The notes under the pieces: model-generated
Seen by the model: only the letters and a program-made list of their open reading frames with translations
The model's database searches: none
What the model was told of the DNA's origin: nothing
Program-made: the position numbers and the translations under genes
Source of the DNA: Sulfuriferula nivalis
GTDB taxonomy: Bacteria; Pseudomonadota; Gammaproteobacteria; Burkholderiales; Sulfuriferulaceae
Reading direction: 5' to 3'
Assembly (NCBI RefSeq): GCF_009937995.1
Contig: NZ_AP021881.1
Span: forward strand, 2,294,001-2,358,000
DNA: 64,000 bases
In this document: positions 1 through 64,000 of the stretch, piece by piece
How the letters are laid out: each line of letters begins with the position of its first letter
Numbering within the stretch: the stretch's first letter is position 1

Positions 1-441
1 TGCAGTTAACTGAGCGACGCTCTGTATGGACTCTCTGATGTGCATTTGAATTTCCTAACGTAAAATTAAGGGGCGCCGATAGGCGTCTCTATCAACAAGA
101 AGCATGAAAACTACAGTTTAGAAAGGACTGATAGTTTCCGATAGTGTTTCCGTACAATTTCTAAACAATTTGTTCGCAGCTATATTCAAGCATGGCGCGG
201 CATAGGCAATAATACTGCAATAGTTAGGTACGCAGTAATTAAACGATTTATGCGCAGGTTTCCGATACAAATAGATTTTGTCCTACGGTTAGCAAATAAT
301 GGTGCAACATTGCACCCTTACCAGATCAAGTGGACAGAGTTCCTCTTGATTCTGAGCGTTCCGCGCGCGCACGCGAGAGTATTGAGGTGTGGCCATACGA
401 TGTTACCGCACCTAAGGAACATTCCGGAGTAATAACATCGC
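1..441. other. Left-edge region without a convincing gene
   Basis: No open frame here looks like a real protein. Short frames at 250-432 and 330-524 have no recognisable motif and overlap one another. What can be seen is AT-rich DNA with a short GC patch at 361-376 that recurs at 2218-2234. The end of the disrupted adhesin-like gene reaches 442. I see no RNA gene or clear terminator. Confidence 0.5.
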
Positions 442-503
442 TTATTTCTTGCCCGCGAATCTACTACACGCAAAGTCGACATCATAGCTCCCAACTGTCC
501 CTG
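442..503 (-). pseudogene. 3' end of IS-disrupted surface-adhesin-E-like gene
   Basis: Read on the minus strand from the IS junction, this piece encodes GTVGSYDVDFACSRFAGKK and a TAA stop at 442-444. It restores the C-terminus of the gene whose 5' part is at 1701-2089: with the IS and one copy of the 4-bp duplication removed, the frame runs ...YPIPG-TVGSYDVDFAC... without a break. The Pro-Gly-Thr-Val and Phe-Ala-Cys pattern fits the last strand of surface-adhesin protein E domains, which end in a conserved cysteine. Confidence 0.75.
500..503. repeat. Target-site duplication (CCTG), left copy
   Basis: CCTG at 500-503 abuts the left IS end and is repeated at 1701-1704 against the right end. Four-base duplications are usual for the IS407 group. 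Removing one copy and the IS repairs the interrupted reading frame, which confirms the boundaries. Confidence 0.85.
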
Positions 504-573
504 GGTAATCCCCCCAGCAAATAAGTGCATTTAAAAGTAGAATTTTCTTAATTAGGATTTGAGGATTTTTTAC

Positions 574-840
574 ATGAAGACTACCCGATTTAGTGACAAC
601 CAGATTATGCAGATATTGAAGCTGGCGGAGGCAGGCACGCCAGTGCCTACACTATGCCGAGAGCACGGCATGAGTTCAGCGACATTTTACAAATGGCGCG
701 CCAAATTTGGCGGCATGGATGCCTCCATGATGGCCAGGCTCAAAGAGCTGGAAGACGAGAACCGTCGGCTTAAAAAGATGTATGCTGAAGAACGCCTCAA
801 AGCCGAAATCGTTTCAGAGGCGCTTGCAAAAAAGTGGTGA
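574..840 (+). CDS. IS3-family transposase OrfA
   Basis: The 88-residue OrfA of the IS has an N-terminal helix-turn-helix (about residues 5-45, including [13 protein letters not shown]) that binds the terminal repeats, followed by a leucine-zipper-like stretch ([19 protein letters not shown]) used for oligomerisation. The ATG at 574 is preceded by GAGGAT. The frame ends at TGA 838-840, but a slippery A AAA AAG heptamer lies at 828-834 just before it. In this family, -1 slippage there yields the OrfAB fusion that is the active transposase. Confidence 0.93.
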
Positions 841-1661
841 AGCCATCTCTGCGCCGCGAGATGGCTGTGTTGGTAGTGCAAACTAGGCAAATCAGCATCA
901 GTACTGCCTGCGCTGCCTTTAATATCAGCGAAACCTGCTATCGCTATCAGGCTAAGCTGTCGTCAGAGAATGCCCTCATCGCCGACTGGCTGATACGTTT
1001 GACCACCAACCAACGCAACTGGGGGTTTGGCTTGTGTTATTTTTACCTGCGTAATACCAAACAGTTTCGTTGGAACCACAAGCGGGTTTACAGAATATAT
1101 CGCGAGCTGGAATTGAACCTACGCATCAAACCCAGACGTCGTCTGGTACGGGAGAAACCAGAGGCGCTTGCCGTACCAACACAAATCAACGAAGTCTGGT
1201 CAATGGACTTCATGCACGACCAGTTAGCGGATGGCCGCTGTATCAGGCTATTCAACGTCATTGATGACTTTAATCGTGAAGGTTTGTGTATTGATGTGGA
1301 TTTCTCGCTGCCGTCAGAACGTGTGATTCGGTCACTGGAACAAATCATCGAATGGCGTGGCGTACCCAAGGTGATTCGATGTGACAACGGCCCTGAGTAC
1401 ATCAGCAATATGACTAAGGAATGGGCTGAACAGCGGGGTATCAAACTTGACTTCATTCAGCCAGGCAACCCCCAGCAGAATGCTTATATCGAGCGCTATA
1501 ACCGCACAGTGCGCTATGACTGGTTGGCGCATTACTTGTTCGATACCGTCGAGGAAGTGCAAAACTTTGCGACAGCTTGGTTATGGACTTACAATAACGA
1601 ACGACCAAACACGGCGATTGGCGGTATCCCGCCTAAACACAAACTCGCTATGGCCGCTTAA
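834..1661 (+). CDS. IS3-family transposase OrfB (DDE integrase core)
   Basis: This is the catalytic part of the transposase, reached from OrfA by -1 frameshifting at 828-834; the first in-frame GTG codons lie at the slip site itself. An HTH_21-type segment is followed by an rve integrase core with the expected DDE residues: Asp in SMDFMHDQ, Asp in RCDNGPEY, and Glu in [14 protein letters not shown]. The 275 residues are full length for the family. Translation ends just inside the right inverted repeat. Confidence 0.95.
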
Positions 1662-1700
1662 CCTCTACTTTTAACTGCGGTTATTAATGGGGGGATTACC

Positions 1701-2089
1701 CCTGGTATCGGGTACGAAAATAAGACGGCGGCATCTGGTGTCGTGGTGCTACCGAGGAACTCACCTTTCATATTTTCTTCGGTGTAGAAAGCGGTTTGCA
1801 ACGTGGCCAGCTTTCCAGCCTTGCAGTCAATTGAGTCAAGTTCAGTAATGCTTTTGTAGAACGTTGTTCCGTACATCACTCCTGGACGTGCATATGGATA
1901 TATCTCTGCTTTTGCCATGTTGTGGATGATCCAAACAAGAAGCTTTCCGTCGACATGCTTGGCGGAGGCTGTATCAAGCCAGTCGCCGTTGTCAGGTGTG
2001 ATGGCGACCCAGTTCGGTTGCGCGGCAAGCGACAAGTCTGAGGTGAAGACTAGAACTACGAGTGCAAATAGAGATTTGAGCGTGTGCAT
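1701..2089 (-). pseudogene. 5' part of IS-disrupted surface-adhesin-E-like secreted protein
   Basis: The true start is probably the ATG at 2089, preceded by AAGGAT. It begins a signal peptide (MHTLKSLFALVVLVFTSDLS...LAA), and the mature part contains LLVWIIHN, TTFYKSITELDSIDC and a late Pro-Gly, the pattern of surface-adhesin protein E domains. The IS enters after codon PIPG. The residual frame reads 13 codons into the IS and stops. The intact gene would encode about 148 residues with two cysteines (in DSIDC and DFAC) that could form a disulfide. The product is likely non-functional now. The family is a periplasmic or surface protein of uncertain role. Confidence 0.7.
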
Positions 2090-2869
2090 GCGTATATCCT
2101 TGAGGTCTAAGGTGATGTAATAGTAAGGTAAATCAATGACGTTCGCCTGACTGGAATGGAACAGGAACATTCTGCGCACGCACAAGAAAACATAAATCCC
2201 GACATTCTCAGACCAGTACGCGCGCGCACGCGAGAGCATTACCAAAACGATAATATTTTGTGATTATAAAAACACCCCATGAAAGACCGTTTACGGGTTA
2301 TTGAAACAACCCCATGAAAGAGTAAATTAGACCCATAGGAATAGAGTTTGATTTGCAAATAGTAGAAATTGAACTATTTTCACAAACAGGGGCAGCATCG
2401 TTTTTTTAGGGGTAACTTTACGGGGTAACTGCAAAACTAGAAAAGCATAGAACCAATATTTATAGGGCTTGTAGGCAATGATTCGGGTGACGCCGTCCCA
2501 CCAATAACGAACCTCAACCGTTCTCGGTTGGGGTTTTTTTTGCCCGGAGCACCAGTTCCGGCAAGTTGGCGGCTGAGGTAAGTTGACAAAAATGGTTACG
2601 ATCGTTTTGATAAACTTGGAACGTGTCAGTATCACATGAAGCAACGAATTCCCAACGGGATATACAACAAGAAATTTTAGAGCGCAGGCTGTGCAGCAAG
2701 TACCAAGTGCTTAAAGAAAATGTAGCAATCTAATAACAACAGTCCTTTGTGCCATATTTTCAGCTTTGCCCCATAAGTACTCTGACCATTTCCACCTTAT
2801 CGCTACGTAGCTCCAACTCAGGTATATATCTTGCTTGTGAAATTGAGGTCACAATCAATCAGAACAACA
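2090..2869. other. Long intergenic region with repeats and a terminator-like hairpin
   Basis: No supported gene lies in this 780-bp stretch. The frame at 2327-2644 (minus) has an odd composition and no motif. Visible structure includes a GC-rich block at 2218-2234 that matches 361-376, a twice-repeated CCCCATGAAAGA (2276-2287 and 2311-2322), and a hairpin with a T tract at 2512-2541. The region looks like eroded accessory DNA upstream of the GH15 gene, whose promoter probably lies in 2700-2860. Confidence 0.5.
2512..2541 (+). terminator. Rho-independent terminator-like hairpin
   Basis: CCTCAACCG and CGGTTGGGG form a 9-bp stem (one G-U pair) with a TTCT loop and are followed by eight T residues, a good plus-strand intrinsic terminator. 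No plus-strand gene is visible immediately upstream, so it may belong to a lost gene or an unrecognised small RNA. Confidence 0.6.
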
Positions 2870-5800
2870 ATGAACTCATCCATCGAAAAATTGGAGCAAT
2901 ATTACCAACAGGTCACACGGATTATTCTTTCCAGGCAGAACCCGATTACTGGCCTGCTACCCGCCAGCACTGCCATTACCGCTCACGGCGACTACACTGA
3001 TGCCTGGGTGCGCGACAATGTTTACAGCATATTGGCCGCATGGGGTTTAGGTCTTGCCTACCGCCGCCTCGACGAAAACGCGGGACGCACTGTGTTGCTT
3101 GAGCAGAGCGTGGTCAAGCTGATGCGTGGCCTGCTGATTGCCATGATGCGACAATCAGCCAAGGTGGAGCGTTTCAAACAGACTCAGGATCCGCTCGATG
3201 CTCTGCATGCTAAGTACGACACCAGCACTGGTGATCCAGTGGTGGGCGATGATGAATGGGGTCATCTGCAACTTGATGCCACCTCGCTGTTTCTGCTGAT
3301 GCTGGCACAGATGACGGCTTCTGGTCTGCGTATTGTGTTCACCACTGACGAAGTCAATTTCGTGCAAAATCTTGTGCACTATATCGGCCGCGCCTATCGC
3401 ACGCCAGACTATGGTATCTGGGAACGGGGCAATAAAATCAATCACGGTATCGCCGAGATCAACAGCAGTTCAGTGGGTATGGCCAAGGCAGCGCTGGAGG
3501 CAATGAACGGATTCAATCTGTTTGGCGCGGGTGGCGGACAGGCATCGGTGGTGCATGTCGTACCCGATGAAGTGGCACGCTGCCGTATTACACTGGAATC
3601 CAGTCTGCCCAGTGAATCTCTTTCCAAGGAAGTGGATGCGGCTACACTCAGCGTGGTTGGCTACCCGGCTTTTGCAGTAGAAGATACTGCACTGGTGGAA
3701 ACGACTATTAACGAGGTGGTGACCAAGCTGGAAGGCCGTTATGGCTGCAAACGTTTCCTGCGTGACGGTCACCAGACGGTCATCGAAGACCACAACCGAC
3801 TGCATTACGAGCCTGAGGAGATGTTGCAGTTTGAGCATATTGAATGTGAATGGCCGCTGTTTTTCACCTACCTGCTGCTTTATCATCTGTTCCGTGGCAA
3901 CGACACCCAGGCCAGAATTTACCGCGACAAGCTGGAAAATCTGCTGGTAGCACACGATGGCAACATGCTGTTGCCTGAGCTGTACCGCGTACCAGCAGAT
4001 CGCATTGATGCCGAACGCCGCAATCCCCATAGCCAGGAAAGGGAACCAAATGAAAACGTGCCGCTGGTCTGGGCACAGAGTCTCTACATCCTCGGTGCGC
4101 TAATTCAGGATGGCCTGCTCGATGCAGCCGACATTGACCCACTTGGCCGACGTTTGCGCATCGGGCGGCAGCGTGGTCGGCGGGTACAGTTTGCCCTGCT
4201 GGCAGACACACCCGATGTTCAGCAACGTCTTGAAGAACAAGGCATAAAGTCAGAAACCCGCAATGAAATTTTGCCTATCGAGGTACATGATGCGGCCTCT
4301 CTGGCGCAGGCTTACTGCCAGCTTGGCCGCAACCCGCGCCTGGGTCTCAGCGGTCGTCCGCTAAGGTTGTTGCGCGGACTGGCTACCAGCACTGTCTACA
4401 CTTTTGAAGGCCGACGCATGCTGTTTCAGCCACAATTCATGAACCGGCATGATTTTTATCTGAGTCTGGATAATGGGATGCTGGTAGAGCGCCTGAAAAT
4501 GGTGCTCGCCTATGTCAGCAAGCAGTGGGATGCGTTAGGCAGGCCGCTGGTGGTGCTGGTGGTTAATGAACACATGCTCAAGGACAAAGGCAGCACAGCC
4601 CTGCTCCAGTTCATGGACGAGTGCCGCGAGGGTCAGGTAGGCAGTACGCCTGTGCAGCTTGGCCGGGTTGCAAATTTCCTGCCAACAGCTGGGCGTGAAC
4701 GTATCGACGTACTGCACGGCTACCGCTTCCCCGATGGCAGAGGCACTACCGAAGATCGCCCATGTGCTGCAATATTGCCAGGCACAGGCCATAGCTATAT
4801 GCAAGCAGACGAGCCTGTGCAAACCGAAACACTGGACGATGCTGAACTGATAACACTGATGACCAGCAATGCTGACCTGCAAGTCCAGTTTGACAGTTTG
4901 CACCAGCTAACATTGCGACACAGTCTTGACTTTGACACTGGTCTGCACGATGCGACAGATCACCCCGTGCATGTCCGCGACCTGCTAGAGGAGGTTTACC
5001 TGCGCGCCTGTGAGGCTCGTAACTGGCGTCTGATCCGCCTCAGTGCAGCAATACTGGGCAAGCAGGAAATCAATCTGGAAGGCGCCGCCACTGAAATCAT
5101 TGTGCACCAGATGGCGCTCAGCGTATCGCGTTCCTACAGCAGCCGCTCCACCTTCCGCCGACCTATGGGCGCCGAGGAACTCCTGCAAGCCATCCGCGAA
5201 TTCAACCCTGACGATTTGCGTGCCCAGATTCTGACGCAGGAACTGATTTTCAATCTGGGGCTGTTGCTGCGCTCACATCCAGCCTATTTTGAGAACATGA
5301 CCCTGATCCGTACTGGGCAACTGTTACAGCTGATAGCGGTACGATTACGCCCGGAATCGCGCCTGTCTATTAACCAGGGGCTGGATGAACTGATGGAAAT
5401 GCCGCCGCATCAACTGGCCAGAACTGTGCGTGACGTACTCACTCACTATCAGGATGCCAAAGCTACGCTGCTGCAACAAGAACTCATGCATGTATCGTCT
5501 GATTCCAGCGGCATGGTGACGGTAAAATTCGACAGCAGCATGGATCCGGATCTGGCCAACATAACTGACTGGCATGAATGGCGTTATGCCCAGGGTAACC
5601 TTGGCCGTTATAGTGAAGGATTTTTTGAAGGCGTCTGGGATATTGTTAACCAGAGCGGTGGCCTGGTAATCGGAGACCAGTGGAATCCCAAACTCTGTCT
5701 CGATCATTTTCTTTGCGCCAACATGACGCGTGGCGAAAAGCAGTTCCGTGATCGCGTCACTCACATTCTTAACAAGGTACCCGCCCCCGACAGCCTGCAA

Positions 5801-6073
5801 CTTTACAAAGAAGCGTTACAGGTGTTGATGATAGTGATGCGCAAGAGTTCCAACCTGAAAATTGCTGATACGCTATATCTTGATGTTATCATCGGCCACG
5901 CGGTACGATTGGCCTGGAGCCAGCGTCACCCGGAGAATGCCACCGAGGATTACGAACAGCATCGCGGCAATGCCTGGCGTGAATTCTACCTTGACCCACC
6001 ATCCAAAGTAGCAAACCACATCATGGTAGCATTAACCTATCTGCTGTACAGCAACATATCGGGAACCATATGA
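2870..6073 (+). CDS. GH15-like / phosphorylase-kinase regulatory-subunit-like protein
   Basis: A 1067-residue protein of the glycoside hydrolase 15-related family, which also includes the alpha and beta subunits of eukaryotic phosphorylase kinase. The N-terminus carries the family signature: GLLPAS near residue 28, then TAITAHGDYTDAWVRDN at about 34-50. Tryptophan- and acid-rich (alpha/alpha)6-barrel segments follow, and the long C-terminal half has no second motif that I can name. I chose ATG 2870 because similarity to the family starts just after it; an upstream start at 2831 would add 13 unlikely residues. The stop overlaps the glucokinase start (ATGA at 6070), so the pair is translationally coupled. 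A role in glucan breakdown or its control is inferred; catalytic activity is not shown by the sequence. Confidence 0.8.
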   Translation: MNSSIEKLEQYYQQVTRIILSRQNPITGLLPASTAITAHGDYTDAWVRDNVYSILAAWGLGLAYRRLDENAGRTVLLEQSVVKLMRGLLIAMMRQSAKVERFKQTQDPLDALHAKYDTSTGDPVVGDDEWGHLQLDATSLFLLMLAQMTASGLRIVFTTDEVNFVQNLVHYIGRAYRTPDYGIWERGNKINHGIAEINSSSVGMAKAALEAMNGFNLFGAGGGQASVVHVVPDEVARCRITLESSLPSESLSKEVDAATLSVVGYPAFAVEDTALVETTINEVVTKLEGRYGCKRFLRDGHQTVIEDHNRLHYEPEEMLQFEHIECEWPLFFTYLLLYHLFRGNDTQARIYRDKLENLLVAHDGNMLLPELYRVPADRIDAERRNPHSQEREPNENVPLVWAQSLYILGALIQDGLLDAADIDPLGRRLRIGRQRGRRVQFALLADTPDVQQRLEEQGIKSETRNEILPIEVHDAASLAQAYCQLGRNPRLGLSGRPLRLLRGLATSTVYTFEGRRMLFQPQFMNRHDFYLSLDNGMLVERLKMVLAYVSKQWDALGRPLVVLVVNEHMLKDKGSTALLQFMDECREGQVGSTPVQLGRVANFLPTAGRERIDVLHGYRFPDGRGTTEDRPCAAILPGTGHSYMQADEPVQTETLDDAELITLMTSNADLQVQFDSLHQLTLRHSLDFDTGLHDATDHPVHVRDLLEEVYLRACEARNWRLIRLSAAILGKQEINLEGAATEIIVHQMALSVSRSYSSRSTFRRPMGAEELLQAIREFNPDDLRAQILTQELIFNLGLLLRSHPAYFENMTLIRTGQLLQLIAVRLRPESRLSINQGLDELMEMPPHQLARTVRDVLTHYQDAKATLLQQELMHVSSDSSGMVTVKFDSSMDPDLANITDWHEWRYAQGNLGRYSEGFFEGVWDIVNQSGGLVIGDQWNPKLCLDHFLCANMTRGEKQFRDRVTHILNKVPAPDSLQLYKEALQVLMIVMRKSSNLKIADTLYLDVIIGHAVRLAWSQRHPENATEDYEQHRGNAWREFYLDPPSKVANHIMVALTYLLYSNISGTI

Positions 6074-7083
6074 ACCATATACTCGCAGGAGACGTAGGTG
6101 GCACCAAGACGGTGCTGAGCCTGTATCAAATTGAACATGGCACGTCGGGTAACGTGTCGCTGACAGCAATCCACAAGGCGACCTTCGCCAGTGCCGATTA
6201 CCCGGAGTTTGAACAACTCATCACCACCTTTATGGCTGACGCACCAGCAATCCAACCCGCAGCTGCCTGCCTTGGCATTGCCGGACCAATTGCGAACCAA
6301 CGCTGCAATGCGACCAATCTGCCCTGGTTGATCGACGCTCAGGTGCTGTCCAGCCAATTTGGCATTGCCGATGTATACCTGATCAACGATCTTGAAGCCG
6401 CTGCTTACGGCATGGTGCATTTGTCCGCAAACGAGTTTATCGAGCTTAATCCGCAAGCTGTGCCACAATCCGGTCATGCCGCAGTCATAGCCGCAGGCAC
6501 TGGCCTGGGACAAGCCATCATGGCCTGGGATGGACAGCGTCACATCGTACTCCCCAGCGAAGGCGGACATTGCGATTTTGCCCCCAACACTGCCGAGGAA
6601 GATGCCTTGCTCGTGTTCCTGCGTGCTCGCTTCAGTGGTCATGTCAGCGGCGAACGTATCCTCGCTGGTGCTGGCTTCGGCAATTTATACGATTTCCTGT
6701 GTGACTCTGGGTATGCCACCCCTAATCCAGTTATCGAGGCAGAAATGATGCAGACAGATCGCAATGCTGTCATCAGTAGCCACGGACTCACAAACGACGA
6801 CCCGCTATGCGCTGAAGCGCTACGCCTGTTCGTGCGTATTTATGGTAGCGAGGCGGGTAATCTTGCCCTAAAGTGTCTGCCACGCGGTGGGCTTTACATA
6901 GGTGGTGGCATCGCTCCAAAAATCCGTCAGGCGCTGGAATCGGGTGTTTTCATGCAGGGCTTTCTCGACAAAGGGCGCATGTCCCGTGCTATCCAACACA
7001 TTCCAGTGCGCCTGTCACTGAACCCCGAAGCACCGTTGCTCGGCGCAGCACACATGGCCGCTTTTCGTTTGCAGCAGGCTTGA
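6070..7083 (+). CDS. glk: Glucokinase
   Basis: A 337-residue glucokinase of the bacterial Glk type, converting glucose and ATP to glucose-6-phosphate in the cytosol. It starts with the phosphate-binding motif GDVGGTKT (residues 7-14). It has the glucose-site segment LINDLEAAAYG, the adenosine-site run AAGTGLGQA and the EGGHCDFAP motif typical of this family, and ends with GGGIAPKI and a C-terminal GAA. The start overlaps the preceding GH15-like gene by four bases, which suggests that glucose released from a glucan is phosphorylated by a co-produced kinase. Confidence 0.93.
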   Translation: MNHILAGDVGGTKTVLSLYQIEHGTSGNVSLTAIHKATFASADYPEFEQLITTFMADAPAIQPAAACLGIAGPIANQRCNATNLPWLIDAQVLSSQFGIADVYLINDLEAAAYGMVHLSANEFIELNPQAVPQSGHAAVIAAGTGLGQAIMAWDGQRHIVLPSEGGHCDFAPNTAEEDALLVFLRARFSGHVSGERILAGAGFGNLYDFLCDSGYATPNPVIEAEMMQTDRNAVISSHGLTNDDPLCAEALRLFVRIYGSEAGNLALKCLPRGGLYIGGGIAPKIRQALESGVFMQGFLDKGRMSRAIQHIPVRLSLNPEAPLLGAAHMAAFRLQQA

Positions 7084-7144
7084 CGCGCCCGCAGCCAGCG
7101 CATCGCCAAGACTGCAAAATTAAGGGAACAAAGCCATCCCCCAC

Positions 7145-7202
7145 ATCGGGGTCAGGTCTAAAACAGATGCAAAAATGCTACAAAGCTAGACCCGACCCCG
7201 AT
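7145..7202. repeat. REP-like inverted repeat
   Basis: Two 16-bp arms (ATCGGGGTCAGGTCTA at 7145-7160 and TAGACCCGACCCCGAT at 7187-7202) form an inverted repeat with one mismatch around a 26-base spacer. The GGGGTCAGGTCTA core resembles sequences associated with REP/RAYT (TnpA-REP) transposases in betaproteobacteria (recalled, not searched). No such transposase is in the window. The repeat lies 60 bp after glk and could also act as a transcript-end hairpin. Confidence 0.6.
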
Positions 7203-7347
7203 ACTTGTTAAATGAACACTGGTTTTCAATGTGAATTTATTTATGGGTACGATTAGCTTTGCATTCGTGAGGTAGTTTCTATATGCTGGACATGGCCTGA
7301 TGTTCTTCCAACTGAAGCATACATAGATGTATTTTCTAAGTTAAAAA

Positions 7348-8625
7348 ATGTCAAAACAACCACCAAACGCTCAATATATTTCTCCTCAACAATTATGTAT
7401 TGGGCTATATATTCATCTTGATCTGGGCTGGATGGAGCATTCATTTGCTTCCAGCCATTTTAAAATCAAAAATCAGCAGCAAATTGACGATATCCGCAAA
7501 CTCGGATTAAAGCGCATACGCTATGATCCAGCGGTGAGCGACGTAAAGCCCATACCAATTGAAGATAGTCCTCCACCTCCGGTGATAACTGAAACATGGA
7601 ATGCGGAAGAAGAAGCCGTTTTAGCGGAAAAACAATCCAGAATTGAGCAGTTAAAGTCCATACAGAACAATATCGCCCGAGTCGAACACTCGTTTGTTCG
7701 ATCCGTCGACACCGTCAGAAATATCACACGTGATATATATTCCAGACCTGCAGAAGCCTATGCGGAAACCAATACGCTAATTAACAAAATGTTAAGCTGC
7801 ATGGTCGACCATAGCGACATACTCATACACGCTATGGGGAACCACCTGGGTAACAATATTTATTTTCACTCTATGAATGTGACCGTGCTGAGCCTGATGC
7901 TGGCGAAATCATTAGGTTTCAGTAACACGGATATGCAAGATCTGGGCATGGCAGCGATGCTGCACGATATTGGCAAACACGATATCCCACATAAAATACT
8001 GGCGAAAACCGAACCGCTCACTAAAGCAGAGCAAACGATAGTTGAACAGCATTCTGGACTTGGTGCGGCTGCCGCCAAAAAAATGGGGTTATCAAATGCT
8101 GCCTCACTAGCCATACTGCTACACCATGAATATGTTGATGGCAGTGGTTATCCTCGCCAGCTGACTGGGGATAAAATGACGCCGATTTCACGTGTCTTAT
8201 CGCTAGTTAATGCTTATGACAACTTATGCAATCCAGCTAATGGTTCGCCCGGATTAACGCCCGCTGAAGCATTGTCTCGCATGTTTATTAAACAGCGCGC
8301 GAAGTTTGATGATGAGATGCTTAATGCCTTTATCAAAGGGTTGGGAGTATATCCACCTGGCAGTTTAGTGCGACTGTCTAATGACTTAGTGGGGCTGGTT
8401 CTATGTGTAAATTCGTCCAACCCAATGAAACCGGATGTATTGATTTATGATGCTGACACACCAAAAAATGAAGCGGTGATACTGCAACTTGCCAACGAAC
8501 CGGAAATTAAAATCACCAAAAGTTTACGTGTGGCAGAATTGTCACACGAAACAGTTGAATATCTCAATCCACGTACGCATGTAACATACGGTATGGATAC
8601 AAAAACCAAATCCAATTCGTATTAA
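7348..8625 (+). CDS. HD-GYP domain protein, probable cyclic-di-GMP phosphodiesterase
   Basis: A 425-residue soluble protein. The N-terminal 60-70 residues (IGLYIHLDLGWMEHSF, then LGLKRIRYDP) match the DUF3391 domain that often precedes HD-GYP domains. A coiled linker (about 85-125) leads to the HD-GYP domain: His174, HD pair at 206-207 in LHDIGKHD, and HHEYVDGSGYP at 259-269, so the metal ligands and the GYP motif are intact. It should hydrolyse c-di-GMP to pGpG or GMP. It stands alone, with a long upstream gap. Confidence 0.9.
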   Translation: MSKQPPNAQYISPQQLCIGLYIHLDLGWMEHSFASSHFKIKNQQQIDDIRKLGLKRIRYDPAVSDVKPIPIEDSPPPPVITETWNAEEEAVLAEKQSRIEQLKSIQNNIARVEHSFVRSVDTVRNITRDIYSRPAEAYAETNTLINKMLSCMVDHSDILIHAMGNHLGNNIYFHSMNVTVLSLMLAKSLGFSNTDMQDLGMAAMLHDIGKHDIPHKILAKTEPLTKAEQTIVEQHSGLGAAAAKKMGLSNAASLAILLHHEYVDGSGYPRQLTGDKMTPISRVLSLVNAYDNLCNPANGSPGLTPAEALSRMFIKQRAKFDDEMLNAFIKGLGVYPPGSLVRLSNDLVGLVLCVNSSNPMKPDVLIYDADTPKNEAVILQLANEPEIKITKSLRVAELSHETVEYLNPRTHVTYGMDTKTKSNSY

Positions 8626-8743
8626 TCACCATCAAGGAATGTACACTAATTCGATAGCCCAACGCTGTCAGCTAATTGAACCGCAGTTATAGCCTGCCCA
8701 TAGCCGACTATATCTGCGTTGTTACATCGCTGAAGAACAGCCT

Positions 8744-10198
8744 TCAAACCTCGCTCTGACGCCACACCAGATCCAACTCACGTGCCGCTTTTACATCATC
8801 CAACCGACGTACAGGCTGAGTATAGGGCGCACCTTTAACTAGATCGGGCGTTGCATAAGCTTCTGCCAAGATAGTTTTCATAGCAACGACGAAACCATCC
8901 AGCGTTTCCTTGGATTCGGTCTCGGTCGGCTCGATCAGCAAGCATTCTGGCACCAGCATAGGGAAATACGTAGTCGGTGCGTGGTAGCCGTAATCCAGCA
9001 GGCGCTTGGCGAAATCCATCGCGCTGACACCAGTTTCATCTTTGAGTTTTTTCAAGGTAATAATGAACTCATGACTGGCACGACGGGTGGGGAATGCAAT
9101 ATCAAAGCCCGCTTGCTGCAATTCTTTCAGCAGGTAGTTGGCATTCAGTGTGGCAAATTCAGACACGCGGTGCATGCCTTCTGCGCCCAGCATGCGTGCA
9201 TAGATGTAAGCACGCAACAGCACGCCTGCATTGCCATGATTGGCGCTCATGCGACCGATGGTGGCGGGTATGTCACCTTCTACCAGCAAACGATACTGAT
9301 CATTTTCTTTGGTCACCACAGGCACAGGCATGAACGGTAACAAACGGGTAGCGACACCCACCGGACCCGCACCTGGACCGCCACCGCCGTGCGGGGTTGA
9401 AAAGGTTTTGTGCAGATTCATGTGGATCACATCAAAACCCATATCACCTGGCTTAACTCGTCCTAGAATCGCATTCAGGTTTGCGCCATCGTAATACAGC
9501 AAACCGCCTGCATCGTGCACTATCTTCTGGATATCCTGGATCTGCTTTTCAAATACTCCCAGTGTAGATGGATTGGTGAGCATCAAGCCAGCCGTATGTG
9601 GCCCGACTGCCGCTTTCAACGCTTCCAGATCAACGTCGCCTTCTTTATCCGTAGGTATCTCACGCACGGTATAGCCGCACATCACGGCAGTTGCAGGGTT
9701 GGTACCATGCGCTGCATTGGGCACGATAATTTCACGACGTGCGGTGTCGCCACGCGAGTCGTGGTAAGCACGTATCATCGCCACACCAGCAAATTCACCC
9801 TGCGCACCCGCCATCGGTGCCAGCGAAACACCCGCCATACCAGTGACATCTTTGAGCATCTCCTGCAGCTCATACATAGATTCCAAATAACCTTGACCAG
9901 TTGCTGCTGGTGCGAACGGATGGCGCGCAAGAAAGCCTGGCAACATCGCCAGACTGTTACAGGCACGCGGGTTGTATTTCATGGTGCAGGAACCCAGCGG
10001 GTAGAACTGCGTATCTATGGAAAAATTCTTCTGACTCAGACGGGTGTAATGACGCACGACGTCCATTTCTGAGGCTTGTGGCAATAGCGGCACATCTGTA
10101 CGTAACAAGTAGGCAGGCAGGTCGCTAGTATCAGCAGCATGTGCAGGCATTTGTGCGTGAGCAGCGCGATTAGGACGGGAATGTTCAAATATCAGCAT
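8744..10198 (-). CDS. gcvPB: Glycine dehydrogenase (decarboxylating) subunit 2
   Basis: The 484-residue C-terminal-half subunit of the two-part P protein of the glycine cleavage system. It carries the pyridoxal-phosphate lysine, Lys264 in [16 protein letters not shown]. With GcvPA it decarboxylates glycine and passes the aminomethyl group to lipoylated GcvH. It is the last gene of the riboswitch-led operon, 13 bp after gcvPA. Length and motifs are normal, with no sign of damage. Confidence 0.96.
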
Positions 10199-10211
10199 GT
10201 TCGTATCTCTC

Positions 10212-11558
10212 TTATTTGCTCAGGGCTAGGCTTAATTGCTGCGCATAACGCTGCAAATCAGCAGCGGTCTTCGTTTCCGTGGCACAGATCAACAACGCAT
10301 TACCCAGTTCAGGATAATCTGCGCTGAGATCGTGGCCGCCCAATATTCCCTGTGCTTGCAATACGGCCAACACAGGCGTAACCGGCCTATCCAGCTGCAC
10401 TACCGCTTCATGGAAGCCGTAGCCAGTAAACGCCTGCGTTACGCCAGCTATGGCACATAGCTGCGCCAGCAGACTGCGGGTATTGGCATGCGATGCCGCT
10501 GCTACCCGCTTCAAGCCTTCAGGCCCCAGCAGACTCATGTAAATAGTAGAAGCTGTCACCACCAAGCCCTGATTGGTACAAATATTAGATGTCGCTTTAG
10601 AACGGCGGATATGCTGTTCACGCGCTTGCAGGGTAAGGGTAAAACCTTGCTTACCCTCTAAATCAACTGTGCGCCCCACGATACGCCCTGGCATTTGCCG
10701 CACCAGTGCCTGCTTGCAGGTCATGAAACCATAATATGGCCCACCATTGGACAACGGCGCACCTAATGGCTGACCATCGCCCACTGCGATATCAGCACCT
10801 GTTGTACCCCATTGACCCGGCGCCTTGAGCAAAGCCAGACTGGTTGGGTTGGTCAGCGCAATCACGCGGCCGCCGTTAGCATGCGCCCAATCAGTCAGGG
10901 CATCAACGTCTTCCAGCACGCCAAAGAAATTCGGCTGCGGGATGACCAATGCAGCAAAATCACCCATGTCCGTTGTGGGCACAAGTGTTATCCCACTAGC
11001 GGGATCGTAATCCAGCTCTACCAACTCGATATGCTGGTTCTTGACCATCGCACGTACCACAGCACGATACAGTGGCGACACAGTTTTTGGCATCAACACG
11101 CGCATTGCACCTTTGTGTGCACGCACGGCCATCAGCACCGCTTCAGCCAGTGCCGAACCACCGTCATACAACGAAGCATTAGACACATCCATACCCGTCA
11201 GGCTCGCCATCATGGTCTGGTATTCGTAGATCAATTGCAACGTACCTTGCGAAGCTTCTGCCTGATACGGGGTATAAGCCGAATAGAACTCACCACGTGT
11301 GGTGATTTGCCATACTGCGGCTGGAATATGATGTTCATAAGCACCCGCTCCAATGAAGTTAAGCTGACGCCCATCCATATCAGCGCGCTCATGCATAAGT
11401 CGGCTAATTTCCATTTCGGTCATCGCCTCAGGCACTTGCGTCAGCTTGCCGCTACGCAGCGCAGTTGGAATTTCATCAAACAATGCGTCTATAGATGGCG
11501 CGCCTATCGCGGCGAGCATCTGCGTCACATCTTCATCGGTATGCGGTATAAATGGCAT
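10212..11558 (-). CDS. gcvPA: Glycine dehydrogenase (decarboxylating) subunit 1
   Basis: The 448-residue N-terminal-half subunit of the split P protein, starting [11 protein letters not shown] and containing [16 protein letters not shown], typical of GcvPA. It has the aminotransferase-like fold but no cofactor lysine; that lies in GcvPB. It is separated from gcvH by an 81-bp gap that holds the 49-bp mini-element at 11593-11641. Confidence 0.96.
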
Positions 11559-11592
11559 GGTGAGTCCTGTGTTTGTTATCGGATATTAATGT

Positions 11593-11641
11593 GAGACCTT
11601 TGCACGATGTAGCGAGCGCAAGCATCGTGCGAGTAGGTATC
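11593..11641. mobile_element. 49-bp mini-element at the gcvH stop codon
   Basis: A very short element with GAGACC at one end and a degenerate copy (GGTATC) at the other, flanked by direct repeats AATGT at 11588-11592 and 11642-11646. Its first 28 bases are identical to the start of the larger copy at 12099. GCACGATG (11602-11609) and CATCGTGC (11623-11630) form an internal hairpin. Removing it and one AATGT restores a TAA stop for gcvH at the same codon. Confidence 0.75.
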
Positions 11642-12029
11642 AATGTGCTTCTGATTCAACCAACGCCTGATAAGCGGCGGCATCCATCAAGCCAGCCACA
11701 TCAGCGCTGTCAGTTGGTTTAATTGTAAACATCCACGCTGCATAAGCGTCCTGGTTAATGGCCTCTGGTGCAGATTCCACTTCGCTGTTAGACGCAACGA
11801 CTACACCTGCTATTGGTGCATACACATCGGAAGCCGCTTTCACTGACTCAACCACTGCGCATTCTTCGCCTGCGGCCAAAGTGCGACCCACGACCGGGTT
11901 TTCCACAAACACCATATCGCCCAATAAATCTTGCGCATGCGCGGTAATGCCAACGGTCACAGTGCCGTCTGCATTGGTTTTAATCCATTCGTGTGAAGCG
12001 GTATATTTCAAATCTGCTGGTATGCTCAT
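11640..12029 (-). CDS. gcvH: Glycine cleavage system H protein
   Basis: The 129-residue lipoyl carrier of the glycine cleavage complex. Lys64 in [14 protein letters not shown] is the lipoyl-lysine. It shuttles the aminomethyl group from GcvP to GcvT and is reoxidised by a lipoamide dehydrogenase that is not in this window. The present TGA stop uses two bases of a mini-element; before insertion the codon read TAA, so the protein end is unchanged. Confidence 0.96.
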
Positions 12030-12098
12030 ATGTGACTCCTAAATTGAATGTCTAAATGTGTGTTTCGTTTATGCCCTGACGAGCGCAAATCTTAAATT

Positions 12099-12238
12099 GA
12101 GACCTTTGCACGATGTAGCGAGCGCAGTTCAGATGAGGCGGAAATCAGGGAAAAAGCGGAGTGTACAATTAGTACATGAGCATTTTGAGCTGATTTCCAA
12201 CGAAATATGAACAAGCGCAGTAATCGTGCAGAGGTCTC
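12099..12238. mobile_element. 140-bp MITE-like element at the gcvT stop codon
   Basis: A non-autonomous element with terminal inverted repeats (GAGACCTTTGCACGAT at 12099-12114 and ATCGTGCAGAGGTCTC at 12223-12238) and a 5-bp direct repeat AAATT on each side (12094-12098 and 12239-12243). It has no open frame. The ends resemble those of IS5-type elements in betaproteobacteria (recalled, not searched). It sits in the gcvT-gcvH gap, and its last two bases help form the gcvT stop codon. Confidence 0.85.
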
Positions 12239-13310
12239 AAATTAATGAATGTCCATTACGCGCGAAAGGATAGCTTACCACTTTCGCTTTAAGTTGTTTA
12301 TCGCGCACGGTCACGGTGACTTCAGCACCAGGTGCAATGCCCAGCGGTATCCGTGCCAGCGCAATGGATTGCTGTAATGTAGGAGAAAAAGTGCCGCTGG
12401 TGATTTCGCCTGCGCCGTGTTTGGTATTGACCACTTGATGTGCACGCAACACACCTTTATCCAGCAATAACAGACCAACTAACTGCATATTGATATCACG
12501 TGACTGCAGTGCAGACTTGCCGATAAAATCACGCTCACTTTTCAGGTCTATCGTCCATGCCAAACCTGATTCCAGCGGGTTGGTGGTTTCATCCATGTCC
12601 TGACCATACAGGTTCATCCCCGCTTCCAGACGCAAGGTATCACGTGCGCCCAGACCTATAGGTTTAACGCCCAAACCTGCCAGCTTACACCACATGGCAT
12701 CGGCTTCAGCAACCGGCAACATGACCTCGAAACCATCTTCACCGGTATAACCGGTACGGGCAATATAGTATTGCTGAAACTCCACTGCATTAAACGGCTT
12801 CATCGCTTCGGTCACTGACTGTGAACCCGGAATAGCTTCCCATACCTTGGCACGGGCATTCGGCCCTTGCACCGCAATCATCGCCAGATCACGACGTGGA
12901 GTAATGGTCAGCGCCCGACCAGCTGCTTGCTGCTGCATCCATGCGACGTCTTTTTTTGCGGTGCCCGCATTGACCACAATACGGAACCAGTCCTCAGTCA
13001 TAAAATAGATAATCAAATCATCTATCACCCCACCTTCAGGATTGAGCATGCACGAATACAACGCCTTGCCGCTGACGGTGAGCTTGTCTACATTATTAGC
13101 AACCAATCCACGCAAGAAACCGCGTACATCGCCACCTTTCACATCAACAACCAGCATGTGGCACACGTCGAACATGCCGACATCGTTACGCACCTGATGA
13201 TGTTCTTCGATCTGCGAGCCGTAATTAACCGGCATATCCCAGCCACCAAAATCGACCATCTTTGCACCCATGTCACGGTGCGCTGCGTTAAGTGGAGTCT
13301 GTTTTAACAT
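12237..13310 (-). CDS. gcvT: Aminomethyltransferase (glycine cleavage T protein)
   Basis: The 357-residue T protein transfers the methylene group from aminomethyl-lipoyl GcvH to tetrahydrofolate and releases ammonia. It shows the family start ([33 protein letters not shown]), an early Asp for catalysis in VGMFDVCHM, and [11 protein letters not shown]. It follows lipA by 37 bp. Its stop TGA is built from the first T of the original TAA plus GA from the MITE, leaving the C-terminus ...NGHSLI unchanged. Confidence 0.96.
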
Positions 13311-13347
13311 GTATGTCCTGTCTATAAAATATCAGCGTGGAAATAGT

Positions 13348-14274
13348 TTAGCGTGATTGTTGTTGAATTTCTTCAGCGTAATAACTGCTGCGCACCAATG
13401 GCCCGGCCTTAACCCAGTCGAACCCCATGGCACGGGCGGCCTCTTCATATTCGGCAAATTCATCGGGATGAACGTAGCTGATGACGGGTAAGTGATCCAG
13501 TGACGGGCGCAGATATTGTCCCAGTGATACACGTGATACGCCTGCTACCCGCAAGTCGTGCAATACCGCCAGGACTTCGTCACGGGTTTCGCCTAAGCCC
13601 AGCATCAGTGCAGACTTGGCGGCTACGCCAGACTGCTGCGCTGCCAATGCCAGCAGGCTTAATGAACGCACATATTTGGATCCACGGCGTGCGGTCTGGT
13701 ACAGGCGCGGCACGGTTTCGACATTGTGCCCCCACACCAGATCGTGGCGCACATTATCTGGCAGCTCGTTTAACATCGTCATCACGGTGCTGACGGCTGC
13801 GGCCTGATCCTGACGAAAATCCGGGGTAAGAAATTCCACACCTATCTGCCCATCACGCAAACGCAGCTGGCGCAAAGTTTCGGCAAATATGCCTGCGCCG
13901 CCATCAGCCAGATCATCACGGTTTACTGAGGTCAGCACGATATAACGCAATTGTAATTCCATCACCGCTGCGGCCACGCGATTAGGCTCATCTGCATCCA
14001 GCCAGTCGGGTTTGCCTGTTTTTACTGCACAGAATCCACAAGCGCGAGTACAAGTATCGCCGAGCAACATGAATGTCGCTGTACCGCGACTCCAGCATTC
14101 ACCGCGATTGGGACAACGCGCTTCTTCGCAGACGGTATGCAGACGATGCTCATGGACGGCAGCATCAGTTTTGCCATAATGCACATCCTGCCCCAGATTC
14201 TGACGTATCCACACAGGCATACGCACAGCATTGGGCTGACGGGTAGGTTCGACATTGATAGGGATGATGGTCAT
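13348..14274 (-). CDS. lipA: Lipoyl synthase
   Basis: The 308-residue radical-SAM enzyme inserts two sulfur atoms into octanoyl-lysine to make the lipoyl cofactor. Both cluster motifs are complete: Cys49, Cys54 and Cys60 (auxiliary 4Fe-4S) and CTRACGFC with Cys75, Cys79 and Cys82 (radical-SAM cluster). The C-terminal RSSYYAEE supplies the Arg-Ser-Ser-Tyr ligand motif. It is the first gene of the gcv operon and so falls under the glycine riboswitch, which ties cofactor supply to GcvH production. Confidence 0.95.
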   Translation of the reverse strand: MTIIPINVEPTRQPNAVRMPVWIRQNLGQDVHYGKTDAAVHEHRLHTVCEEARCPNRGECWSRGTATFMLLGDTCTRACGFCAVKTGKPDWLDADEPNRVAAAVMELQLRYIVLTSVNRDDLADGGAGIFAETLRQLRLRDGQIGVEFLTPDFRQDQAAAVSTVMTMLNELPDNVRHDLVWGHNVETVPRLYQTARRGSKYVRSLSLLALAAQQSGVAAKSALMLGLGETRDEVLAVLHDLRVAGVSRVSLGQYLRPSLDHLPVISYVHPDEFAEYEEAARAMGFDWVKAGPLVRSSYYAEEIQQQSR

Positions 14275-14315
14275 AAGTTGGTCTATAGGTTAAGTGGTAA
14301 CGATACGCAATCATC

Positions 14316-14510
14316 ACCCCTCTGTCCTATTTACCTGAGAGATTACAGCGCGATGATCACGCTGTGTGCCCCTTCGGTGGACGCCTACGCGTCGCTCTCC
14401 AGAGATGCCCTGTATTTACGGTTCGGGGGCCTGAGCGATTCTGGGTGAATTACGCCTTCGGCGGCAATCGCGGGACGAACTCTTCAGCGCGATTACACTC
14501 TCCCGCAAAC
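14316..14510 (-). promoter_or_regulatory. Tandem glycine riboswitch
   Basis: On the minus strand two glycine aptamers lie in series. The first begins GCGGGAGAG near 14506 and contains CCGCCGAAGGCG; the second has TCTGGAGAGCG and CCACCGAAGGGGC and ends TCTCAGGTAAATAGGACAGA near 14319. These are the conserved core elements of the glycine (gcvT) riboswitch class, joined by the usual short linker. It lies 41 bp upstream of lipA and should turn the lipA-gcvTH-gcvPAB operon on when glycine is plentiful. Confidence 0.94.
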
Positions 14511-14571
14511 ACTACGGACAAGCCAGCATTATACTCAAACTGACTGAAAAATACTTGCAGAATATCGTGAA

Positions 14572-14967
14572 TTATCGATCTAAATGATATGCCCGCAGCA
14601 GCGCTTGTTTGAGTGAGGCATGTTCGGAAAAATCAGCAATACCCAATTCTTGCTGTGCAATTTTTTGCAGCTGACTGACTAAATTACCTTCGCTGTTCGC
14701 CGCCAGAAACCCAGCGAAATCAAATTCGGCATCCACTACAAACTCCGCAGCCAAACCGGTTGCATTGCTATAATACAGCGGACTATCAAGCAAAATTTCA
14801 TATTGGTAGGAATAGCTGTCGATACGATTGGCCTTTGCCAGCAACACGGGAATCGCAGATATATCTTCCAGCGACTTGATATACACATCCAGATCCAGTG
14901 TCATGGTCGGTTTGAACGACGCGCCTTGATAATCAAACTCGGTATATACCTCTACAGTATTTTTCAT
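14572..14967 (-). CDS. Conserved hypothetical protein
   Basis: A 131-residue soluble, acidic protein that I do not recognise. It has no signal peptide or membrane segment. Its start lies one base after the lolD stop, so it belongs to the lolCD transcript. The N-terminal half is beta-rich (VEVYTEFDYQGASFKPTMTLDL) and the C-terminal half helical. Codon use resembles its neighbours, so it is probably a real gene of unknown role. Confidence 0.75.
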   Translation of the reverse strand: MKNTVEVYTEFDYQGASFKPTMTLDLDVYIKSLEDISAIPVLLAKANRIDSYSYQYEILLDSPLYYSNATGLAAEFVVDAEFDFAGFLAANSEGNLVSQLQKIAQQELGIADFSEHASLKQALLRAYHLDR

Positions 14968-14968
14968 T

Positions 14969-15646
14969 TTAATCTACCAACAAACCATCATCTAGGTGCA
15001 ACACGCGCTGCATTTTACCGCCCAACTCCGGATCATGCGTCACGATTAAAAAACTGGTTTGATGCTGTTCATTCAATTTCAGCATCAGCTCATGTATGCC
15101 TGCCGCTGTATGTCTGTCCAGATTACCCGTAGGTTCATCCGCCAGCACACACGCCGGCTTGGTCACCAATGCCCGCGCAATGGCGGCACGCTGACGCTCA
15201 CCACCTGACAACTCGCCTGGTGTATGCGTGAGCCGGTGACCCAAGCCCACTTCATTGAGTAAATCAGCGGCCTGTTCGCGCGCCAATTTAGGCGCAACCC
15301 GGCGGATCAGCAACGGCATCGCAACGTTATCAACAGCACTGAATTCAGCCAGCAGATGATGAAACTGGTACACGAACCCCAACGAACGATTGCGCAATTC
15401 ACCCCGTGCGACCTCACTCATGGACTGGATATCCGTCCCCATGATATTCACCGAGCCATGAGTCGCATCATCCAGACCACCCAGTAAATGCAGCAAGGTT
15501 GACTTGCCTGATCCCGAAGCCCCCATAATTGCCACGCGCTCGCCTGCTGCAATGCTTAAATCTATACCTTTGAGCACAGTCACGGTCGTTTTGCCCTGCT
15601 GATAGATTTTTTGCAACCCCTGACAACTAATGACGATATTACTCAT
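14969..15646 (-). CDS. lolD: Lipoprotein-releasing ABC transporter ATPase LolD
   Basis: A 225-residue ATPase that powers release of outer-membrane lipoproteins from the inner membrane. Walker A is GASGSGKST, the signature is LSGGERQR, and Walker B is [13 protein letters not shown] chose the ATG at 15646 ([11 protein letters not shown]) because it overlaps the lolC stop by 8 bp and starts where the family starts; the longer frame to 15736 only reads through lolC. Confidence 0.93.
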
Positions 15647-16883
15647 AGCGCAATGCCTCCGCAGGATTGGTTCTGGAAGCACGCCAGCTCGGATACAGCG
15701 TTGCCAACCAGGACAACACCAATGACACGCCAGCAATCACGCTCACATCATGCCAGTCTAATTTAGACGGCAATTCACTGATCTGATACACATCAGCCGA
15801 CAAAAACTGTACGCCAAACGTGTGCTCAATAAACGGTACCACTACGCCGATATTCAACGCCAGTAAAATGCCCGCAATTAATCCCAACGCAGTCCCTACT
15901 ATGCCTATCACGGCACCCTGCACCATGAAGATTTTCATGATACTCATGGGTGATGCACCCAGAGTACGTAGTATGGCAATATCGGCCTGCTTATCGGTCA
16001 CCACCATCACCAGGGTAGATACAATATTAAACGCGGCCACCGCGACAATAAGCAGCAAAATCACAAACATTACGCGCTTTTCCATCTGTACTGCGCGGAA
16101 GAAATTACTATGCGATTGCGTCCAGTCACGTATGTAATAATCGCCAATCAAGCTTTTGCTCAATGTCACCGCCACTTGGGGCGCACGATATAAATCAGCA
16201 ATTTTCAGACGCACACCCGAAACGCTATCACCCAGACGGAATAATTTTTGCGCATCCGGCATGGCGATCAGCGCTAAACCCGCATCATATTCATACATGC
16301 CGATTTGAAATATGCCAACCACGGTAAACTGTTTCAAACGCGGCACCATGCCAGCTGGTGTTACCTGCCCTTGGGGTGTAATCAGCGTAACTTTATCGCC
16401 CATCTGCACACCCAGATTACGTGCCAAATCCGCCCCCAGCACTATGCCCCATTCGCCCGCACGCAAGCTACTCAGCTTACCTAGTTTCATTTTGCGGCCG
16501 ATGTCAGCCACGCTATCTTCAGCTTCAGGCACGATACCGCGCACCATGGTGCCTTGCACGGCTTCGCCATAAGCCAGCAAACCTTGCCCTGCGACGAACG
16601 GCGCAGTGGCTTGCACTTCTGGCACTTTTTTGCTTTGTGTCGCAACGCTTTGCCAATCCGCCAGCGTGTTATCAAACCCAGTAATCTCAATATGCGCCGC
16701 CACCCCTAAAATGCGGTTACGTAACTCATCCTGAAAGCCGTTCATCACTGACAGCACTGTAATCAACGCCGCCACCCCCAGCGCAATACCAAGCATGGAT
16801 ATCAGGGAAATAAAGGAAATAAAATGATTACGCCGTTTAGCGCGGGTATATCGCAACCCGATAAATAATTCGTAAGGTTTCAC
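15639..16883 (-). CDS. lolC: Lipoprotein-releasing system permease LolC/LolE
   Basis: A 414-residue inner-membrane permease of the FtsX/MacB fold: a TM helix near residue 25-45 ([19 protein letters not shown]), a large periplasmic domain, then three TM helices from about 265 to 395. It starts with the family motif [21 protein letters not shown] single LolC/E-type gene is followed directly by lolD, so the transporter may use one permease twice (LolF-like) or another gene may lie elsewhere. Confidence 0.92.
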
Positions 16884-16949
16884 ATTGATACTCTAGATAA
16901 ATTCAGACTGCGGATACCCAAATAACTACATGCAGGCGCGTCAAACAGA

Positions 16950-18611
16950 TTAACGTCCTGAGCGCCATATCGAGACAATAACCCATAGACTATTAAAGAA
17001 TGCTAACAAGAACCCAATAAATCCCATAAACCGCCAGCCATCGACAGTCATCACGATGGATGAGCCTATCACCAGCGATGCCGTCAATATACCCATGGTG
17101 ATCCGATTACTGGCACGATCTAATTGCTGGCCGAATTGATCCAGCCGTTTCAAATCCAGATCAATACGTAACCGCCCACGCCGCGCTTCGCGCATCAGTC
17201 TGGCTAAATCACGCGGCAGACCTGCAACTACCTCAAACGCTTCTTTTAAACTCTTGCGCCCACGTTTCATCAAAGCCGCAGGCTGATAACGTTCCGCAAT
17301 TACATCACGCACAAACGGTGTAATGTGATCCACCATATGAAACTCAGGGTCTAATTGCTGCCCCAGACCTTCCAGCGTAATCAGTGCTTTAAACAGCAAC
17401 GTCAGATCTGCAGGCAGAACCAGCGCATTATCACGAATCACAGTTGTTATTTCATTTAACATTGAGCCAAGATTCACATCCTTGAGCTCAAGGTTATCGT
17501 AACCAAACATCAGCTCCGACACATCGTAGCCCAGCTTGGCCTCATCGATCTCGCCGTCACCGGTCCAGTCCATCAACACCTGCAACATGGCGTCTTCATC
17601 TTTATGCGCGAGCGCGTCCAGCATATTAACCAATTGCTGGCGGCGATAATCTGTTAAACGACCTACCATACCAAAATCTATCATGCCGATACGATTATCA
17701 GGCAGGTAAATCACGTTACCTGGATGTGGGTCCGCATGGAAATAGCCATGTACCAGTATCATCCGTAACACCGCATCTGCACCACGCGCTGCTAGCAGTG
17801 GTAAATCAAGTCCAGCTTCTCGTACCAACGTCAAATTGGTGCCAGGCACGCCTATCAATTCCTCTTGCACGATCATCGTCGTACAGGTGTATTCCCAATA
17901 AACCTGAGGGATATGCACAGTTTCATCACCCGCAAAATTTGTCGTGAAGCGCTCCATATTGTGCGCTTCCATGAGCAAATCCAGCTCACGACGCAAGGAA
18001 CGGCGGAAATACGACACCATCATCACTGGCTGATAACGTCGTGCTTCCGGCATGTCATGTTCTACTAAGCGCGCAAAATGCTGCAGGATGCGCAAATCAG
18101 CTTCTATTTTTTTGTCGATGCCGGGACGTCGCAGTTTTACTACCACTCGCGTGCCATCAAACAACTGCGCTCTATGCACTTGCGCCATGGACGCCGCTGC
18201 AAAGGGTTCACGGTCAAATTGCGCAAAAGCCTCATTTATAGGCTTGCCCAGCAACGCCACCACATCCGCTTCTATTACTTCAAAAGGTACTGGCGGCACA
18301 TGCGATTGCAATTTTTCCAGTTCGACTATCCATGCAGGTGGCAGCAAATCCACACGTGTCGCCATCAACTGACCTAATTTGACAAAGGTAGGGCCGAGCT
18401 CTTCAAGCGCCAAACGTACACGTATCGCTGGATCCATATCTGCAATATCATTGTGCTTACTAGATGTATGTAATATACGTCCGGCACGTTCCAGCATAGT
18501 GCCTATCCCCAGCACCCGCACAAAATCACCCCAACCGTATTTAATCAAAATACTGGCGATTTCATGCAAACGTGATAAATCTCGCACTACACTAAAGGTT
18601 TCCCACAACAT
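16950..18611 (-). CDS. ubiB: UbiB-type atypical kinase (ABC1/ADCK family)
   Basis: A 553-residue protein with the ABC1 signature: the KxGQ helix (TFVKLGQLMATR), the alanine-rich loop AAASMAQVHRA, HGYFHADPHPGNV and IDFGMVG. Two C-terminal membrane segments lie in about 495-550. The family supports ubiquinone biosynthesis through an ATPase or kinase-like activity at the inner membrane. UbiB itself usually sits with ubiE and ubiJ; here it stands alone, so a paralogous AarF/ABC1 role is possible. Confidence 0.85.
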   Translation of the reverse strand: MLWETFSVVRDLSRLHEIASILIKYGWGDFVRVLGIGTMLERAGRILHTSSKHNDIADMDPAIRVRLALEELGPTFVKLGQLMATRVDLLPPAWIVELEKLQSHVPPVPFEVIEADVVALLGKPINEAFAQFDREPFAAASMAQVHRAQLFDGTRVVVKLRRPGIDKKIEADLRILQHFARLVEHDMPEARRYQPVMMVSYFRRSLRRELDLLMEAHNMERFTTNFAGDETVHIPQVYWEYTCTTMIVQEELIGVPGTNLTLVREAGLDLPLLAARGADAVLRMILVHGYFHADPHPGNVIYLPDNRIGMIDFGMVGRLTDYRRQQLVNMLDALAHKDEDAMLQVLMDWTGDGEIDEAKLGYDVSELMFGYDNLELKDVNLGSMLNEITTVIRDNALVLPADLTLLFKALITLEGLGQQLDPEFHMVDHITPFVRDVIAERYQPAALMKRGRKSLKEAFEVVAGLPRDLARLMREARRGRLRIDLDLKRLDQFGQQLDRASNRITMGILTASLVIGSSIVMTVDGWRFMGFIGFLLAFFNSLWVIVSIWRSGR

Positions 18612-18722
18612 ACGCTACACCCTCGATAAAGTCGGCTTATTTTAACCTGATACCTAACTTATCATCGAAATAAATCCAGTAAATCTTTGACCTAATTGAA
18701 AAACTCAATTAAATTGAAGCCT

Positions 18723-19256
18723 ATGCGCATTTTTAAACACCTACTACTTGCTATTCTCATCTTTACCCAAACACCGAGTTGGGCGGATGATGACGCCGCT
18801 AATTCGACCCCTACCCGCACTGAACTGGCGATGTTTGCAATGGGTCTGGTGGGTGCGGTATATAAACCTGGTGGCGACAATCCGAGCACAGGCATGGACT
18901 GTAGTGGCTTTGTGAAATATGTCTTCAGTCAGGTAGCTGGCTTGAAATTGCCACACAATGCATTAGCAATGAGTAAAATCAGCACTGAAATCAGCAAAAC
19001 CGAACTCAAGCCCGGCGATCTGGTTTTTTTCAAAACTATGAAAGCTACTTTTTCACATGTAGGTATTTACCTGGGCGAAAACCGCTTCATTCACGCCGCC
19101 AGCAGCAAAACCGGGGTAGTCATGATATCGCACCTGGACGATCCCTACTGGAGCAGCAATTTCAATGGCGCCCGCCGCCTGCTGAATCCTATTGCAGCAC
19201 TCTCCAGCACAGCCAATGCGGCGAGCACACCCAACCTCCCAACCATTACCGAATAA
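18723..19256 (+). CDS. NlpC/P60 (C40) cell-wall hydrolase
   Basis: A 177-residue secreted peptidase. The ATG at 18723 gives a clean signal peptide (MRIFKHLLLAILIFTQTPSWA); a TTG at 18696 would add nine residues. The catalytic Cys is in GMDCSGFVKYVF, followed by His in FSHVGIYLG and a second His in RFIHAASS, the usual NlpC/P60 set. It should cut peptide stems of peptidoglycan in the periplasm. It ends 9 bp before the hybrid kinase gene. Confidence 0.9.
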   Translation: MRIFKHLLLAILIFTQTPSWADDDAANSTPTRTELAMFAMGLVGAVYKPGGDNPSTGMDCSGFVKYVFSQVAGLKLPHNALAMSKISTEISKTELKPGDLVFFKTMKATFSHVGIYLGENRFIHAASSKTGVVMISHLDDPYWSSNFNGARRLLNPIAALSSTANAASTPNLPTITE

Positions 19257-19265
19257 TCTGCCAGC

Positions 19266-21767
19266 ATGAGGCAGGTCAACCTCAAACTCAGTTTAGTCAC
19301 TTCCTTTGGCTTGATGCTGGCATTATTGCTTGCGTTAACCTTGATCGGGCTGTCAAAAATGCGTACGATCAATGCACAATTGGTCACCATCGTCAGCGTC
19401 AACAACTATAAAACCGAGCTGATTAACATCATGCGCGACGCACTGCGTGATCGCGCCCTGATCCTGCACTCACTCACGCTAAACACCCAGCCATTCGAGC
19501 AAAATAATGAGCTTTATGAATTTCAGGAAAGCAGCGTAAGATTTTCCGACGCGTTACAGGCATTAAAACTTTCAAAATTAAATAGCGACGAAAGATCACG
19601 CCTGGATAAAATCGGTACTTATGCCAATATTGCGCAACCACTAGGGCGACAAACAGTTTCCTTAGCACTCGACAACCGCAACAGCGAGGCATTGTACTTA
19701 TTGCAAAACAGCACTATTCCCGCTCAAACCAATGTACTTACAGAGCTGAACAATTTGCTGCACTTACAACGTAGCGCCAATGCTGAGGCGGCTATTACCG
19801 CTTTTCGAACCTATGATGAAACACGCAATTTTGTCATCATTATGGGGATCGCAGCCGTTGGGCTAGGCTTAGTAATTGCTGGCTTTGTTACACGCCGTAT
19901 CAGCCAACAAGCAGAAGAAATCGCCAAACAGAAACTCAAGTTCCAGACATTATTTGAAACTAATTATGATGCAATCGTGCTCATAGGCGAACAAGGTTTT
20001 ACTGACTGCAACCCGGCCGCGCTAAAACTTTTTGGCATAGCCACAGTTGCCGAATTCACCCAAAAAAATGCTGCAATATTGGGTGCATCCATACAACCAG
20101 ATGGGCGAACTGCCACTGAGGTTGCTAATGAAGCTATCGCCATCACCAAAGCTGCAGGACACTACACCTTTGAGTGGTTAGGATTACGTGCAGATGGCAC
20201 CACTTTCCCATCAGAAATTGACATGTACACCTCACAGCTTAATGGCAAGCCAGTTATACAGGCTATCATGCGCGACATCACACAACGTCGACTAACTGAG
20301 CTAAACCTGCAACAAGCTCGTGATGCCGCTCTGGATGCTGCAAGAATAAAAGCTGAGTTCGTCGCCAATGTAAGTCATGAAATCCGCACACCAATGAACG
20401 CTATCATAGGCATGAGCAGCTTATTGCTTAAAACACCGCTTAACGCCGATCAACGAGATTATGCGCGTACTGTTGATAGTGCCGCAAAAATGTTGCTCAA
20501 ACTCATTAATGACATACTTGATTTTTCTAAAATAGAAGCAGGCAAACTGGATATTGAATATATCGCCTTTGATCTGCACCAACACCTGCAGGACACCTAC
20601 CAACTATTCCAGCTGCGCGCGGCAGAAAAGCAACTCAATTACCTGTTAGACATCAGCCCCAGCGTGCCACGCTATGTCACCGCGGACCCCTGGCGCATCC
20701 GCCAGGTACTCACCAATCTGATCGACAACGCAATTAAATTCACCGCTGCTGGATCAGTACGCATCGCTGTTGATTATGACCGAGCCCTGCTCAGCATACG
20801 TATAGAAGACAATGGCATCGGCATTAGCGATGAAGCCAAATCTCGTTTATTCCAGGCATTTTCTCAGGCTGATGGCTCAACGACGCGCAAATACGGTGGC
20901 ACAGGTCTGGGACTGACCATTTGTAAACAATTAGTCGAACTTATGGGTGGCGAAATTGGGGTTAATGACCAACGCACACAAGGGAGTTGTTTCTGGTTTG
21001 TGTTACCAACAGCTATCGCTGACGCCAGCGAAATTGAGCCATTACAAGCGACCATGACTCCGATATACAACCAGCAATCCGTTTTAGTCGTTGATGACAA
21101 TGCCGTCAACCGCAAAGTCATGCTGCATTTATTATCCGCTTTAGGTTTAGATGCCAGCACAGCGGCAAATGGTCTCGAAGCTATGCAGTTATGTCAGCAG
21201 CAACACTATGATTTAATTCTGATGGATTGCCAGATGCCTGAAATGGATGGCTATACCGCCACCACAAAAATACGCGCTACCGCACCAGACACCGGCGCCA
21301 TTATCGCCATGACCGCTGACACCCAACCCGACACCCAAACTAATTGCCTGTTGGCCGGCATGCAAGACTATCTGAGCAAACCCGTGCTGGAAGCCGACTT
21401 GATCAATACACTCAATCGCTGGCTGTACCCAATAGATACGGGCAAGCTGCGCGTTACCTGCCGCCATGACAGCGCCCTGATCAAGAAGATGCTGCAACTC
21501 TTCATCGATTCCAGCATCCCCTTACTCTCCGAACTCAACGCAGCGCTTCAAGCTCAAAACCGCCAGACAGCAGCCCGACCAGTCCACGAACTAAAAGGTG
21601 CCGCAGGTTATATACACGCTCACCAAGTCGCGCACAGTTGTATGGAATTGGAAAAGCTAATACGGACTGAAAACTGGGCAGCTGCAAATTCACAATACTT
21701 GCAGCTGAGCATCGCATTTAATCAGGCAAAGAATTACATTATTGAAATAGCGCTCGCACAACCCTAG
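19266..21767 (+). CDS. Hybrid sensor histidine kinase (PAS-HisKA-HATPase-REC-Hpt)
   Basis: An 833-residue membrane kinase. TM1 is near residues 9-30 and TM2 near 190-212, with a helical periplasmic sensor between them. A cytoplasmic PAS domain ([20 protein letters not shown]) follows. The HisKA domain has phospho-His in [12 protein letters not shown], the HATPase has N, G1 and G2 boxes (GTGLGLTI), a receiver has Asp in [16 protein letters not shown], and a C-terminal Hpt has HELKGAAGY. Such proteins run an internal phosphorelay. No partner regulator is adjacent, so the target is unknown. Confidence 0.93.
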
Positions 21768-21775
21768 AAATGTGC

Positions 21776-23107
21776 TTATTGCGGAGGAATAAACTTCTGA
21801 GAAAGTGCGTGGTATAGCGGAACAGGTGAAATCAACTTGGAAGCCGCACTTGCCACTACCGATGCCGCCATCAGAGGTAACAACATGTGATGACTATCCG
21901 TCATCTCCATCATGATAATAAAAGCGGTTACTGGCGCCCGAGTAACACCTGAAAGATAGGCTGCCATCGTTAACAATACTATGGCACTGTGAGGTGCATA
22001 GGAAGTTGGTAACAATGCCGCCAGATTATCACCGATACCGGCCCCTACTGCCAACGATGGTGCAAACACGCCCCCTGCAATGCCACTCATGGATGACAAC
22101 AAAGTCGCTAACAGTTTTGCTATACCAAAATACCATGGCAATGAACCACTTTCTTCCAGCATACTCCGCGTTGGTTGATAGCCTGTACCGAACACCAGAT
22201 GATCAGTAGCTAAACCCAGCAGTGCCACACCCAAGCCACACAGCGCGGCAAATGCAAGGGGACGTCGTCCAATAAATTTTGCCAGTTTTGATGTCGTATC
22301 AAATGACACTGCAAGCAATATGCGACTAAAAACCCCACCTGCCATGCCACCGACTATGCCGCAAATTAATATGGTCGACATACCAGAATCCCATTCCAGA
22401 TTCGTGCCTGATGATCCAAAGTATGTATAGTTACCCAACAGGGCAAGCGGAATCAGACCGGAAACAATCACCGTCACCAAAGAAGAGCTATTCGCATTAA
22501 ACACATGGTGTTTACTCAATTCTTCAATCGCGAACATAATACCAGCCAGCGGCGTATTAAACGCCGCAGCAATACCCGCAGCACCTCCGGCCAATAGCAG
22601 TATGCGCCGTTGTTCGGTGCCCTGAAATGGGCCTCGCCCATAAAACATATGCATGATAGAAGCACCGACCTGCACAGTTGGTCCTTCTCGGCCGATAGAT
22701 GCACCCACTGCCAGCCCACCGACGGTCAGCAGTATCTTGCCTATCATGATACGCAAAGACAGCAAATAACTGGTCTTGCTATCAGACACTTCGTTAATTG
22801 CAGCTATGGTTTGTGGAATACCGCTACCCTGTGTCCCGGCAAAATAGCGACGACTAACATAGGTCAGCAAGACAAATCCCAATGGCACAATCAGGATGGG
22901 TGCGAGAAAAAAAGTGTGAAATAACTTCGCATTGAGCTCATTGGCATAATCACTCGCCGTGGCAAGCACAACGGCAACCATACCTATCAGCAAAGGGCCT
23001 AATATCCAGGCTGAGCCGCGATGCCACATATCAACCGACTTAGCCTCAAAATCAGAAGCGACTGGTGCGCTATTTGTTACACTTGATTCTGGCGTTTGTA
23101 CGGACAT
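21776..23107 (-). CDS. CLC-type chloride channel / H+-Cl- antiporter
   Basis: A 443-residue membrane protein of the CLC family with about ten hydrophobic segments. The three selectivity motifs are visible: GSGIPQT, GREGPTVQ with the gating glutamate, and GVFAPSLAVGA. The gating glutamate suggests an exchanger or a gated channel. There is no C-terminal CBS domain. It converges on the hybrid kinase gene with an 8-bp gap. Confidence 0.92.
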   Translation of the reverse strand: MSVQTPESSVTNSAPVASDFEAKSVDMWHRGSAWILGPLLIGMVAVVLATASDYANELNAKLFHTFFLAPILIVPLGFVLLTYVSRRYFAGTQGSGIPQTIAAINEVSDSKTSYLLSLRIMIGKILLTVGGLAVGASIGREGPTVQVGASIMHMFYGRGPFQGTEQRRILLLAGGAAGIAAAFNTPLAGIMFAIEELSKHHVFNANSSSLVTVIVSGLIPLALLGNYTYFGSSGTNLEWDSGMSTILICGIVGGMAGGVFSRILLAVSFDTTSKLAKFIGRRPLAFAALCGLGVALLGLATDHLVFGTGYQPTRSMLEESGSLPWYFGIAKLLATLLSSMSGIAGGVFAPSLAVGAGIGDNLAALLPTSYAPHSAIVLLTMAAYLSGVTRAPVTAFIIMMEMTDSHHMLLPLMAASVVASAASKLISPVPLYHALSQKFIPPQ

Positions 23108-23246
23108 GGCTTGGTCACAAGGTAAATCATGGAAGGGAACTTGTTATTGAATATACACGAGTCGGCATTGACTGTCACATGCCTGAACTGTATGCATCAC
23201 ATTGGAATATCCGTGCAAAAACAACAAAAACACATTGCGTGTCTTG

Positions 23247-23357
23247 TTAGGCTCGCCCCAAAAACATCATAGCGAGTACTGCTATCACGACAATACCTAA
23301 AGCCACCATACTGACAATATGAAAAACGCGACGAATTGCTGGGCTAAAAATTTTCAA
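23247..23357 (-). CDS. Candidate 36-residue membrane microprotein
   Basis: A small frame starting TTG at 23357 with AAGGAG six bases upstream encodes (M)KIFSPAIRRVFHIVSMVAL, then GIVVIAVLAMMFLGRA and a TAA stop. It has a basic amphipathic head and one membrane segment, typical of single-pass microproteins. No homologue is known to me. It lies in the clc-miaA gap and would be missed by length cut-offs. The strong ribosome site and clean topology are the evidence; function is unknown. Confidence 0.5.
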   Translation of the reverse strand: MKIFSPAIRRVFHIVSMVALGIVVIAVLAMMFLGRA

Positions 23358-23531
23358 CAACGGCTCCTTGGCATATGACGTCACCTCAATGGCAAATCAC
23401 CAAATTTGGCGTAACGCTATATTTTGATATGGTCATTCTATCGAGTTATCCTGACTTTATACCAACAACACACGAACTAGCCCAATTAAAATCGATAAGT
23501 CTGTTTTCTAACTGACTACTATTCTTTGGTA

Positions 23532-24461
23532 TTACGCCAAATAATCCTCAACCAACTTCCTCACCTGCCCCACTGCATCATCAGCTATGCAGTCCACAAT
23601 TTGCACATCGGGGGTACTACGCAACCAGGTAATCTGACGCTTTGCTAATTGCCGCGTAGCAAAAATGCCACGGTCACGCATCTCATCGTAACTGTATTCC
23701 CCATCCTGATAACCCCATGCCTGACGGTAACCAACACAACGCATAGCAGGTATGTTCGCAGTCAATTGATAACGTTGACGTAAATCAGATAACTCTTGCA
23801 AAAACCCACTGGCTAACATCGCTTCAAAGCGCTGGGCAATGCGTTGATGCAACACACTACGGTCGGACGGCATAAGTGCGATAGGTAACACACGATAGGG
23901 TAATTCCTCACCACGTGATTGCGCAAAAGCTTCCGACATTGGTTTACCCGTAAGCGCAATGACTTCCAATGCCCGCTGTATACGCTGTGTATCAGTGGGT
24001 TGTAGCCGTGCAGCAGTAATCGGATCGCTCAAAGCCAAATCCTGATGCAATGCAGCCCAGCCCCGCACCGCCGCATCTGCTTCTATTGCATTACGTAATG
24101 ATGCATCAGCCTGAGGCAAATCCGACAAACCTTCGCGCAATGCTTTGAAATACAGCATCGTGCCACCCACCAACAACGGAATCCGCCCACGCGCAGTAAT
24201 ATCTGCCATCAAGATCAATGCGTCACGACGAAACTGCGCGGCTGAATAAACTTCAGTAGGGTCTATCAAATCAATCAAATGATGCGGCGCTTCTGCCAGC
24301 GTCACTGCATCGGGTTTAGCCGTGCCTATATTCATGTCACGATAAACTAGCGCCGAATCAACACTGATAATTTCCACAGGAAAACACGCAGCCAATGCCA
24401 CCGCAGCAGCAGTCTTACCCGATGCAGTCGGGCCCATCAAAAAAATAGCAGGAGGAAACAT
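23532..24461 (-). CDS. miaA: tRNA dimethylallyltransferase
   Basis: The 309-residue MiaA adds a dimethylallyl group to A37 of tRNAs that read codons starting with U. The P-loop GPTASGKT is at residues 11-18, and the [16 protein letters not shown] segment is the substrate-binding signature. [12 protein letters not shown] and the Arg-rich tail [13 protein letters not shown] are also diagnostic. Length is normal. The usual neighbours mutL and hfq are absent. Confidence 0.96.
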
Positions 24462-24570
24462 ATAGATGTGTTATCGGATAAAGGAACATTGTAACCTGAT
24501 GCTGCGATGTCGCAACCTGATTCCAGCGACCCATAGTGCAAGCAATACCTAATCCATCACCCTTACATAA

Positions 24571-26142
24571 TCACGGTAGCAATATCGTATCAATCGCCAC
24601 ACCCAAGGTGTCAGGATAATCTCGACTAGTGTGCAGGCCGCGGCTTTCATGGCGCAACTGTGCGCAACGCACAATTAAATCCGCAGTTACAACCAGATTG
24701 CGCAATTCGATCAAGTCGTTGCTGACGCGGAAGTTCTGGTAATACTCGTCGATTTCATCCCGCAATAAGGTAATACGATGAGCAGCACGCGCCAGGCGCT
24801 TATCGGTGCGTACGATGCCGACATAATCCCACATGAACCGCCGCAGTTCGTCCCAGTTATGGGACAACACGATTTCCTCATCGGCATCAGTAACACGACT
24901 TTCATCCCATTCAGGTATATTTTCCGCCACACTAGGTGCGGTTGCCCTGATCGCCATTGCCGCGGCTCGACCGAATACCAGACACTCAAGCAATGAGTTG
25001 CTCGCCAGACGATTGGCACCATGCAGCCCCGTATGGGCGACTTCGCCGACAGCATATAAATTATCCAGATCTGTCTGTGCGGACAAGTCCGTGATGACGC
25101 CACCACAAGTATAGTGTGCAGCGGGGACAACAGGGATAGGCTCACGGGTGATGTCTATGCCCAAATCCAGACAGCGCTGATAAATATTAGGAAAATGGCT
25201 GGTGATAAATTCTGCAGACTGATGCGAAATATCCAGATACACACAATCCAGACCGCGTTTTTTCATCTCGCTATCTATTGCCCGGGCAACGATATCGCGC
25301 GGTGCTAATTCGGCGCGTTCGTCATAAGCAGGCATAAAACGCGTGCCATCCGGCAATTTCAACAAACCACCCTCGCCACGCATTGCTTCTGAAATCAAGA
25401 ATGATTTGGCGCGTGGATGATATAAACAGGTTGGGTGAAACTGCATGAATTCCATGTTGGCAACACTGCAACCAGCACGCCATGCCATCGCCACACCATC
25501 ACCAGTCGCCACATCAGGATTGGTGGTATAGAGATAAACTTTACCTGCACCGCCTGTCGCCAATACGGTATAACCTGCGGCTACGGTTTTTACTTTTGCT
25601 GTTTTGTTATCGAGTACATAGGCACCATAACAACGTTGATCATTCAGCCCCAGCTTCGCGCCCGTTATCAAATCGACAGCAATATGCTGTTCTAGCAAGG
25701 TAATATTTGGATGCTGTTTAATCTGCTGACACAGGGTTTGCTGTACGGCTCGCCCTGTGGCATCAGCTGCGTGAATAATACGCCGTGCGCTATGGCCACC
25801 TTCACGAGTAAGGTGAAAACCTGTTTCACTGGTTGCATCTGCAGTAAATGGTACACCCATTTCTACTAACCACTGCACGGCTTCCCGCCCATGTTCTACA
25901 ACATATCGCACAGCGACTTCATCACACAAACCAGCGCCTGCAACTAATGTGTCATGAATATGCGCATCAATGGTGTCATCATTTGCCAGCACGGCTGCGA
26001 TACCACCTTGCGCCCAGGCACTGGCTGAATCTTGCAGTGTTTTCTTAGTAATCACGGTTACTCGTTGAGTTTGCGCCAAGTTCAAAGCGGTGGTCAACGC
26101 GGCTAAACCGCTACCTATAATTAAAACATCGGTATTTATCAT
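24571..26142 (-). CDS. nadB: L-aspartate oxidase
   Basis: A 523-residue flavoprotein that oxidises L-aspartate to iminoaspartate in NAD synthesis. The FAD-binding [14 protein letters not shown] begins at residue 9 if translation starts at the ATG of [10 protein letters not shown] (26142), which I prefer over the 14-residue-longer frame. [13 protein letters not shown], the Arg/His site [15 protein letters not shown] and the C-terminal helical domain are all present. nadA and nadC are not adjacent. Confidence 0.95.
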
Positions 26143-26190
26143 AGGCTGAAGAATACCACTCACCAGCCCATCTCGTCCAAGCATCCAATA

Positions 26191-26221
26191 AAAAACGGGC
26201 TGTCTAAACAGCCCGTTTTAA
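26191..26221. terminator. Bidirectional intrinsic terminator
   Basis: AAACGGGCTGT and ACAGCCCGTTT form an 11-bp perfect stem around CTAA, with A and T tracts on the two sides. It lies just past the stop of the sulfide:quinone oxidoreductase gene and marks the end of the cyd-sulfide operon, separating it from nadB, which runs in the same direction. Confidence 0.9.
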
Positions 26222-26239
26222 ATTCAGATACACGTTAAC

Positions 26240-27569
<1,330 letters not shown>

Positions 27570-27588
27570 AGAAATCTCAGTGATAAAT

Positions 27589-27972
27589 TTAACCACCAAA
27601 GTTGGTACTGTCTTTCAGTACTTGCTGTCCACTGGTTGACCAAGCCTCAAAACCACCAGCGATGGATGCAATATTTGCGTAGCCTAAACGTTGTAGATTC
27701 AGTGTAGCCAAGGCTGCTCGGCCACCTGTTTTGCAGGTAATCAACAATTGAGCGTCTTTATTAGCTAGCGCTGGATGTTCGCCCGTTTTGAATTCCAGAA
27801 CGCCACGCGGGATATTCACTGAATTTGGTAACCGACCAGCTTCAAATTCACTGGGTTCACGCACATCAATCACCACACCGCCAGCAGCAATTTGCGCAGC
27901 GGCAGTGGCAACATCGACTTCTTTAATTTGTGCTTTAGCTTCAGCAACTAATTGTTGAGGTGTCATACTCAT
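27589..27972 (-). CDS. Rhodanese-domain sulfurtransferase
   Basis: A 127-residue single-domain rhodanese. The active-site loop is CKTGGRA with the persulfide-forming Cys, and the CH2A region reads VVIDVREPSEFEAGRLPNSVNIPRG. I chose the ATG at 27972 (MSMTPQQL) because GGAG lies 9 bases upstream; longer frames run into untranslated-looking sequence. Within the operon it probably moves sulfane sulfur made by SQR to glutathione for the dioxygenase, or detoxifies it. Confidence 0.88.
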   Translation of the reverse strand: MSMTPQQLVAEAKAQIKEVDVATAAAQIAAGGVVIDVREPSEFEAGRLPNSVNIPRGVLEFKTGEHPALANKDAQLLITCKTGGRAALATLNLQRLGYANIASIAGGFEAWSTSGQQVLKDSTNFGG

Positions 27973-27994
27973 AAATTCCAACTCCATAAAAAAA

Positions 27995-28396
27995 TTAATG
28001 TTCCGCCTTATTGCGCATATGGTCACCCACTTTGGCAAACGCAGCGGATAACTCGCGACGCAGTAGCGCATCCTCCACCACTTCACCTAATGCCTGATCC
28101 ATACACATCAACCATTGATCACGCTCGGATATGCCAATCGGAAATGGCAAATGCCGACGACGTAACATAGGATGTCCGTATTCTTGCACATAAAGTTGAG
28201 GACCACCCATCCAACCAGATAAAAACTTAAATAGCTTATCTTCTGAGCCTTGCAAGCTTTCCGCATGCAATTTTCGAATACCATAAGCTTCCGGAAGTTC
28301 GTCCATAATCTCATAAAAACGATGGACAAGTCTACGGATTTTATCTGTACCGCCAATGCGATCATAATGACTGGCAGGTAACAAACTATCCTGCAT
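27995..28396 (-). CDS. Group II truncated haemoglobin
   Basis: A 133-residue globin of the TrHb2 (GlbO) type, with YGHPMLRRRHLPFPI containing the proximal-side His region and the conserved WMGGPQLY segment. The start at 28396 (MQDSLLPASHYDRIGG) overlaps the dioxygenase stop by 11 bp. TrHb2 proteins bind O2, NO and also sulfide. Its place between a persulfide dioxygenase and a rhodanese suggests oxygen delivery or sulfide/NO handling; this is inference. Confidence 0.88.
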   Translation of the reverse strand: MQDSLLPASHYDRIGGTDKIRRLVHRFYEIMDELPEAYGIRKLHAESLQGSEDKLFKFLSGWMGGPQLYVQEYGHPMLRRRHLPFPIGISERDQWLMCMDQALGEVVEDALLRRELSAAFAKVGDHMRNKAEH

Positions 28397-29084
28397 GTAT
28401 AACATCCTTTCCACACTGTTGATTAGCGGGTACTGCCACACTGATTAACCTAGGCATGGGCAGATCCAATTGGTTCATAATTGCGACAAATTCATCTCGG
28501 CTTTTGCCAGAAAGGCGTGAGTTAGTTTCACGCTCCTGAGCTACACTGGATACATGTTTATGATGGTAATCATGTCCAGGATAGATCAGCGTCTCATCAG
28601 CTAGTGGCCAAATTTGACGGGAAATACTGTTATACAACGTACCTGCGTCACCGCCTTGAAAATCAGTACGGCCACAGCCACCGATCAACAAAGCATCGCC
28701 CGTAAACACACGGTCTCGCCACAAATACGAAACACAACCCGCTGTATGACCTGGGGTAGCCAAAACGTTAATTTGCTCATTTCCAAACGTTAATTTATCA
28801 CCATCATGCAACTGCACGTCAGCACAGCTCGTACCTGCTTGTGCGCTAATTGCAGCCAACGCACCCGTAGCAGCACGTAAAGCAGATGCACCAGTGATAT
28901 GATCGGCGTGCACATGAGTTTCCAGAATGTATTTCAAATTTAAATTCTGTTCATTTAACAATGACAAATACAAATCATTGTGCACTTGCACAGGGTCTAT
29001 TAATACGGCTTCGCGGGATGCCATATCACCCAGCAAATAAGTGTAAGTAGAGCTAGCTTCATCAAATAACTGACGGAAGAACAT
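28386..29084 (-). CDS. pdo: Persulfide dioxygenase (ETHE1-like metallo-beta-lactamase fold)
   Basis: A 232-residue iron dioxygenase-type MBL protein. Metal ligands are THVHADHITG, the mid-chain His in ATPGHTAGCVSY, Asp in VFTGDALLIGGCGRTDF and His in YPGHDYHHKH. The GGCGRTDFQGG stretch separates ETHE1/PDO enzymes from glyoxalase II. The enzyme oxidises glutathione persulfide to sulfite. It sits 9 bp after ybgE and overlaps the globin gene. Confidence 0.92.
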   Translation of the reverse strand: MFFRQLFDEASSTYTYLLGDMASREAVLIDPVQVHNDLYLSLLNEQNLNLKYILETHVHADHITGASALRAATGALAAISAQAGTSCADVQLHDGDKLTFGNEQINVLATPGHTAGCVSYLWRDRVFTGDALLIGGCGRTDFQGGDAGTLYNSISRQIWPLADETLIYPGHDYHHKHVSSVAQERETNSRLSGKSRDEFVAIMNQLDLPMPRLISVAVPANQQCGKDVIHAG

Positions 29085-29093
29085 ACATCCTCC

Positions 29094-29357
29094 TTATACC
29101 GAGAAGTACGGTTTAGCGATCAGTAATAACCCCATCCCCATCAGCACCCAGGCACTAATGGGTCCAAACACCGCACGCCAGAAACGTGCATCAGGGTCGA
29201 AACCAATACCATGAACGAACCCTGCACTGACACCCCAGATCACCAAAGTAATCAGACCATGACTCAGACTGGCCAGCGCAGGGGGATAAAATGTTATCAC
29301 CGCTGCCAGCGTTAATGCCAGCAGCAGGGAAAAGACTCGAGCAGGTGTCGAATACAC
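29094..29357 (-). CDS. ybgE: Cyd operon protein YbgE-like
   Basis: An 87-residue membrane protein with three hydrophobic segments (SLLLALTLAAVITFY, LITLVIWGVSAGFVHGIGF, AWVLMGMGLLLIA). The VHGIGFDP...FWRAVFGP pattern and its place after cydX match YbgE of cyd operons. Its exact role is unclear; it accompanies cytochrome bd genes. It starts 2 bp after cydX ends. Confidence 0.85.
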   Translation of the reverse strand: MYSTPARVFSLLLALTLAAVITFYPPALASLSHGLITLVIWGVSAGFVHGIGFDPDARFWRAVFGPISAWVLMGMGLLLIAKPYFSV

Positions 29358-29359
29358 GA

Positions 29360-29482
29360 TTACGACTTATCCGACTGACGCGATTCTTCTTCACGCAATT
29401 CATGATTTTCACCATAAACCGCATTCACAATGGCCAGTAACACCGCCGCAGTCAAACCTAAAATCCATGCAAAATACCACAT
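29360..29482 (-). CDS. cydX: Cytochrome bd small subunit CydX
   Basis: A 40-residue single-pass membrane protein: MWYFAWILGLTAAVLLAIVN followed by AVYGENHELREEES and an acidic tail. The MWYFAWILG start is the hallmark of CydX, which stabilises the CydAB haems. It lies between cydB (14 bp) and ybgE (2 bp), as expected. Confidence 0.95.
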   Translation of the reverse strand: MWYFAWILGLTAAVLLAIVNAVYGENHELREEESRQSDKS

Positions 29483-29496
29483 TTTATTCTCCTAGC

Positions 29497-30636
29497 TTAG
29501 TAAGCGGAATGATCGTTGTTCTTGATAAAATCAAGCGTAACCTTGCCTGACATCACCTTGTAAGCCCAAGAGGTGTACACAATAATCAGTGGCAAGAATA
29601 TCAAGGTCGCGAAGAACATCAATTCCAGTGTCATGTGTGATGAGACACTATCCCACACTGTCAAACTGGAACGTGGATCTGTAGACGAAGGCATGACGAA
29701 TGGGAACATGGATATACCAGCAGTACCAATAATTCCCAGCATACTCAACGAAGAACCAATAAACGCCATAGTTGGTTTATTAATCAACGCAAATACGATT
29801 GCCAAAGCACCACCCACAAATGCAGTAAGCGGGATTAATTTCGCCCAGCCATACACACTGTAGTTATGCATCCACGCACCCGCTTGCACCATCACTGTTT
29901 TATCCAGTGGGTTAGGTAAATCACCAGGTATATTACCGCTAGTAATCACATAACCAGAGATACCATTCATCACCCAGACACCCGCAGCAGCAAATGCAGC
30001 CAATGCCAGCACACCAAAGATAATTGCTGCAGTACGGCTACGACGGTAAACATCACCCTCGGTTCTGATCATCAGGTAATTAGCACCATGCGCCGTAATC
30101 ATCGCAGTACTGACCACACCAGCCAACAACGCAAATGGGTTAAGTAGCTGCCAGAAAGTACCGGTGTAGTAAGAGCGTAATTCATCATCGAAATGGAATG
30201 GTACGCCTTGTAACAGGTTACCAAAAGCCACGCCGAAGATTAGCGGAGGTACTGCACCGCCGATGAACAAACCCCAGTCCCAGCTGTTACGCCAGGTTGG
30301 ATTTGCAATTTTGGAGCGATAATCAAAACCTACCGGACGGAAAAACAACGCCCACAGCACAGCCAGCATGGCCCAGTAAAAACCTGAGAACGCGGTTGCA
30401 TACACTAATGGCCAAGCAGCAAAAATTGCACCACCGCCAAGAATGAACCAGACCTGGTTACCTTCCCAGTGCGCGCCTACGGTATTCAATACCACACGAC
30501 GTTCGTCATCAGTTTTGCCAACAAAGGGCAGTAATGTACCCACGCCCATATCATGACCATCCATGATGGCAAAGCCCAACAGCAGCACACCAACGAATAG
30601 CCACCAAATCACTTTGAGTGTTTCATAATCTAACAT
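29497..30636 (-). CDS. cydB: Cytochrome bd ubiquinol oxidase subunit II
   Basis: A 379-residue membrane subunit with eight to nine TM helices. It begins MLDYETLKVIWWLFVGVLLL and has GHDMGVGTLLP, typical of CydB. With CydA it oxidises quinol and reduces O2 to water without proton pumping. It follows cydA by 64 bp. Placing it in one operon with sqr gives the sulfide-derived quinol a direct outlet. Confidence 0.96.
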   Translation of the reverse strand: MLDYETLKVIWWLFVGVLLLGFAIMDGHDMGVGTLLPFVGKTDDERRVVLNTVGAHWEGNQVWFILGGGAIFAAWPLVYATAFSGFYWAMLAVLWALFFRPVGFDYRSKIANPTWRNSWDWGLFIGGAVPPLIFGVAFGNLLQGVPFHFDDELRSYYTGTFWQLLNPFALLAGVVSTAMITAHGANYLMIRTEGDVYRRSRTAAIIFGVLALAAFAAAGVWVMNGISGYVITSGNIPGDLPNPLDKTVMVQAGAWMHNYSVYGWAKLIPLTAFVGGALAIVFALINKPTMAFIGSSLSMLGIIGTAGISMFPFVMPSSTDPRSSLTVWDSVSSHMTLELMFFATLIFLPLIIVYTSWAYKVMSGKVTLDFIKNNDHSAY

Positions 30637-30700
30637 TATTTTCTCCTGAATATTTGCAAAGGCTACGTCGCAATGTCATCGCAACGTAGCGCATTTCCCA

Positions 30701-32296
30701 TTAAGCCTTGTCAGCGGGTGCGTGTTTAGGAATCGCGCCACCTGCAGCATGAGCCTCACCGTGATACCGCCCCGTGTGCAAACTGCTAGGACCTTGTCGT
30801 GCAAATTTCACCATCAAATACATTTCCACTATCAGCAAGCCTGTATAGAAGAATACAAAACCAGCTATCGAACCATATACCGTACCAGGTGTCAGGGTTG
30901 AAGCCGACAAGTGCGTTGGCAATACGCCGAAGATAGTCCAGGGTTGGCGACCATATTCAGCCACAAACCAGCCCAATTCAGCAGCGATCCAGGGTGCAGG
31001 AATGAATAACAATGCCCAGCGCAACAGCCATTTCTGATTGCCGCATTTGTTGGTAACTGACATGTACAGCGCGGTTGCAAACAAGGCTAGCAAACCAGTT
31101 CCTATCGCCACCATCAGACGGAATGACCAGAACATCGGTGCAACATGAGGCACTGTGTCATCTACTGCTTTTTGTATCATTTCAGGTGTTGCCTGACTGA
31201 CGTCTTCGGTATATTTCTTCAACAGCAAGCCATAACCCAGATCCGCTTTATACTTGTCGAACTCAGCTTTAAGCGCTTCATTCTTGGTATCTTTACGTAA
31301 TGCAGCCAAGGCGGTTACCGCTTTTGCACCATTGATAATGTGCTCGCGGTTGTGCTCCTTGATTTCATGAATACCCGGAATTTGCTTGGTCAATGAACGT
31401 GTACCGATGATACCCATGACGTAAGGAATCTCGATAGACCAGTCATTTTTCTGTTCTTGCTCATTGATGCCAGCTATCAGATTGAACGATGCAGGTGCAG
31501 GTTCGGTCTCCCACATAGCTTCAATCGCAGCCATCTTGGTTTGCTGCGCTTCACCCACTGTGTAACCAGATTCATCACCCAGCACGATTACTGACATGGC
31601 TGAAGCAAAACCGAATGCAGCAGCAATACGGAATGAACGTTTAGCGAACTCTACGTCACGACCTTTGAGCAGATACCAGGACGAAATACCCAATACAAAT
31701 GTCGATGCAGTCACATAACCCGCGCTAATGGTATGTACGAATTTCGCTTGCGCTTGTGGATTAAATACCACATCCCAGAAATCAACCATTTCCATACGCA
31801 TGGTTATAAATGAGAACTCTGAACCCACTGGGTTATTCATCCAACCATTTGCTACTAATATCCACAATGCAGATAAATTGGAACCCACCGCCATCAGGAT
31901 AGTGACCATTAAATGCTTATTCTTGGAAAGTTTATCCCAGCCGAAGAAAAATAAGCCGATGAATGTAGATTCAAGGAAGAATGCCATCAAACCTTCAATA
32001 GCCAATGGTGCGCCGAAAATGTCACCCACGTAATGTGAGTAATACGCCCAGTTGGTACCGAACTGGAACTCCATAGTAATACCAGTCGTCACACCCAGTG
32101 CAAAGTTGATACCAAACAACTTACCCCAAAATTTGACCATGTCTTTATAAATCGGCTTATTAGTAATGACATAAGTCGATTCCATAATCACCAGCATAAA
32201 TGTCATACCCAGCGTTAGCGGCACGAAAAGGAAGTGATACAGCGCGACTATGGCAAACTGCAATCGCGATGCATCAACTAATTCTGTACTTATCAT
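30701..32296 (-). CDS. cydA: Cytochrome bd ubiquinol oxidase subunit I
   Basis: A 531-residue haem subunit. The N-terminal His ligand is in [20 protein letters not shown], the second His in [18 protein letters not shown], and [13 protein letters not shown] is the conserved late motif. The Q loop is of the long E. coli-like kind, judging by the total length. Its start overlaps cydP by four bases. Known biology: bd oxidases tolerate sulfide that inhibits haem-copper oxidases. Confidence 0.96.
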
Positions 32297-32517
32297 TTCA
32301 ACGACTCCTTATCTTCGGAAGGTGGATTTACTATGGGTTTGACGCCACTCTGTTGCTGCTTGCCAAGTATAGACACACTCATTTGTGCTGCGTCCAATGG
32401 GTGATGCTCTCCTATCGGACGGAAAAAAAACCACCAAATTGCAAAAATTGCGATCAACTTGATAATCAGCACAACGATGATGTCTTTACCTAGCGGGGTA
32501 TTCCAAAATTCACGCAT
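32293..32517 (-). CDS. cydP: Cytochrome oxidase putative small subunit CydP
   Basis: A 74-residue protein with one TM helix ([21 protein letters not shown]) after a short cytosolic head, matching small CydP proteins that precede cydA in proteobacteria. It is the first gene of the operon. The start is 106 bp downstream of the sigma-54 promoter core. The tail is polar and of unknown use. Confidence 0.82.
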
Positions 32518-32621
32518 CGTTCACTCCCAGAAAACTAACGATACAAAAATAACTGATATCACTATCAACACCATGCGACTTATCATCACACAACATCAAA
32601 CCCATATTACGACTTCTACTT

Positions 32622-32638
32622 TGCAAAGCGCATGCCAA
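32622..32638 (-). promoter_or_regulatory. Sigma-54 (-24/-12) promoter for the cyd-sulfide operon
   Basis: On the minus strand the sequence is TTGGCATG-CGCT-TTGCA. GG and GC are 10 bases apart, as sigma-54 requires, and 7 of the 8 bases of the TTGGCACG element match. The transcription start should fall near 32611, about 95 bp before cydP. The divergent gene encodes a sigma-54 activator, which strengthens the call. Confidence 0.8.
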
Positions 32639-32800
32639 GTTATGACAGAAAAACAAATAAATTCTTACATAAAAAATATTGTTCAATAAAAACAAAATGT
32701 TAAATATTTAAGTGATTTAAATTACACACAAACACAAACAGATATTCGTGCATATAAGGATATTGATATATTTAATTAACACTAAACCACCTGCTATTTG

Positions 32801-32814
32801 TGTCAATTTTGACA
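32801..32814. promoter_or_regulatory. Palindromic candidate activator site
   Basis: TGTCAATTTTGACA is a perfect 14-bp palindrome placed about 165 bp upstream of the sigma-54 core, a normal distance for an enhancer-type site, and 55 bp before the activator start. A related TGTCA-N4-TGTCA lies at 32842-32855. Binding by the divergent regulator is inferred. Confidence 0.5.
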
Positions 32815-32868
32815 AAACTTACACACCATTCCCATGTAAAATGTCATTTTTGTCAGCAGGCTTTCATC

Positions 32869-34170
32869 ATGACTATACATACACAACTTGCCGAGCTGTT
32901 GTCCTATATCGATAGTCAGGCAGAACCAAGAATAGTGTTCGACAAAGATTACACTATCATCGCCGCCAATAAGGCCTATCGCGCCACCTATGGGGACAAC
33001 CGTTCACTGGTCGGACGACACTGTTATGAAGTCTCACATCACTACACCCGCCCGTGCGATCAAGCCGGTGAAGCCTGCCCTCTCAAATCCGCCACCCAGA
33101 CAGGGAATCCACAACGGGTACTCCATATACACCACACACCACGAGGGGAAGAACATATTGATGTCGAACTCAGCCCTATCCGCAATGCCAATGATGAAAT
33201 CGTCTATTACGTAGAGATGATGCGCACTGTACGTCAAGCCAGCACTCGACCAGACAAGCGCGGGCTGGTTGGCCGTTCCAGCGAGTTTAATAAAATGCTG
33301 GGACTGATTGAACGTGTAGCAACATCGGACGCAGCAGTGGTATTACTGGGGGAGTCTGGCACTGGGAAAGAATTAGTCGCACAAGCAATACACGACAGCA
33401 GCCACCGTAAACTCGGACCGTTTGTGCCAGTTGACTGTTCAGGCGTCACTGACACTTTATTTGAAAGCGAATTATTCGGCTATGAAAAAGGCGCGTTCAC
33501 GGGCGCAAATCAACGCAAACAGGGCTTAGTAGAATCGGCCAGTGGCGGCACATTGTTTCTGGATGAAATTGGCGATATCCCGCTCAGCTTACAAGTAAAA
33601 CTATTACGCTTGCTCGAATCCGGTACTTATCGCCGGGTCGGTGGCATAGAACCGCTGCGTGCCGATTTCAGACTGGTATCAGCCACCCATCGCGATTTAA
33701 AAAGCATGGTCATGCAGGACACTTTCCGCAAAGACCTCTACTATCGCATCAGCACTTTCCCCATACACCTGCCCTCGCTAGTCGAGCGCCGCGAAGACAT
33801 ACCACTATTGGCCGAAACGCTGCTTGCACGTATACGTACCGACCGTCCATTCAAACTCAGTCAAGACAGCTTGAACTTGCTCGCCAGCTGTGACTTCCCC
33901 GGCAATATCCGTGAACTACGCAACATTTTAGAACGCGCCAGCTTACTTGCAGACGGCGACACCATACTGCCTGAACATTTAGATACGGAACTCGCAGCAA
34001 AAGCGGATTCGACTTCCGCTACCTTTATTGGTCAAGAAATTATTCCGCTGGATACATTAGAACAACATTACCTGCAATGGGCGCTGGCTCACTTTGGCAC
34101 AGACAAAAAAACGCTGGCTTTGAAACTTGGCATTAGTGAACGAACCTTATACCGCAAGATTCAATCCTGA
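32869..34170 (+). CDS. fisR: Sigma-54-dependent regulator, FisR-like sulfane-sulfur sensor
   Basis: A 433-residue activator. An N-terminal PAS-like sensor (1-125) has just three cysteines in it: Cys52, Cys63 and Cys70 ([20 protein letters not shown]). FisR of Cupriavidus senses sulfane sulfur with Cys53, Cys64 and Cys71 (recalled), so the spacing is identical. The AAA+ domain has GESGTGKE, the sigma-54 contact GAFTGA and DEIGD. A Fis-type HTH ends the protein ([16 protein letters not shown]). The ATG at 32869 fits the family start. It diverges from the cyd-sulfide operon and very likely activates it. Confidence 0.88.
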
Positions 34171-34195
34171 ACAGATTCATGTCGCGAGCAAACCA

Positions 34196-35515
34196 TCACT
34201 TATGTGATGGCATCTGGTATAAACACACTTGATTTCTGCCTTGTTCCTTAGCCTTATACATCGCTTTATCCGCACGAGTAAGGATATCATCTCGGCTCAA
34301 CTCATCATCCAGAAATAGTGAGATGCCAATACTCGAAGTGCATTGATGCTCTATAATCCCACCCCCCTGCCCTGGCTCCACACAGCGAAGCTCATAGACG
34401 CGGGATAGGGCGATACGAATCTTTTCTGCGATAGCTACCACCTCTTCCACAGAAATGGCCGAGTCTGCCGTTAACTGACCAATGAGCACCACAAATTCAT
34501 CACCACCAAATCGTGCCACGGTATCAATCGAACGGATACAGCTTGTGATGCGCCGAGCTGCTTCAATCAATAATAAATCACCACAAGCATGCCCATGAAT
34601 ATCATTCAGCGGCTTGAAATTATCCAGATCAATAAACATGATCGCGCCATAATTACCCGTACGATTACTCACTGATATCGCTTGCGCTAACCTGTCTTCC
34701 AGCATCCGACGGTTAGGTAACTGCGTCAGCGTGTCATAAAATGCCAATGACCGCAGCTGCATGGTGGCATCGTCTATACGCTGCTGCAAGATGGCGCGCT
34801 CATGCTGTAACTGCGACGCCATATCATTAATTCCTCGCGCTAAAGTAGCCAGCTCATTAATTTTAGTATCGATGCTTACCCGCATATCCAGATTGCCTGC
34901 CCCAATATCACGTACAGCGTCACTTAATACACCTATAGGTGTAGCAATACGCCGACTGCTTAAATACACCAAATAAAATACCACTATCAAAAAGATGATA
35001 GTTACCGCAACAGCCAACCACAGCAATTGCAATTTCAATCTATGTATATGGGCCCAACTCATTTCCACTATAACTGTACCTATCTGCTTAGGCTGGGGTT
35101 TATCATCCGCATCATCCAGCGTCACTTGCGTGGCATTAATTGATTCATAAATTTTCAGATACCTGTCACTTCCAGATAACGTCCCTAACTTACTGGAGAC
35201 ATTCCTGCCTGCTTTGTGTAGCACAACCAAAGTTTCATTATGTTCATTCAATATCGTTACTGCACTCACATCATCTTGTTGCAACACTCCCTGCGCTATA
35301 TTTTCCAGAAAATCCTGATTATTTGCATAAACCCCATATTCACTGCTGGAAGCAAGTTGATGTGCTATCAAATGCCCCCTTACCGACAAGTCCTGATCCA
35401 TACTCTGGAATCGATCATGTAAAAAGAAAAACGCCATGCTCACTGCCATCACCAGCAGCGGCACCAACGTCAGCCAGGCAACATAGTTGCGTATGTGATA
35501 GGTTCTTCGCATCAC
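34196..35515 (-). CDS. Membrane-bound diguanylate cyclase (HAMP-GGDEF)
   Basis: A 439-residue protein: TM1 at about 12-30, a periplasmic sensor of roughly 120 residues, TM2 near 160-185, a HAMP domain (SRRIATPIGVLSDAVRDIG), then GGDEF. The active site RFGGDEF is intact and is preceded five residues earlier by RSID, the product-inhibition I-site. It makes c-di-GMP. Its start overlaps the stop of the binding-protein gene by four bases, so the two are coupled. Confidence 0.92.
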   Translation of the reverse strand: MMRRTYHIRNYVAWLTLVPLLVMAVSMAFFFLHDRFQSMDQDLSVRGHLIAHQLASSSEYGVYANNQDFLENIAQGVLQQDDVSAVTILNEHNETLVVLHKAGRNVSSKLGTLSGSDRYLKIYESINATQVTLDDADDKPQPKQIGTVIVEMSWAHIHRLKLQLLWLAVAVTIIFLIVVFYLVYLSSRRIATPIGVLSDAVRDIGAGNLDMRVSIDTKINELATLARGINDMASQLQHERAILQQRIDDATMQLRSLAFYDTLTQLPNRRMLEDRLAQAISVSNRTGNYGAIMFIDLDNFKPLNDIHGHACGDLLLIEAARRITSCIRSIDTVARFGGDEFVVLIGQLTADSAISVEEVVAIAEKIRIALSRVYELRCVEPGQGGGIIEHQCTSSIGISLFLDDELSRDDILTRADKAMYKAKEQGRNQVCLYQMPSHK

Positions 35516-36498
35516 CGACCTCTTTCTTTTGTGCTATCCATCTGCAGCTTCACCATTTCAGCTGACTGTATGGGCACAGATAATGTACGTGCGACTTCGG
35601 GATTAACTGCAACAGTAAATAATGACGGATATTGTGGTTCAGGTAATTGATGGGTCTGAGCAAACGCTAAGGTCACTGTGCTTGCTTGTGCGGCTATTTG
35701 TTCAGGCGTAGAAAATACGGCGCTCAGCGCCCCGGCATTAACATAAGCTTGTGATAAACCAATTAGAGGGACGCCATGACGATAAGTGGTCAGTAGAATA
35801 TTACGAATGTTGTAACTGCTATATATTTCGCTATCCGGAACAGCCAGCAACACATCACTACTATCCAGTAACGTATCCAGATTGACGAACAATCCATCTG
35901 GAGCTTTAAGTATTTGCGATTCAAGTTCCAGACCTCGATGCGACAAAGCCTTACTTAAACTGGCCATATCAAGATTAAGTGGCGCGCTGTAAAGCACACC
36001 GACCTTAGTTGCGCTGGGCAATACCACATGGATCAATTCGACCTGTCGCTCCCAGGGCTGATCCAGATAAATTGCCGAAATACCCTTGCTATGACGCAGC
36101 TTTAATAATGACTCCTCATAACTGCGCCTAGGCAACATGACTGCCAATATTGGGGATGCTGATTTGGCAGCAACCAATTCACTCGCTTTTACTCCGACAG
36201 AAATGACGAGATCATTTTTTTTGGAATTATCATAACTGCCTGCCTGCGGCTGCACTTCAACCTGCATGGTATTGGGCAGATTTTGTAAAAGTGCTCGAGC
36301 AAAGGCTTGGTAAGGTGCCGCATCACTACTGAGCACAACCAGTACACGCAGGCTTTCCGCCTTAGCCGTAGCAGGTAATAAACCTGCCAGGCACAAGCAG
36401 GCATACAAAAAGATAGGAAGCTTAAAAAGCCACTGAGGTCGTAACAAATGCACGGCGATTGAACTGATTTGCAACGGTATAATCAATGTAAGGGTCAC
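35512..36498 (-). CDS. Periplasmic substrate-binding protein (ABC_sub_bind-like)
   Basis: A 328-residue exported protein with a hydrophobic leader ending near ATAKAES and a two-lobed binding-protein fold resembling the ABC_sub_bind family (PF04392). No transporter permease or ATPase is near it. The frame starts within the TonB receptor gene (overlap up to 77 bp); a GTG at 36450 would shorten both the overlap and the leader. Its likely job is to carry a ligand signal to the sensor region of the cyclase encoded next. Confidence 0.8.
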   Translation of the reverse strand: MTLTLIIPLQISSIAVHLLRPQWLFKLPIFLYACLCLAGLLPATAKAESLRVLVVLSSDAAPYQAFARALLQNLPNTMQVEVQPQAGSYDNSKKNDLVISVGVKASELVAAKSASPILAVMLPRRSYEESLLKLRHSKGISAIYLDQPWERQVELIHVVLPSATKVGVLYSAPLNLDMASLSKALSHRGLELESQILKAPDGLFVNLDTLLDSSDVLLAVPDSEIYSSYNIRNILLTTYRHGVPLIGLSQAYVNAGALSAVFSTPEQIAAQASTVTLAFAQTHQLPEPQYPSLFTVAVNPEVARTLSVPIQSAEMVKLQMDSTKERGR

Positions 36499-38353
36499 CC
36501 GACAGATTCTGAACCACCAAAGCCACCTCTGCCTGATGCCCCGCCCTGTCGAACTTAAACTGCTTGGACACCCTGAAATCTATCCGTCGCGTAAACTGTT
36601 GCTGATCGGTAATACCTCGGTCAATAGACAGCATTCTGCCTTGCTGATAGTAACCCATACTGAACGCAACATGATTAGTCCACATTTTTGAATATAAAGC
36701 GCTGACCATATGCTTAGGCATAGTACCACTGTAATCGCTGGCATAAGGTAATTTCACATTGCTGCTCATCAGCTGAAATGTATAATTAAAGGTAAGCAGA
36801 TTATGATCGCCCCAGTGATGCTTGGTCGTTACTTCAACCCCATGATGTTGGGCATCAAACAGATTACGGAAATCCTTGGGCGCAAGATCAGTTTCATAAA
36901 TAATATCGTGCAATTGATCCTGGTAAATACGCACATCGACAGTCATCCCATACTGAGGGAATTCACCCAAGTAGCCAATCTCTTGTGACAACAACCTTTC
37001 TGGGCGCAGATGACCAGTCGCCAGATAGAATGTGTAATCAACGGGTGGCGGGAAATAGTAATCAGCACGTTCTTCATACACTGAAGGATTACGATAGGCC
37101 TCTGAAACACCGAATCGCAGCGTATGTCTCGGTGCCAATTTATAAATCAAGGCAACACGTGGCGACAGATTCATCTGCCCAAGGCCGCTATCTTCCAATA
37201 ATGCACCGGTATTCAACAACCACTTAGGTGTCATGCGCCACTCATCACTTGCAAACAAAGTAGACGAGTTGACAGTTTGCTCGGTCAGGAATCTACTCGG
37301 CGCCCATGTCCAGTCACGACGCACCGAAGCCCCCCATACGAAACGGTTAGTGAGCGAGGTATGTATCGTATGCTGAAACTCCAGATCATCTCGTGTATTG
37401 GTATAGCTATCACTCAATGGCAATACAGGTTCCAGGGTATTAAATACATTCTGATAAATATGGTAGTACTGTAACTTGAACTCATCACCACCACCCAGAC
37501 TGCGCAACCAGGTAATTTGCGCAAAATTCTCGGTATCGTGCTTATCATGAGGAAAATCCGGAGGATTATCGACGGAACCATCCCCCCGGGGACCTTCAGT
37601 GTAGCCCAATTGAAAATCAACACTATCTACGCCATTGGGATGATAATTGCCACGAAAATTAAATAAACGTGTTTTGTGACTGTCATAGTTATCGCCGTAC
37701 TCATACTTATTTGCATCGTAACCAGTATCGCTGTGATAACCAAGACTGATACGATAATCTAAGGTATCACCGCGCTTACCCGCACGAATAGAAGCATCGC
37801 CAATTCCCCCATTCCCTTTGGTCGCACTGGCCTCAAATCCCTGCATATCCCCTGCATCACGAGTAACAATATTAATCACCCCCTGAGTAGAGTTACCACC
37901 ATACGATGCAGCAGCGGGTCCACGTATCACCTCTATACGCTCTATGTCCCCAACCTGCAGTGGCAAATCGGCCCAATTAACAGCACCGATTGGCGGCATG
38001 AATATCGAACGACCATCTACCATCACTTGCATGCGTCTGGCCGAGTCATCTGTCGTACCATGATAAGAGACTATGGGCGCAGTACCTGAAAAATAACTGA
38101 CATACATGCCAGGAACCAATCTGAATAGATCAGCCACATTACGAAAACCTGAAGCTTTAATCATCTCTCTGTCAATAACCGTCATGGCATTAGATGCTTC
38201 GGCCAAAGGTTGAGACATGCGCGACGCGGTCAATACCACAGGAAGATCCTGCAGGAAATCTGACTCGCTCGGCTCATCGGCCGCATAAGCATAACCGCTA
38301 GTCAGTAAGGTTAAAATGATGGCAATGTAGTGTCGCTGTCGATGATTTCGCAT
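36422..38353 (-). CDS. TonB-dependent outer-membrane receptor
   Basis: A 643-residue barrel protein with a signal peptide (IIALTLLTSGYAYA region) and a plug domain with DLPVVLTASRMSQPLAEA, the TonB-box-proximal segment, and VERIEVIRGPAAASYGGNSTQGVINIVTRD. The C-terminus ends in an aromatic (VTTSVAF), as in porin-like barrels. The ligand is not evident; the plug type resembles vitamin B12/siderophore receptors. It heads the operon with the binding protein and the diguanylate cyclase. Confidence 0.92.
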   Translation of the reverse strand: MRNHRQRHYIAIILTLLTSGYAYAADEPSESDFLQDLPVVLTASRMSQPLAEASNAMTVIDREMIKASGFRNVADLFRLVPGMYVSYFSGTAPIVSYHGTTDDSARRMQVMVDGRSIFMPPIGAVNWADLPLQVGDIERIEVIRGPAAASYGGNSTQGVINIVTRDAGDMQGFEASATKGNGGIGDASIRAGKRGDTLDYRISLGYHSDTGYDANKYEYGDNYDSHKTRLFNFRGNYHPNGVDSVDFQLGYTEGPRGDGSVDNPPDFPHDKHDTENFAQITWLRSLGGGDEFKLQYYHIYQNVFNTLEPVLPLSDSYTNTRDDLEFQHTIHTSLTNRFVWGASVRRDWTWAPSRFLTEQTVNSSTLFASDEWRMTPKWLLNTGALLEDSGLGQMNLSPRVALIYKLAPRHTLRFGVSEAYRNPSVYEERADYYFPPPVDYTFYLATGHLRPERLLSQEIGYLGEFPQYGMTVDVRIYQDQLHDIIYETDLAPKDFRNLFDAQHHGVEVTTKHHWGDHNLLTFNYTFQLMSSNVKLPYASDYSGTMPKHMVSALYSKMWTNHVAFSMGYYQQGRMLSIDRGITDQQQFTRRIDFRVSKQFKFDRAGHQAEVALVVQNLSGDPYIDYTVANQFNRRAFVTTSVAF

Positions 38354-38490
38354 AGTTATTTCGGCATTTTCTAAAACACCATGTGATATTTATTATGCGA
38401 TCAGTTTACAACGAGTTTTTTGATAGGTATGTAGGCAACAATAGCCCATTACCAAAAGACAGAATCCATAAAAATACTGCTGATAAAACC

Positions 38491-38524
38491 AACTCCTACT
38501 GCATCACTCAGCAGGAGTTTTCAT
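38491..38524. terminator. Terminator-like hairpin after the YceI gene
   Basis: AACTCCTACTG and CAGCAGGAGTT pair around a 7-base loop, with TTTT on the plus-strand side and a T-rich stretch on the minus side. It lies just past the YceI stop and upstream of the TonB receptor, so it probably ends the YceI transcript. Confidence 0.65.
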
Positions 38525-38525
38525 T

Positions 38526-39119
38526 CTAATGCTTGAAAATCAAATCGAATGTCACGGGTACAGCTGCCGAAATCACAGGTAAATTAGCAGCTTCACGCAA
38601 CTTCTCAATTCCAGCTGCCAGATCATACAAATCGGCATTGAGAATAATCGGCATCTTGGTCACCACTTGAATTTGATCATCGCTCAGTTTCACCATACTC
38701 AACATGGCTTTTGTATCTTGCACCTTACCATGCATAGTCAGCTTACCATTCACAGGCATATCCAGCGTCGCACCCACTTTCAGCGCAGCGACTTTGCTCA
38801 TGTCAATTTGCCCATCAAATTCTGCCGTTGGAAATTGTGCAATCTCAAACAGCATAGACTTTAATCGCTCGTTGCGAATGTCAATTTGCGTCTCAACACT
38901 GGATAAATCGATGACCAAATGTATGTTGCCTGCATCACTGACCTCGCCCATCAGCTTTTTAAACTGATGCACTTCAGCAACACTGGTTTTTTTGATACTG
39001 ATAAAGTTTAAATTTGAGTGCTCGTTGTCCAACTGCCACTGAGCATAAGCAGGGGTAACCAGCAACGTTGCTATCAGACCACTCAACAAGCCCAATTGAT
39101 GAATTTTGTTCATATACAT
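38526..39119 (-). CDS. YceI-family periplasmic lipid-binding protein
   Basis: A 197-residue protein with a signal peptide (LSGLIATLLVTPAYA) and the YceI lipocalin-like pattern: WQLDNEHSNLNFISIKK near the mature start, ETQIDIRNERLKSMLFE in the middle, and PVTFDLIFKH at the end. The family binds polyprenoids such as ubiquinone precursors. It has its own promoter region and terminator. Confidence 0.9.
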   Translation of the reverse strand: MYMNKIHQLGLLSGLIATLLVTPAYAQWQLDNEHSNLNFISIKKTSVAEVHQFKKLMGEVSDAGNIHLVIDLSSVETQIDIRNERLKSMLFEIAQFPTAEFDGQIDMSKVAALKVGATLDMPVNGKLTMHGKVQDTKAMLSMVKLSDDQIQVVTKMPIILNADLYDLAAGIEKLREAANLPVISAAVPVTFDLIFKH

Positions 39120-39206
39120 CTCCTTAAGTTAACCGACAAATCTTGCGCGACTAACACCTACACAATTATCGCCATTATTACTGACAAACATTAACTTAAC
39201 AAGACA

Positions 39207-39230
39207 GTGCGCAGCATCCCTGCTGCGCAC
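39207..39230. terminator. Hairpin after the porin gene
   Basis: GTGCGCAGCA and TGCTGCGCAC form a perfect 10-bp stem with a TCCC loop, 11 bp past the porin stop. There is no strong T tract, so it may protect the 3' end or act as a weak terminator. Confidence 0.55.
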
Positions 39231-39240
39231 CAGAGATTAA

Positions 39241-40542
39241 TCAGAACATCCAGCCCACACCCAAATCGAAGCGATCTTTTGCACTATCGGTCTTATAGCT
39301 TTGCCAATCCGTTTTAAACACAACTTCACGAGTCAAGTTGAAATTCGCACCCAGCGTTGTCACTGTTTCATCGTTCAGCGGATTTGCTGTGTATCCCGTA
39401 TCCACACTAGCTTGCGTATTATATTTTTCATAGCGTACAAATGGCGTTAAGCGCATCTCATCCTTTTTCCATACAGGGTAGGCGGCTTGTCCATACCAGC
39501 CGTAAAACGCTTTAGGTGCAGCCTCATAGGGAGCAGTCCCAGTATAACTTGCAGAGGCTGCAGCATTAATTGCCTGCGTATCACCTAAAGCACCACGCGC
39601 ATACAACGCCTGCAATGCCAGTTCACCAATATTGTATTGGGCGTGTACATCCCACAGGGTGAGTCTTGCATTCACCCCTTGCAATGCCGCACTTGGAGTT
39701 GCACCATTCCCGTCTTGACCTGTATTGCCTGTAAACAAACCACCGCCTAACAACCAGCCTGGCTGACGATAATTCAATCCTGCATACACCGCCAGATTAT
39801 TTGCTGCAGCCTGACTGGCCTCTCCATGCATGTCTTTGATGCCATAAGCAGCACTTCCTGCATATTTACTCGCATCAAAACCACTGGAAATACCCACGTT
39901 ATATTCCAGCGAGTTGTCTAAAACCTTACCTTGCAAGCCTATCCCTGCCTCACGCCAGGTCGATGGAATAATCCGTGTTTCTACTTCGTTACGGAACACA
40001 CCATAGTAAGTCGGCGGCTCATGTTTTTCATTCAATATACCCAGCGGCATCAGCATCAAACCAGCGCGCAGATTAGCTTGCGGCAACAAGTTATACTCGA
40101 TATACGCCTGTTCAATTTCCGCCTCACCTTTGTCATCAGCACTGGCAACGGCATGCTCAATTTCAAATTCTGAATACAGGCGTAACCTATCGTTAAACTT
40201 ATGTCCAAAAAACAACACAAAACGATTCAAATCTATCTGATCCGGGTTAGTACTCTGTTTGTAGTTGCTATAGCTCAATTCACCATAACCGCCTATGCTG
40301 GTATCGCTTTCGCTCGCGGGTGGCACCGCATCTGCTACCGCGGCTTTTACTGCGGTATCAACCTGCTTCTCACGCGCCAGCTTTTCCTCTGCCAGCTGCT
40401 GCTTCAGCACTAACATTTCCTGTTGCAATTGTTCCAGTTTCTGTTCCAAGCTAGCTGTCGACGTTTCGGCATGCGCATTCAACGTAACAGCAACCAGGGC
40501 GGCAATAGCACTCAATTTGAATTTAGTTGATTTCAAAATCAT
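39241..40542 (-). CDS. Outer-membrane porin-like protein
   Basis: A 433-residue protein: signal peptide (LSAIAALVAVTLNAHA), a coiled coil at about 28-60 (LEQKLEQLQQEMLVLKQQ), then a beta-barrel with alternating aromatic strands that ends GVGWMF. The coiled-coil-plus-barrel plan resembles phosphate-selective porin O/P-like proteins; the substrate is unknown. It is the last gene of the hemP-led set, separated from the membrane-protein gene by 65 bp containing GCCAGCC repeats. Confidence 0.85.
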   Translation of the reverse strand: MILKSTKFKLSAIAALVAVTLNAHAETSTASLEQKLEQLQQEMLVLKQQLAEEKLAREKQVDTAVKAAVADAVPPASESDTSIGGYGELSYSNYKQSTNPDQIDLNRFVLFFGHKFNDRLRLYSEFEIEHAVASADDKGEAEIEQAYIEYNLLPQANLRAGLMLMPLGILNEKHEPPTYYGVFRNEVETRIIPSTWREAGIGLQGKVLDNSLEYNVGISSGFDASKYAGSAAYGIKDMHGEASQAAANNLAVYAGLNYRQPGWLLGGGLFTGNTGQDGNGATPSAALQGVNARLTLWDVHAQYNIGELALQALYARGALGDTQAINAAASASYTGTAPYEAAPKAFYGWYGQAAYPVWKKDEMRLTPFVRYEKYNTQASVDTGYTANPLNDETVTTLGANFNLTREVVFKTDWQSYKTDSAKDRFDLGVGWMF

Positions 40543-40563
40543 TTCCTTTATTAAGTTGTTTTA

Positions 40564-40601
40564 CACGGCTGGCTGGCGATGATTTGCACTGGCTGGCAAG
40601 T
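40564..40601 (-). promoter_or_regulatory. GCCAGCC-repeat leader before the porin gene
   Basis: On the minus strand the leader reads CTTGCCAGCCAG, about 12 bases, then GCCAGCCAGCC. A similar block precedes the outer-membrane gene at 43467 in the same operon. The paired occurrence suggests a shared post-transcriptional signal, but no function is known to me. Confidence 0.4.
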
Positions 40602-40607
40602 TAAAAA

Positions 40608-41081
40608 TCAATTTGATACTGGATGAAATACCGTGACACGGCGACGGCCTCGCCAAATATGCAACACCAGCATTACTGGCAGCGCCAATCCAGCTATCCA
40701 ATGCAGCAATGGCAGCCAGGCATCATTTTCATCACTGCTGAAGTAATACAGGGCATAGCCAGTCAAGCTTAACCATAGCAACATCAAGCTTAACCCCAGC
40801 CCGGCAAATCGATTCTTGCGTAAATGCCAGGCACGGCGTACGTGATTAGGCAGCGCCGAGCCTATTGCCACCAGCACGGCAAATGCCATCAACCCATGCA
40901 GTCGTAACCACCATATTTCCAGCGGATGCGCTGCCTCGCCGAACTCACCAGCGACACGCAAAAAATAATGGAAACCCAGCCACAGCGCACCAGACCCCCA
41001 AAGCAATACGAATACCGCATACAGAGCATACTTATGCAGCTTAGGGAAACGGATGGGTTGGGGCAGATGTGGAATATTCAT
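40608..41081 (-). CDS. Small four-helix His-rich membrane protein, possible b-type cytochrome
   Basis: A 157-residue membrane protein with four TM segments (at about 17-37, 52-70, 85-105 and 120-142). Histidines fall in or beside the helices: LHKYALY, GFHYFLR, RLHGLMAF, LLHWIAGL and LVLHIWRG, which would suit one or two haems as in DUF4405 or PepSY-like partners of flavinylated proteins. It overlaps apbE by four bases. A role as the membrane electron donor to the flavoprotein is inferred. Confidence 0.7.
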   Translation of the reverse strand: MNIPHLPQPIRFPKLHKYALYAVFVLLWGSGALWLGFHYFLRVAGEFGEAAHPLEIWWLRLHGLMAFAVLVAIGSALPNHVRRAWHLRKNRFAGLGLSLMLLWLSLTGYALYYFSSDENDAWLPLLHWIAGLALPVMLVLHIWRGRRRVTVFHPVSN

Positions 41082-42019
41082 GTGCTTAACCGTGTATGAC
41101 CATGCTGGACATCATGGTTTTCAGTATCAAATAATTGACATGCACCCGTCGCAGCATCAGCTTCTATCATGATAGCGCGCGCATTAAATTGCTGTAGCAC
41201 AGGCAACGCAGCAGCGGGATCCGCATTAACGACTTTGGTCAGCGCATCGGCTGTCATGCAATCGGCTGCCAGTACGGTTACGCTACGCCGCACACCCGCC
41301 GCTTGCCGCGTGTGTGGATTAATCAAAGGCGTGACCCAACGACCATGATAACGACGTTGGGCATAATAACCCGCAGATGTCGCCGCTGCACCAGTGGCAA
41401 GATCGACCAAAGGCAACAATTGCACAGGATCATCTGGGTGACGTGTATGGATAGTTTGGGTAACATCACCAAACACACGCAAATCACCGCCCGCATTGAC
41501 CCGACCGCTCACCATTCCTGCGGATTGTAATGCCGCTATAGCGCAATCCACTGCGTAACCTTTCGCAATACCCGACACGTCTATGCGTAATTGCCGCGTA
41601 AGCCGAACCTGATTACCTGTCACTACAACATGCTGCCAATTGCCCTGTCCTGATATACGCGGCATCCCCTCGCGTTTGGGTAAAAATCCCAGTTTAGTCA
41701 ACGTTGATGCGACACTGATATCAAACAAACCCGCGCTGGCTTTTGCAAATTGGTACGCTGCCGTTAATACTTCGGCCGTCTGCGCATTGACTGTGACTGC
41801 ATATTTATATGCTTCACGATTAATCAGCGAAATATCAGAATCGTCGGCATGATAGCTCATCAGATGATGCACTTGTTCAACAGCCTCAAACGCCAGCGAT
41901 ATTGCACTTTGCACCGCATCGGCATGCGTTCCCGTTGCAGCAATTTCCACCAGCGTTCCCAATAATGGTCGCGCGCGTACGCACTCAACTGGCTGATTTA
42001 CGATAACGCGAGCATTCAT
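41078..42019 (-). CDS. apbE: FAD:protein FMN transferase
   Basis: A 313-residue ApbE that attaches FMN to a Thr or Ser of target proteins. DVSGIAKGYAVD, VNAGGDLRVFG and AAATSAGYYAQRRYHGRW, with late Asp in LAADCMTADALTK, are the family motifs. No lipobox or obvious signal is seen in this form. It overlaps both the FMN-binding protein gene and the downstream membrane gene by four bases, so the target is almost certainly the neighbour. Confidence 0.93.
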   Translation of the reverse strand: MNARVIVNQPVECVRARPLLGTLVEIAATGTHADAVQSAISLAFEAVEQVHHLMSYHADDSDISLINREAYKYAVTVNAQTAEVLTAAYQFAKASAGLFDISVASTLTKLGFLPKREGMPRISGQGNWQHVVVTGNQVRLTRQLRIDVSGIAKGYAVDCAIAALQSAGMVSGRVNAGGDLRVFGDVTQTIHTRHPDDPVQLLPLVDLATGAAATSAGYYAQRRYHGRWVTPLINPHTRQAAGVRRSVTVLAADCMTADALTKVVNADPAAALPVLQQFNARAIMIEADAATGACQLFDTENHDVQHGHTRLST

Positions 42020-42561
42020 TTCAGGACTGCTGCATAAGTCGCCAGCAAGCGCTTCACGCCGTCAGTCATATGTTTACATGACAGAGTCGCGCCACTGATA
42101 TTTTTGATGTCTTCATCGAGCTTGAGCGTATCACCCGCTTTTTTGCCGACAAATTGCGCACGCCATTTGGCATTATTTACCTCACTGCCATGCGTTTCAC
42201 GATAATCCAGTATCTCCACACCTTTAACAGCGCCATCAGTACCTATTGCCACGGTATAAGTAATAAACTCATGCTTGCCATAGACCTCGTCGAGCAAAAA
42301 CCAGCCTGCGGGTTTACCCGCCTGACTTACCATCCAGGCCTTCACTTCATCCACACGCACATGCACTCCCGAACTGGCCTCGATTGCCGCCTTTTGTTCT
42401 GCGCTCAAGGTAATGACTTTGGCCTCAAATTTATCTGCGCTGGGAAACAGCACCTTTTGCGCTTGCTCTACAGTCATATACTGCATCGCAAAAGCCGGGG
42501 CAGTCACCGCAGCAGGAATAATCAATGCAGGTACCATTAACCAACGGTCTAAATTTTTCAT
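42016..42561 (-). CDS. Exported FMN-binding-domain protein
   Basis: A 181-residue protein with a signal peptide (MVPALIIPAAVTAPAFA) and an FMN_bind domain. The flavinylation motif is NISGATLSCK near residues 153-162; the Thr in SGAT is the expected FMN attachment point. The domain is like that in RnfG and NqrC. With ApbE and the small membrane protein it forms a periplasmic one-electron carrier module. Confidence 0.9.
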   Translation of the reverse strand: MKNLDRWLMVPALIIPAAVTAPAFAMQYMTVEQAQKVLFPSADKFEAKVITLSAEQKAAIEASSGVHVRVDEVKAWMVSQAGKPAGWFLLDEVYGKHEFITYTVAIGTDGAVKGVEILDYRETHGSEVNNAKWRAQFVGKKAGDTLKLDEDIKNISGATLSCKHMTDGVKRLLATYAAVLK

Positions 42562-42570
42562 CAGCTATCC

Positions 42571-43467
42571 TTAGAAATTAAAGCCAACTTTCACCCGAAA
42601 TTCTTGCTTGGTCTTTTCTATCAAATGCAAACTGGTGTCGATTTGACCCGGGTAGGTCTCGAAACCACCTCCCACCAACTGCGGCAACCAGGTTGCCGTC
42701 ACCCACCAGTCTTTTGCACCATAATGCACACTTGGTCCAGCTTGCACTGACCAACGTTCACGCCCGACTTCTGTCTCATATTCAGAATCATACAAGGCTT
42801 CTGCACCCACGTACCAGTTCGCTGCAACGCGGTAAGACAAGCCCGTCCCGGCCAGAACACCAATTTCCATTTCTGGTGTAGTTGGCCACTGCTCTTGCGT
42901 CAGTGTCATTCCGTCTATCGGCAAACGCACAGCATAAGTCGACTCCAGCCCAACGTTCCCTACCCAAATCAACTGATCATCCAAAAAATTCTTTTGTGCC
43001 AACAGCCAGGTTTCTACCGTATATTTATCTTTCCGCTGCCCGGAATGCGGATCCCGTTGCGTATAAGCACCGGAAACATAGGCCGCCAAACCAAAACCAT
43101 CTTTCACCGGACTGAGGAAATTATATTTAGCCGACAATTCCACTCCTGAGAACTGCAAGCCAGTATTGTTATCCGCCGGAATATAACCATCGATACTTAA
43201 GCCCTGCACATTCACTGACTGAGCCAAAATATAACCTGCCGCAGTAAATCTATCCGTCACACCATACTCAACTTCAGTTTTACTATCATAAGCGGTATAA
43301 CTGCCCTCGCCCTTATCCCAGCGTCGAGTCAGGTGCTGCACTAATTCTGTTGCGCCTTTAGGTAACGTTTCCGCACCTTTTAAATATCCAAACAACGCTT
43401 CATCAGCTTGCGCGCTCACCACCCCCATACCACCAGCAATCACAGCCATCGCCCATACTTTTTTCAT
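42571..43467 (-). CDS. Outer-membrane barrel protein, DUF6662-like
   Basis: A 298-residue exported protein (signal MKKVWAMAVIAGGMGVVSAQA). The start of the mature part, DEALFGYLKGAETLPKGATELVQHL, and TEVEYGVTDRFTAAGYI resemble DUF6662. Alternating polar and aromatic strands and a final KVGFNF suggest a barrel. It may be the outer-membrane component of the iron-regulated set; the function is unknown. Confidence 0.78.
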   Translation of the reverse strand: MKKVWAMAVIAGGMGVVSAQADEALFGYLKGAETLPKGATELVQHLTRRWDKGEGSYTAYDSKTEVEYGVTDRFTAAGYILAQSVNVQGLSIDGYIPADNNTGLQFSGVELSAKYNFLSPVKDGFGLAAYVSGAYTQRDPHSGQRKDKYTVETWLLAQKNFLDDQLIWVGNVGLESTYAVRLPIDGMTLTQEQWPTTPEMEIGVLAGTGLSYRVAANWYVGAEALYDSEYETEVGRERWSVQAGPSVHYGAKDWWVTATWLPQLVGGGFETYPGQIDTSLHLIEKTKQEFRVKVGFNF

Positions 43468-43497
43468 TACTCACTCCCTTACAAATCAGTCAAAATT

Positions 43498-43535
43498 TTG
43501 GCTGGCTTGCTCGGCAATGAGCTGGCTGGCTAGTT
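43498..43535 (-). promoter_or_regulatory. GCCAGCC-repeat leader before the DUF6662-like gene
   Basis: The minus strand reads CTAGCCAGCCAG, a short spacer, then AGCCAGCC, about 30 bases upstream of the gene start. It closely resembles the leader at 40564-40601. Both lie before outer-membrane protein genes of one operon. Confidence 0.4.
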
Positions 43536-43539
43536 GTAT

Positions 43540-43722
43540 TTACTTCGTCAAAATTAATTTTCCATTGCGTGTACGCCGTAAGCGATATTGTTCACCCTGA
43601 TGCATGATCAATACCTCATCCCGCTTATCAAATAACATATCACTAGTGATCACAGATGGCACCAGCTTATGAGCATCCAGCCATCCGTGCCGAAGTTCAG
43701 GTTTAACACTGACTGAATTCAT
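43540..43722 (-). CDS. hemP: Hemin uptake protein HemP-like
   Basis: A 60-residue protein. The C-terminal half (VLIMHQGEQYRLRRTRNGKLILTK) matches HemP, a small Fur-controlled protein usually upstream of haem receptor genes. I take the ATG at 43722 because a longer frame reads through the Fur box. It leads the operon with the DUF6662-like, FMN-binding, ApbE and membrane genes, although no haem receptor follows. Confidence 0.85.
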   Translation of the reverse strand: MNSVSVKPELRHGWLDAHKLVPSVITSDMLFDKRDEVLIMHQGEQYRLRRTRNGKLILTK

Positions 43723-43742
43723 GACGTTTTGATTTTGCAATT

Positions 43743-43760
43743 GATAATGATTCGCATTAT
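43743..43760. promoter_or_regulatory. Fur box
   Basis: GATAATGATTCGCATTAT matches the GATAATGATAATCATTATC Fur consensus at most positions and lies 21 bp upstream of the hemP start. Repression by Fe-Fur of the hemP-led operon is inferred from this and from HemP biology. Confidence 0.8.
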
Positions 43761-43963
43761 AAAGATAATTAATATTTTTGCAAGAAAAATTAAAATTACA
43801 AAACATGCGCGGATTAAATTAGATAGCGTTGAGAAACTACAGGACTACGAATGCAGCCTGTTTTATACGAATATCAATCGGTATCACAAGCAGTCGTACA
43901 CCAACCTGGAGTTGATGAACCAAAACCTGTCTGTGAGCCGATTAATAATTAGAACATAATTAA

Positions 43964-44179
43964 TTACTTGGTAACTTCGTGACCAATAACACCGCCAACG
44001 GCTGCACCACCTACCGTACCTACTGCGCTACCACCAGTCAGAACAGCCCCACCTACCGCACCAACACCGGCGCCGATTGCTGTGTTTTTATCCTGATTCG
44101 ACATACCAGCACAACCAACTAAGCCCAGCATTACCGTAGCTAGTACACCCGTTACTGTTAATTTTTGAATAGCGTTCAT
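43964..44179 (-). CDS. Glycine-zipper lipoprotein (OsmB-like)
   Basis: A 71-residue lipoprotein: lipobox LVGC at about residues 20-23, then a glycine zipper (GAGVGAVGGAVLTGGSAVGT) predicted to insert in a membrane. Such proteins are common in osmotic and envelope stress responses. It is close to the Cys-repeat protein and csbD genes, which read the same way. Confidence 0.88.
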   Translation of the reverse strand: MNAIQKLTVTGVLATVMLGLVGCAGMSNQDKNTAIGAGVGAVGGAVLTGGSAVGTVGGAAVGGVIGHEVTK

Positions 44180-44229
44180 TTTGAGTACCTCTATGTTAAT
44201 TAATGTCAGGTAAATTCCTGAAATGAATA

Positions 44230-44844
44230 TTATTGGCCGTATTTAATCTTGGCTGCACTGGAACAGTTATCTTTTGCGTCCCCAGCCAGAGCATCACATT
44301 TTTCTTTTGCTACAGCATAATCCGCATCACGTTTGTTTGACGCAGCATCCTGCCGGGCTTCGCTTCCAACTTCCTTTGCTTTCATTTGCGCCTCATTAGA
44401 TTTGTCATTGGCGGTGGCATTAGCCTCTGAGGTAGTCAAATTTGCTTTAGCATTTGATTTTGCAGTGACAAGTGCTGCTTTTGCTTCCTTGACGCAGACA
44501 TCTTTGACATTGCCAGACTTGTCATCACATCTTTCATCCGCTACGGCATAATCAGCTTTTGCCTGAGCAATTAACACTTCATAGCGCGTCTTTTTTGAGG
44601 GTTTATAATTCGCCTCGAGTTGCGCTATCGCTACACTTTTTTTGCCCTTTGCATCAACCATGCATATATCCTTGGCATTGCCTGCAGATGAACTGCAATT
44701 TAATTTAGCCGCCTTATATTCTGTCGAGATTTTTTGTTCTGCGGCTTTATATTCGGTCTTCGACATATTCTGAGCAGCCGCTGTACCCACGCTACAAACA
44801 AGACTGATTGCGAGCGCAATTACACTGATATTGATATTTTTCAT
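44230..44844 (-). CDS. Periplasmic protein with repeated two-Cys helical motif
   Basis: A 204-residue exported protein (signal ending GTAAAQ). Three copies of a pattern recur: AAKLNCSSSAGNAKDIC, VADERCDDKSGNVKDVC and VAKEKCDALAGDAKDNC, each with two cysteines 11 apart that could form a disulfide. Between copies 2 and 3 lies an Ala/Asn-rich helical linker. I do not recognise a named family. It neighbours stress-type genes. Confidence 0.8.
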   Translation of the reverse strand: MKNINISVIALAISLVCSVGTAAAQNMSKTEYKAAEQKISTEYKAAKLNCSSSAGNAKDICMVDAKGKKSVAIAQLEANYKPSKKTRYEVLIAQAKADYAVADERCDDKSGNVKDVCVKEAKAALVTAKSNAKANLTTSEANATANDKSNEAQMKAKEVGSEARQDAASNKRDADYAVAKEKCDALAGDAKDNCSSAAKIKYGQ

Positions 44845-44902
44845 AAATTCATTCCTTAAATTAAATGTTTTAAAACTTGCTCTCTCGAGCAGCAGTTAGT
44901 GT

Positions 44903-45067
44903 TTATTGAAGATGATCTTTTTGACTGGCTTGCCAGGCAGAAATCTGCTTTTCAGTCTCATCTTTGGTAATACCGTAGAGTTCCTGTATCTTGCCAGAAA
45001 GCCGCTCGCGCTTATCTGCAATCACGTCCAGATGACTGTCATCAAGCTGCCCCCACTGTTGTTGAAC
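44903..45067 (-). pseudogene. 3' part of csbD-like gene, split by IS91-like element
   Basis: The minus strand gives VQQQWGQLDDSHLDVIADKR and onward to KQISAWQASQKDHLQ, stop at 44903, which is the C-terminal two thirds of a CsbD-like stress protein. The missing start (MNWDRIEGNWKQLKGNV) is at 47511-47561 on the other side of the element. Joined at the shared GTT codon the frame is intact and about 70 residues long. Confidence 0.85.
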
Positions 45068-45375
45068 GAATAAGGTTAGATTGTGATCGCGAAGCGAGCC
45101 ACAATCTGAACCGTTTGTTGGACAAGCCCGGCATGGCTGGGGCGGGTGTTGCTTGAGCGCTTATGGAAATATCTTTTTGACTATGCTGGCATAACTGGAC
45201 GCGTTACGCATCCCACCCGCCATTTCACGACCTTCACGTTGCCATTGCAGCAACTTATTCTATTCAACTCACCGTTTTTAGTCGGCTTTTCGGGCATGTT
45301 AACCCAATTTCAGCCTTCTTCAGGGCGAGCACGGCCATACCTGCCTAGTCTGGCAGGTGGGCGGTGTGGGCTGGT

Positions 45376-46491
45376 TTAGCGCATGGTCTCCCACCCTGTG
45401 TCATCTGCTCTGTGTTCCCGTTTTATAGATGGGGCTGATGTGGCTAGCGGTATCGCTTTGATACGTGTGCGCACTATCTTCATCACCCCACCGCAACATT
45501 GGCAACGTATCGCTGGTCTGGGTTGCGCTGGCGGCGGATTGTTCCGTCGCCATAGGTGGGTCAGCTGTAGCTGGGTGAGTAGTTTGCTATTGGGATGCAG
45601 GTAGCCAAAGTTGCGGGCGCGGCGGTAGCCTTTGGGCAGAATGTGTTGCAGTATCAGTCGCAGGAAGGCTACACCACTCAAGGTACGGGTTTCCATTTGT
45701 TTGGTTTGGCTGTTCCGGTAACGGAAGGTGACCTGACCATGCCGGTCGGAGAGGATGTCTTTCTCCTGTATCACCCCCCGATACAGATAGCGCCCAAGGT
45801 AGATCAGAGCGTGCTGTCCAGTGCCGACGGCTTTGCAATCCACCACCCAATCGGTCGGGTAATCGTTTGGCAGGGTGAGTCCTGCTTGTCTGATGCCTGC
45901 CAGTAATTTGGCACGAAATACTTTGGCCAGGGCTTTGTGGTTAAACAGGTAGTTGCCGTGTTTATGACGCATGCGTCGCTGTTTGGGGTTAAAGGCGACA
46001 GCGGGCATGACGAGATGCACATGGGGGTGATAGTCCAGTCGGCGGTTATGGGTATGCAGTACAGTCACCGCCCCTGCGCTGCCGCGCAGCTTGTTGTCGT
46101 TTTGGCTGAAGGTGTTGACTGTTTCCCACGCGCAGCGTGTGATCAAGTCATACATGACGCGCTGATGTTGCCAGGCCAGTGTGCGCAACTGGGCGGGCAC
46201 GGTGAAGGTGAGCATGAAGTAGTTGGCGGGGATGGATTTGTGTAATTGCTGGTCTATCCAGCGCTGTGATTCGTGCGCCTGGCAATGCGGGCAATGCCGA
46301 TGACCGCAGGAATGTGGCAGGTAGCTGGGTGTTTGACAATCATCACAGGCAAGTTGCATCCTCGGGCTCATCTGGCTACGGCAGGTTTGAAAGGCGGTTA
46401 AGGCAGCTTGCTGGCTGGGCAATAGGTGATGACCGTGTTGTGCAAGCAGTTTAGCTGCGTAGGTTGCTACGATGTGCGCCAGTCTGATCAT
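45376..46491 (-). CDS. IS91-family Y2 rolling-circle transposase
   Basis: A 371-residue transposase. A zinc-finger region ([17 protein letters not shown]) precedes the HUH motif ([10 protein letters not shown]) and the catalytic tyrosines in YLGRYLY. These define the Y2 HUH family of IS91. I choose the ATG at 46491, which overlaps the recombinase stop; the upstream TTG at 46506 is possible. The protein looks complete. Confidence 0.93.
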
Positions 46492-47401
46492 TTGACTTTG
46501 CCCCAATGAATGTGGAATTTCTCCATTAATTGATTAAGGCGAGTGTGTGCGCTCTGATGGCGTTGTTCGGTGAGGTGGGTGTAGCGGATGGTGGTGAGGA
46601 TGGACTGGTGTCCGAGTATCTGCTGAATTTCGAGTAAATCGATGCCAGCTTCTATCAGGTGGGTGGCATAGCTGTGGCGCAGGCTGTGTGGTGTAATTCT
46701 TTTTTTAAGCCACAGTCACGGGTCACTTGACCCAAGGTGGTCTGGATACCACCACGATCCAGCGGGGTGCGTGCCAAGTGCGATTTGGCAAGACCGCCGT
46801 GTCGATTAGGAAAGAGCAAGCTTGGGTTGCGATGGGTGAGCCAGAAACGGCGCAATACCTGCAAGGTGTTCTCTGATAACGGCACCAATCGATCACGGTT
46901 GCCTTTGGCGTTGCGTACTTGCACCCGCATCCGATCCGCATCGATATCCCCTACCTGCAAGCGTAAGCCTTCGCCTAATCGTAAGCCCAGGCTGTAGAGG
47001 GTGAAGAAGAATACGCGGTAGCTCAATACGCGGGTGGCCATGAAGATTTGTTGTGCCTGGGCGACGGTAATGATGTCGGGCAGGCTATATGACTTGGGTG
47101 GTTTAACCAGATCCGCACCTGGCCAGGGTTGGCTGAGTACATGGGCATAATAGAACTTCAGTCCATACAGATCATGTTTGAGCGTACTCCATGAATGGGT
47201 ATCCAGGATGCGAACAAAATAGTCGGTTAATTGTGGCTTGGTGAGCGCGTCTATCTGGTCATTAAAATACACCGCTGCGCGCCGTACGCCGTGTGAATAC
47301 AAGGCGATGGTTTTAGGCTGCATGCCTCTGAGCTTGAGGCAATTCAGCAGTCGCTGGTGATTGTGCTCGAAGTGCGCGGGGATGGGTGTGGGGGCTGTCA
47401 A
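46488..47401 (-). CDS. Tyrosine recombinase of the IS91-like element, needs -1 frameshift
   Basis: A site-specific recombinase of about 304 residues if read through a frameshift. The zero frame (47401 to 46655) has the SAM-like N-terminal domain and the first catalytic Arg in [11 protein letters not shown]. It then loses the motif at a run of seven A (minus strand; plus 46701-46707, in TTA AAA AAA G). Slipping -1 restores [30 protein letters not shown] with the catalytic Tyr, and a stop overlapping the transposase ATG. It may be programmed or a decay mutation. Confidence 0.75.
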
Positions 47402-47510
47402 TGTCGTCTCCTCGTGGTACAGTAATCAAAATTCCATTGCTGGGGGAGACGAAATTATGCTGCGTAATTTGATGGTTCGGGAATATTTCTCCGCGATAGC
47501 GGCTTCGTTC

Positions 47511-47561
47511 AACATTGCCTTTAAGTTGTTTCCAATTACCTTCAATACGATCCCAGTTCAT
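47511..47561 (-). pseudogene. 5' part of csbD-like gene
   Basis: The ATG at 47561 with GGAGA upstream starts MNWDRIEGNWKQLKGNV, the typical CsbD N-terminus, and is then cut by the IS91-like element. The remaining frame reads into the element and ends near 47313. The intact product would be a small hydrophilic general-stress protein. Confidence 0.85.
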
Positions 47562-47701
47562 ATACGTCTCCTTCTCAAAATTAAGTATCGTGACTGCCTA
47601 CCCTGTACGAACATACGATGGCACTGCAGCCGTCCAGTGCCAATCCGATGAAGTGTATGACAGCAGTTTTTATATGTCTGTACGCTACCGCACCAATAAA
47701 A

Positions 47702-47723
47702 AAACCCTGCCTAAGCAGGGTTT
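47702..47723. terminator. Bidirectional intrinsic terminator
   Basis: AAACCCTGC and GCAGGGTTT form a 9-bp stem with a CTAA loop, with an A tract before it and T residues after it. It separates the csbD promoter side from the secreted-protein gene at 47804. Confidence 0.8.
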
Positions 47724-47803
47724 ATATTCGGTATCAACTGATTTGTTCTGACATCCATATCAACAGCAATATGAAATATTAGTCACAAAGTAATAATCAC
47801 ATT

Positions 47804-48247
47804 TTAATGATCACGCCCTTGCTGCTTACCGTTGCCATGATGGTCACTATTACCATTATCACGATGATCGTCACGGCGCTCATCATGCCCATTGTCATGA
47901 TGATTACGTTGCTGATTCTGGTAATAAGGTACGTAATCATGTCGATACCAGTTGTCTTTCACAAAGTAAACTCGTTCACCGCAAGCATTGTATTTGCGGC
48001 AGTGCTTTTCCCAATGTTTAGTTTGACTAGCTGGTACGCGCAGATAAATAGGCGGGCGATCCCTTGATACTTGCTGGACTACCATAGGTTGACGATAGAT
48101 GACTTGTGGAGGTGGATAGCCACCTATATCAAGCCGACCATAGAAACCTGGCTGACCGATACTAACTGAGACCCCGACGTCGGCAGCAAACGTTGGCGTG
48201 GCTATAGCTGCGGTGACGAGAGTTGCTGCAATTAAAAAACGTTTCAT
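47804..48247 (-). CDS. Secreted protein with His/Asp-rich tail
   Basis: A 147-residue protein with a signal peptide (MKRFLIAATLVTAAIATPTFA). The middle part has SQTKHWEKHCRKYNACGERVYFV with two cysteines, seen in small betaproteobacterial secreted proteins. The last 40 residues are His, Asp, Asn and Gly rich, which suggests metal binding or disorder. The function is not known. Confidence 0.8.
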   Translation of the reverse strand: MKRFLIAATLVTAAIATPTFAADVGVSVSIGQPGFYGRLDIGGYPPPQVIYRQPMVVQQVSRDRPPIYLRVPASQTKHWEKHCRKYNACGERVYFVKDNWYRHDYVPYYQNQQRNHHDNGHDERRDDHRDNGNSDHHGNGKQQGRDH

Positions 48248-48526
48248 ATGTCCCTCCTGATGTGAGTGAAACTACTAGACAAAATCCAGACCAATCTTAA
48301 TTGGAATATAAATCAAGACTTTGCCATGGCTAACGATGCGATACTTGTTCACGCTGTCTTGTTGTAGAAGCAACATTTACAATCTGTATGATAACTACGT
48401 TTACCCGAAGGTTCCGTTCGGTAGCACACACAACGACGATAAGGTGTATGTTGATCTCAATTTAGAACGAGTTATACCAGCCAGTAAGCCAACTTAGATA
48501 AATTGCAGAACAAGCAGAAATAAAAA

Positions 48527-48560
48527 AAGGCATATAACTAATCAAGTTATATGCCTTTTT
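48527..48560. terminator. Intrinsic terminator after the tRNA-Asp gene
   Basis: AGGCATATAACT and AGTTATATGCCT form a 12-bp perfect stem around a 5-base loop with A and T tracts on each side. It ends the tRNA transcript in the minus direction. The 280 bp further on, up to the start at 48247, shows no gene. Confidence 0.9.
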
Positions 48561-48567
48561 AATTTGT

Positions 48568-48644
48568 TGGCGGAGCGGACGGGACTCGAACCCGCGACCC
48601 CCGGCGTGACAGGCCGGTATTCTAACCAACTGAACTACCACTCC
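48568..48644 (-). tRNA. tRNA-Asp (GTC)
   Basis: The minus strand folds as a 77-nt tRNA: acceptor GGAGTGG with CCGCTCC, D-loop GGTAGTTCAGTTGGTTAGA, anticodon loop with GTC in CCTGTCACG, T arm GCGGGTTCGAGTCCCGT, and encoded CCA. Confidence 0.97.
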
Positions 48645-48701
48645 TTTACTAACCCTTAGGCTAGAAATTAAACAGGTTGCATCACTGCAACCCATTAAGA
48701 T

Positions 48702-48778
48702 TGGCGTCCCCAACGAGATTCGAACTCGTGTTATCGCCGTGAAAGGGCGGTGTCCTAGGCCTCTAGACGATGGGGACC
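48702..48778 (-). tRNA. tRNA-Glu (TTC)
   Basis: The minus strand gives acceptor GTCCCC paired with GGGGAC, anticodon TTC in CCTTTCACG, T arm ACGAGTTCGAATCTCGT and encoded CCA. It precedes tRNA-Asp by 57 bp in the same direction, so the two are likely co-transcribed. Confidence 0.97.
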
Positions 48779-48793
48779 GTGTTTACTACAGCC

Positions 48794-48991
48794 TTACATT
48801 GTATCAGAATCTTTTGCCTTTGAAAACTGTGTCATCGTGACACCAACTAACAAAGCCGCAAAACCTGCTGGAATTATTGCGATCCAGATACTGGGTTCGC
48901 CATACTTCACCAAATCAATAAAACCAAAAATCAAGCCAACTATGGTTGAAATCAAACCCAGCCAGACCATCATTACACCGATTTTATGCAT
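48794..48991 (-). CDS. Small two-helix membrane protein
   Basis: A 65-residue protein with two hydrophobic helices (VMMVWLGLISTIVGLIFGFIDL and IWIAIIPAGFAALLVGVTM) and a polar tail. I do not recognise it. It ends 16 bp before the tRNA-Glu gene. Confidence 0.7.
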   Translation of the reverse strand: MHKIGVMMVWLGLISTIVGLIFGFIDLVKYGEPSIWIAIIPAGFAALLVGVTMTQFSKAKDSDTM

Positions 48992-49083
48992 TTGCTAATC
49001 CAATGTTTAGCTATCTTATGTGACACTAATAAAACCAGCGCCGCAACATGAGAAGCAGGATTATACCTGCTTCAAAACGACTG

Positions 49084-49452
49084 TCAAGGCTTATCACGTA
49101 GCCAACGCAAGTGGATACGTAAATGACGATAATCATCTGCATCCAAGCTATCAGTCAACAAGGTCAGGAAATATGACAGTCCTGAGTCATCTCTAAACTT
49201 TACCACGGTCAATGGCAATGCAATAAAGGCAGATACCAGCTCTACCGACTTCCATACACCACGATCATGCAAGCGATAGCCTGTCTCTGACACAGCAATT
49301 GCCGTAATCAACGGCGCCTTTAATCTAAGATCATATAAACCCGCACTGCCCATGAGCACCACTATAGCCAAACTCGCCCACCAGACGAAAAACCATGCCA
49401 TGACAAATACGGCTACACCATGTGCCACCAATACTGCCACCCGCAACTGCAA
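49084..49452 (-). CDS. YgfX-like membrane protein, start uncertain
   Basis: A 122-residue product if the TTG at 49452 is used. Two helices (VLVAHGVAVFVMAWFFVWW and LAIVVLMGSAGL) are followed by a soluble tail, as in YgfX/CptA. The reading frame continues upstream as DIPLKPSLQL, which looks like the family's real N-terminus but has no ATG, GTG or TTG before the stop, so the start is unclear. It follows the 130-residue gene closely. Confidence 0.6.
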   Translation of the reverse strand: MQLRVAVLVAHGVAVFVMAWFFVWWASLAIVVLMGSAGLYDLRLKAPLITAIAVSETGYRLHDRGVWKSVELVSAFIALPLTVVKFRDDSGLSYFLTLLTDSLDADDYRHLRIHLRWLRDKP

Positions 49453-49487
49453 TGAAGGTTTAAGTGGGATATCCAGAGCAACTATGA

Positions 49488-49880
49488 TTAGTCACCCCAG
49501 CGATATTGATGACAAAATTGTGGCAAACGCTCAAGCATTTCATGCCGATCAAAAAACCGATCAGCCCGGTTCAGGCGAGCCTGATCACGTTCATCATCCG
49601 ACCCACCAAAACAGAATATAGCAACATTCAGCATTAATTCCATACGTATCTTACGTATTGCATCCTGTGGATCAAAGTCATCTGTGAGTGTATCCAGATC
49701 CAGAAAAATAAATCGATATAGCAAAATCTGCTCAAATCCACCCAGCGCATCCAGATCCAGCGTCGTCACCATTTCCCAGCCATCAGGAACGGCAGCCTGC
49801 ATACTGGCTTGCAAGGCTGTATCATTTGTCATTAATATAAACTTACGTTGCAGCCTTGCTGCGATAGTTGGTTGCGTCAT
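49488..49880 (-). CDS. Conserved hypothetical protein, receiver-like fold
   Basis: A 130-residue soluble protein. Alternating hydrophobic strands and helices (FIFLDLDTL, VAIFCFGGSDD) resemble a degenerate response-regulator receiver, but the phospho-acceptor arrangement and conserved Lys are not convincing. It lies between the lipoate-ligase gene and the YgfX-like gene, 5 bp from the former. Confidence 0.65.
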   Translation of the reverse strand: MTQPTIAARLQRKFILMTNDTALQASMQAAVPDGWEMVTTLDLDALGGFEQILLYRFIFLDLDTLTDDFDPQDAIRKIRMELMLNVAIFCFGGSDDERDQARLNRADRFFDRHEMLERLPQFCHQYRWGD

Positions 49881-49885
49881 CTTGG

Positions 49886-50812
49886 TTACTCTTCAGCAAA
49901 ATAAGCTGTCAATAAAATCTGTTGTGCCAATAAACGCGCATCTTCAGCAATAACAAACTGATTTAATATTTCAATTAAAGCATCCGTGCTAGGTATCACT
50001 TCAAGTAGCGCCTGTTCAGGCAAGGCCGGAGCAACTGAGCATGCTATACGTACTATCGTTTGGCCATAAGTTAATATACGCACCCAGGTACCATCGAATT
50101 CACGCTCGGTTAAATAACTGCGTGCATTGATTTTAATACCATAAGGAATAAGTTTAGCTTGACGATCATCTTCAGGAATCAACTCATCACGGTATGATTC
50201 ACGTGCGCCACGCTCATCGTCACGCAGGCATGCCTGCTCCCAACGCCATTCAAATATACCAGCAGCTGCCCTGCGATAAATCAGAGACAGCCAAGGCAAT
50301 TCAGGCACATCAGCATAATCCGACCAGGTCGTCAGTGAAGCTTGCAAAGCTTCATCGAGCCACGCACGGAAACCCGCAGAAGGTACCGCAATTAACTGTG
50401 TAAACTCAGAGACAGGAAACTTCAGCAAAAAACTGGTACCAACCAGCCCAGCTGCACCTATGGTGGCGGCGCCGGTACCTGCTAACTTTTTGCCGTTCAA
50501 CCAGACGTCCTGCCCCACCAATTCAGCATGCCAACCCATTTCTGCATACACTTGCAACATAGGCGCTAACACATGGGCATACCATGCCTGAGTACGTGTA
50601 GGGAAAAAATCCCGGGGCGCCACCAGCACCAGGCAGACTTGATTTCTATCCAGCCAAACACCGCCGCCACCCAAAGGACGACGGATTACAGGAACGGCCA
50701 CGTCAGCGATCAATTCAGCCGCCATCGATTGATGCTGACCTAAACAAAAATGCGCAGCAGGCTGCCCCCAGATAACAACAGGGTCATCCCCTGCACGCAT
50801 AACTTCTGCCAC
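49886..50812 (-). CDS. Lipoate-protein ligase A family protein
   Basis: A biotin/lipoate transferase-fold protein, 308 residues from the GTG at 50812. RRPLGGGGVWLDRNQ and NGKKLAGTGAATIG are the lipoyl-AMP-binding motifs. The frame continues upstream for 21 further residues (ARWIDLGECSPEDYHATYAG) that resemble a real LplA N-terminus but has no ATG, GTG or TTG there, so the start may be non-standard (ATC at 50887). It could attach lipoate to GcvH or dehydrogenase subunits. Confidence 0.8.
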   Translation of the reverse strand: MAEVMRAGDDPVVIWGQPAAHFCLGQHQSMAAELIADVAVPVIRRPLGGGGVWLDRNQVCLVLVAPRDFFPTRTQAWYAHVLAPMLQVYAEMGWHAELVGQDVWLNGKKLAGTGAATIGAAGLVGTSFLLKFPVSEFTQLIAVPSAGFRAWLDEALQASLTTWSDYADVPELPWLSLIYRRAAAGIFEWRWEQACLRDDERGARESYRDELIPEDDRQAKLIPYGIKINARSYLTEREFDGTWVRILTYGQTIVRIACSVAPALPEQALLEVIPSTDALIEILNQFVIAEDARLLAQQILLTAYFAEE

Positions 50813-50874
50813 CCCCGCGTAAGTGGCATGATAATCTTCTGGGCTACACTCGCCTAAATCTATCCAACGGGCCT

Positions 50875-51288
50875 TTAATTGCTGGATGGTGTTTCTCCTG
50901 CAGGTGCAGCCGCATCATCTTTAAAAAACTTACCAAAATAGAAATCACGACGATTAAGCGCTTCCAGTTCCTGCGCTCGAGCCGACATACCTGCACGCAT
51001 AATTTCTGCCAAATATTGACCTTGCTCGGCATCCAGCACATGAATTTCGCTTACCAGATCTTCATCCACATCAACAAAATGCGCTGCAAAGCCTTCAGGC
51101 GGCTGAACAAAAAGCAGCCAAGACTGACAGGTTTCATCTTCAGCATCCAACGGGCTCATCACTATCTTACCCAACCAAGCTAAACGTGCAGCCTGATTAA
51201 AATAACGTATATCCAGTTTTTTGCCTTTTTTATACTTATTTAGCTCATTTTTTAATGAGCCCACATCGGTAACTTTAATAGATTTCAT
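50875..51288 (-). CDS. Conserved hypothetical protein
   Basis: A 137-residue soluble protein starting MKSIKVTDVGSLKNELNKYKKGKK. I recognise no domain. It is acidic, with helical segments, and ends in a Pro/Ala-rich tail. Its stop overlaps the upstream reading frame of the lipoate-ligase gene, so the two are probably coupled. Confidence 0.7.
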   Translation of the reverse strand: MKSIKVTDVGSLKNELNKYKKGKKLDIRYFNQAARLAWLGKIVMSPLDAEDETCQSWLLFVQPPEGFAAHFVDVDEDLVSEIHVLDAEQGQYLAEIMRAGMSARAQELEALNRRDFYFGKFFKDDAAAPAGETPSSN

Positions 51289-51309
51289 TTTTATTCCTTA
51301 ACAATCAAT

Positions 51310-52116
51310 TTAGCGGTGTAAAACCACTTCCAAAACAAAACGACTCCCCACATAGGCGAGTAACAGCATCACAAATCCGAACCATGTCCACCGTACCGCG
51401 AGCTTACCGCGCCAGCCACGTAAACGTCGGCCGCCTAACAGTACAGCATAGATGATCCAGGAAAGCACGGCGAATACTGTTTTATGGTTCAACTCAGCTG
51501 GTTTATGGAAAATCTCCTCCGAAAACACCACACCTGTTACCAAAGTCAGTGTCAATAATGCAAAGCCTAGCCCCAGCAAACGAAATAACAAACTTTCCAG
51601 CGTCAGCAATGGCGGTAAATTAACTGTGAATTTTGTGTCTTGCACATGATGTAAACGACGCTCCACTACAGACATAAGTGTCGCATGCAGCGCAGCGATC
51701 GTGAATAAACTATATGCAAGTATCGCAATCAACAAATGCATGCGAAATGCCAACAGCTCGGTATTCGCAAGCAAATGCGTGGAAGGCACCAGCAATGGCA
51801 ACCACACCACCACAGCAGCTATCCCCGCCAGCGGTGCATTCAACGCCTCCATACGCGAGTGAAAACTGCTTAACCAGTAAATCAGGATAGTCAGCACTAT
51901 CACCATAGAAACCACATTACCCATGCCTAACTGCATGCCATCTGGCATCACTGTAGACTCGGTTAGCAAAATTACATGCGGTATCAGCGGCAATAACAAT
52001 ACATAAGATTCCCACGTAGCAACATGACCAACACCACGCCAACGCGTGCGCCAAAAATGCCATCCCACAACGGCATAGAGCAAACTTACAAGTGGATAAA
52101 GCCAGTTGATACTCAT
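51310..52116 (-). CDS. CcsA/HemX-like cytochrome c assembly membrane protein
   Basis: A 268-residue inner-membrane protein with eight predicted helices, of the YpjD/CcsA-related type that is often divergent from ffh. Loops hold HWLAN-like histidines (STHLLANTELL, HLLIAILAY). A role in haem handling or cytochrome assembly is inferred from the family. Confidence 0.85.
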   Translation of the reverse strand: MSINWLYPLVSLLYAVVGWHFWRTRWRGVGHVATWESYVLLLPLIPHVILLTESTVMPDGMQLGMGNVVSMVIVLTILIYWLSSFHSRMEALNAPLAGIAAVVVWLPLLVPSTHLLANTELLAFRMHLLIAILAYSLFTIAALHATLMSVVERRLHHVQDTKFTVNLPPLLTLESLLFRLLGLGFALLTLTLVTGVVFSEEIFHKPAELNHKTVFAVLSWIIYAVLLGGRRLRGWRGKLAVRWTWFGFVMLLLAYVGSRFVLEVVLHR

Positions 52117-52196
52117 CTGAGGTAAAATAGGCGAAATGTGAAAAGCAAAGTTTACATCATATCCTCAACATTTTGGCGAACTATGGAACATTACCC

Positions 52197-53540
52197 ATGT
52201 TAGAAAACCTTACTACACGCCTAGCCTCAGTCATTAAAAACATACGTGGCCAAGCCCGTTTAACCGAAGACAATATTCAGGATGCACTGCGCGAAGTACG
52301 TATGGCATTGCTCGAAGCTGACGTTGCTCTCCCTGTAGTTAAAGACTTCATCAACGATGTAAAACAAAAAGCGCTAGGCGTCGAAGTATTACAAAGCCTC
52401 ACACCAGGACAGGCATTCATCGGCGTCGTACACAATGAGCTGACAGCGCTCATGGGTACAACGCATGTGGGCATTAATCTGGCAACCACGCCACCAGCCA
52501 TCATTTTAATGGCGGGCTTACAAGGCTCGGGTAAAACCACCAGCAGCGGCAAACTGGCAAAATTACTGACCGAACAAATGAAGAAAAAGGTGCTGTTGGT
52601 CAGTTGTGACGTTTACCGCCCCGCCGCGATAGAACAGCTAAAAACACTAGCTTCCCAACTCGGCGTAGATTTCTTCCCCTCTACCGGCGAACAGAAACCG
52701 CTAGATATCGCGCTCGCCGCACAGGATTATGCAAAGAAACATTATCATGACGTGCTCATCGTCGATACCGCGGGTCGCTTAGGTATAGACGAAGTCATGA
52801 TGAACGAGATTAGTGAGCTGCATCGCTCACTCAATCCGGTTGAAACACTTTTTGTCGTTGACGCCATGCAAGGACAGGACGCCATTAACACTGCGCGCGC
52901 GTTTAACGACACCCTGCCCCTCACGGGTATCATCCTCACCAAACTGGATGGAGATTCACGCGGTGGTGCAGCATTATCTGTGCGTCACGTTACCGGCAAA
53001 CCGATCAAATTTATTGGTGTGGGTGAAAAACTCACGGGTCTTGAAGCCTTCCACCCTGAACGCATGGCTTCACGCGTACTGGGTATGGGTGACGTACTCT
53101 CCCTCATCGAAGATGCACAACGCAACGTCGATCACGCTGAAGCAGCGCGCTTTGCCGACAAAATCAAAAAAGGCAAAGGCTTTGATCTGGAAGATTTCAA
53201 AGCGCAAATCCAGCAAATGCGCAAAATGGGCGGCATCTCCGCACTGATGGATAAACTGCCAGGCGCCGCTGGAGCAGCCATACCCGCAGGCGCTGATGAG
53301 AAAGCTGTCAACCGCATCGAAGGCATCATTAACGCAATGACGCCGCAAGAGCGTAGCAAACCAGAAATACTCAAAGCTTCACGTAAGCGTCGCATTGCAG
53401 CTGGCGCAGGCGTTTCCGTGCAAGAAGTCAACCGCCTGCTCAAGCAATTTGAACAAGCCCAAAAAATGATGAAAATGATGTCTAAAGGCGGTTTATCAAA
53501 AATGATGCGCGGTATGAAAGGCATGATGCCGGGAATGTGA
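52197..53540 (+). CDS. ffh: Signal recognition particle protein
   Basis: The 447-residue Ffh GTPase. N domain helices lead to G1 GLQGSGKTTSSGKLA, DTAGR and TKLDGDSRGGAAL. A Met-rich M domain ends GMKGMMPGM and binds 4.5S RNA. I use the ATG at 52197 (MLENLTTRLASVIKNIRG). The stop overlaps the downstream gene by one base. Confidence 0.97.
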   Translation: MLENLTTRLASVIKNIRGQARLTEDNIQDALREVRMALLEADVALPVVKDFINDVKQKALGVEVLQSLTPGQAFIGVVHNELTALMGTTHVGINLATTPPAIILMAGLQGSGKTTSSGKLAKLLTEQMKKKVLLVSCDVYRPAAIEQLKTLASQLGVDFFPSTGEQKPLDIALAAQDYAKKHYHDVLIVDTAGRLGIDEVMMNEISELHRSLNPVETLFVVDAMQGQDAINTARAFNDTLPLTGIILTKLDGDSRGGAALSVRHVTGKPIKFIGVGEKLTGLEAFHPERMASRVLGMGDVLSLIEDAQRNVDHAEAARFADKIKKGKGFDLEDFKAQIQQMRKMGGISALMDKLPGAAGAAIPAGADEKAVNRIEGIINAMTPQERSKPEILKASRKRRIAAGAGVSVQEVNRLLKQFEQAQKMMKMMSKGGLSKMMRGMKGMMPGM

Positions 53541-53839
53541 TGCTCAATTACTATATCTACTACCGCGTACTGACCGACGATCCAGACACCGAACGTCAAA
53601 TACGCGGCATGCAAGCCAGATTAGGCTGTCGCACTGGCGTGCACGGCAGCCTGCTTAAACGGCAGGATGACACCTTAACCTGGATGGAAGTTTACCCCAG
53701 CATCAATGATCAAGCGGCATTTGATCTGGCGCTTAAACAGACGCTGAGCGAATTTGATATAGAAATATTCATCAACGGCAAACGTGTAACCGAATGCTTC
53801 ATCGGAGAATCAGCACAGCCTGATCATTGTCGTGCATGA
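53540..53839 (+). CDS. DUF4936-family protein
   Basis: A 99-residue protein ([16 protein letters not shown]...), matching DUF4936 by its start and by TWMEVYPSI. The ATG overlaps the ffh stop (TGATG), so it is translationally coupled. The 3' end overlaps queF on the other strand by 16 bp. The function is unknown. Confidence 0.82.
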
Positions 53840-54660
53840 CGCAAGTTAGATGGCAAACCACCCACACTAAAATTTGTACGCCAGGGATTAATATCCAGAC
53901 CACCACGCCGAGTATAACGCGCGTAAACTGACAGTTTCAACGGATGGCAATGACGCATAATATCTACGAATATACGTTCCACGCACTGCTCATGAAATTC
54001 ATTATGGTTGCGGAAACCTATTAAATAACGCAACAAACCCTCTGGCTCGATAGGTGCCCCTACATACTGTATCTGCACCGTTGCCCAATCCGGCTGCCCT
54101 GTCACCAGACAATTTGATTTTAATAAATGCGAGATATAAGTTTGCTCTACCGTTTCCGTATCGGTTCGCACCTGCAGCAATTCAGGATTAGGTTCATAAC
54201 TATCGACCTCGATATCCAATCGATCTAACAACTCACCAACCAGTTCGCCCATGGCCATCTGCCCAAAATCCTCGGGCAAAGTTAGCCGTACTTGGACAGG
54301 CGCACCCACAACAGCCCCAATATCAGCACGTAAGCGTGCAACCAAGGCATCAGGGCTCTCTATTCGCGTCTGATTATATGAGTTCAAATACAACTTAAAC
54401 GACTTAGATTCGACAATATTGGGCGTATCTGCCGGCACAATAAAAGTTGCAATCGCCACTTGCGGCTTACCCCGTGAATTCAGCCAGGATAGTTCGTAGG
54501 CATTCCAGATATCAGCCCCCATAAATGGCAAATCGCCCTGCACCCCAATTTCATCACGCTTCAGCTGCCGAGGAATGGCAAAAAGCAGACTAGGGTCATA
54601 ATTCACTTGATAACAAGTGGGTTTACCAAGCGGCGCACCAATCAGGGAAGTATCGGTCAT
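53824..54660 (-). CDS. queF: NADPH-dependent 7-cyano-7-deazaguanine reductase
   Basis: A 278-residue long-form QueF that reduces preQ0 to preQ1 in queuosine synthesis. [16 protein letters not shown] and [16 protein letters not shown] carry the substrate and catalytic Cys motifs; [13 protein letters not shown] supplies the active-site His. It follows ygfZ by 13 bp. Confidence 0.95.
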
Positions 54661-54673
54661 AAAATATAAGTGT

Positions 54674-55624
54674 TTATAGCGAGTAAGGTAAGTCTTGCAG
54701 GCTCAGCAATGCCCCATCCAAAGACTTCAAGTGCAGTGGTTGCGTTGCCACACTACTAATCTGCATCACCACCAGCGCATCCCAACCTCCTTCAGGTGCG
54801 GGTTGTGCATTGACCACCATACCCATCGCCTGCCCTTCCATATCAGGACTATAAATCTCATCCCCTTCAGCCATTACCTCATTACTATGCACTAAGTACA
54901 TCCGGCGTTTGAGCTTACCCAAATACTGGGTTCGAGCAACGATTTCTTGTCCGGTGTAACAACCTTTCTGAAAGTTCACACTATTGGTCAAATCAAAGTT
55001 CACCATTTGTGGCACAAATTGCTCTTGTGTTGCCAAAGTGATAGTAGGTACACCAGCACGGATTTCCAGCCATTGCCAGTACCCCGCGTCTACCGAGACA
55101 GCATGTTGTTGCGACAACTGCGCCAACAAATTATCCCTATCGGCAACAGGTGCAATAATTTGATAACGTTCCGCGTTGAAACGAATGACCAGATTCGCCC
55201 CTGCCTCAGCAGTTTTCATATCAGCTTCTGGCATACAACCCGTAACGGCATTAACAATTTCTGCAGCACGATGGCCAGCTACCCCGATCCGTACCACCTC
55301 ACCACATGCATCACGCGTTTTGACCTTAGCACGCAAAATGTACATAGATAAACGTTTTTGCAAAGAGGGTTGCAATTCGGCAGCCAACTGCAAATAAGTA
55401 CTATCTGCTTGTTGCCACAACAAGAAACTACCTAACAAACGCCCCTTAGGTGAACAAAAGCCGCTGTATTGCGCTTGCTGCTGCGTTAACTGGCGCGCAT
55501 CGTTGGTAAGCTGCCCTTGCAGAAAAGTGGTGGTATCGTCGCCTTGAAAGGCAATTAATCCAGCATTGGAAAGCTCGGCATAAACAGCCTGTGTTGCGAG
55601 TGCATCAGTATATGCGTGTGACAT
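54674..55624 (-). CDS. ygfZ: Folate-binding protein YgfZ
   Basis: A 316-residue tetrahydrofolate-binding protein of the GcvT-like fold, needed for repair or assembly of some Fe-S enzymes. The signature [15 protein letters not shown] with the conserved Cys is present. It is followed at once by queF. Confidence 0.94.
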
Positions 55625-55696
55625 GTGAGTTTTTGTAGAATGAAATGAAGATAATGCATTCTACCTAAAAACAGCGCCCTAAAAAGTGCAGGCGAT

Positions 55697-55726
55697 AAAA
55701 AAGCCGACCATCAGGCCGGCTTTTTT
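55697..55726. terminator. Bidirectional terminator
   Basis: AAAAAAGCCG and CGGCTTTTTT pair around a short loop that also pairs in part. It lies between the Ala-rich lipoprotein and ygfZ and can serve both strands. Confidence 0.88.
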
Positions 55727-55744
55727 ACAAATAAGAAGTTACTC

Positions 55745-55996
55745 TTATTTAGCAGCAGGTGCGGCAGCGTCAGCTGGAGCAGCAGCAGGTGCAGCAGCAT
55801 CAGCTGGAGCAGCAGCTGGAGCAGCAGCATCAGCAGGTGCAGCTGGAGCAGCAGCGTCAGCAGCAGGTGCAGCTGGAGCAGCAGCTGGAGCTTCAGCAGC
55901 AGGAGCAGCATCAGCAGGTGCAGCAGCTTCTTCTTTTTTACCACAAGCAGTTAAAGTTAAAGCCATTAAAGCAGCGATCAGCAAGGAACGGGTCAT
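55745..55996 (-). CDS. Ala/Pro-rich lipoprotein with tandem repeats
   Basis: An 83-residue lipoprotein: signal with lipobox LTAC, then GKKEEAAAPADAAPAAEAP and repeats of AAPAAAPADA. DNA-level repeats of GCAGCAGGTGCAGCAG and near copies span about 55750-55925. I use the ATG at 55996. The sequence is low complexity and probably disordered; its copy number may vary by slippage. Confidence 0.8.
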   Translation of the reverse strand: MTRSLLIAALMALTLTACGKKEEAAAPADAAPAAEAPAAAPAAPAADAAAPAAPADAAAPAAAPADAAAPAAAPADAAAPAAK

Positions 55997-56234
55997 TATA
56001 TGAATCTCCAAAAATTTATAAATACAACAAAAAATCCAAATGCACACACCCTGTATAAAGCGTGAGCGTGGACAAACGAAGAATCTTATTCGTTCGTAGT
56101 AAAATTATACGCAATATTTTTTAATTGTGTACATCCGTTATTAAATAATTTCGCATATTAGCAACACTACACCATGTTAAAATGAAAAGAGTAGCTGTAA
56201 TTAATAATTTTGACGATTTCTACAAGGATTTGCC

Positions 56235-57482
56235 ATGTTTAGCCACAAAAACACAATAGCCGTTACCGACCCTGATTTATGGAAAGCCATGGAGGATGAG
56301 CGTGGTCGCCAGGAAGACCACATAGAACTGATTGCTTCAGAAAACTATACCAGCCCAGCGGTTATGGAAGCACAAGGCTCAGTGCTTACCAACAAGTATG
56401 CTGAAGGCTATCCTGGTAAGCGCTATTATGGTGGCTGTGAATTTGTAGACGTCGCTGAGCAATTAGCCATTGATCGGGTTAAAGCGTTATTCGGTGCAGA
56501 ATACGCTAACGTTCAGCCACATTCAGGCTCACAGGCCAATGCAGCAGTTTATCTGGCCGTGCTCAAGCCAGGCGACACTATCCTGGGCATGTCTCTCGCA
56601 CATGGCGGCCACTTGACCCACGGTGCATCAGTCAATTTCTCAGGCAAACTATTCAATGCTATTGCTTATGGCTTACACCCTGAAACTGAAGAAATTGATT
56701 ACGACGAAGTTGCTCGCTTGGCTCTGGAACACAAACCGAAAATGATAGTTGCAGGCGCATCTGCTTATTCATTAGTCATAGACTGGCAGCGTTTCCGCGA
56801 TATCGCAGATAGCGTAGGCGCGTATTTATTTGTCGATATGGCGCATTACGCAGGTTTGGTTGCTGCGGGTGTTTACCCTAGCCCTGTTGGCATTGCTGAC
56901 TTTGTTACTTCCACAACACACAAAACCTTACGTGGCCCTCGTGGTGGTTTGATTTTATCGCGTGCCGAATTTGAAAAACAGCTCAATTCCAGCATTTTCC
57001 CTAGCACCCAGGGTGGCCCGTTAATGCACGTGATTGCTGCTAAAGCAATTGCATTCAGAGAGGCCATGGGTGACGACTTCAAAACTTATCAAACCCAAGT
57101 CATTGCCAATGCACGCATCATGGCGAATACCTTAATTAAGCGTGGATTACGCATTGTTTCAGGCCGCACTGATTCGCATTTATTCCTGCTGGATTTGCAA
57201 TCCAAAAACATCACAGGCAAAGATGCAGAAGCTGCATTAGGTTTGGCACACATTACGGTAAACAAGAATGCCATTCCAAATGATCCACAAAAACCATTTG
57301 TAACTTCTGGAATACGTATCGGCACTGCCGCGATGACGACACGCGGGTTTGGTGCAGCCGAAGCAGAACAATTGGCGAATTTAATTGCTGACGTATTGGA
57401 TGCACCTGCCGATCAAGCGGTGATTGCTCGTGTTGCCCAAGATGCTCAGGCCATGTGTAAGCGTTTTCCTGTTTACGGCTGA
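56235..57482 (+). CDS. glyA: Serine hydroxymethyltransferase
   Basis: The 415-residue PLP enzyme interconverts serine and glycine with tetrahydrofolate. The cofactor Lys is in [14 protein letters not shown]. The [32 protein letters not shown] region is the family signature. The stop overlaps the nrdR start by one base. It connects to the glycine cleavage operon at 8.7-14.3 kb. Confidence 0.97.
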
Positions 57483-57940
57483 TGAAATGCCCGTTTTGCT
57501 CATCGTTTGACACCCATGTCCTTGACTCACGCGTTACGGACACGGGTGATGCTGTGCGCAGACGGCGCCGTTGTGCTGCTTGTGACAAACGTTTTACTAC
57601 CTATGAAACGGCAGAATTACGTTTGCCACAAATTGTAAAAACCAATGCCAGTCGCGAAGAGTTCTCACCCGAAAAGTTGCGTGAAGGTTTCCGTCGTGCA
57701 CTGCATAAACGTCCTGTCCCCACTGAATATGTCGATCAGGAAATCAACCAAATCGTCCAACATGTACTTGCATTAGGTGAACGTGAGATTCCTGCGCGCC
57801 AGGTTGGTGAAATGGTGATGCATGCCCTCAAACGTCTGGACAAAATCGCTTATATACGCTTTGCTTCTGTTTATAAAAGCTTTCAGGACGTTGATGATTT
57901 CCGTGACGTACTAAGAGACTTAGACAAGACTGAAAAATAA
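57482..57940 (+). CDS. nrdR: Transcriptional repressor NrdR
   Basis: A 152-residue repressor of ribonucleotide reductase genes. The zinc ribbon uses CPFC at residues 3-6 and CAACDKRF; the ATP-cone domain follows ([21 protein letters not shown]). It is translated from the TGATG overlap with glyA, the common glyA-nrdR-ribD order. Confidence 0.97.
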
Positions 57941-57942
57941 CC

Positions 57943-59034
57943 ATGTGGACGAGTGCAGACTACAGCTACATGGCGCATGCCCTGCAACTCGCCGAGCGCG
58001 GCCTTAACACCACCTCACCCAATCCCCGCGTAGGCTGCGTCATCGTCAACCATGGGCGTATCGTAGGTGAAGGCTGGCACCAGCGCGCAGGCGAAGCTCA
58101 CGCAGAGGTTCACGCCCTGCTTGCCGCAGGCGAACATGCGCGTGGTGCAACAGCTTATGTCACTTTAGAACCCTGCAGCCATTTTGGACGAACACCTCCC
58201 TGCGCGGATGCGCTGATACATGCAGGTGTAAGTCGCGTTATCGCCGCCATGCAGGATCCCAATCCGCAAGTCGCAGGCAATGGTCTGGCACGTTTACAAG
58301 CAGCAGGCATTGCTACCAGCAGCGGCTTGCTCGAGGCACAAGCACAGCAACTCAATCGCGGTTTTATCCAACGCATGACACTCAAACGACCTTGGATCAC
58401 GCTTAAAACAGCTGCCAGTCTGGATGGCAAAACCGCACTGTCATCTGGCGAAAGCAAATGGATAACAGGTGGGCCAGCACGCTTGGATGTACACCGCTTA
58501 CGTGCACGCTCGTGTGCTATCCTCACCGGCATAGGTACTGTACTGGCTGACGACCCCAGTTTAAATGTGCGTGACATAGCAACCACACGCCAACCACTTA
58601 AAATCATCGTCGATAGTCAATTACGCACGCCACTACACGCCACCATCTTAAAACAGCCAGGCACTATCATTGCGCACAATTGCACTGACATGAGCAGGCA
58701 AACCGCATTAATTGCAACCGGCGCGGAATTAATCCATGTCGTTGATGAAACACCTCAAATCAATTTACCCGCACTCATGGTTTTTCTTGCTCAGCGCGGT
58801 ATCAACGAAATCATGACCGAAGCGGGTGCCATACTTAACGCCGCATTGATACAAGCTGATTTAGTTGACGAATGGGTGATGTACGTTGCACCAACACTAC
58901 TCGGCAATGATGCTCGTGGCCTATTTGCCTTACCGCAGCCCGACAACATGGCCGCACGCCGCAAACTAAACCTCACCGACACCCGACTCATCGGCACTGA
59001 TTTACGCATCACAGCACAATTCACAAGGGATTAA
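57943..59034 (+). CDS. ribD: Riboflavin biosynthesis protein RibD
   Basis: A 363-residue fusion of the pyrimidine deaminase (HAEVHALL and PCSHFGRTPPC bind zinc) and the 5-amino-6-ribosylamino-uracil reductase (KTAASLDGKTA, GAILNAALIQADLVDEW). It follows nrdR by two bases. The gene looks intact. Confidence 0.96.
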   Translation: MWTSADYSYMAHALQLAERGLNTTSPNPRVGCVIVNHGRIVGEGWHQRAGEAHAEVHALLAAGEHARGATAYVTLEPCSHFGRTPPCADALIHAGVSRVIAAMQDPNPQVAGNGLARLQAAGIATSSGLLEAQAQQLNRGFIQRMTLKRPWITLKTAASLDGKTALSSGESKWITGGPARLDVHRLRARSCAILTGIGTVLADDPSLNVRDIATTRQPLKIIVDSQLRTPLHATILKQPGTIIAHNCTDMSRQTALIATGAELIHVVDETPQINLPALMVFLAQRGINEIMTEAGAILNAALIQADLVDEWVMYVAPTLLGNDARGLFALPQPDNMAARRKLNLTDTRLIGTDLRITAQFTRD

Positions 59035-59038
59035 CAAC

Positions 59039-60046
59039 ATGCTTTGGGTAGAACTATTAGGTTATTTAATCCTCATCCTCATCGCAGCTGAGGTTTTTGT
59101 GAACGCACTAGAACATTTAGGAGAGAAACTTAATATCTCTGAAGGTGTGACGGGTTCATTATTTGCCGCTATTGGTACTGCCTTACCTGAAACACTGGTT
59201 CCCTTGCTGGCAATATTCGCAGGCACAACTAACGCAGCGGTCAATCAAGAAATCGGGGTGGGTGCCATTCTGGGTGCACCACTGATGCTCTCGACACTAT
59301 CACTCTCATTGCTCAGCTTTGCCGTGTTAGCTAAACGTGGTGTAACTGGAATCTATACGCCAGAACGCACGGGACTGACACGCGACCTGAATTTTTTCCT
59401 GATGGCGTTTAGTCTGGCCTGCGTCGCCATGTTTGTTCCCCACCACAACAGCGCAGTAAGAGCAACGCTCTCATTTGGCATGGTCTTCATATACTTTATC
59501 TATATTATGATGACCTTGCGCGCATCAGCTGAACTGGTCGAAGACGGCCATGGTACTGAAGCTGAAGGCGCTATGTTTTTGAACCGTATCGGCATCCCCA
59601 CCAATATCATTACTATCATAGTGCAACTATTATTGGGATTAGGTTTACTAGTCTTAGGCGCAGAAGGATTTATCCACGGCATACAGCAAGCTGCACCTAT
59701 CTTGGGTATCACAGCACTGATGTTGTCACTGATGATAGTACCGATTGCCACAGAGCTTCCTGAGAAAGTGAATAGTATCTTATGGATACGCCGAGATAAA
59801 GATACCTTGGCATTTGGCAACATCACTGGCGCGATGGTGTTTCAAGGCACGTTACTACCCGCAATTGGTATCAGCCTGACACCATGGACACCTCAACCCG
59901 CCGTATTCTTAGGTATCGTCATCACCTTGATTGCGGCAATATGGCTGCGTATCATGCTGGCACGCGGCGATCTGAAAGTGTGGCATTTGTGGGTAAATGG
60001 CTCGCTCTACGCGCTGTATCTAAGCCTGATGTTATTCTATATTTAA
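59039..60046 (+). CDS. Sodium/calcium exchanger family membrane protein
   Basis: A 335-residue CaCA-type antiporter with about ten TM helices. The two alpha repeats show as AIGTALPETLVPLLAIFAG and PIATELPEKVNSILWIRR, followed by AFGNITGAMVFQG. The exchanged ion is unknown. It starts 4 bp after ribD and ends overlapping pilR on the other strand. Confidence 0.88.
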   Translation: MLWVELLGYLILILIAAEVFVNALEHLGEKLNISEGVTGSLFAAIGTALPETLVPLLAIFAGTTNAAVNQEIGVGAILGAPLMLSTLSLSLLSFAVLAKRGVTGIYTPERTGLTRDLNFFLMAFSLACVAMFVPHHNSAVRATLSFGMVFIYFIYIMMTLRASAELVEDGHGTEAEGAMFLNRIGIPTNIITIIVQLLLGLGLLVLGAEGFIHGIQQAAPILGITALMLSLMIVPIATELPEKVNSILWIRRDKDTLAFGNITGAMVFQGTLLPAIGISLTPWTPQPAVFLGIVITLIAAIWLRIMLARGDLKVWHLWVNGSLYALYLSLMLFYI

Positions 60047-61357
60047 TCGCTCTAAACGATACCGCAGTGCGCGAAAAGTAATACCTAACAATTTCGCCGC
60101 TGCAGTTTTATTGTAACGCGTCTGCACTAAAGCCTCTTCTATCGCCTCGCGTTCTACGCCATCCAGATAGTCCTGCAACGGCCACTTCGCGCCTGCCACA
60201 CGCTCAGGCAACAACTCATCCACCACTGGTGTTAAGTGCAAATCAGTTGCAGCGATACTGTCACCAGAGGTCAGCGCCAACGCCCGTTCCAGTATATTTT
60301 CCAACTCTCGAACATTGCCTGGAAAATCATATTGTGCCAATGCGGTTAAAGCAGAAGCATTCAGCACAGGCACAGGCATACCTGCCTCCTGCGCCAATCG
60401 CGTTAACAGGGTTTGCGCCACACTGGCCACATCTTCACGCATATCGCGCAAAGCAGGCATTTTCAGGCTAATCACATTCAAGCGATAAAATAAATCCTGA
60501 CGGAAACGACCCGCTTCCACACATTGCGCCAGATTTTGATGTGTAGCACTGATAATGCGTACATCGATAGGCTCTTCCACACTGCTACCCAACTTACGCA
60601 CTTTCTTTTCCTGTATCACACGCAGCAGCTTCACTTGCATAGCCAACGGCAAATCTGCGACTTCATCCAGAAATATCGTGCCACCTTGCGCTGCCTGAAA
60701 GAAGCCATCACGCTCGCTATCGGCACCGGTAAATGCGCCCTTTTTATAGCCAAAAAATTCTGATTCCATCAAATTTTCTGGTATAGCACCGCAGTTCACT
60801 GGCACAAACGGCATAGCTGCACGATTACTTTGTTGATGTATCAAACGCGCTGCCAGCTCCTTACCACTACCCGACTCTCCGGTAATATAAACAGGCGCCT
60901 GAGTACGCGCCAATTTACCTATTAATTCACGTGCCTGCTGCATTGCAGGAGAATTGCCCACCAGCCCCTGCATCGCTAAAGTAGTGTTCTCAGGCATTTT
61001 CAGCGCTGATTTAACTAATGCCCGCAATTGCTCCAGCGTCACCGGTTTATTAATATAATCAAATGCACCCGCTTTCAAAGCCGTCACCGCATTATCGGTA
61101 TTGCCGTGCGCGGTTAACACTGCCACAGGCAACGTAGGTTGTGCCTGTTGAATAAAACGTACAATTTCCAAACCATCACCATCAGGCAAACGCATGTCCG
61201 TCAGACATAGTGCAAATTTCTGCTGTTCTATGGCCGCTTGTGCTTGCGCAACCGTTTCAGCTTTAACCACGTCTAAACCCATACGAATTAAACTGATTTC
61301 TAGCAATTCCAAAATATCCGACTCATCATCGATAATGAGTACTGTACGATCTAACAT
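60032..61357 (-). CDS. pilR: Type IV pilus response regulator, NtrC family
   Basis: A 441-residue sigma-54 activator. The receiver (ATG at 61357, LIIDDESDILELLE) has phospho-Asp in LCLTDMRLPDGDG. The AAA+ core has GESGSGKE, GAFTGA and DEVADL, and a Fis-type HTH ends it (YNKTAAAKLLGITFRALRYRL). It overlaps pilS by seven bases. Pilus control is inferred from the pairing and similarity; no pilin gene is here. Confidence 0.9.
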   Translation of the reverse strand: MLDRTVLIIDDESDILELLEISLIRMGLDVVKAETVAQAQAAIEQQKFALCLTDMRLPDGDGLEIVRFIQQAQPTLPVAVLTAHGNTDNAVTALKAGAFDYINKPVTLEQLRALVKSALKMPENTTLAMQGLVGNSPAMQQARELIGKLARTQAPVYITGESGSGKELAARLIHQQSNRAAMPFVPVNCGAIPENLMESEFFGYKKGAFTGADSERDGFFQAAQGGTIFLDEVADLPLAMQVKLLRVIQEKKVRKLGSSVEEPIDVRIISATHQNLAQCVEAGRFRQDLFYRLNVISLKMPALRDMREDVASVAQTLLTRLAQEAGMPVPVLNASALTALAQYDFPGNVRELENILERALALTSGDSIAATDLHLTPVVDELLPERVAGAKWPLQDYLDGVEREAIEEALVQTRYNKTAAAKLLGITFRALRYRLERLNIE

Positions 61358-62955
61358 CGCGCCTCCAAACAACTTATTCTAAAATGCCCACCATCACCTG
61401 ACACGTAATCAAGATTGGCATGATTAGCCAGACATAACTCTTTCGAAATATACAAACCCAAACCTGTGCCACTGCTTTCGGTAGTAAAGAATGGTTCAAA
61501 CAACCGTACCTGATTAGCCTCCGAAACACCGGAGCCATCGTCTTGCACGTGTATAGCCACACCATTTTTAACCTGCAGAATACTGATGCGCACACTGCCT
61601 GCCTGTTTCCGGGAATGGCGCACCGCATTCAATATCAAATTGGTCATAACTTGCCATAAATGCGCATGATCAAAACAAATTTCCGCATTTTCAATAAAAT
61701 ATAGATGAAACAACGCTGGCGACAACGCCTGATCATGCACGAACTCATCAACCAGTCTAGTCACAAAATCATTTAAGTTGATACGCTCAAGCTGAGCACG
61801 ATCACGGCGGTTTAACGCCATCACATCAGTTACCAAATGATTGATGCGCTGAGAATTTTTCAAGACGATTTCCAACAAACGTTGCTGCGATTTATCCGCC
61901 TGCGAATCTTCTCGAAGTATCTCAGTCGCGTGACTGATTGCAGCCAAAGGATTACGTATTTCGTGAGCGATATTCGCAGTTAAACGTCCCAATGCGGCTA
62001 ATTTAATTTGCTGGGCCTGCTCATTGGTACGCGTCATATCTTCTAACACCAGCACCGCACCCATCACCCGCTTATCCGTCACCGCAATAAAGCGCGGCAA
62101 ATAATATCCACCTTCACTTCCGAGCTTTATCGGCGGGAACTCTGCCCAGGGATTCTTACGCCAGGCTTCAAGAAACTCAGCCAGCACAGGAATAGTCAGC
62201 AACACACCCGTCCCTGACCCCATACTGCCAGCATCTGCATGACGCAGAAGACTTAATGCACGATGGTTAGTTTGACGTATACGCCCTTCACTATCCAGCA
62301 CCACCACACCATCCTGCATATCATCAATCACCAGTTGATTGATTTGCGCCATATTCTCTAAATCGACAGCGCGCGCTTTAGCTAACTCTTCACTCGCCAG
62401 TATGCGCTGAGACAAAACATTGGCAACAGCTGCTGTGGCAAAAAAAACTATCCCTAACAAACCTGCCTGCGCGTATTCACCCACTGACTGTTGTGCATTA
62501 AGCACATTCAACGTCTGTATAACAAGCACGCCAAAAGCCGCCAAAGCCGCATGAAACATCACGATACGCCCTTGCGCCACTAAGCCACTCGACGCAATCG
62601 ACACAACCAATAACAATCCCAAACCACTACGGACACCACCACTGGCAGCCATCATCAGCAAAATAATAACAATATCAACCACAATTTGCAGATTCAGCTG
62701 TACATTAAACGCAGGTCGTCTCAACGTTATTATCACTGCAAACAATACTGCAAACGCGAGATAAACTCCCGAGTAAACCGTAAATACCAGCGTACTCGTT
62801 TGCCCGAACATAGGCTGTCCGCTATCCAATATACTGGATAACAGAAATACGCCCGCGACAATTAAACGATATAAATTAAGATAATGCAGAGATTTCCAGC
62901 TACGCGCTATACGATCATTTGCCGCTAACTGGGGAGAAAATGCTACTTGGCTCAC
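61351..62955 (-). CDS. pilS: Sensor histidine kinase, PilS-type
   Basis: A 534-residue kinase with about six N-terminal TM helices (30-200), a PAS domain (VIDDMQDGVVVLDSEGRIRQ), a HisKA box with His in NIAHEIRNPLAAISHA and an HATPase with GTGLGLYI. The multi-helix N-terminus is typical of PilS, partner of the PilR gene that follows. Confidence 0.92.
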   Translation of the reverse strand: MSQVAFSPQLAANDRIARSWKSLHYLNLYRLIVAGVFLLSSILDSGQPMFGQTSTLVFTVYSGVYLAFAVLFAVIITLRRPAFNVQLNLQIVVDIVIILLMMAASGGVRSGLGLLLVVSIASSGLVAQGRIVMFHAALAAFGVLVIQTLNVLNAQQSVGEYAQAGLLGIVFFATAAVANVLSQRILASEELAKARAVDLENMAQINQLVIDDMQDGVVVLDSEGRIRQTNHRALSLLRHADAGSMGSGTGVLLTIPVLAEFLEAWRKNPWAEFPPIKLGSEGGYYLPRFIAVTDKRVMGAVLVLEDMTRTNEQAQQIKLAALGRLTANIAHEIRNPLAAISHATEILREDSQADKSQQRLLEIVLKNSQRINHLVTDVMALNRRDRAQLERINLNDFVTRLVDEFVHDQALSPALFHLYFIENAEICFDHAHLWQVMTNLILNAVRHSRKQAGSVRISILQVKNGVAIHVQDDGSGVSEANQVRLFEPFFTTESSGTGLGLYISKELCLANHANLDYVSGDGGHFRISCLEARC

Positions 62956-63093
62956 AACGTAAACACTGAGTCTGAAGGATGCAAGGCTATATTTGAAACC
63001 AACATTTTGTGTGCCTTTTAACTAAGCAAGACATAAATTACTGAATGTTTTTTGCACAGATTCAAACTATCAATGCAGGACAAAATACCAACA

Positions 63094-63321
63094 CTAATTT
63101 TTATTTTTCGCATGAAATTCACGTTCATGCTCTGCGCTACAAAACCAGGCCGCTCCACCACCACAAGCATCACTTTGCGGCAAATACACACCACACTGCT
63201 TGCAACGCACCATATTTTCAACTGGTCTGGATGGCTCATCAGTACGCGCATCCACCTGCTTACTGCGCCACCATTTGTATGCAATGACACCTACCAGTAT
63301 CAATAATAAAAGCTTGGCCAC
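63094..63321 (-). CDS. PP0621-family small protein
   Basis: A 75-residue protein: one N-terminal TM helix (LLLLILVGVIAYKWW), then a zinc-ribbon-like stretch with CKQC and FCSAEHEREFH. This matches the PP0621 family found beside prenyl synthase or pilS genes. It starts one base after the ispB stop. Confidence 0.85.
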   Translation of the reverse strand: MAKLLLLILVGVIAYKWWRSKQVDARTDEPSRPVENMVRCKQCGVYLPQSDACGGGAAWFCSAEHEREFHAKNKN

Positions 63322-63322
63322 T

Positions 63323-64000
63323 TCAATACGCCCTGTCCACAGAATATTCTGCCAGACGAATTAACTGCTGTTTATAAGGTGTATCAGGCAATACATTCAA
63401 CGCATTGAGCGCCAGATTCACTTCAGTACGCGCCTGTTCTCGTGTGTAATCTAATGCACCGCTCGTCAGAACAGCAGACAACACTTCGTCAAACACTTCC
63501 AGACCGCCATTTTCAATGGCATGTCGAACCAGTTTAACCTGAGCATCGGTTCCATTTTTTAGCAAAAATAACAACGGTAATGTTGGCTTGCCTTCGGCCA
63601 AATCATCTCCTACATTTTTACCTATCGTTTCATGATCACCAGAGTAATCCAACACATCATCAATTAACTGAAATGCCGTACCCAGATGCATGCCATACAC
63701 CGCCAAAGCCTGCTCGGTCGCGGCATCGGCACCACCCAGAATACCGCCCAGTCGCACCGCAGCTTCAAACAATTTTGCGGTCTTGTAACGGATCACACGT
63801 AAATAATCAGCCTCACTGATGTCGGCATCATTGCAATTCATCAACTGCAACACTTCGCCTTCAGCAATAATATTAGTTGCGTCGGACAGCACCTCCATCA
63901 CCCGCATTTGCCCCACACCCACCATCATCTGGAACGCACGCGAATAAAGAAAATCACCTACCAGTACACTTGCCGCATTTCCAAACAACGCATTCGCAGT
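63323..64000 (-). CDS. ispB: Polyprenyl diphosphate synthase, 5' end outside window
   Basis: The 3' part of a trans-prenyltransferase, probably octaprenyl diphosphate synthase for the ubiquinone side chain. At least 225 residues are visible. The second Asp-rich motif DDVLDYSGD is present with NVGDDLAEGKPTLPLLF; the first lies beyond the edge. The frame is open to 64000 and continues with NALFGNAASVLVGDFLYS. Confidence 0.93.
   Translation of the reverse strand, partial: TANALFGNAASVLVGDFLYSRAFQMMVGVGQMRVMEVLSDATNIIAEGEVLQLMNCNDADISEADYLRVIRYKTAKLFEAAVRLGGILGGADAATEQALAVYGMHLGTAFQLIDDVLDYSGDHETIGKNVGDDLAEGKPTLPLLFLLKNGTDAQVKLVRHAIENGGLEVFDEVLSAVLTSGALDYTREQARTEVNLALNALNVLPDTPYKQQLIRLAEYSVDRAY

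Follow-up and report, generated by a model that had tools for sequence, protein, structure and literature searches.

Small elements with IS5-type ends that complete the stop codons of gcvT and gcvH in Sulfuriferula nivalis, and the placement of their relatives at gene ends

Two insertions in the glycine-cleavage operon

The window analysed here is a stretch of 64 000 nucleotides of the Sulfuriferula nivalis genome (contig NZ_AP021881.1, positions 2 294 001 to 2 358 000). Its minus strand carries a glycine-cleavage operon in which gcvT is followed by gcvH and then by two ORFs that each resemble half of gcvP; the names of gcvT and gcvH come from NCBIfam matches, and the two gcvP-like halves were recognised by eye only. 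A tandem glycine riboswitch (14312–14515, minus strand) lies upstream of a lipA-like ORF and the gcv genes. The ends of gcvT and gcvH are laid out as follows.

11588–11592, no strand: target-site duplication AATGT, gcvH-distal copy, identical to 11642–11646
11593–11641, plus strand: 49 bp short-form MITE copy in the gcvH stop codon, with a degenerate right end
11640–12029, minus strand: gcvH, ORF of 129 amino acids (NCBIfam TIGR00527)
11642–11646, no strand: target-site duplication AATGT, copy at the gcvH end; 11642 is the T of the new TGA
12094–12098, no strand: target-site duplication AAATT, gcvT-distal copy, identical to 12239–12243
12099–12238, plus strand: 140 bp MITE copy in the gcvT stop codon, with the ends GAGACCTTTGCACGA and GAGACCTCTGCACGA
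12142–12200, plus strand: 59 nt core hairpin within the 140 bp copy, common to repeats with unrelated ends
12237–13310, minus strand: gcvT, ORF of 357 amino acids (NCBIfam TIGR00528)
12239–12243, no strand: target-site duplication AAATT, copy at the gcvT end; 12239 is the T of the new TGA

The first-pass annotation had described a 140 bp copy (AAATT) and a 49 bp copy (AATGT), each placed after the first T of a stop codon and supplying the GA of a TGA, and this can be read directly in the window. The gcvH stop (11640–11642, minus strand) owes its T to the AATGT duplication, while the element contributes the GA, and the gcvT stop (12237–12239, minus strand) is composed in the same way with the T of AAATT. 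When the element and one duplication are removed on paper, gcvH ends in CAT TAA and gcvT in ATT TAA. The right end of the 49 bp copy reads GATACC on the coding side, not GAGACC, and still supplies GA; this end (11631–11641, GAGTAGGTATC) shows clustered departures from the family end despite the perfect duplication. The inverted-repeat arms of the 140 bp copy, duplication included, are 23 nt long and 91% complementary. The stretch that holds the gcvT copy folds far better than shuffled sequences (z = −9.4 as DNA and −9.6 as RNA), while the stretch with the gcvH copy has a weaker folding excess (RNA z = −4.1).

The outer ends of the two copies face inward around gcvH, 646 bp apart (11593–12238), and this pair may possibly be a composite unit able to move gcvH. 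The gap between gcvT and gcvH behind the gcvT element (12044–12093) is longer than in near relatives and similar to theirs only near gcvH; the 69 bp that separate gcvH from the gcvT element were searched for as another repeat, with no second convincing copy in the genome. Elsewhere in the window, a short inverted repeat at 7145–7202 (16 nt arms, 94% complementary) possibly belongs to another repeat family.

The two copies lie in adjacent genes, at the same codon position and in the same orientation, as they might if a single insertion had been copied together with its flank. However, their duplications (AATGT and AAATT) and lengths (49 and 140 bp) differ and their flanks are unrelated, and the two insertions are therefore independent, as the first-pass annotation had proposed. 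A single duplication event as the source of both is impossible with such flanks, and we leave it next to no probability. Short forms also move alone elsewhere: the relative G013 has free 47 bp forms (L076, L079 and L080), each with its own perfect duplication, so that the 49 bp gcvH copy represents a second mobile size class.

The relatives agree with independence. Fifteen genomes of the genus, the window's own included, have a close gcvH, and the element is absent from its end in all 14 others, where the gene closes with CAT TAA (G014, G012, G013, G008 and G001), CAC TAA (G017), CAT TAG (G007) or, in seven more distant genomes of the genus, TGA. The window's genome has CAT TGA followed by the element, and its nearest relatives have TAA without it. 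The gcvT copy is likewise absent from the relatives examined. In near relatives gcvT ends one codon later, with ATT TCC TGA (G014, G012 and G013) or ATT GCT TAA (G017), and its pre-insertion TAA is thus reconstructed from the duplication only; the statement that TAA became TGA with the protein end unchanged is consequently backed by relatives for gcvH and not for gcvT. A third insertion of the element in the gcv operon occurs in G017, at the lipA stop, in the lipA–gcvT junction (L081, with one mismatch in the duplication).

The element, its core hairpin and known systems

The element is a MITE, and its ends (GAGACCTTTGCA) are of a known IS5 type. Its end motif, with up to two mismatches, is matched 18 times in the window's genome, compared with five times for a reversed control pattern, and BLAST with the 140 bp copy as query recovers six full-length copies there. 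Matches at E ≤ 0.001 are found in 12 of the 61 genomes searched, the window's own included, and the 140 bp query matches one Halomonas record in a plasmid collection, in which a 47 nt end query gave no useful match. Genome G160, from another family, has 26 related copies, with a perfect 5 bp duplication in 22. The 33 copies counted in the genus comprise 16 with a perfect duplication and 17 with one mismatch, a set selected on that very criterion. A wide scan of the genome_contigs collection for 13 bp ends spaced 98–128 bp apart gave at least 120 stretches, which are a sample; the matches listed hold 124 distinct elements, many from Gammaproteobacteria and Nitrosomonas, and a perfect 5 bp duplication is present in 75 of the 120 listed elements for which both duplications were measurable. 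The counted copies are 43–157 bp long. A 68 bp relative in the window's genome (L128, G000:C1:1399408-1399475), with the ends GAGAGTTTTGCACGA and GAGAATTTTGCACGA, has no matching duplication.

A relative of IS length with the same end type occurs in Candidatus Endonucleobacter (1331 bp, L253:4266-5596), flanked by a perfect 5 bp duplication, AATGA. Its transposase is broken and split over two frames, with matches to DUF772 and DDE_Tnp_1 and an NCBIfam IS5_4 match below the curated cut-off. In the window's genome (G000), the DDE half of this transposase has no match at E ≤ 1e-10, and the 18 end matches form no inward pair of IS length besides that of gcvH and gcvT. The search for an autonomous parent in the genus gave only distant transposases (31–38% identity) in three of 18 genomes, none of them the window's. 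The mobilising enzyme would be a transposase of the IS5 family.

Membership of the Correia, ERIC or REP repeats can be rejected, with 5 bp duplications in place of TA. REP repeats have a tetranucleotide head, and ISAba12, the parent of MITEAba12, belongs to the IS5 family. Enterobacterial repeats have a TA duplication (PMC2759123). MITEAba12 is, like the present element, a small MITE and prefers AT-richer targets, but it and ISAba12 make 9 bp duplications, the parent has ends of the GGCTTTGTTGCA type, and their insertions are reported to disrupt or truncate genes (PMC6382973). The end GAGACCTTTGCA has been published for BrickBuilt copies and for the IS5-family element ISNme1, whose end it equals, and is in this respect an IS5-family end type (PMC4596501); the same string also appears in a Kingella capsule paper (PMC5070880). 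Mobilisation by IS5-family transposases has been proposed both for BrickBuilt, by ISPg1, and for ATR of Neisseria meningitidis, by ISNme1 (PMC4596501). BrickBuilt of Porphyromonas gingivalis shares with our element an identical end and its noncoding nature, yet it contains a minisatellite and its reported duplications vary in length (PMC4596501), whereas the copies studied here are hairpins, mostly of 47 or 137–142 bp, with 5 bp duplications and placement on stops; the main text of that paper does not use the term ‘stop codon’. One BrickBuilt MITE is also listed next to gcvT in P. gingivalis (PMC4596501), which is probably a coincidence. QMITE2 of Coxiella burnetii is also a hairpin MITE, reported mainly in 3′ untranslated regions (PMC5896051, PMC10969869), but at the end of enhC it extends the protein by 33 residues and is not described there as completing a stop with its first bases (PMC5896051). 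In ISPsp10 (reported as IS5 family, IS427 group), the joining of element and target likewise creates a stop codon, but in that case it is the transposase that acquires its stop from the target, whereas here the host gene has its stop completed by the element (PMC4133298). Open-access literature searches turned up no account of stop codons being completed or targeted by an inserting MITE or IS, and the phrase ‘stop codon’ is absent from the main text of a 2024 review of MITEs (PMC10969869).

The core of the longer copies is a hairpin whose loop varies and whose single-stranded parts are conserved around CGGAG and ATGAG. Allowing up to five substitutions, it is present in 23 of the 24 genus elements longer than 100 bp, in all 26 copies of G160 and in 75 of the 124 wide-set elements among the matches listed. 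Across 19 core sequences, 92.9% of the pair cells are standard and double changes number 49, compared with a mean of 16 in shuffles and 4–14 in slid controls. Of 61 genomes, 22 contain the core according to a covariance model, and one has at least 90 matches. It also occurs in repeats with other ends, and the ends and target duplications of core-bearing elements (the 140 bp copy of the window, L047, L048, L068, L129, L157 and L344–L403) are of three or more unrelated kinds. These sister repeats have GAACCTG ends with 3 bp TNA duplications, or CAGGCTGTTGAAAAAC ends with 4 bp duplications (TTAG, TTAA). Between positions 8000 and 15000 of the window, Rfam matched only the glycine riboswitch at the gathering level and not the core, and for five core-bearing loci it returned two chance-level matches far below gathering. 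A literature search with core sequence strings returned one unrelated paper only.

Placement relative to gene ends

Our table of insertions has 146 entries, of which 33 come from the genus, 26 from G160 and 87 from elsewhere (the wide set). Genes were called by our own script on the rebuilt empty sites, either as ORFs of at least 100 amino acids or by a codon-usage score trained per set. For each insertion, the position d is measured from the first base of the stop to the cut, and d 1–7 means that the duplication overlaps the stop. The genus offered 54 relative loci (L069–L122), 18 of them without pairable ends; from the 36 paired loci we kept 26, with at most one mismatch in the duplication, and added seven from the window's genome. 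Loci with poorer duplications (L089, L092, L093, L095, L097, L098, L111, L112 and L113) were left out, together with L114 (orthologous to L107) and the 68 bp copy L128. For the wide set, in which the search itself required intact ends, 19 of the 124 elements were dropped for want of 400 bp of flank, and 14 with more than two duplication mismatches were set aside and added in a repeat test; the remaining 91 became 87 on removal of copies shared with the genus and of orthologous ones.

The comparison of copies with stop codons that the first-pass annotation had suggested shows that placement is not random overall, with about twice the number expected within the same gaps. The duplication overlaps a true stop in ten of the 33 genus copies (at comEC, lipA, a PilT/PilU-type ATPase gene, a sensor-kinase-like gene, kup, hisC, a potF-like gene, one gene without an NCBIfam match, gcvT and gcvH) and in 11 of the 87 non-redundant copies of the wide set. 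The G160 figure depends on the gene criterion (three with short ORFs, two of the 26 copies with ORFs of at least 100 amino acids and one with codon scoring). A model of the AT-rich target over all non-ORF positions expects 2.2 overlaps for the genus, 3.8 for the wide set and 0.85 for G160. With the AT model confined to the same gap and codon-based genes, the excess is 10 versus 5.36 in the genus (P = 0.0014), 11 versus 5.39 in the wide set (P = 0.005) and 22 versus 12.15 in all sets (P = 1.4e-4), and the 26 copies of G160 show none (1.40 expected, P = 0.89).

Without gcvT and gcvH, the copies that prompted the idea, the genus gives 8 versus 4.73 (P = 0.009, on selected copies). Copies with a less clear end or duplication lie on a stop in none of ten cases in the genus and four of 14 in the wide set. 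Once these are added, 10 of 43 genus copies are on stops (10 versus 6.09 among the non-ORF copies, P = 0.012; 8 versus 5.46, P = 0.06, without gcvT and gcvH), as are 15 of 101 in the wide set (15 versus 7.28, P = 4.5e-4) and 26 of 170 overall (26 versus 14.77, P = 6e-5). The genus excess alone is suggestive, and it is the outside set that carries the claim, because it had no part in forming the idea. Restricting the genus to perfect duplications, again without gcvT and gcvH, leaves 3 versus 2.2 at d 1–7 (P = 0.21) and 3 versus 0.83 for insertions that split the stop (P = 0.003). In the wide set, splitting alone is not significant (3 versus 1.45, P = 0.17, or 4 versus 2.08, P = 0.14, with the unclear copies).

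Nine of the 146 insertions split a stop codon, and in all nine a stop is present today at the same codon. Three cut TAA after its first base and gave TGA, three cut TAA after its second base and gave TAG, and three cut TAG after its second base and left it TAG. The codon is rebuilt because the element ends read GA(G), which yields T+GA or TA+G; intact ends being a search condition in the wide set, its three re-formed stops follow from the ends. A cut after TG of TGA, which would destroy the stop, is absent among what are only nine splits. The protein is unchanged in seven of the nine, and its last residue differs in the other two, where the two copies of the duplication differ.

The edge of this distribution is sharp. 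When all 146 insertions are compared with expectation from target composition over all positions, there are 9 versus 1.06 cuts after stop base 1 or 2, 14 versus 1.57 at d 3–7, 27 versus 6.56 at d 8–30, and 3 versus 4.82 over the 31 positions from d −30 to 0. The two positions just before the stop have no cuts, against nine inside stops. The step falls after the last sense codon and ahead of the second stop base, instead of downstream of the whole stop, and an element that can complete the codon should give this pattern. All three insertions at d −30 to 0 change their protein: L252 (d −2) adds eight residues, L084 (d −11) adds two and changes the tail, and L069 (d −10) removes four. In the gap-restricted model d 8–30 is not enriched (21 versus 19.2), and insertions within 40 bp of gene starts are not depleted (23 versus 25.8).

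The base profile at the 75 sites with perfect duplications shows AT-richness across some 17 bp, more or less evenly to both sides of the 5 bp duplication, and no strict target motif. A central TA in the duplication is favoured (27 versus 18.3 expected, of 73 sites); this preference is mild and is also a property of stop codons, and the excess at stops remains when TA, TAA/TTA or stop-triplet terms are added to the target model. At the 73 sites without a gene stop within 30 bp, stop triplets occur in the duplication, on either strand, 28 times versus 27.5 expected, which is evidence against the triplet being recognised. What the element favours is AT-rich DNA. Insertions within a stop are tolerated and those just upstream are rare; a preference for the stop codon itself as a target is not supported. 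Of the harmless target preference suggested by the first-pass annotation, the harmless placement is supported, with all nine split stops rebuilt, and the targeting of stop codons is not.

Sister repeats were counted in the same way at 17 of 35 loci in G044, 31 distinct loci of at least 90 in G038, seven of 13 in G011 and four of 11 in G030; two short loci of G038 and two of G011 with other ends (L396 and L397) were dropped, as were copies with imperfect duplications (seven in G044, four in G038, two in G011 and one in G030). Among copies with perfect duplications, 8/10 in G044, 7/25 in G038, 2/3 in G030 and 3/3 in G011 are on gene stops; with the ORF-length caller the counts are 6/17, 9/29, 2/4 and 4/5, respectively. 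Only the G044 repeats (L344–L360, GAACCTG ends) significantly exceed what the target motif predicts in the same gap (8 versus 3.26, P = 1.5e-4).

Probable survival at rebuilt stops and its alternatives

The best explanation, to which we give a probability of about 70%, is that insertion simply favours AT-rich DNA and that stops completed by the element ends act as free landing sites where copies survive. A non-autonomous MITE with IS5-type ends (5′-GAGACCTTTGCAC) would be pasted into AT-rich DNA with a 5 bp duplication. Either end reads GAG on the strand of the gene that receives it, so that in both orientations a cut behind the T of a stop yields TGA (T+GA), while TAA and TAG, if cut behind their second base, yield TAG (TA+G). 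After insertion in the stop the reading frame would end at the same place, whereas insertion one or more bases upstream would alter the C-terminus. Where genomes are compact, AT-rich stop codons and a few bases downstream of them would then be free landing sites, the copies there would survive, and the gcvT and gcvH insertions would be two independent cases of this in one operon. We infer that the excess was made by selection rather than by targeting; survival is most likely, with room for targeting of 3′ ends or for a benefit.

The case for a benefit, which we consider unlikely, starts from RNA: the transcribed hairpin might serve as a 3′ mRNA element (in protection, RNase III processing or the uncoupling of operon genes) and be kept because it helps. 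The predicted RNA structure is strong, about −57 kcal/mol for the gcvT copy, the covarying core is common to repeats with unrelated ends, and copies recur within the gcv operon, in gcvT and gcvH here and in lipA in G017; yet the 47–49 bp form lacks the core, and the relatives examined have neither the gcvT nor the gcvH copy. Somewhat less probable than a benefit is active targeting, in which the transposase or a host factor would steer insertion to the 3′ ends of genes, for instance towards the stop codon region during translation or as transcription terminates, so that stops would be preferred and more than tolerated. The same-gap excess is indeed confined to d 1–7 and does not extend to d 8–30, and starts are not depleted, and both observations count against selection as the sole cause; repeats of the sister families, whose ends differ and whose duplications are of 3 or 4 bp, are on stops as well, above all in G044. 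However, stop triplets away from gene ends are not preferred, the 26 copies of G160 show no excess, and the sister repeats are on stops no more often than the target motif predicts in the same gap in G030 and G011, nor significantly so in G038 (7 versus 4.31, P = 0.08).

The least probable of these three alternatives is coincidence, an AT-rich target meeting AT-rich stops where the genome is compact, the element ends playing no part. The target is AT-rich, much of the raw excess disappears when the genus expectation rises from 2.2 to 4.9–6.1 under the same-gap null, and the genus without gcvT and gcvH reaches only P = 0.06 with the unclear copies added. A twofold excess nevertheless persists (P from 0.005 to 0.0005 in the wide set and from 1.4e-4 to 6e-5 for all copies), and coincidence has to accommodate the contrast between the cuts inside stops and the two empty positions just before them.

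As for the core itself, it is conceivable but unlikely, if a shade more probable than the benefit considered above, that the 59 nt hairpin is a module carried by MITE families with unrelated ends and target rules (GAGACC with 5 bp AT-rich targets, GAACCTG with 3 bp TNA and CAGGCTGTTGAAAAAC with 4 bp targets). It would then be on stops as a mobile 3′-end mRNA element, and stop-compatible ends and targets would be part of that lifestyle.

Returning to survival at rebuilt stops, stop-completing placement is supported as harmless, and the idea that the element recognises stop codons is not. What emerges is a rule for harmless sites: when the end of an element begins with GAG, any TAA still reads as a stop once it has been cut behind its first or second base. 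The rule predicts which transposons should accumulate at stops in compact genomes. It bears on annotation, where TGA and TAG stops can be the product of insertions, and on the reading of operon 3′ ends, and, with a covarying core hairpin in common, such repeats can be tested directly for a functional role.
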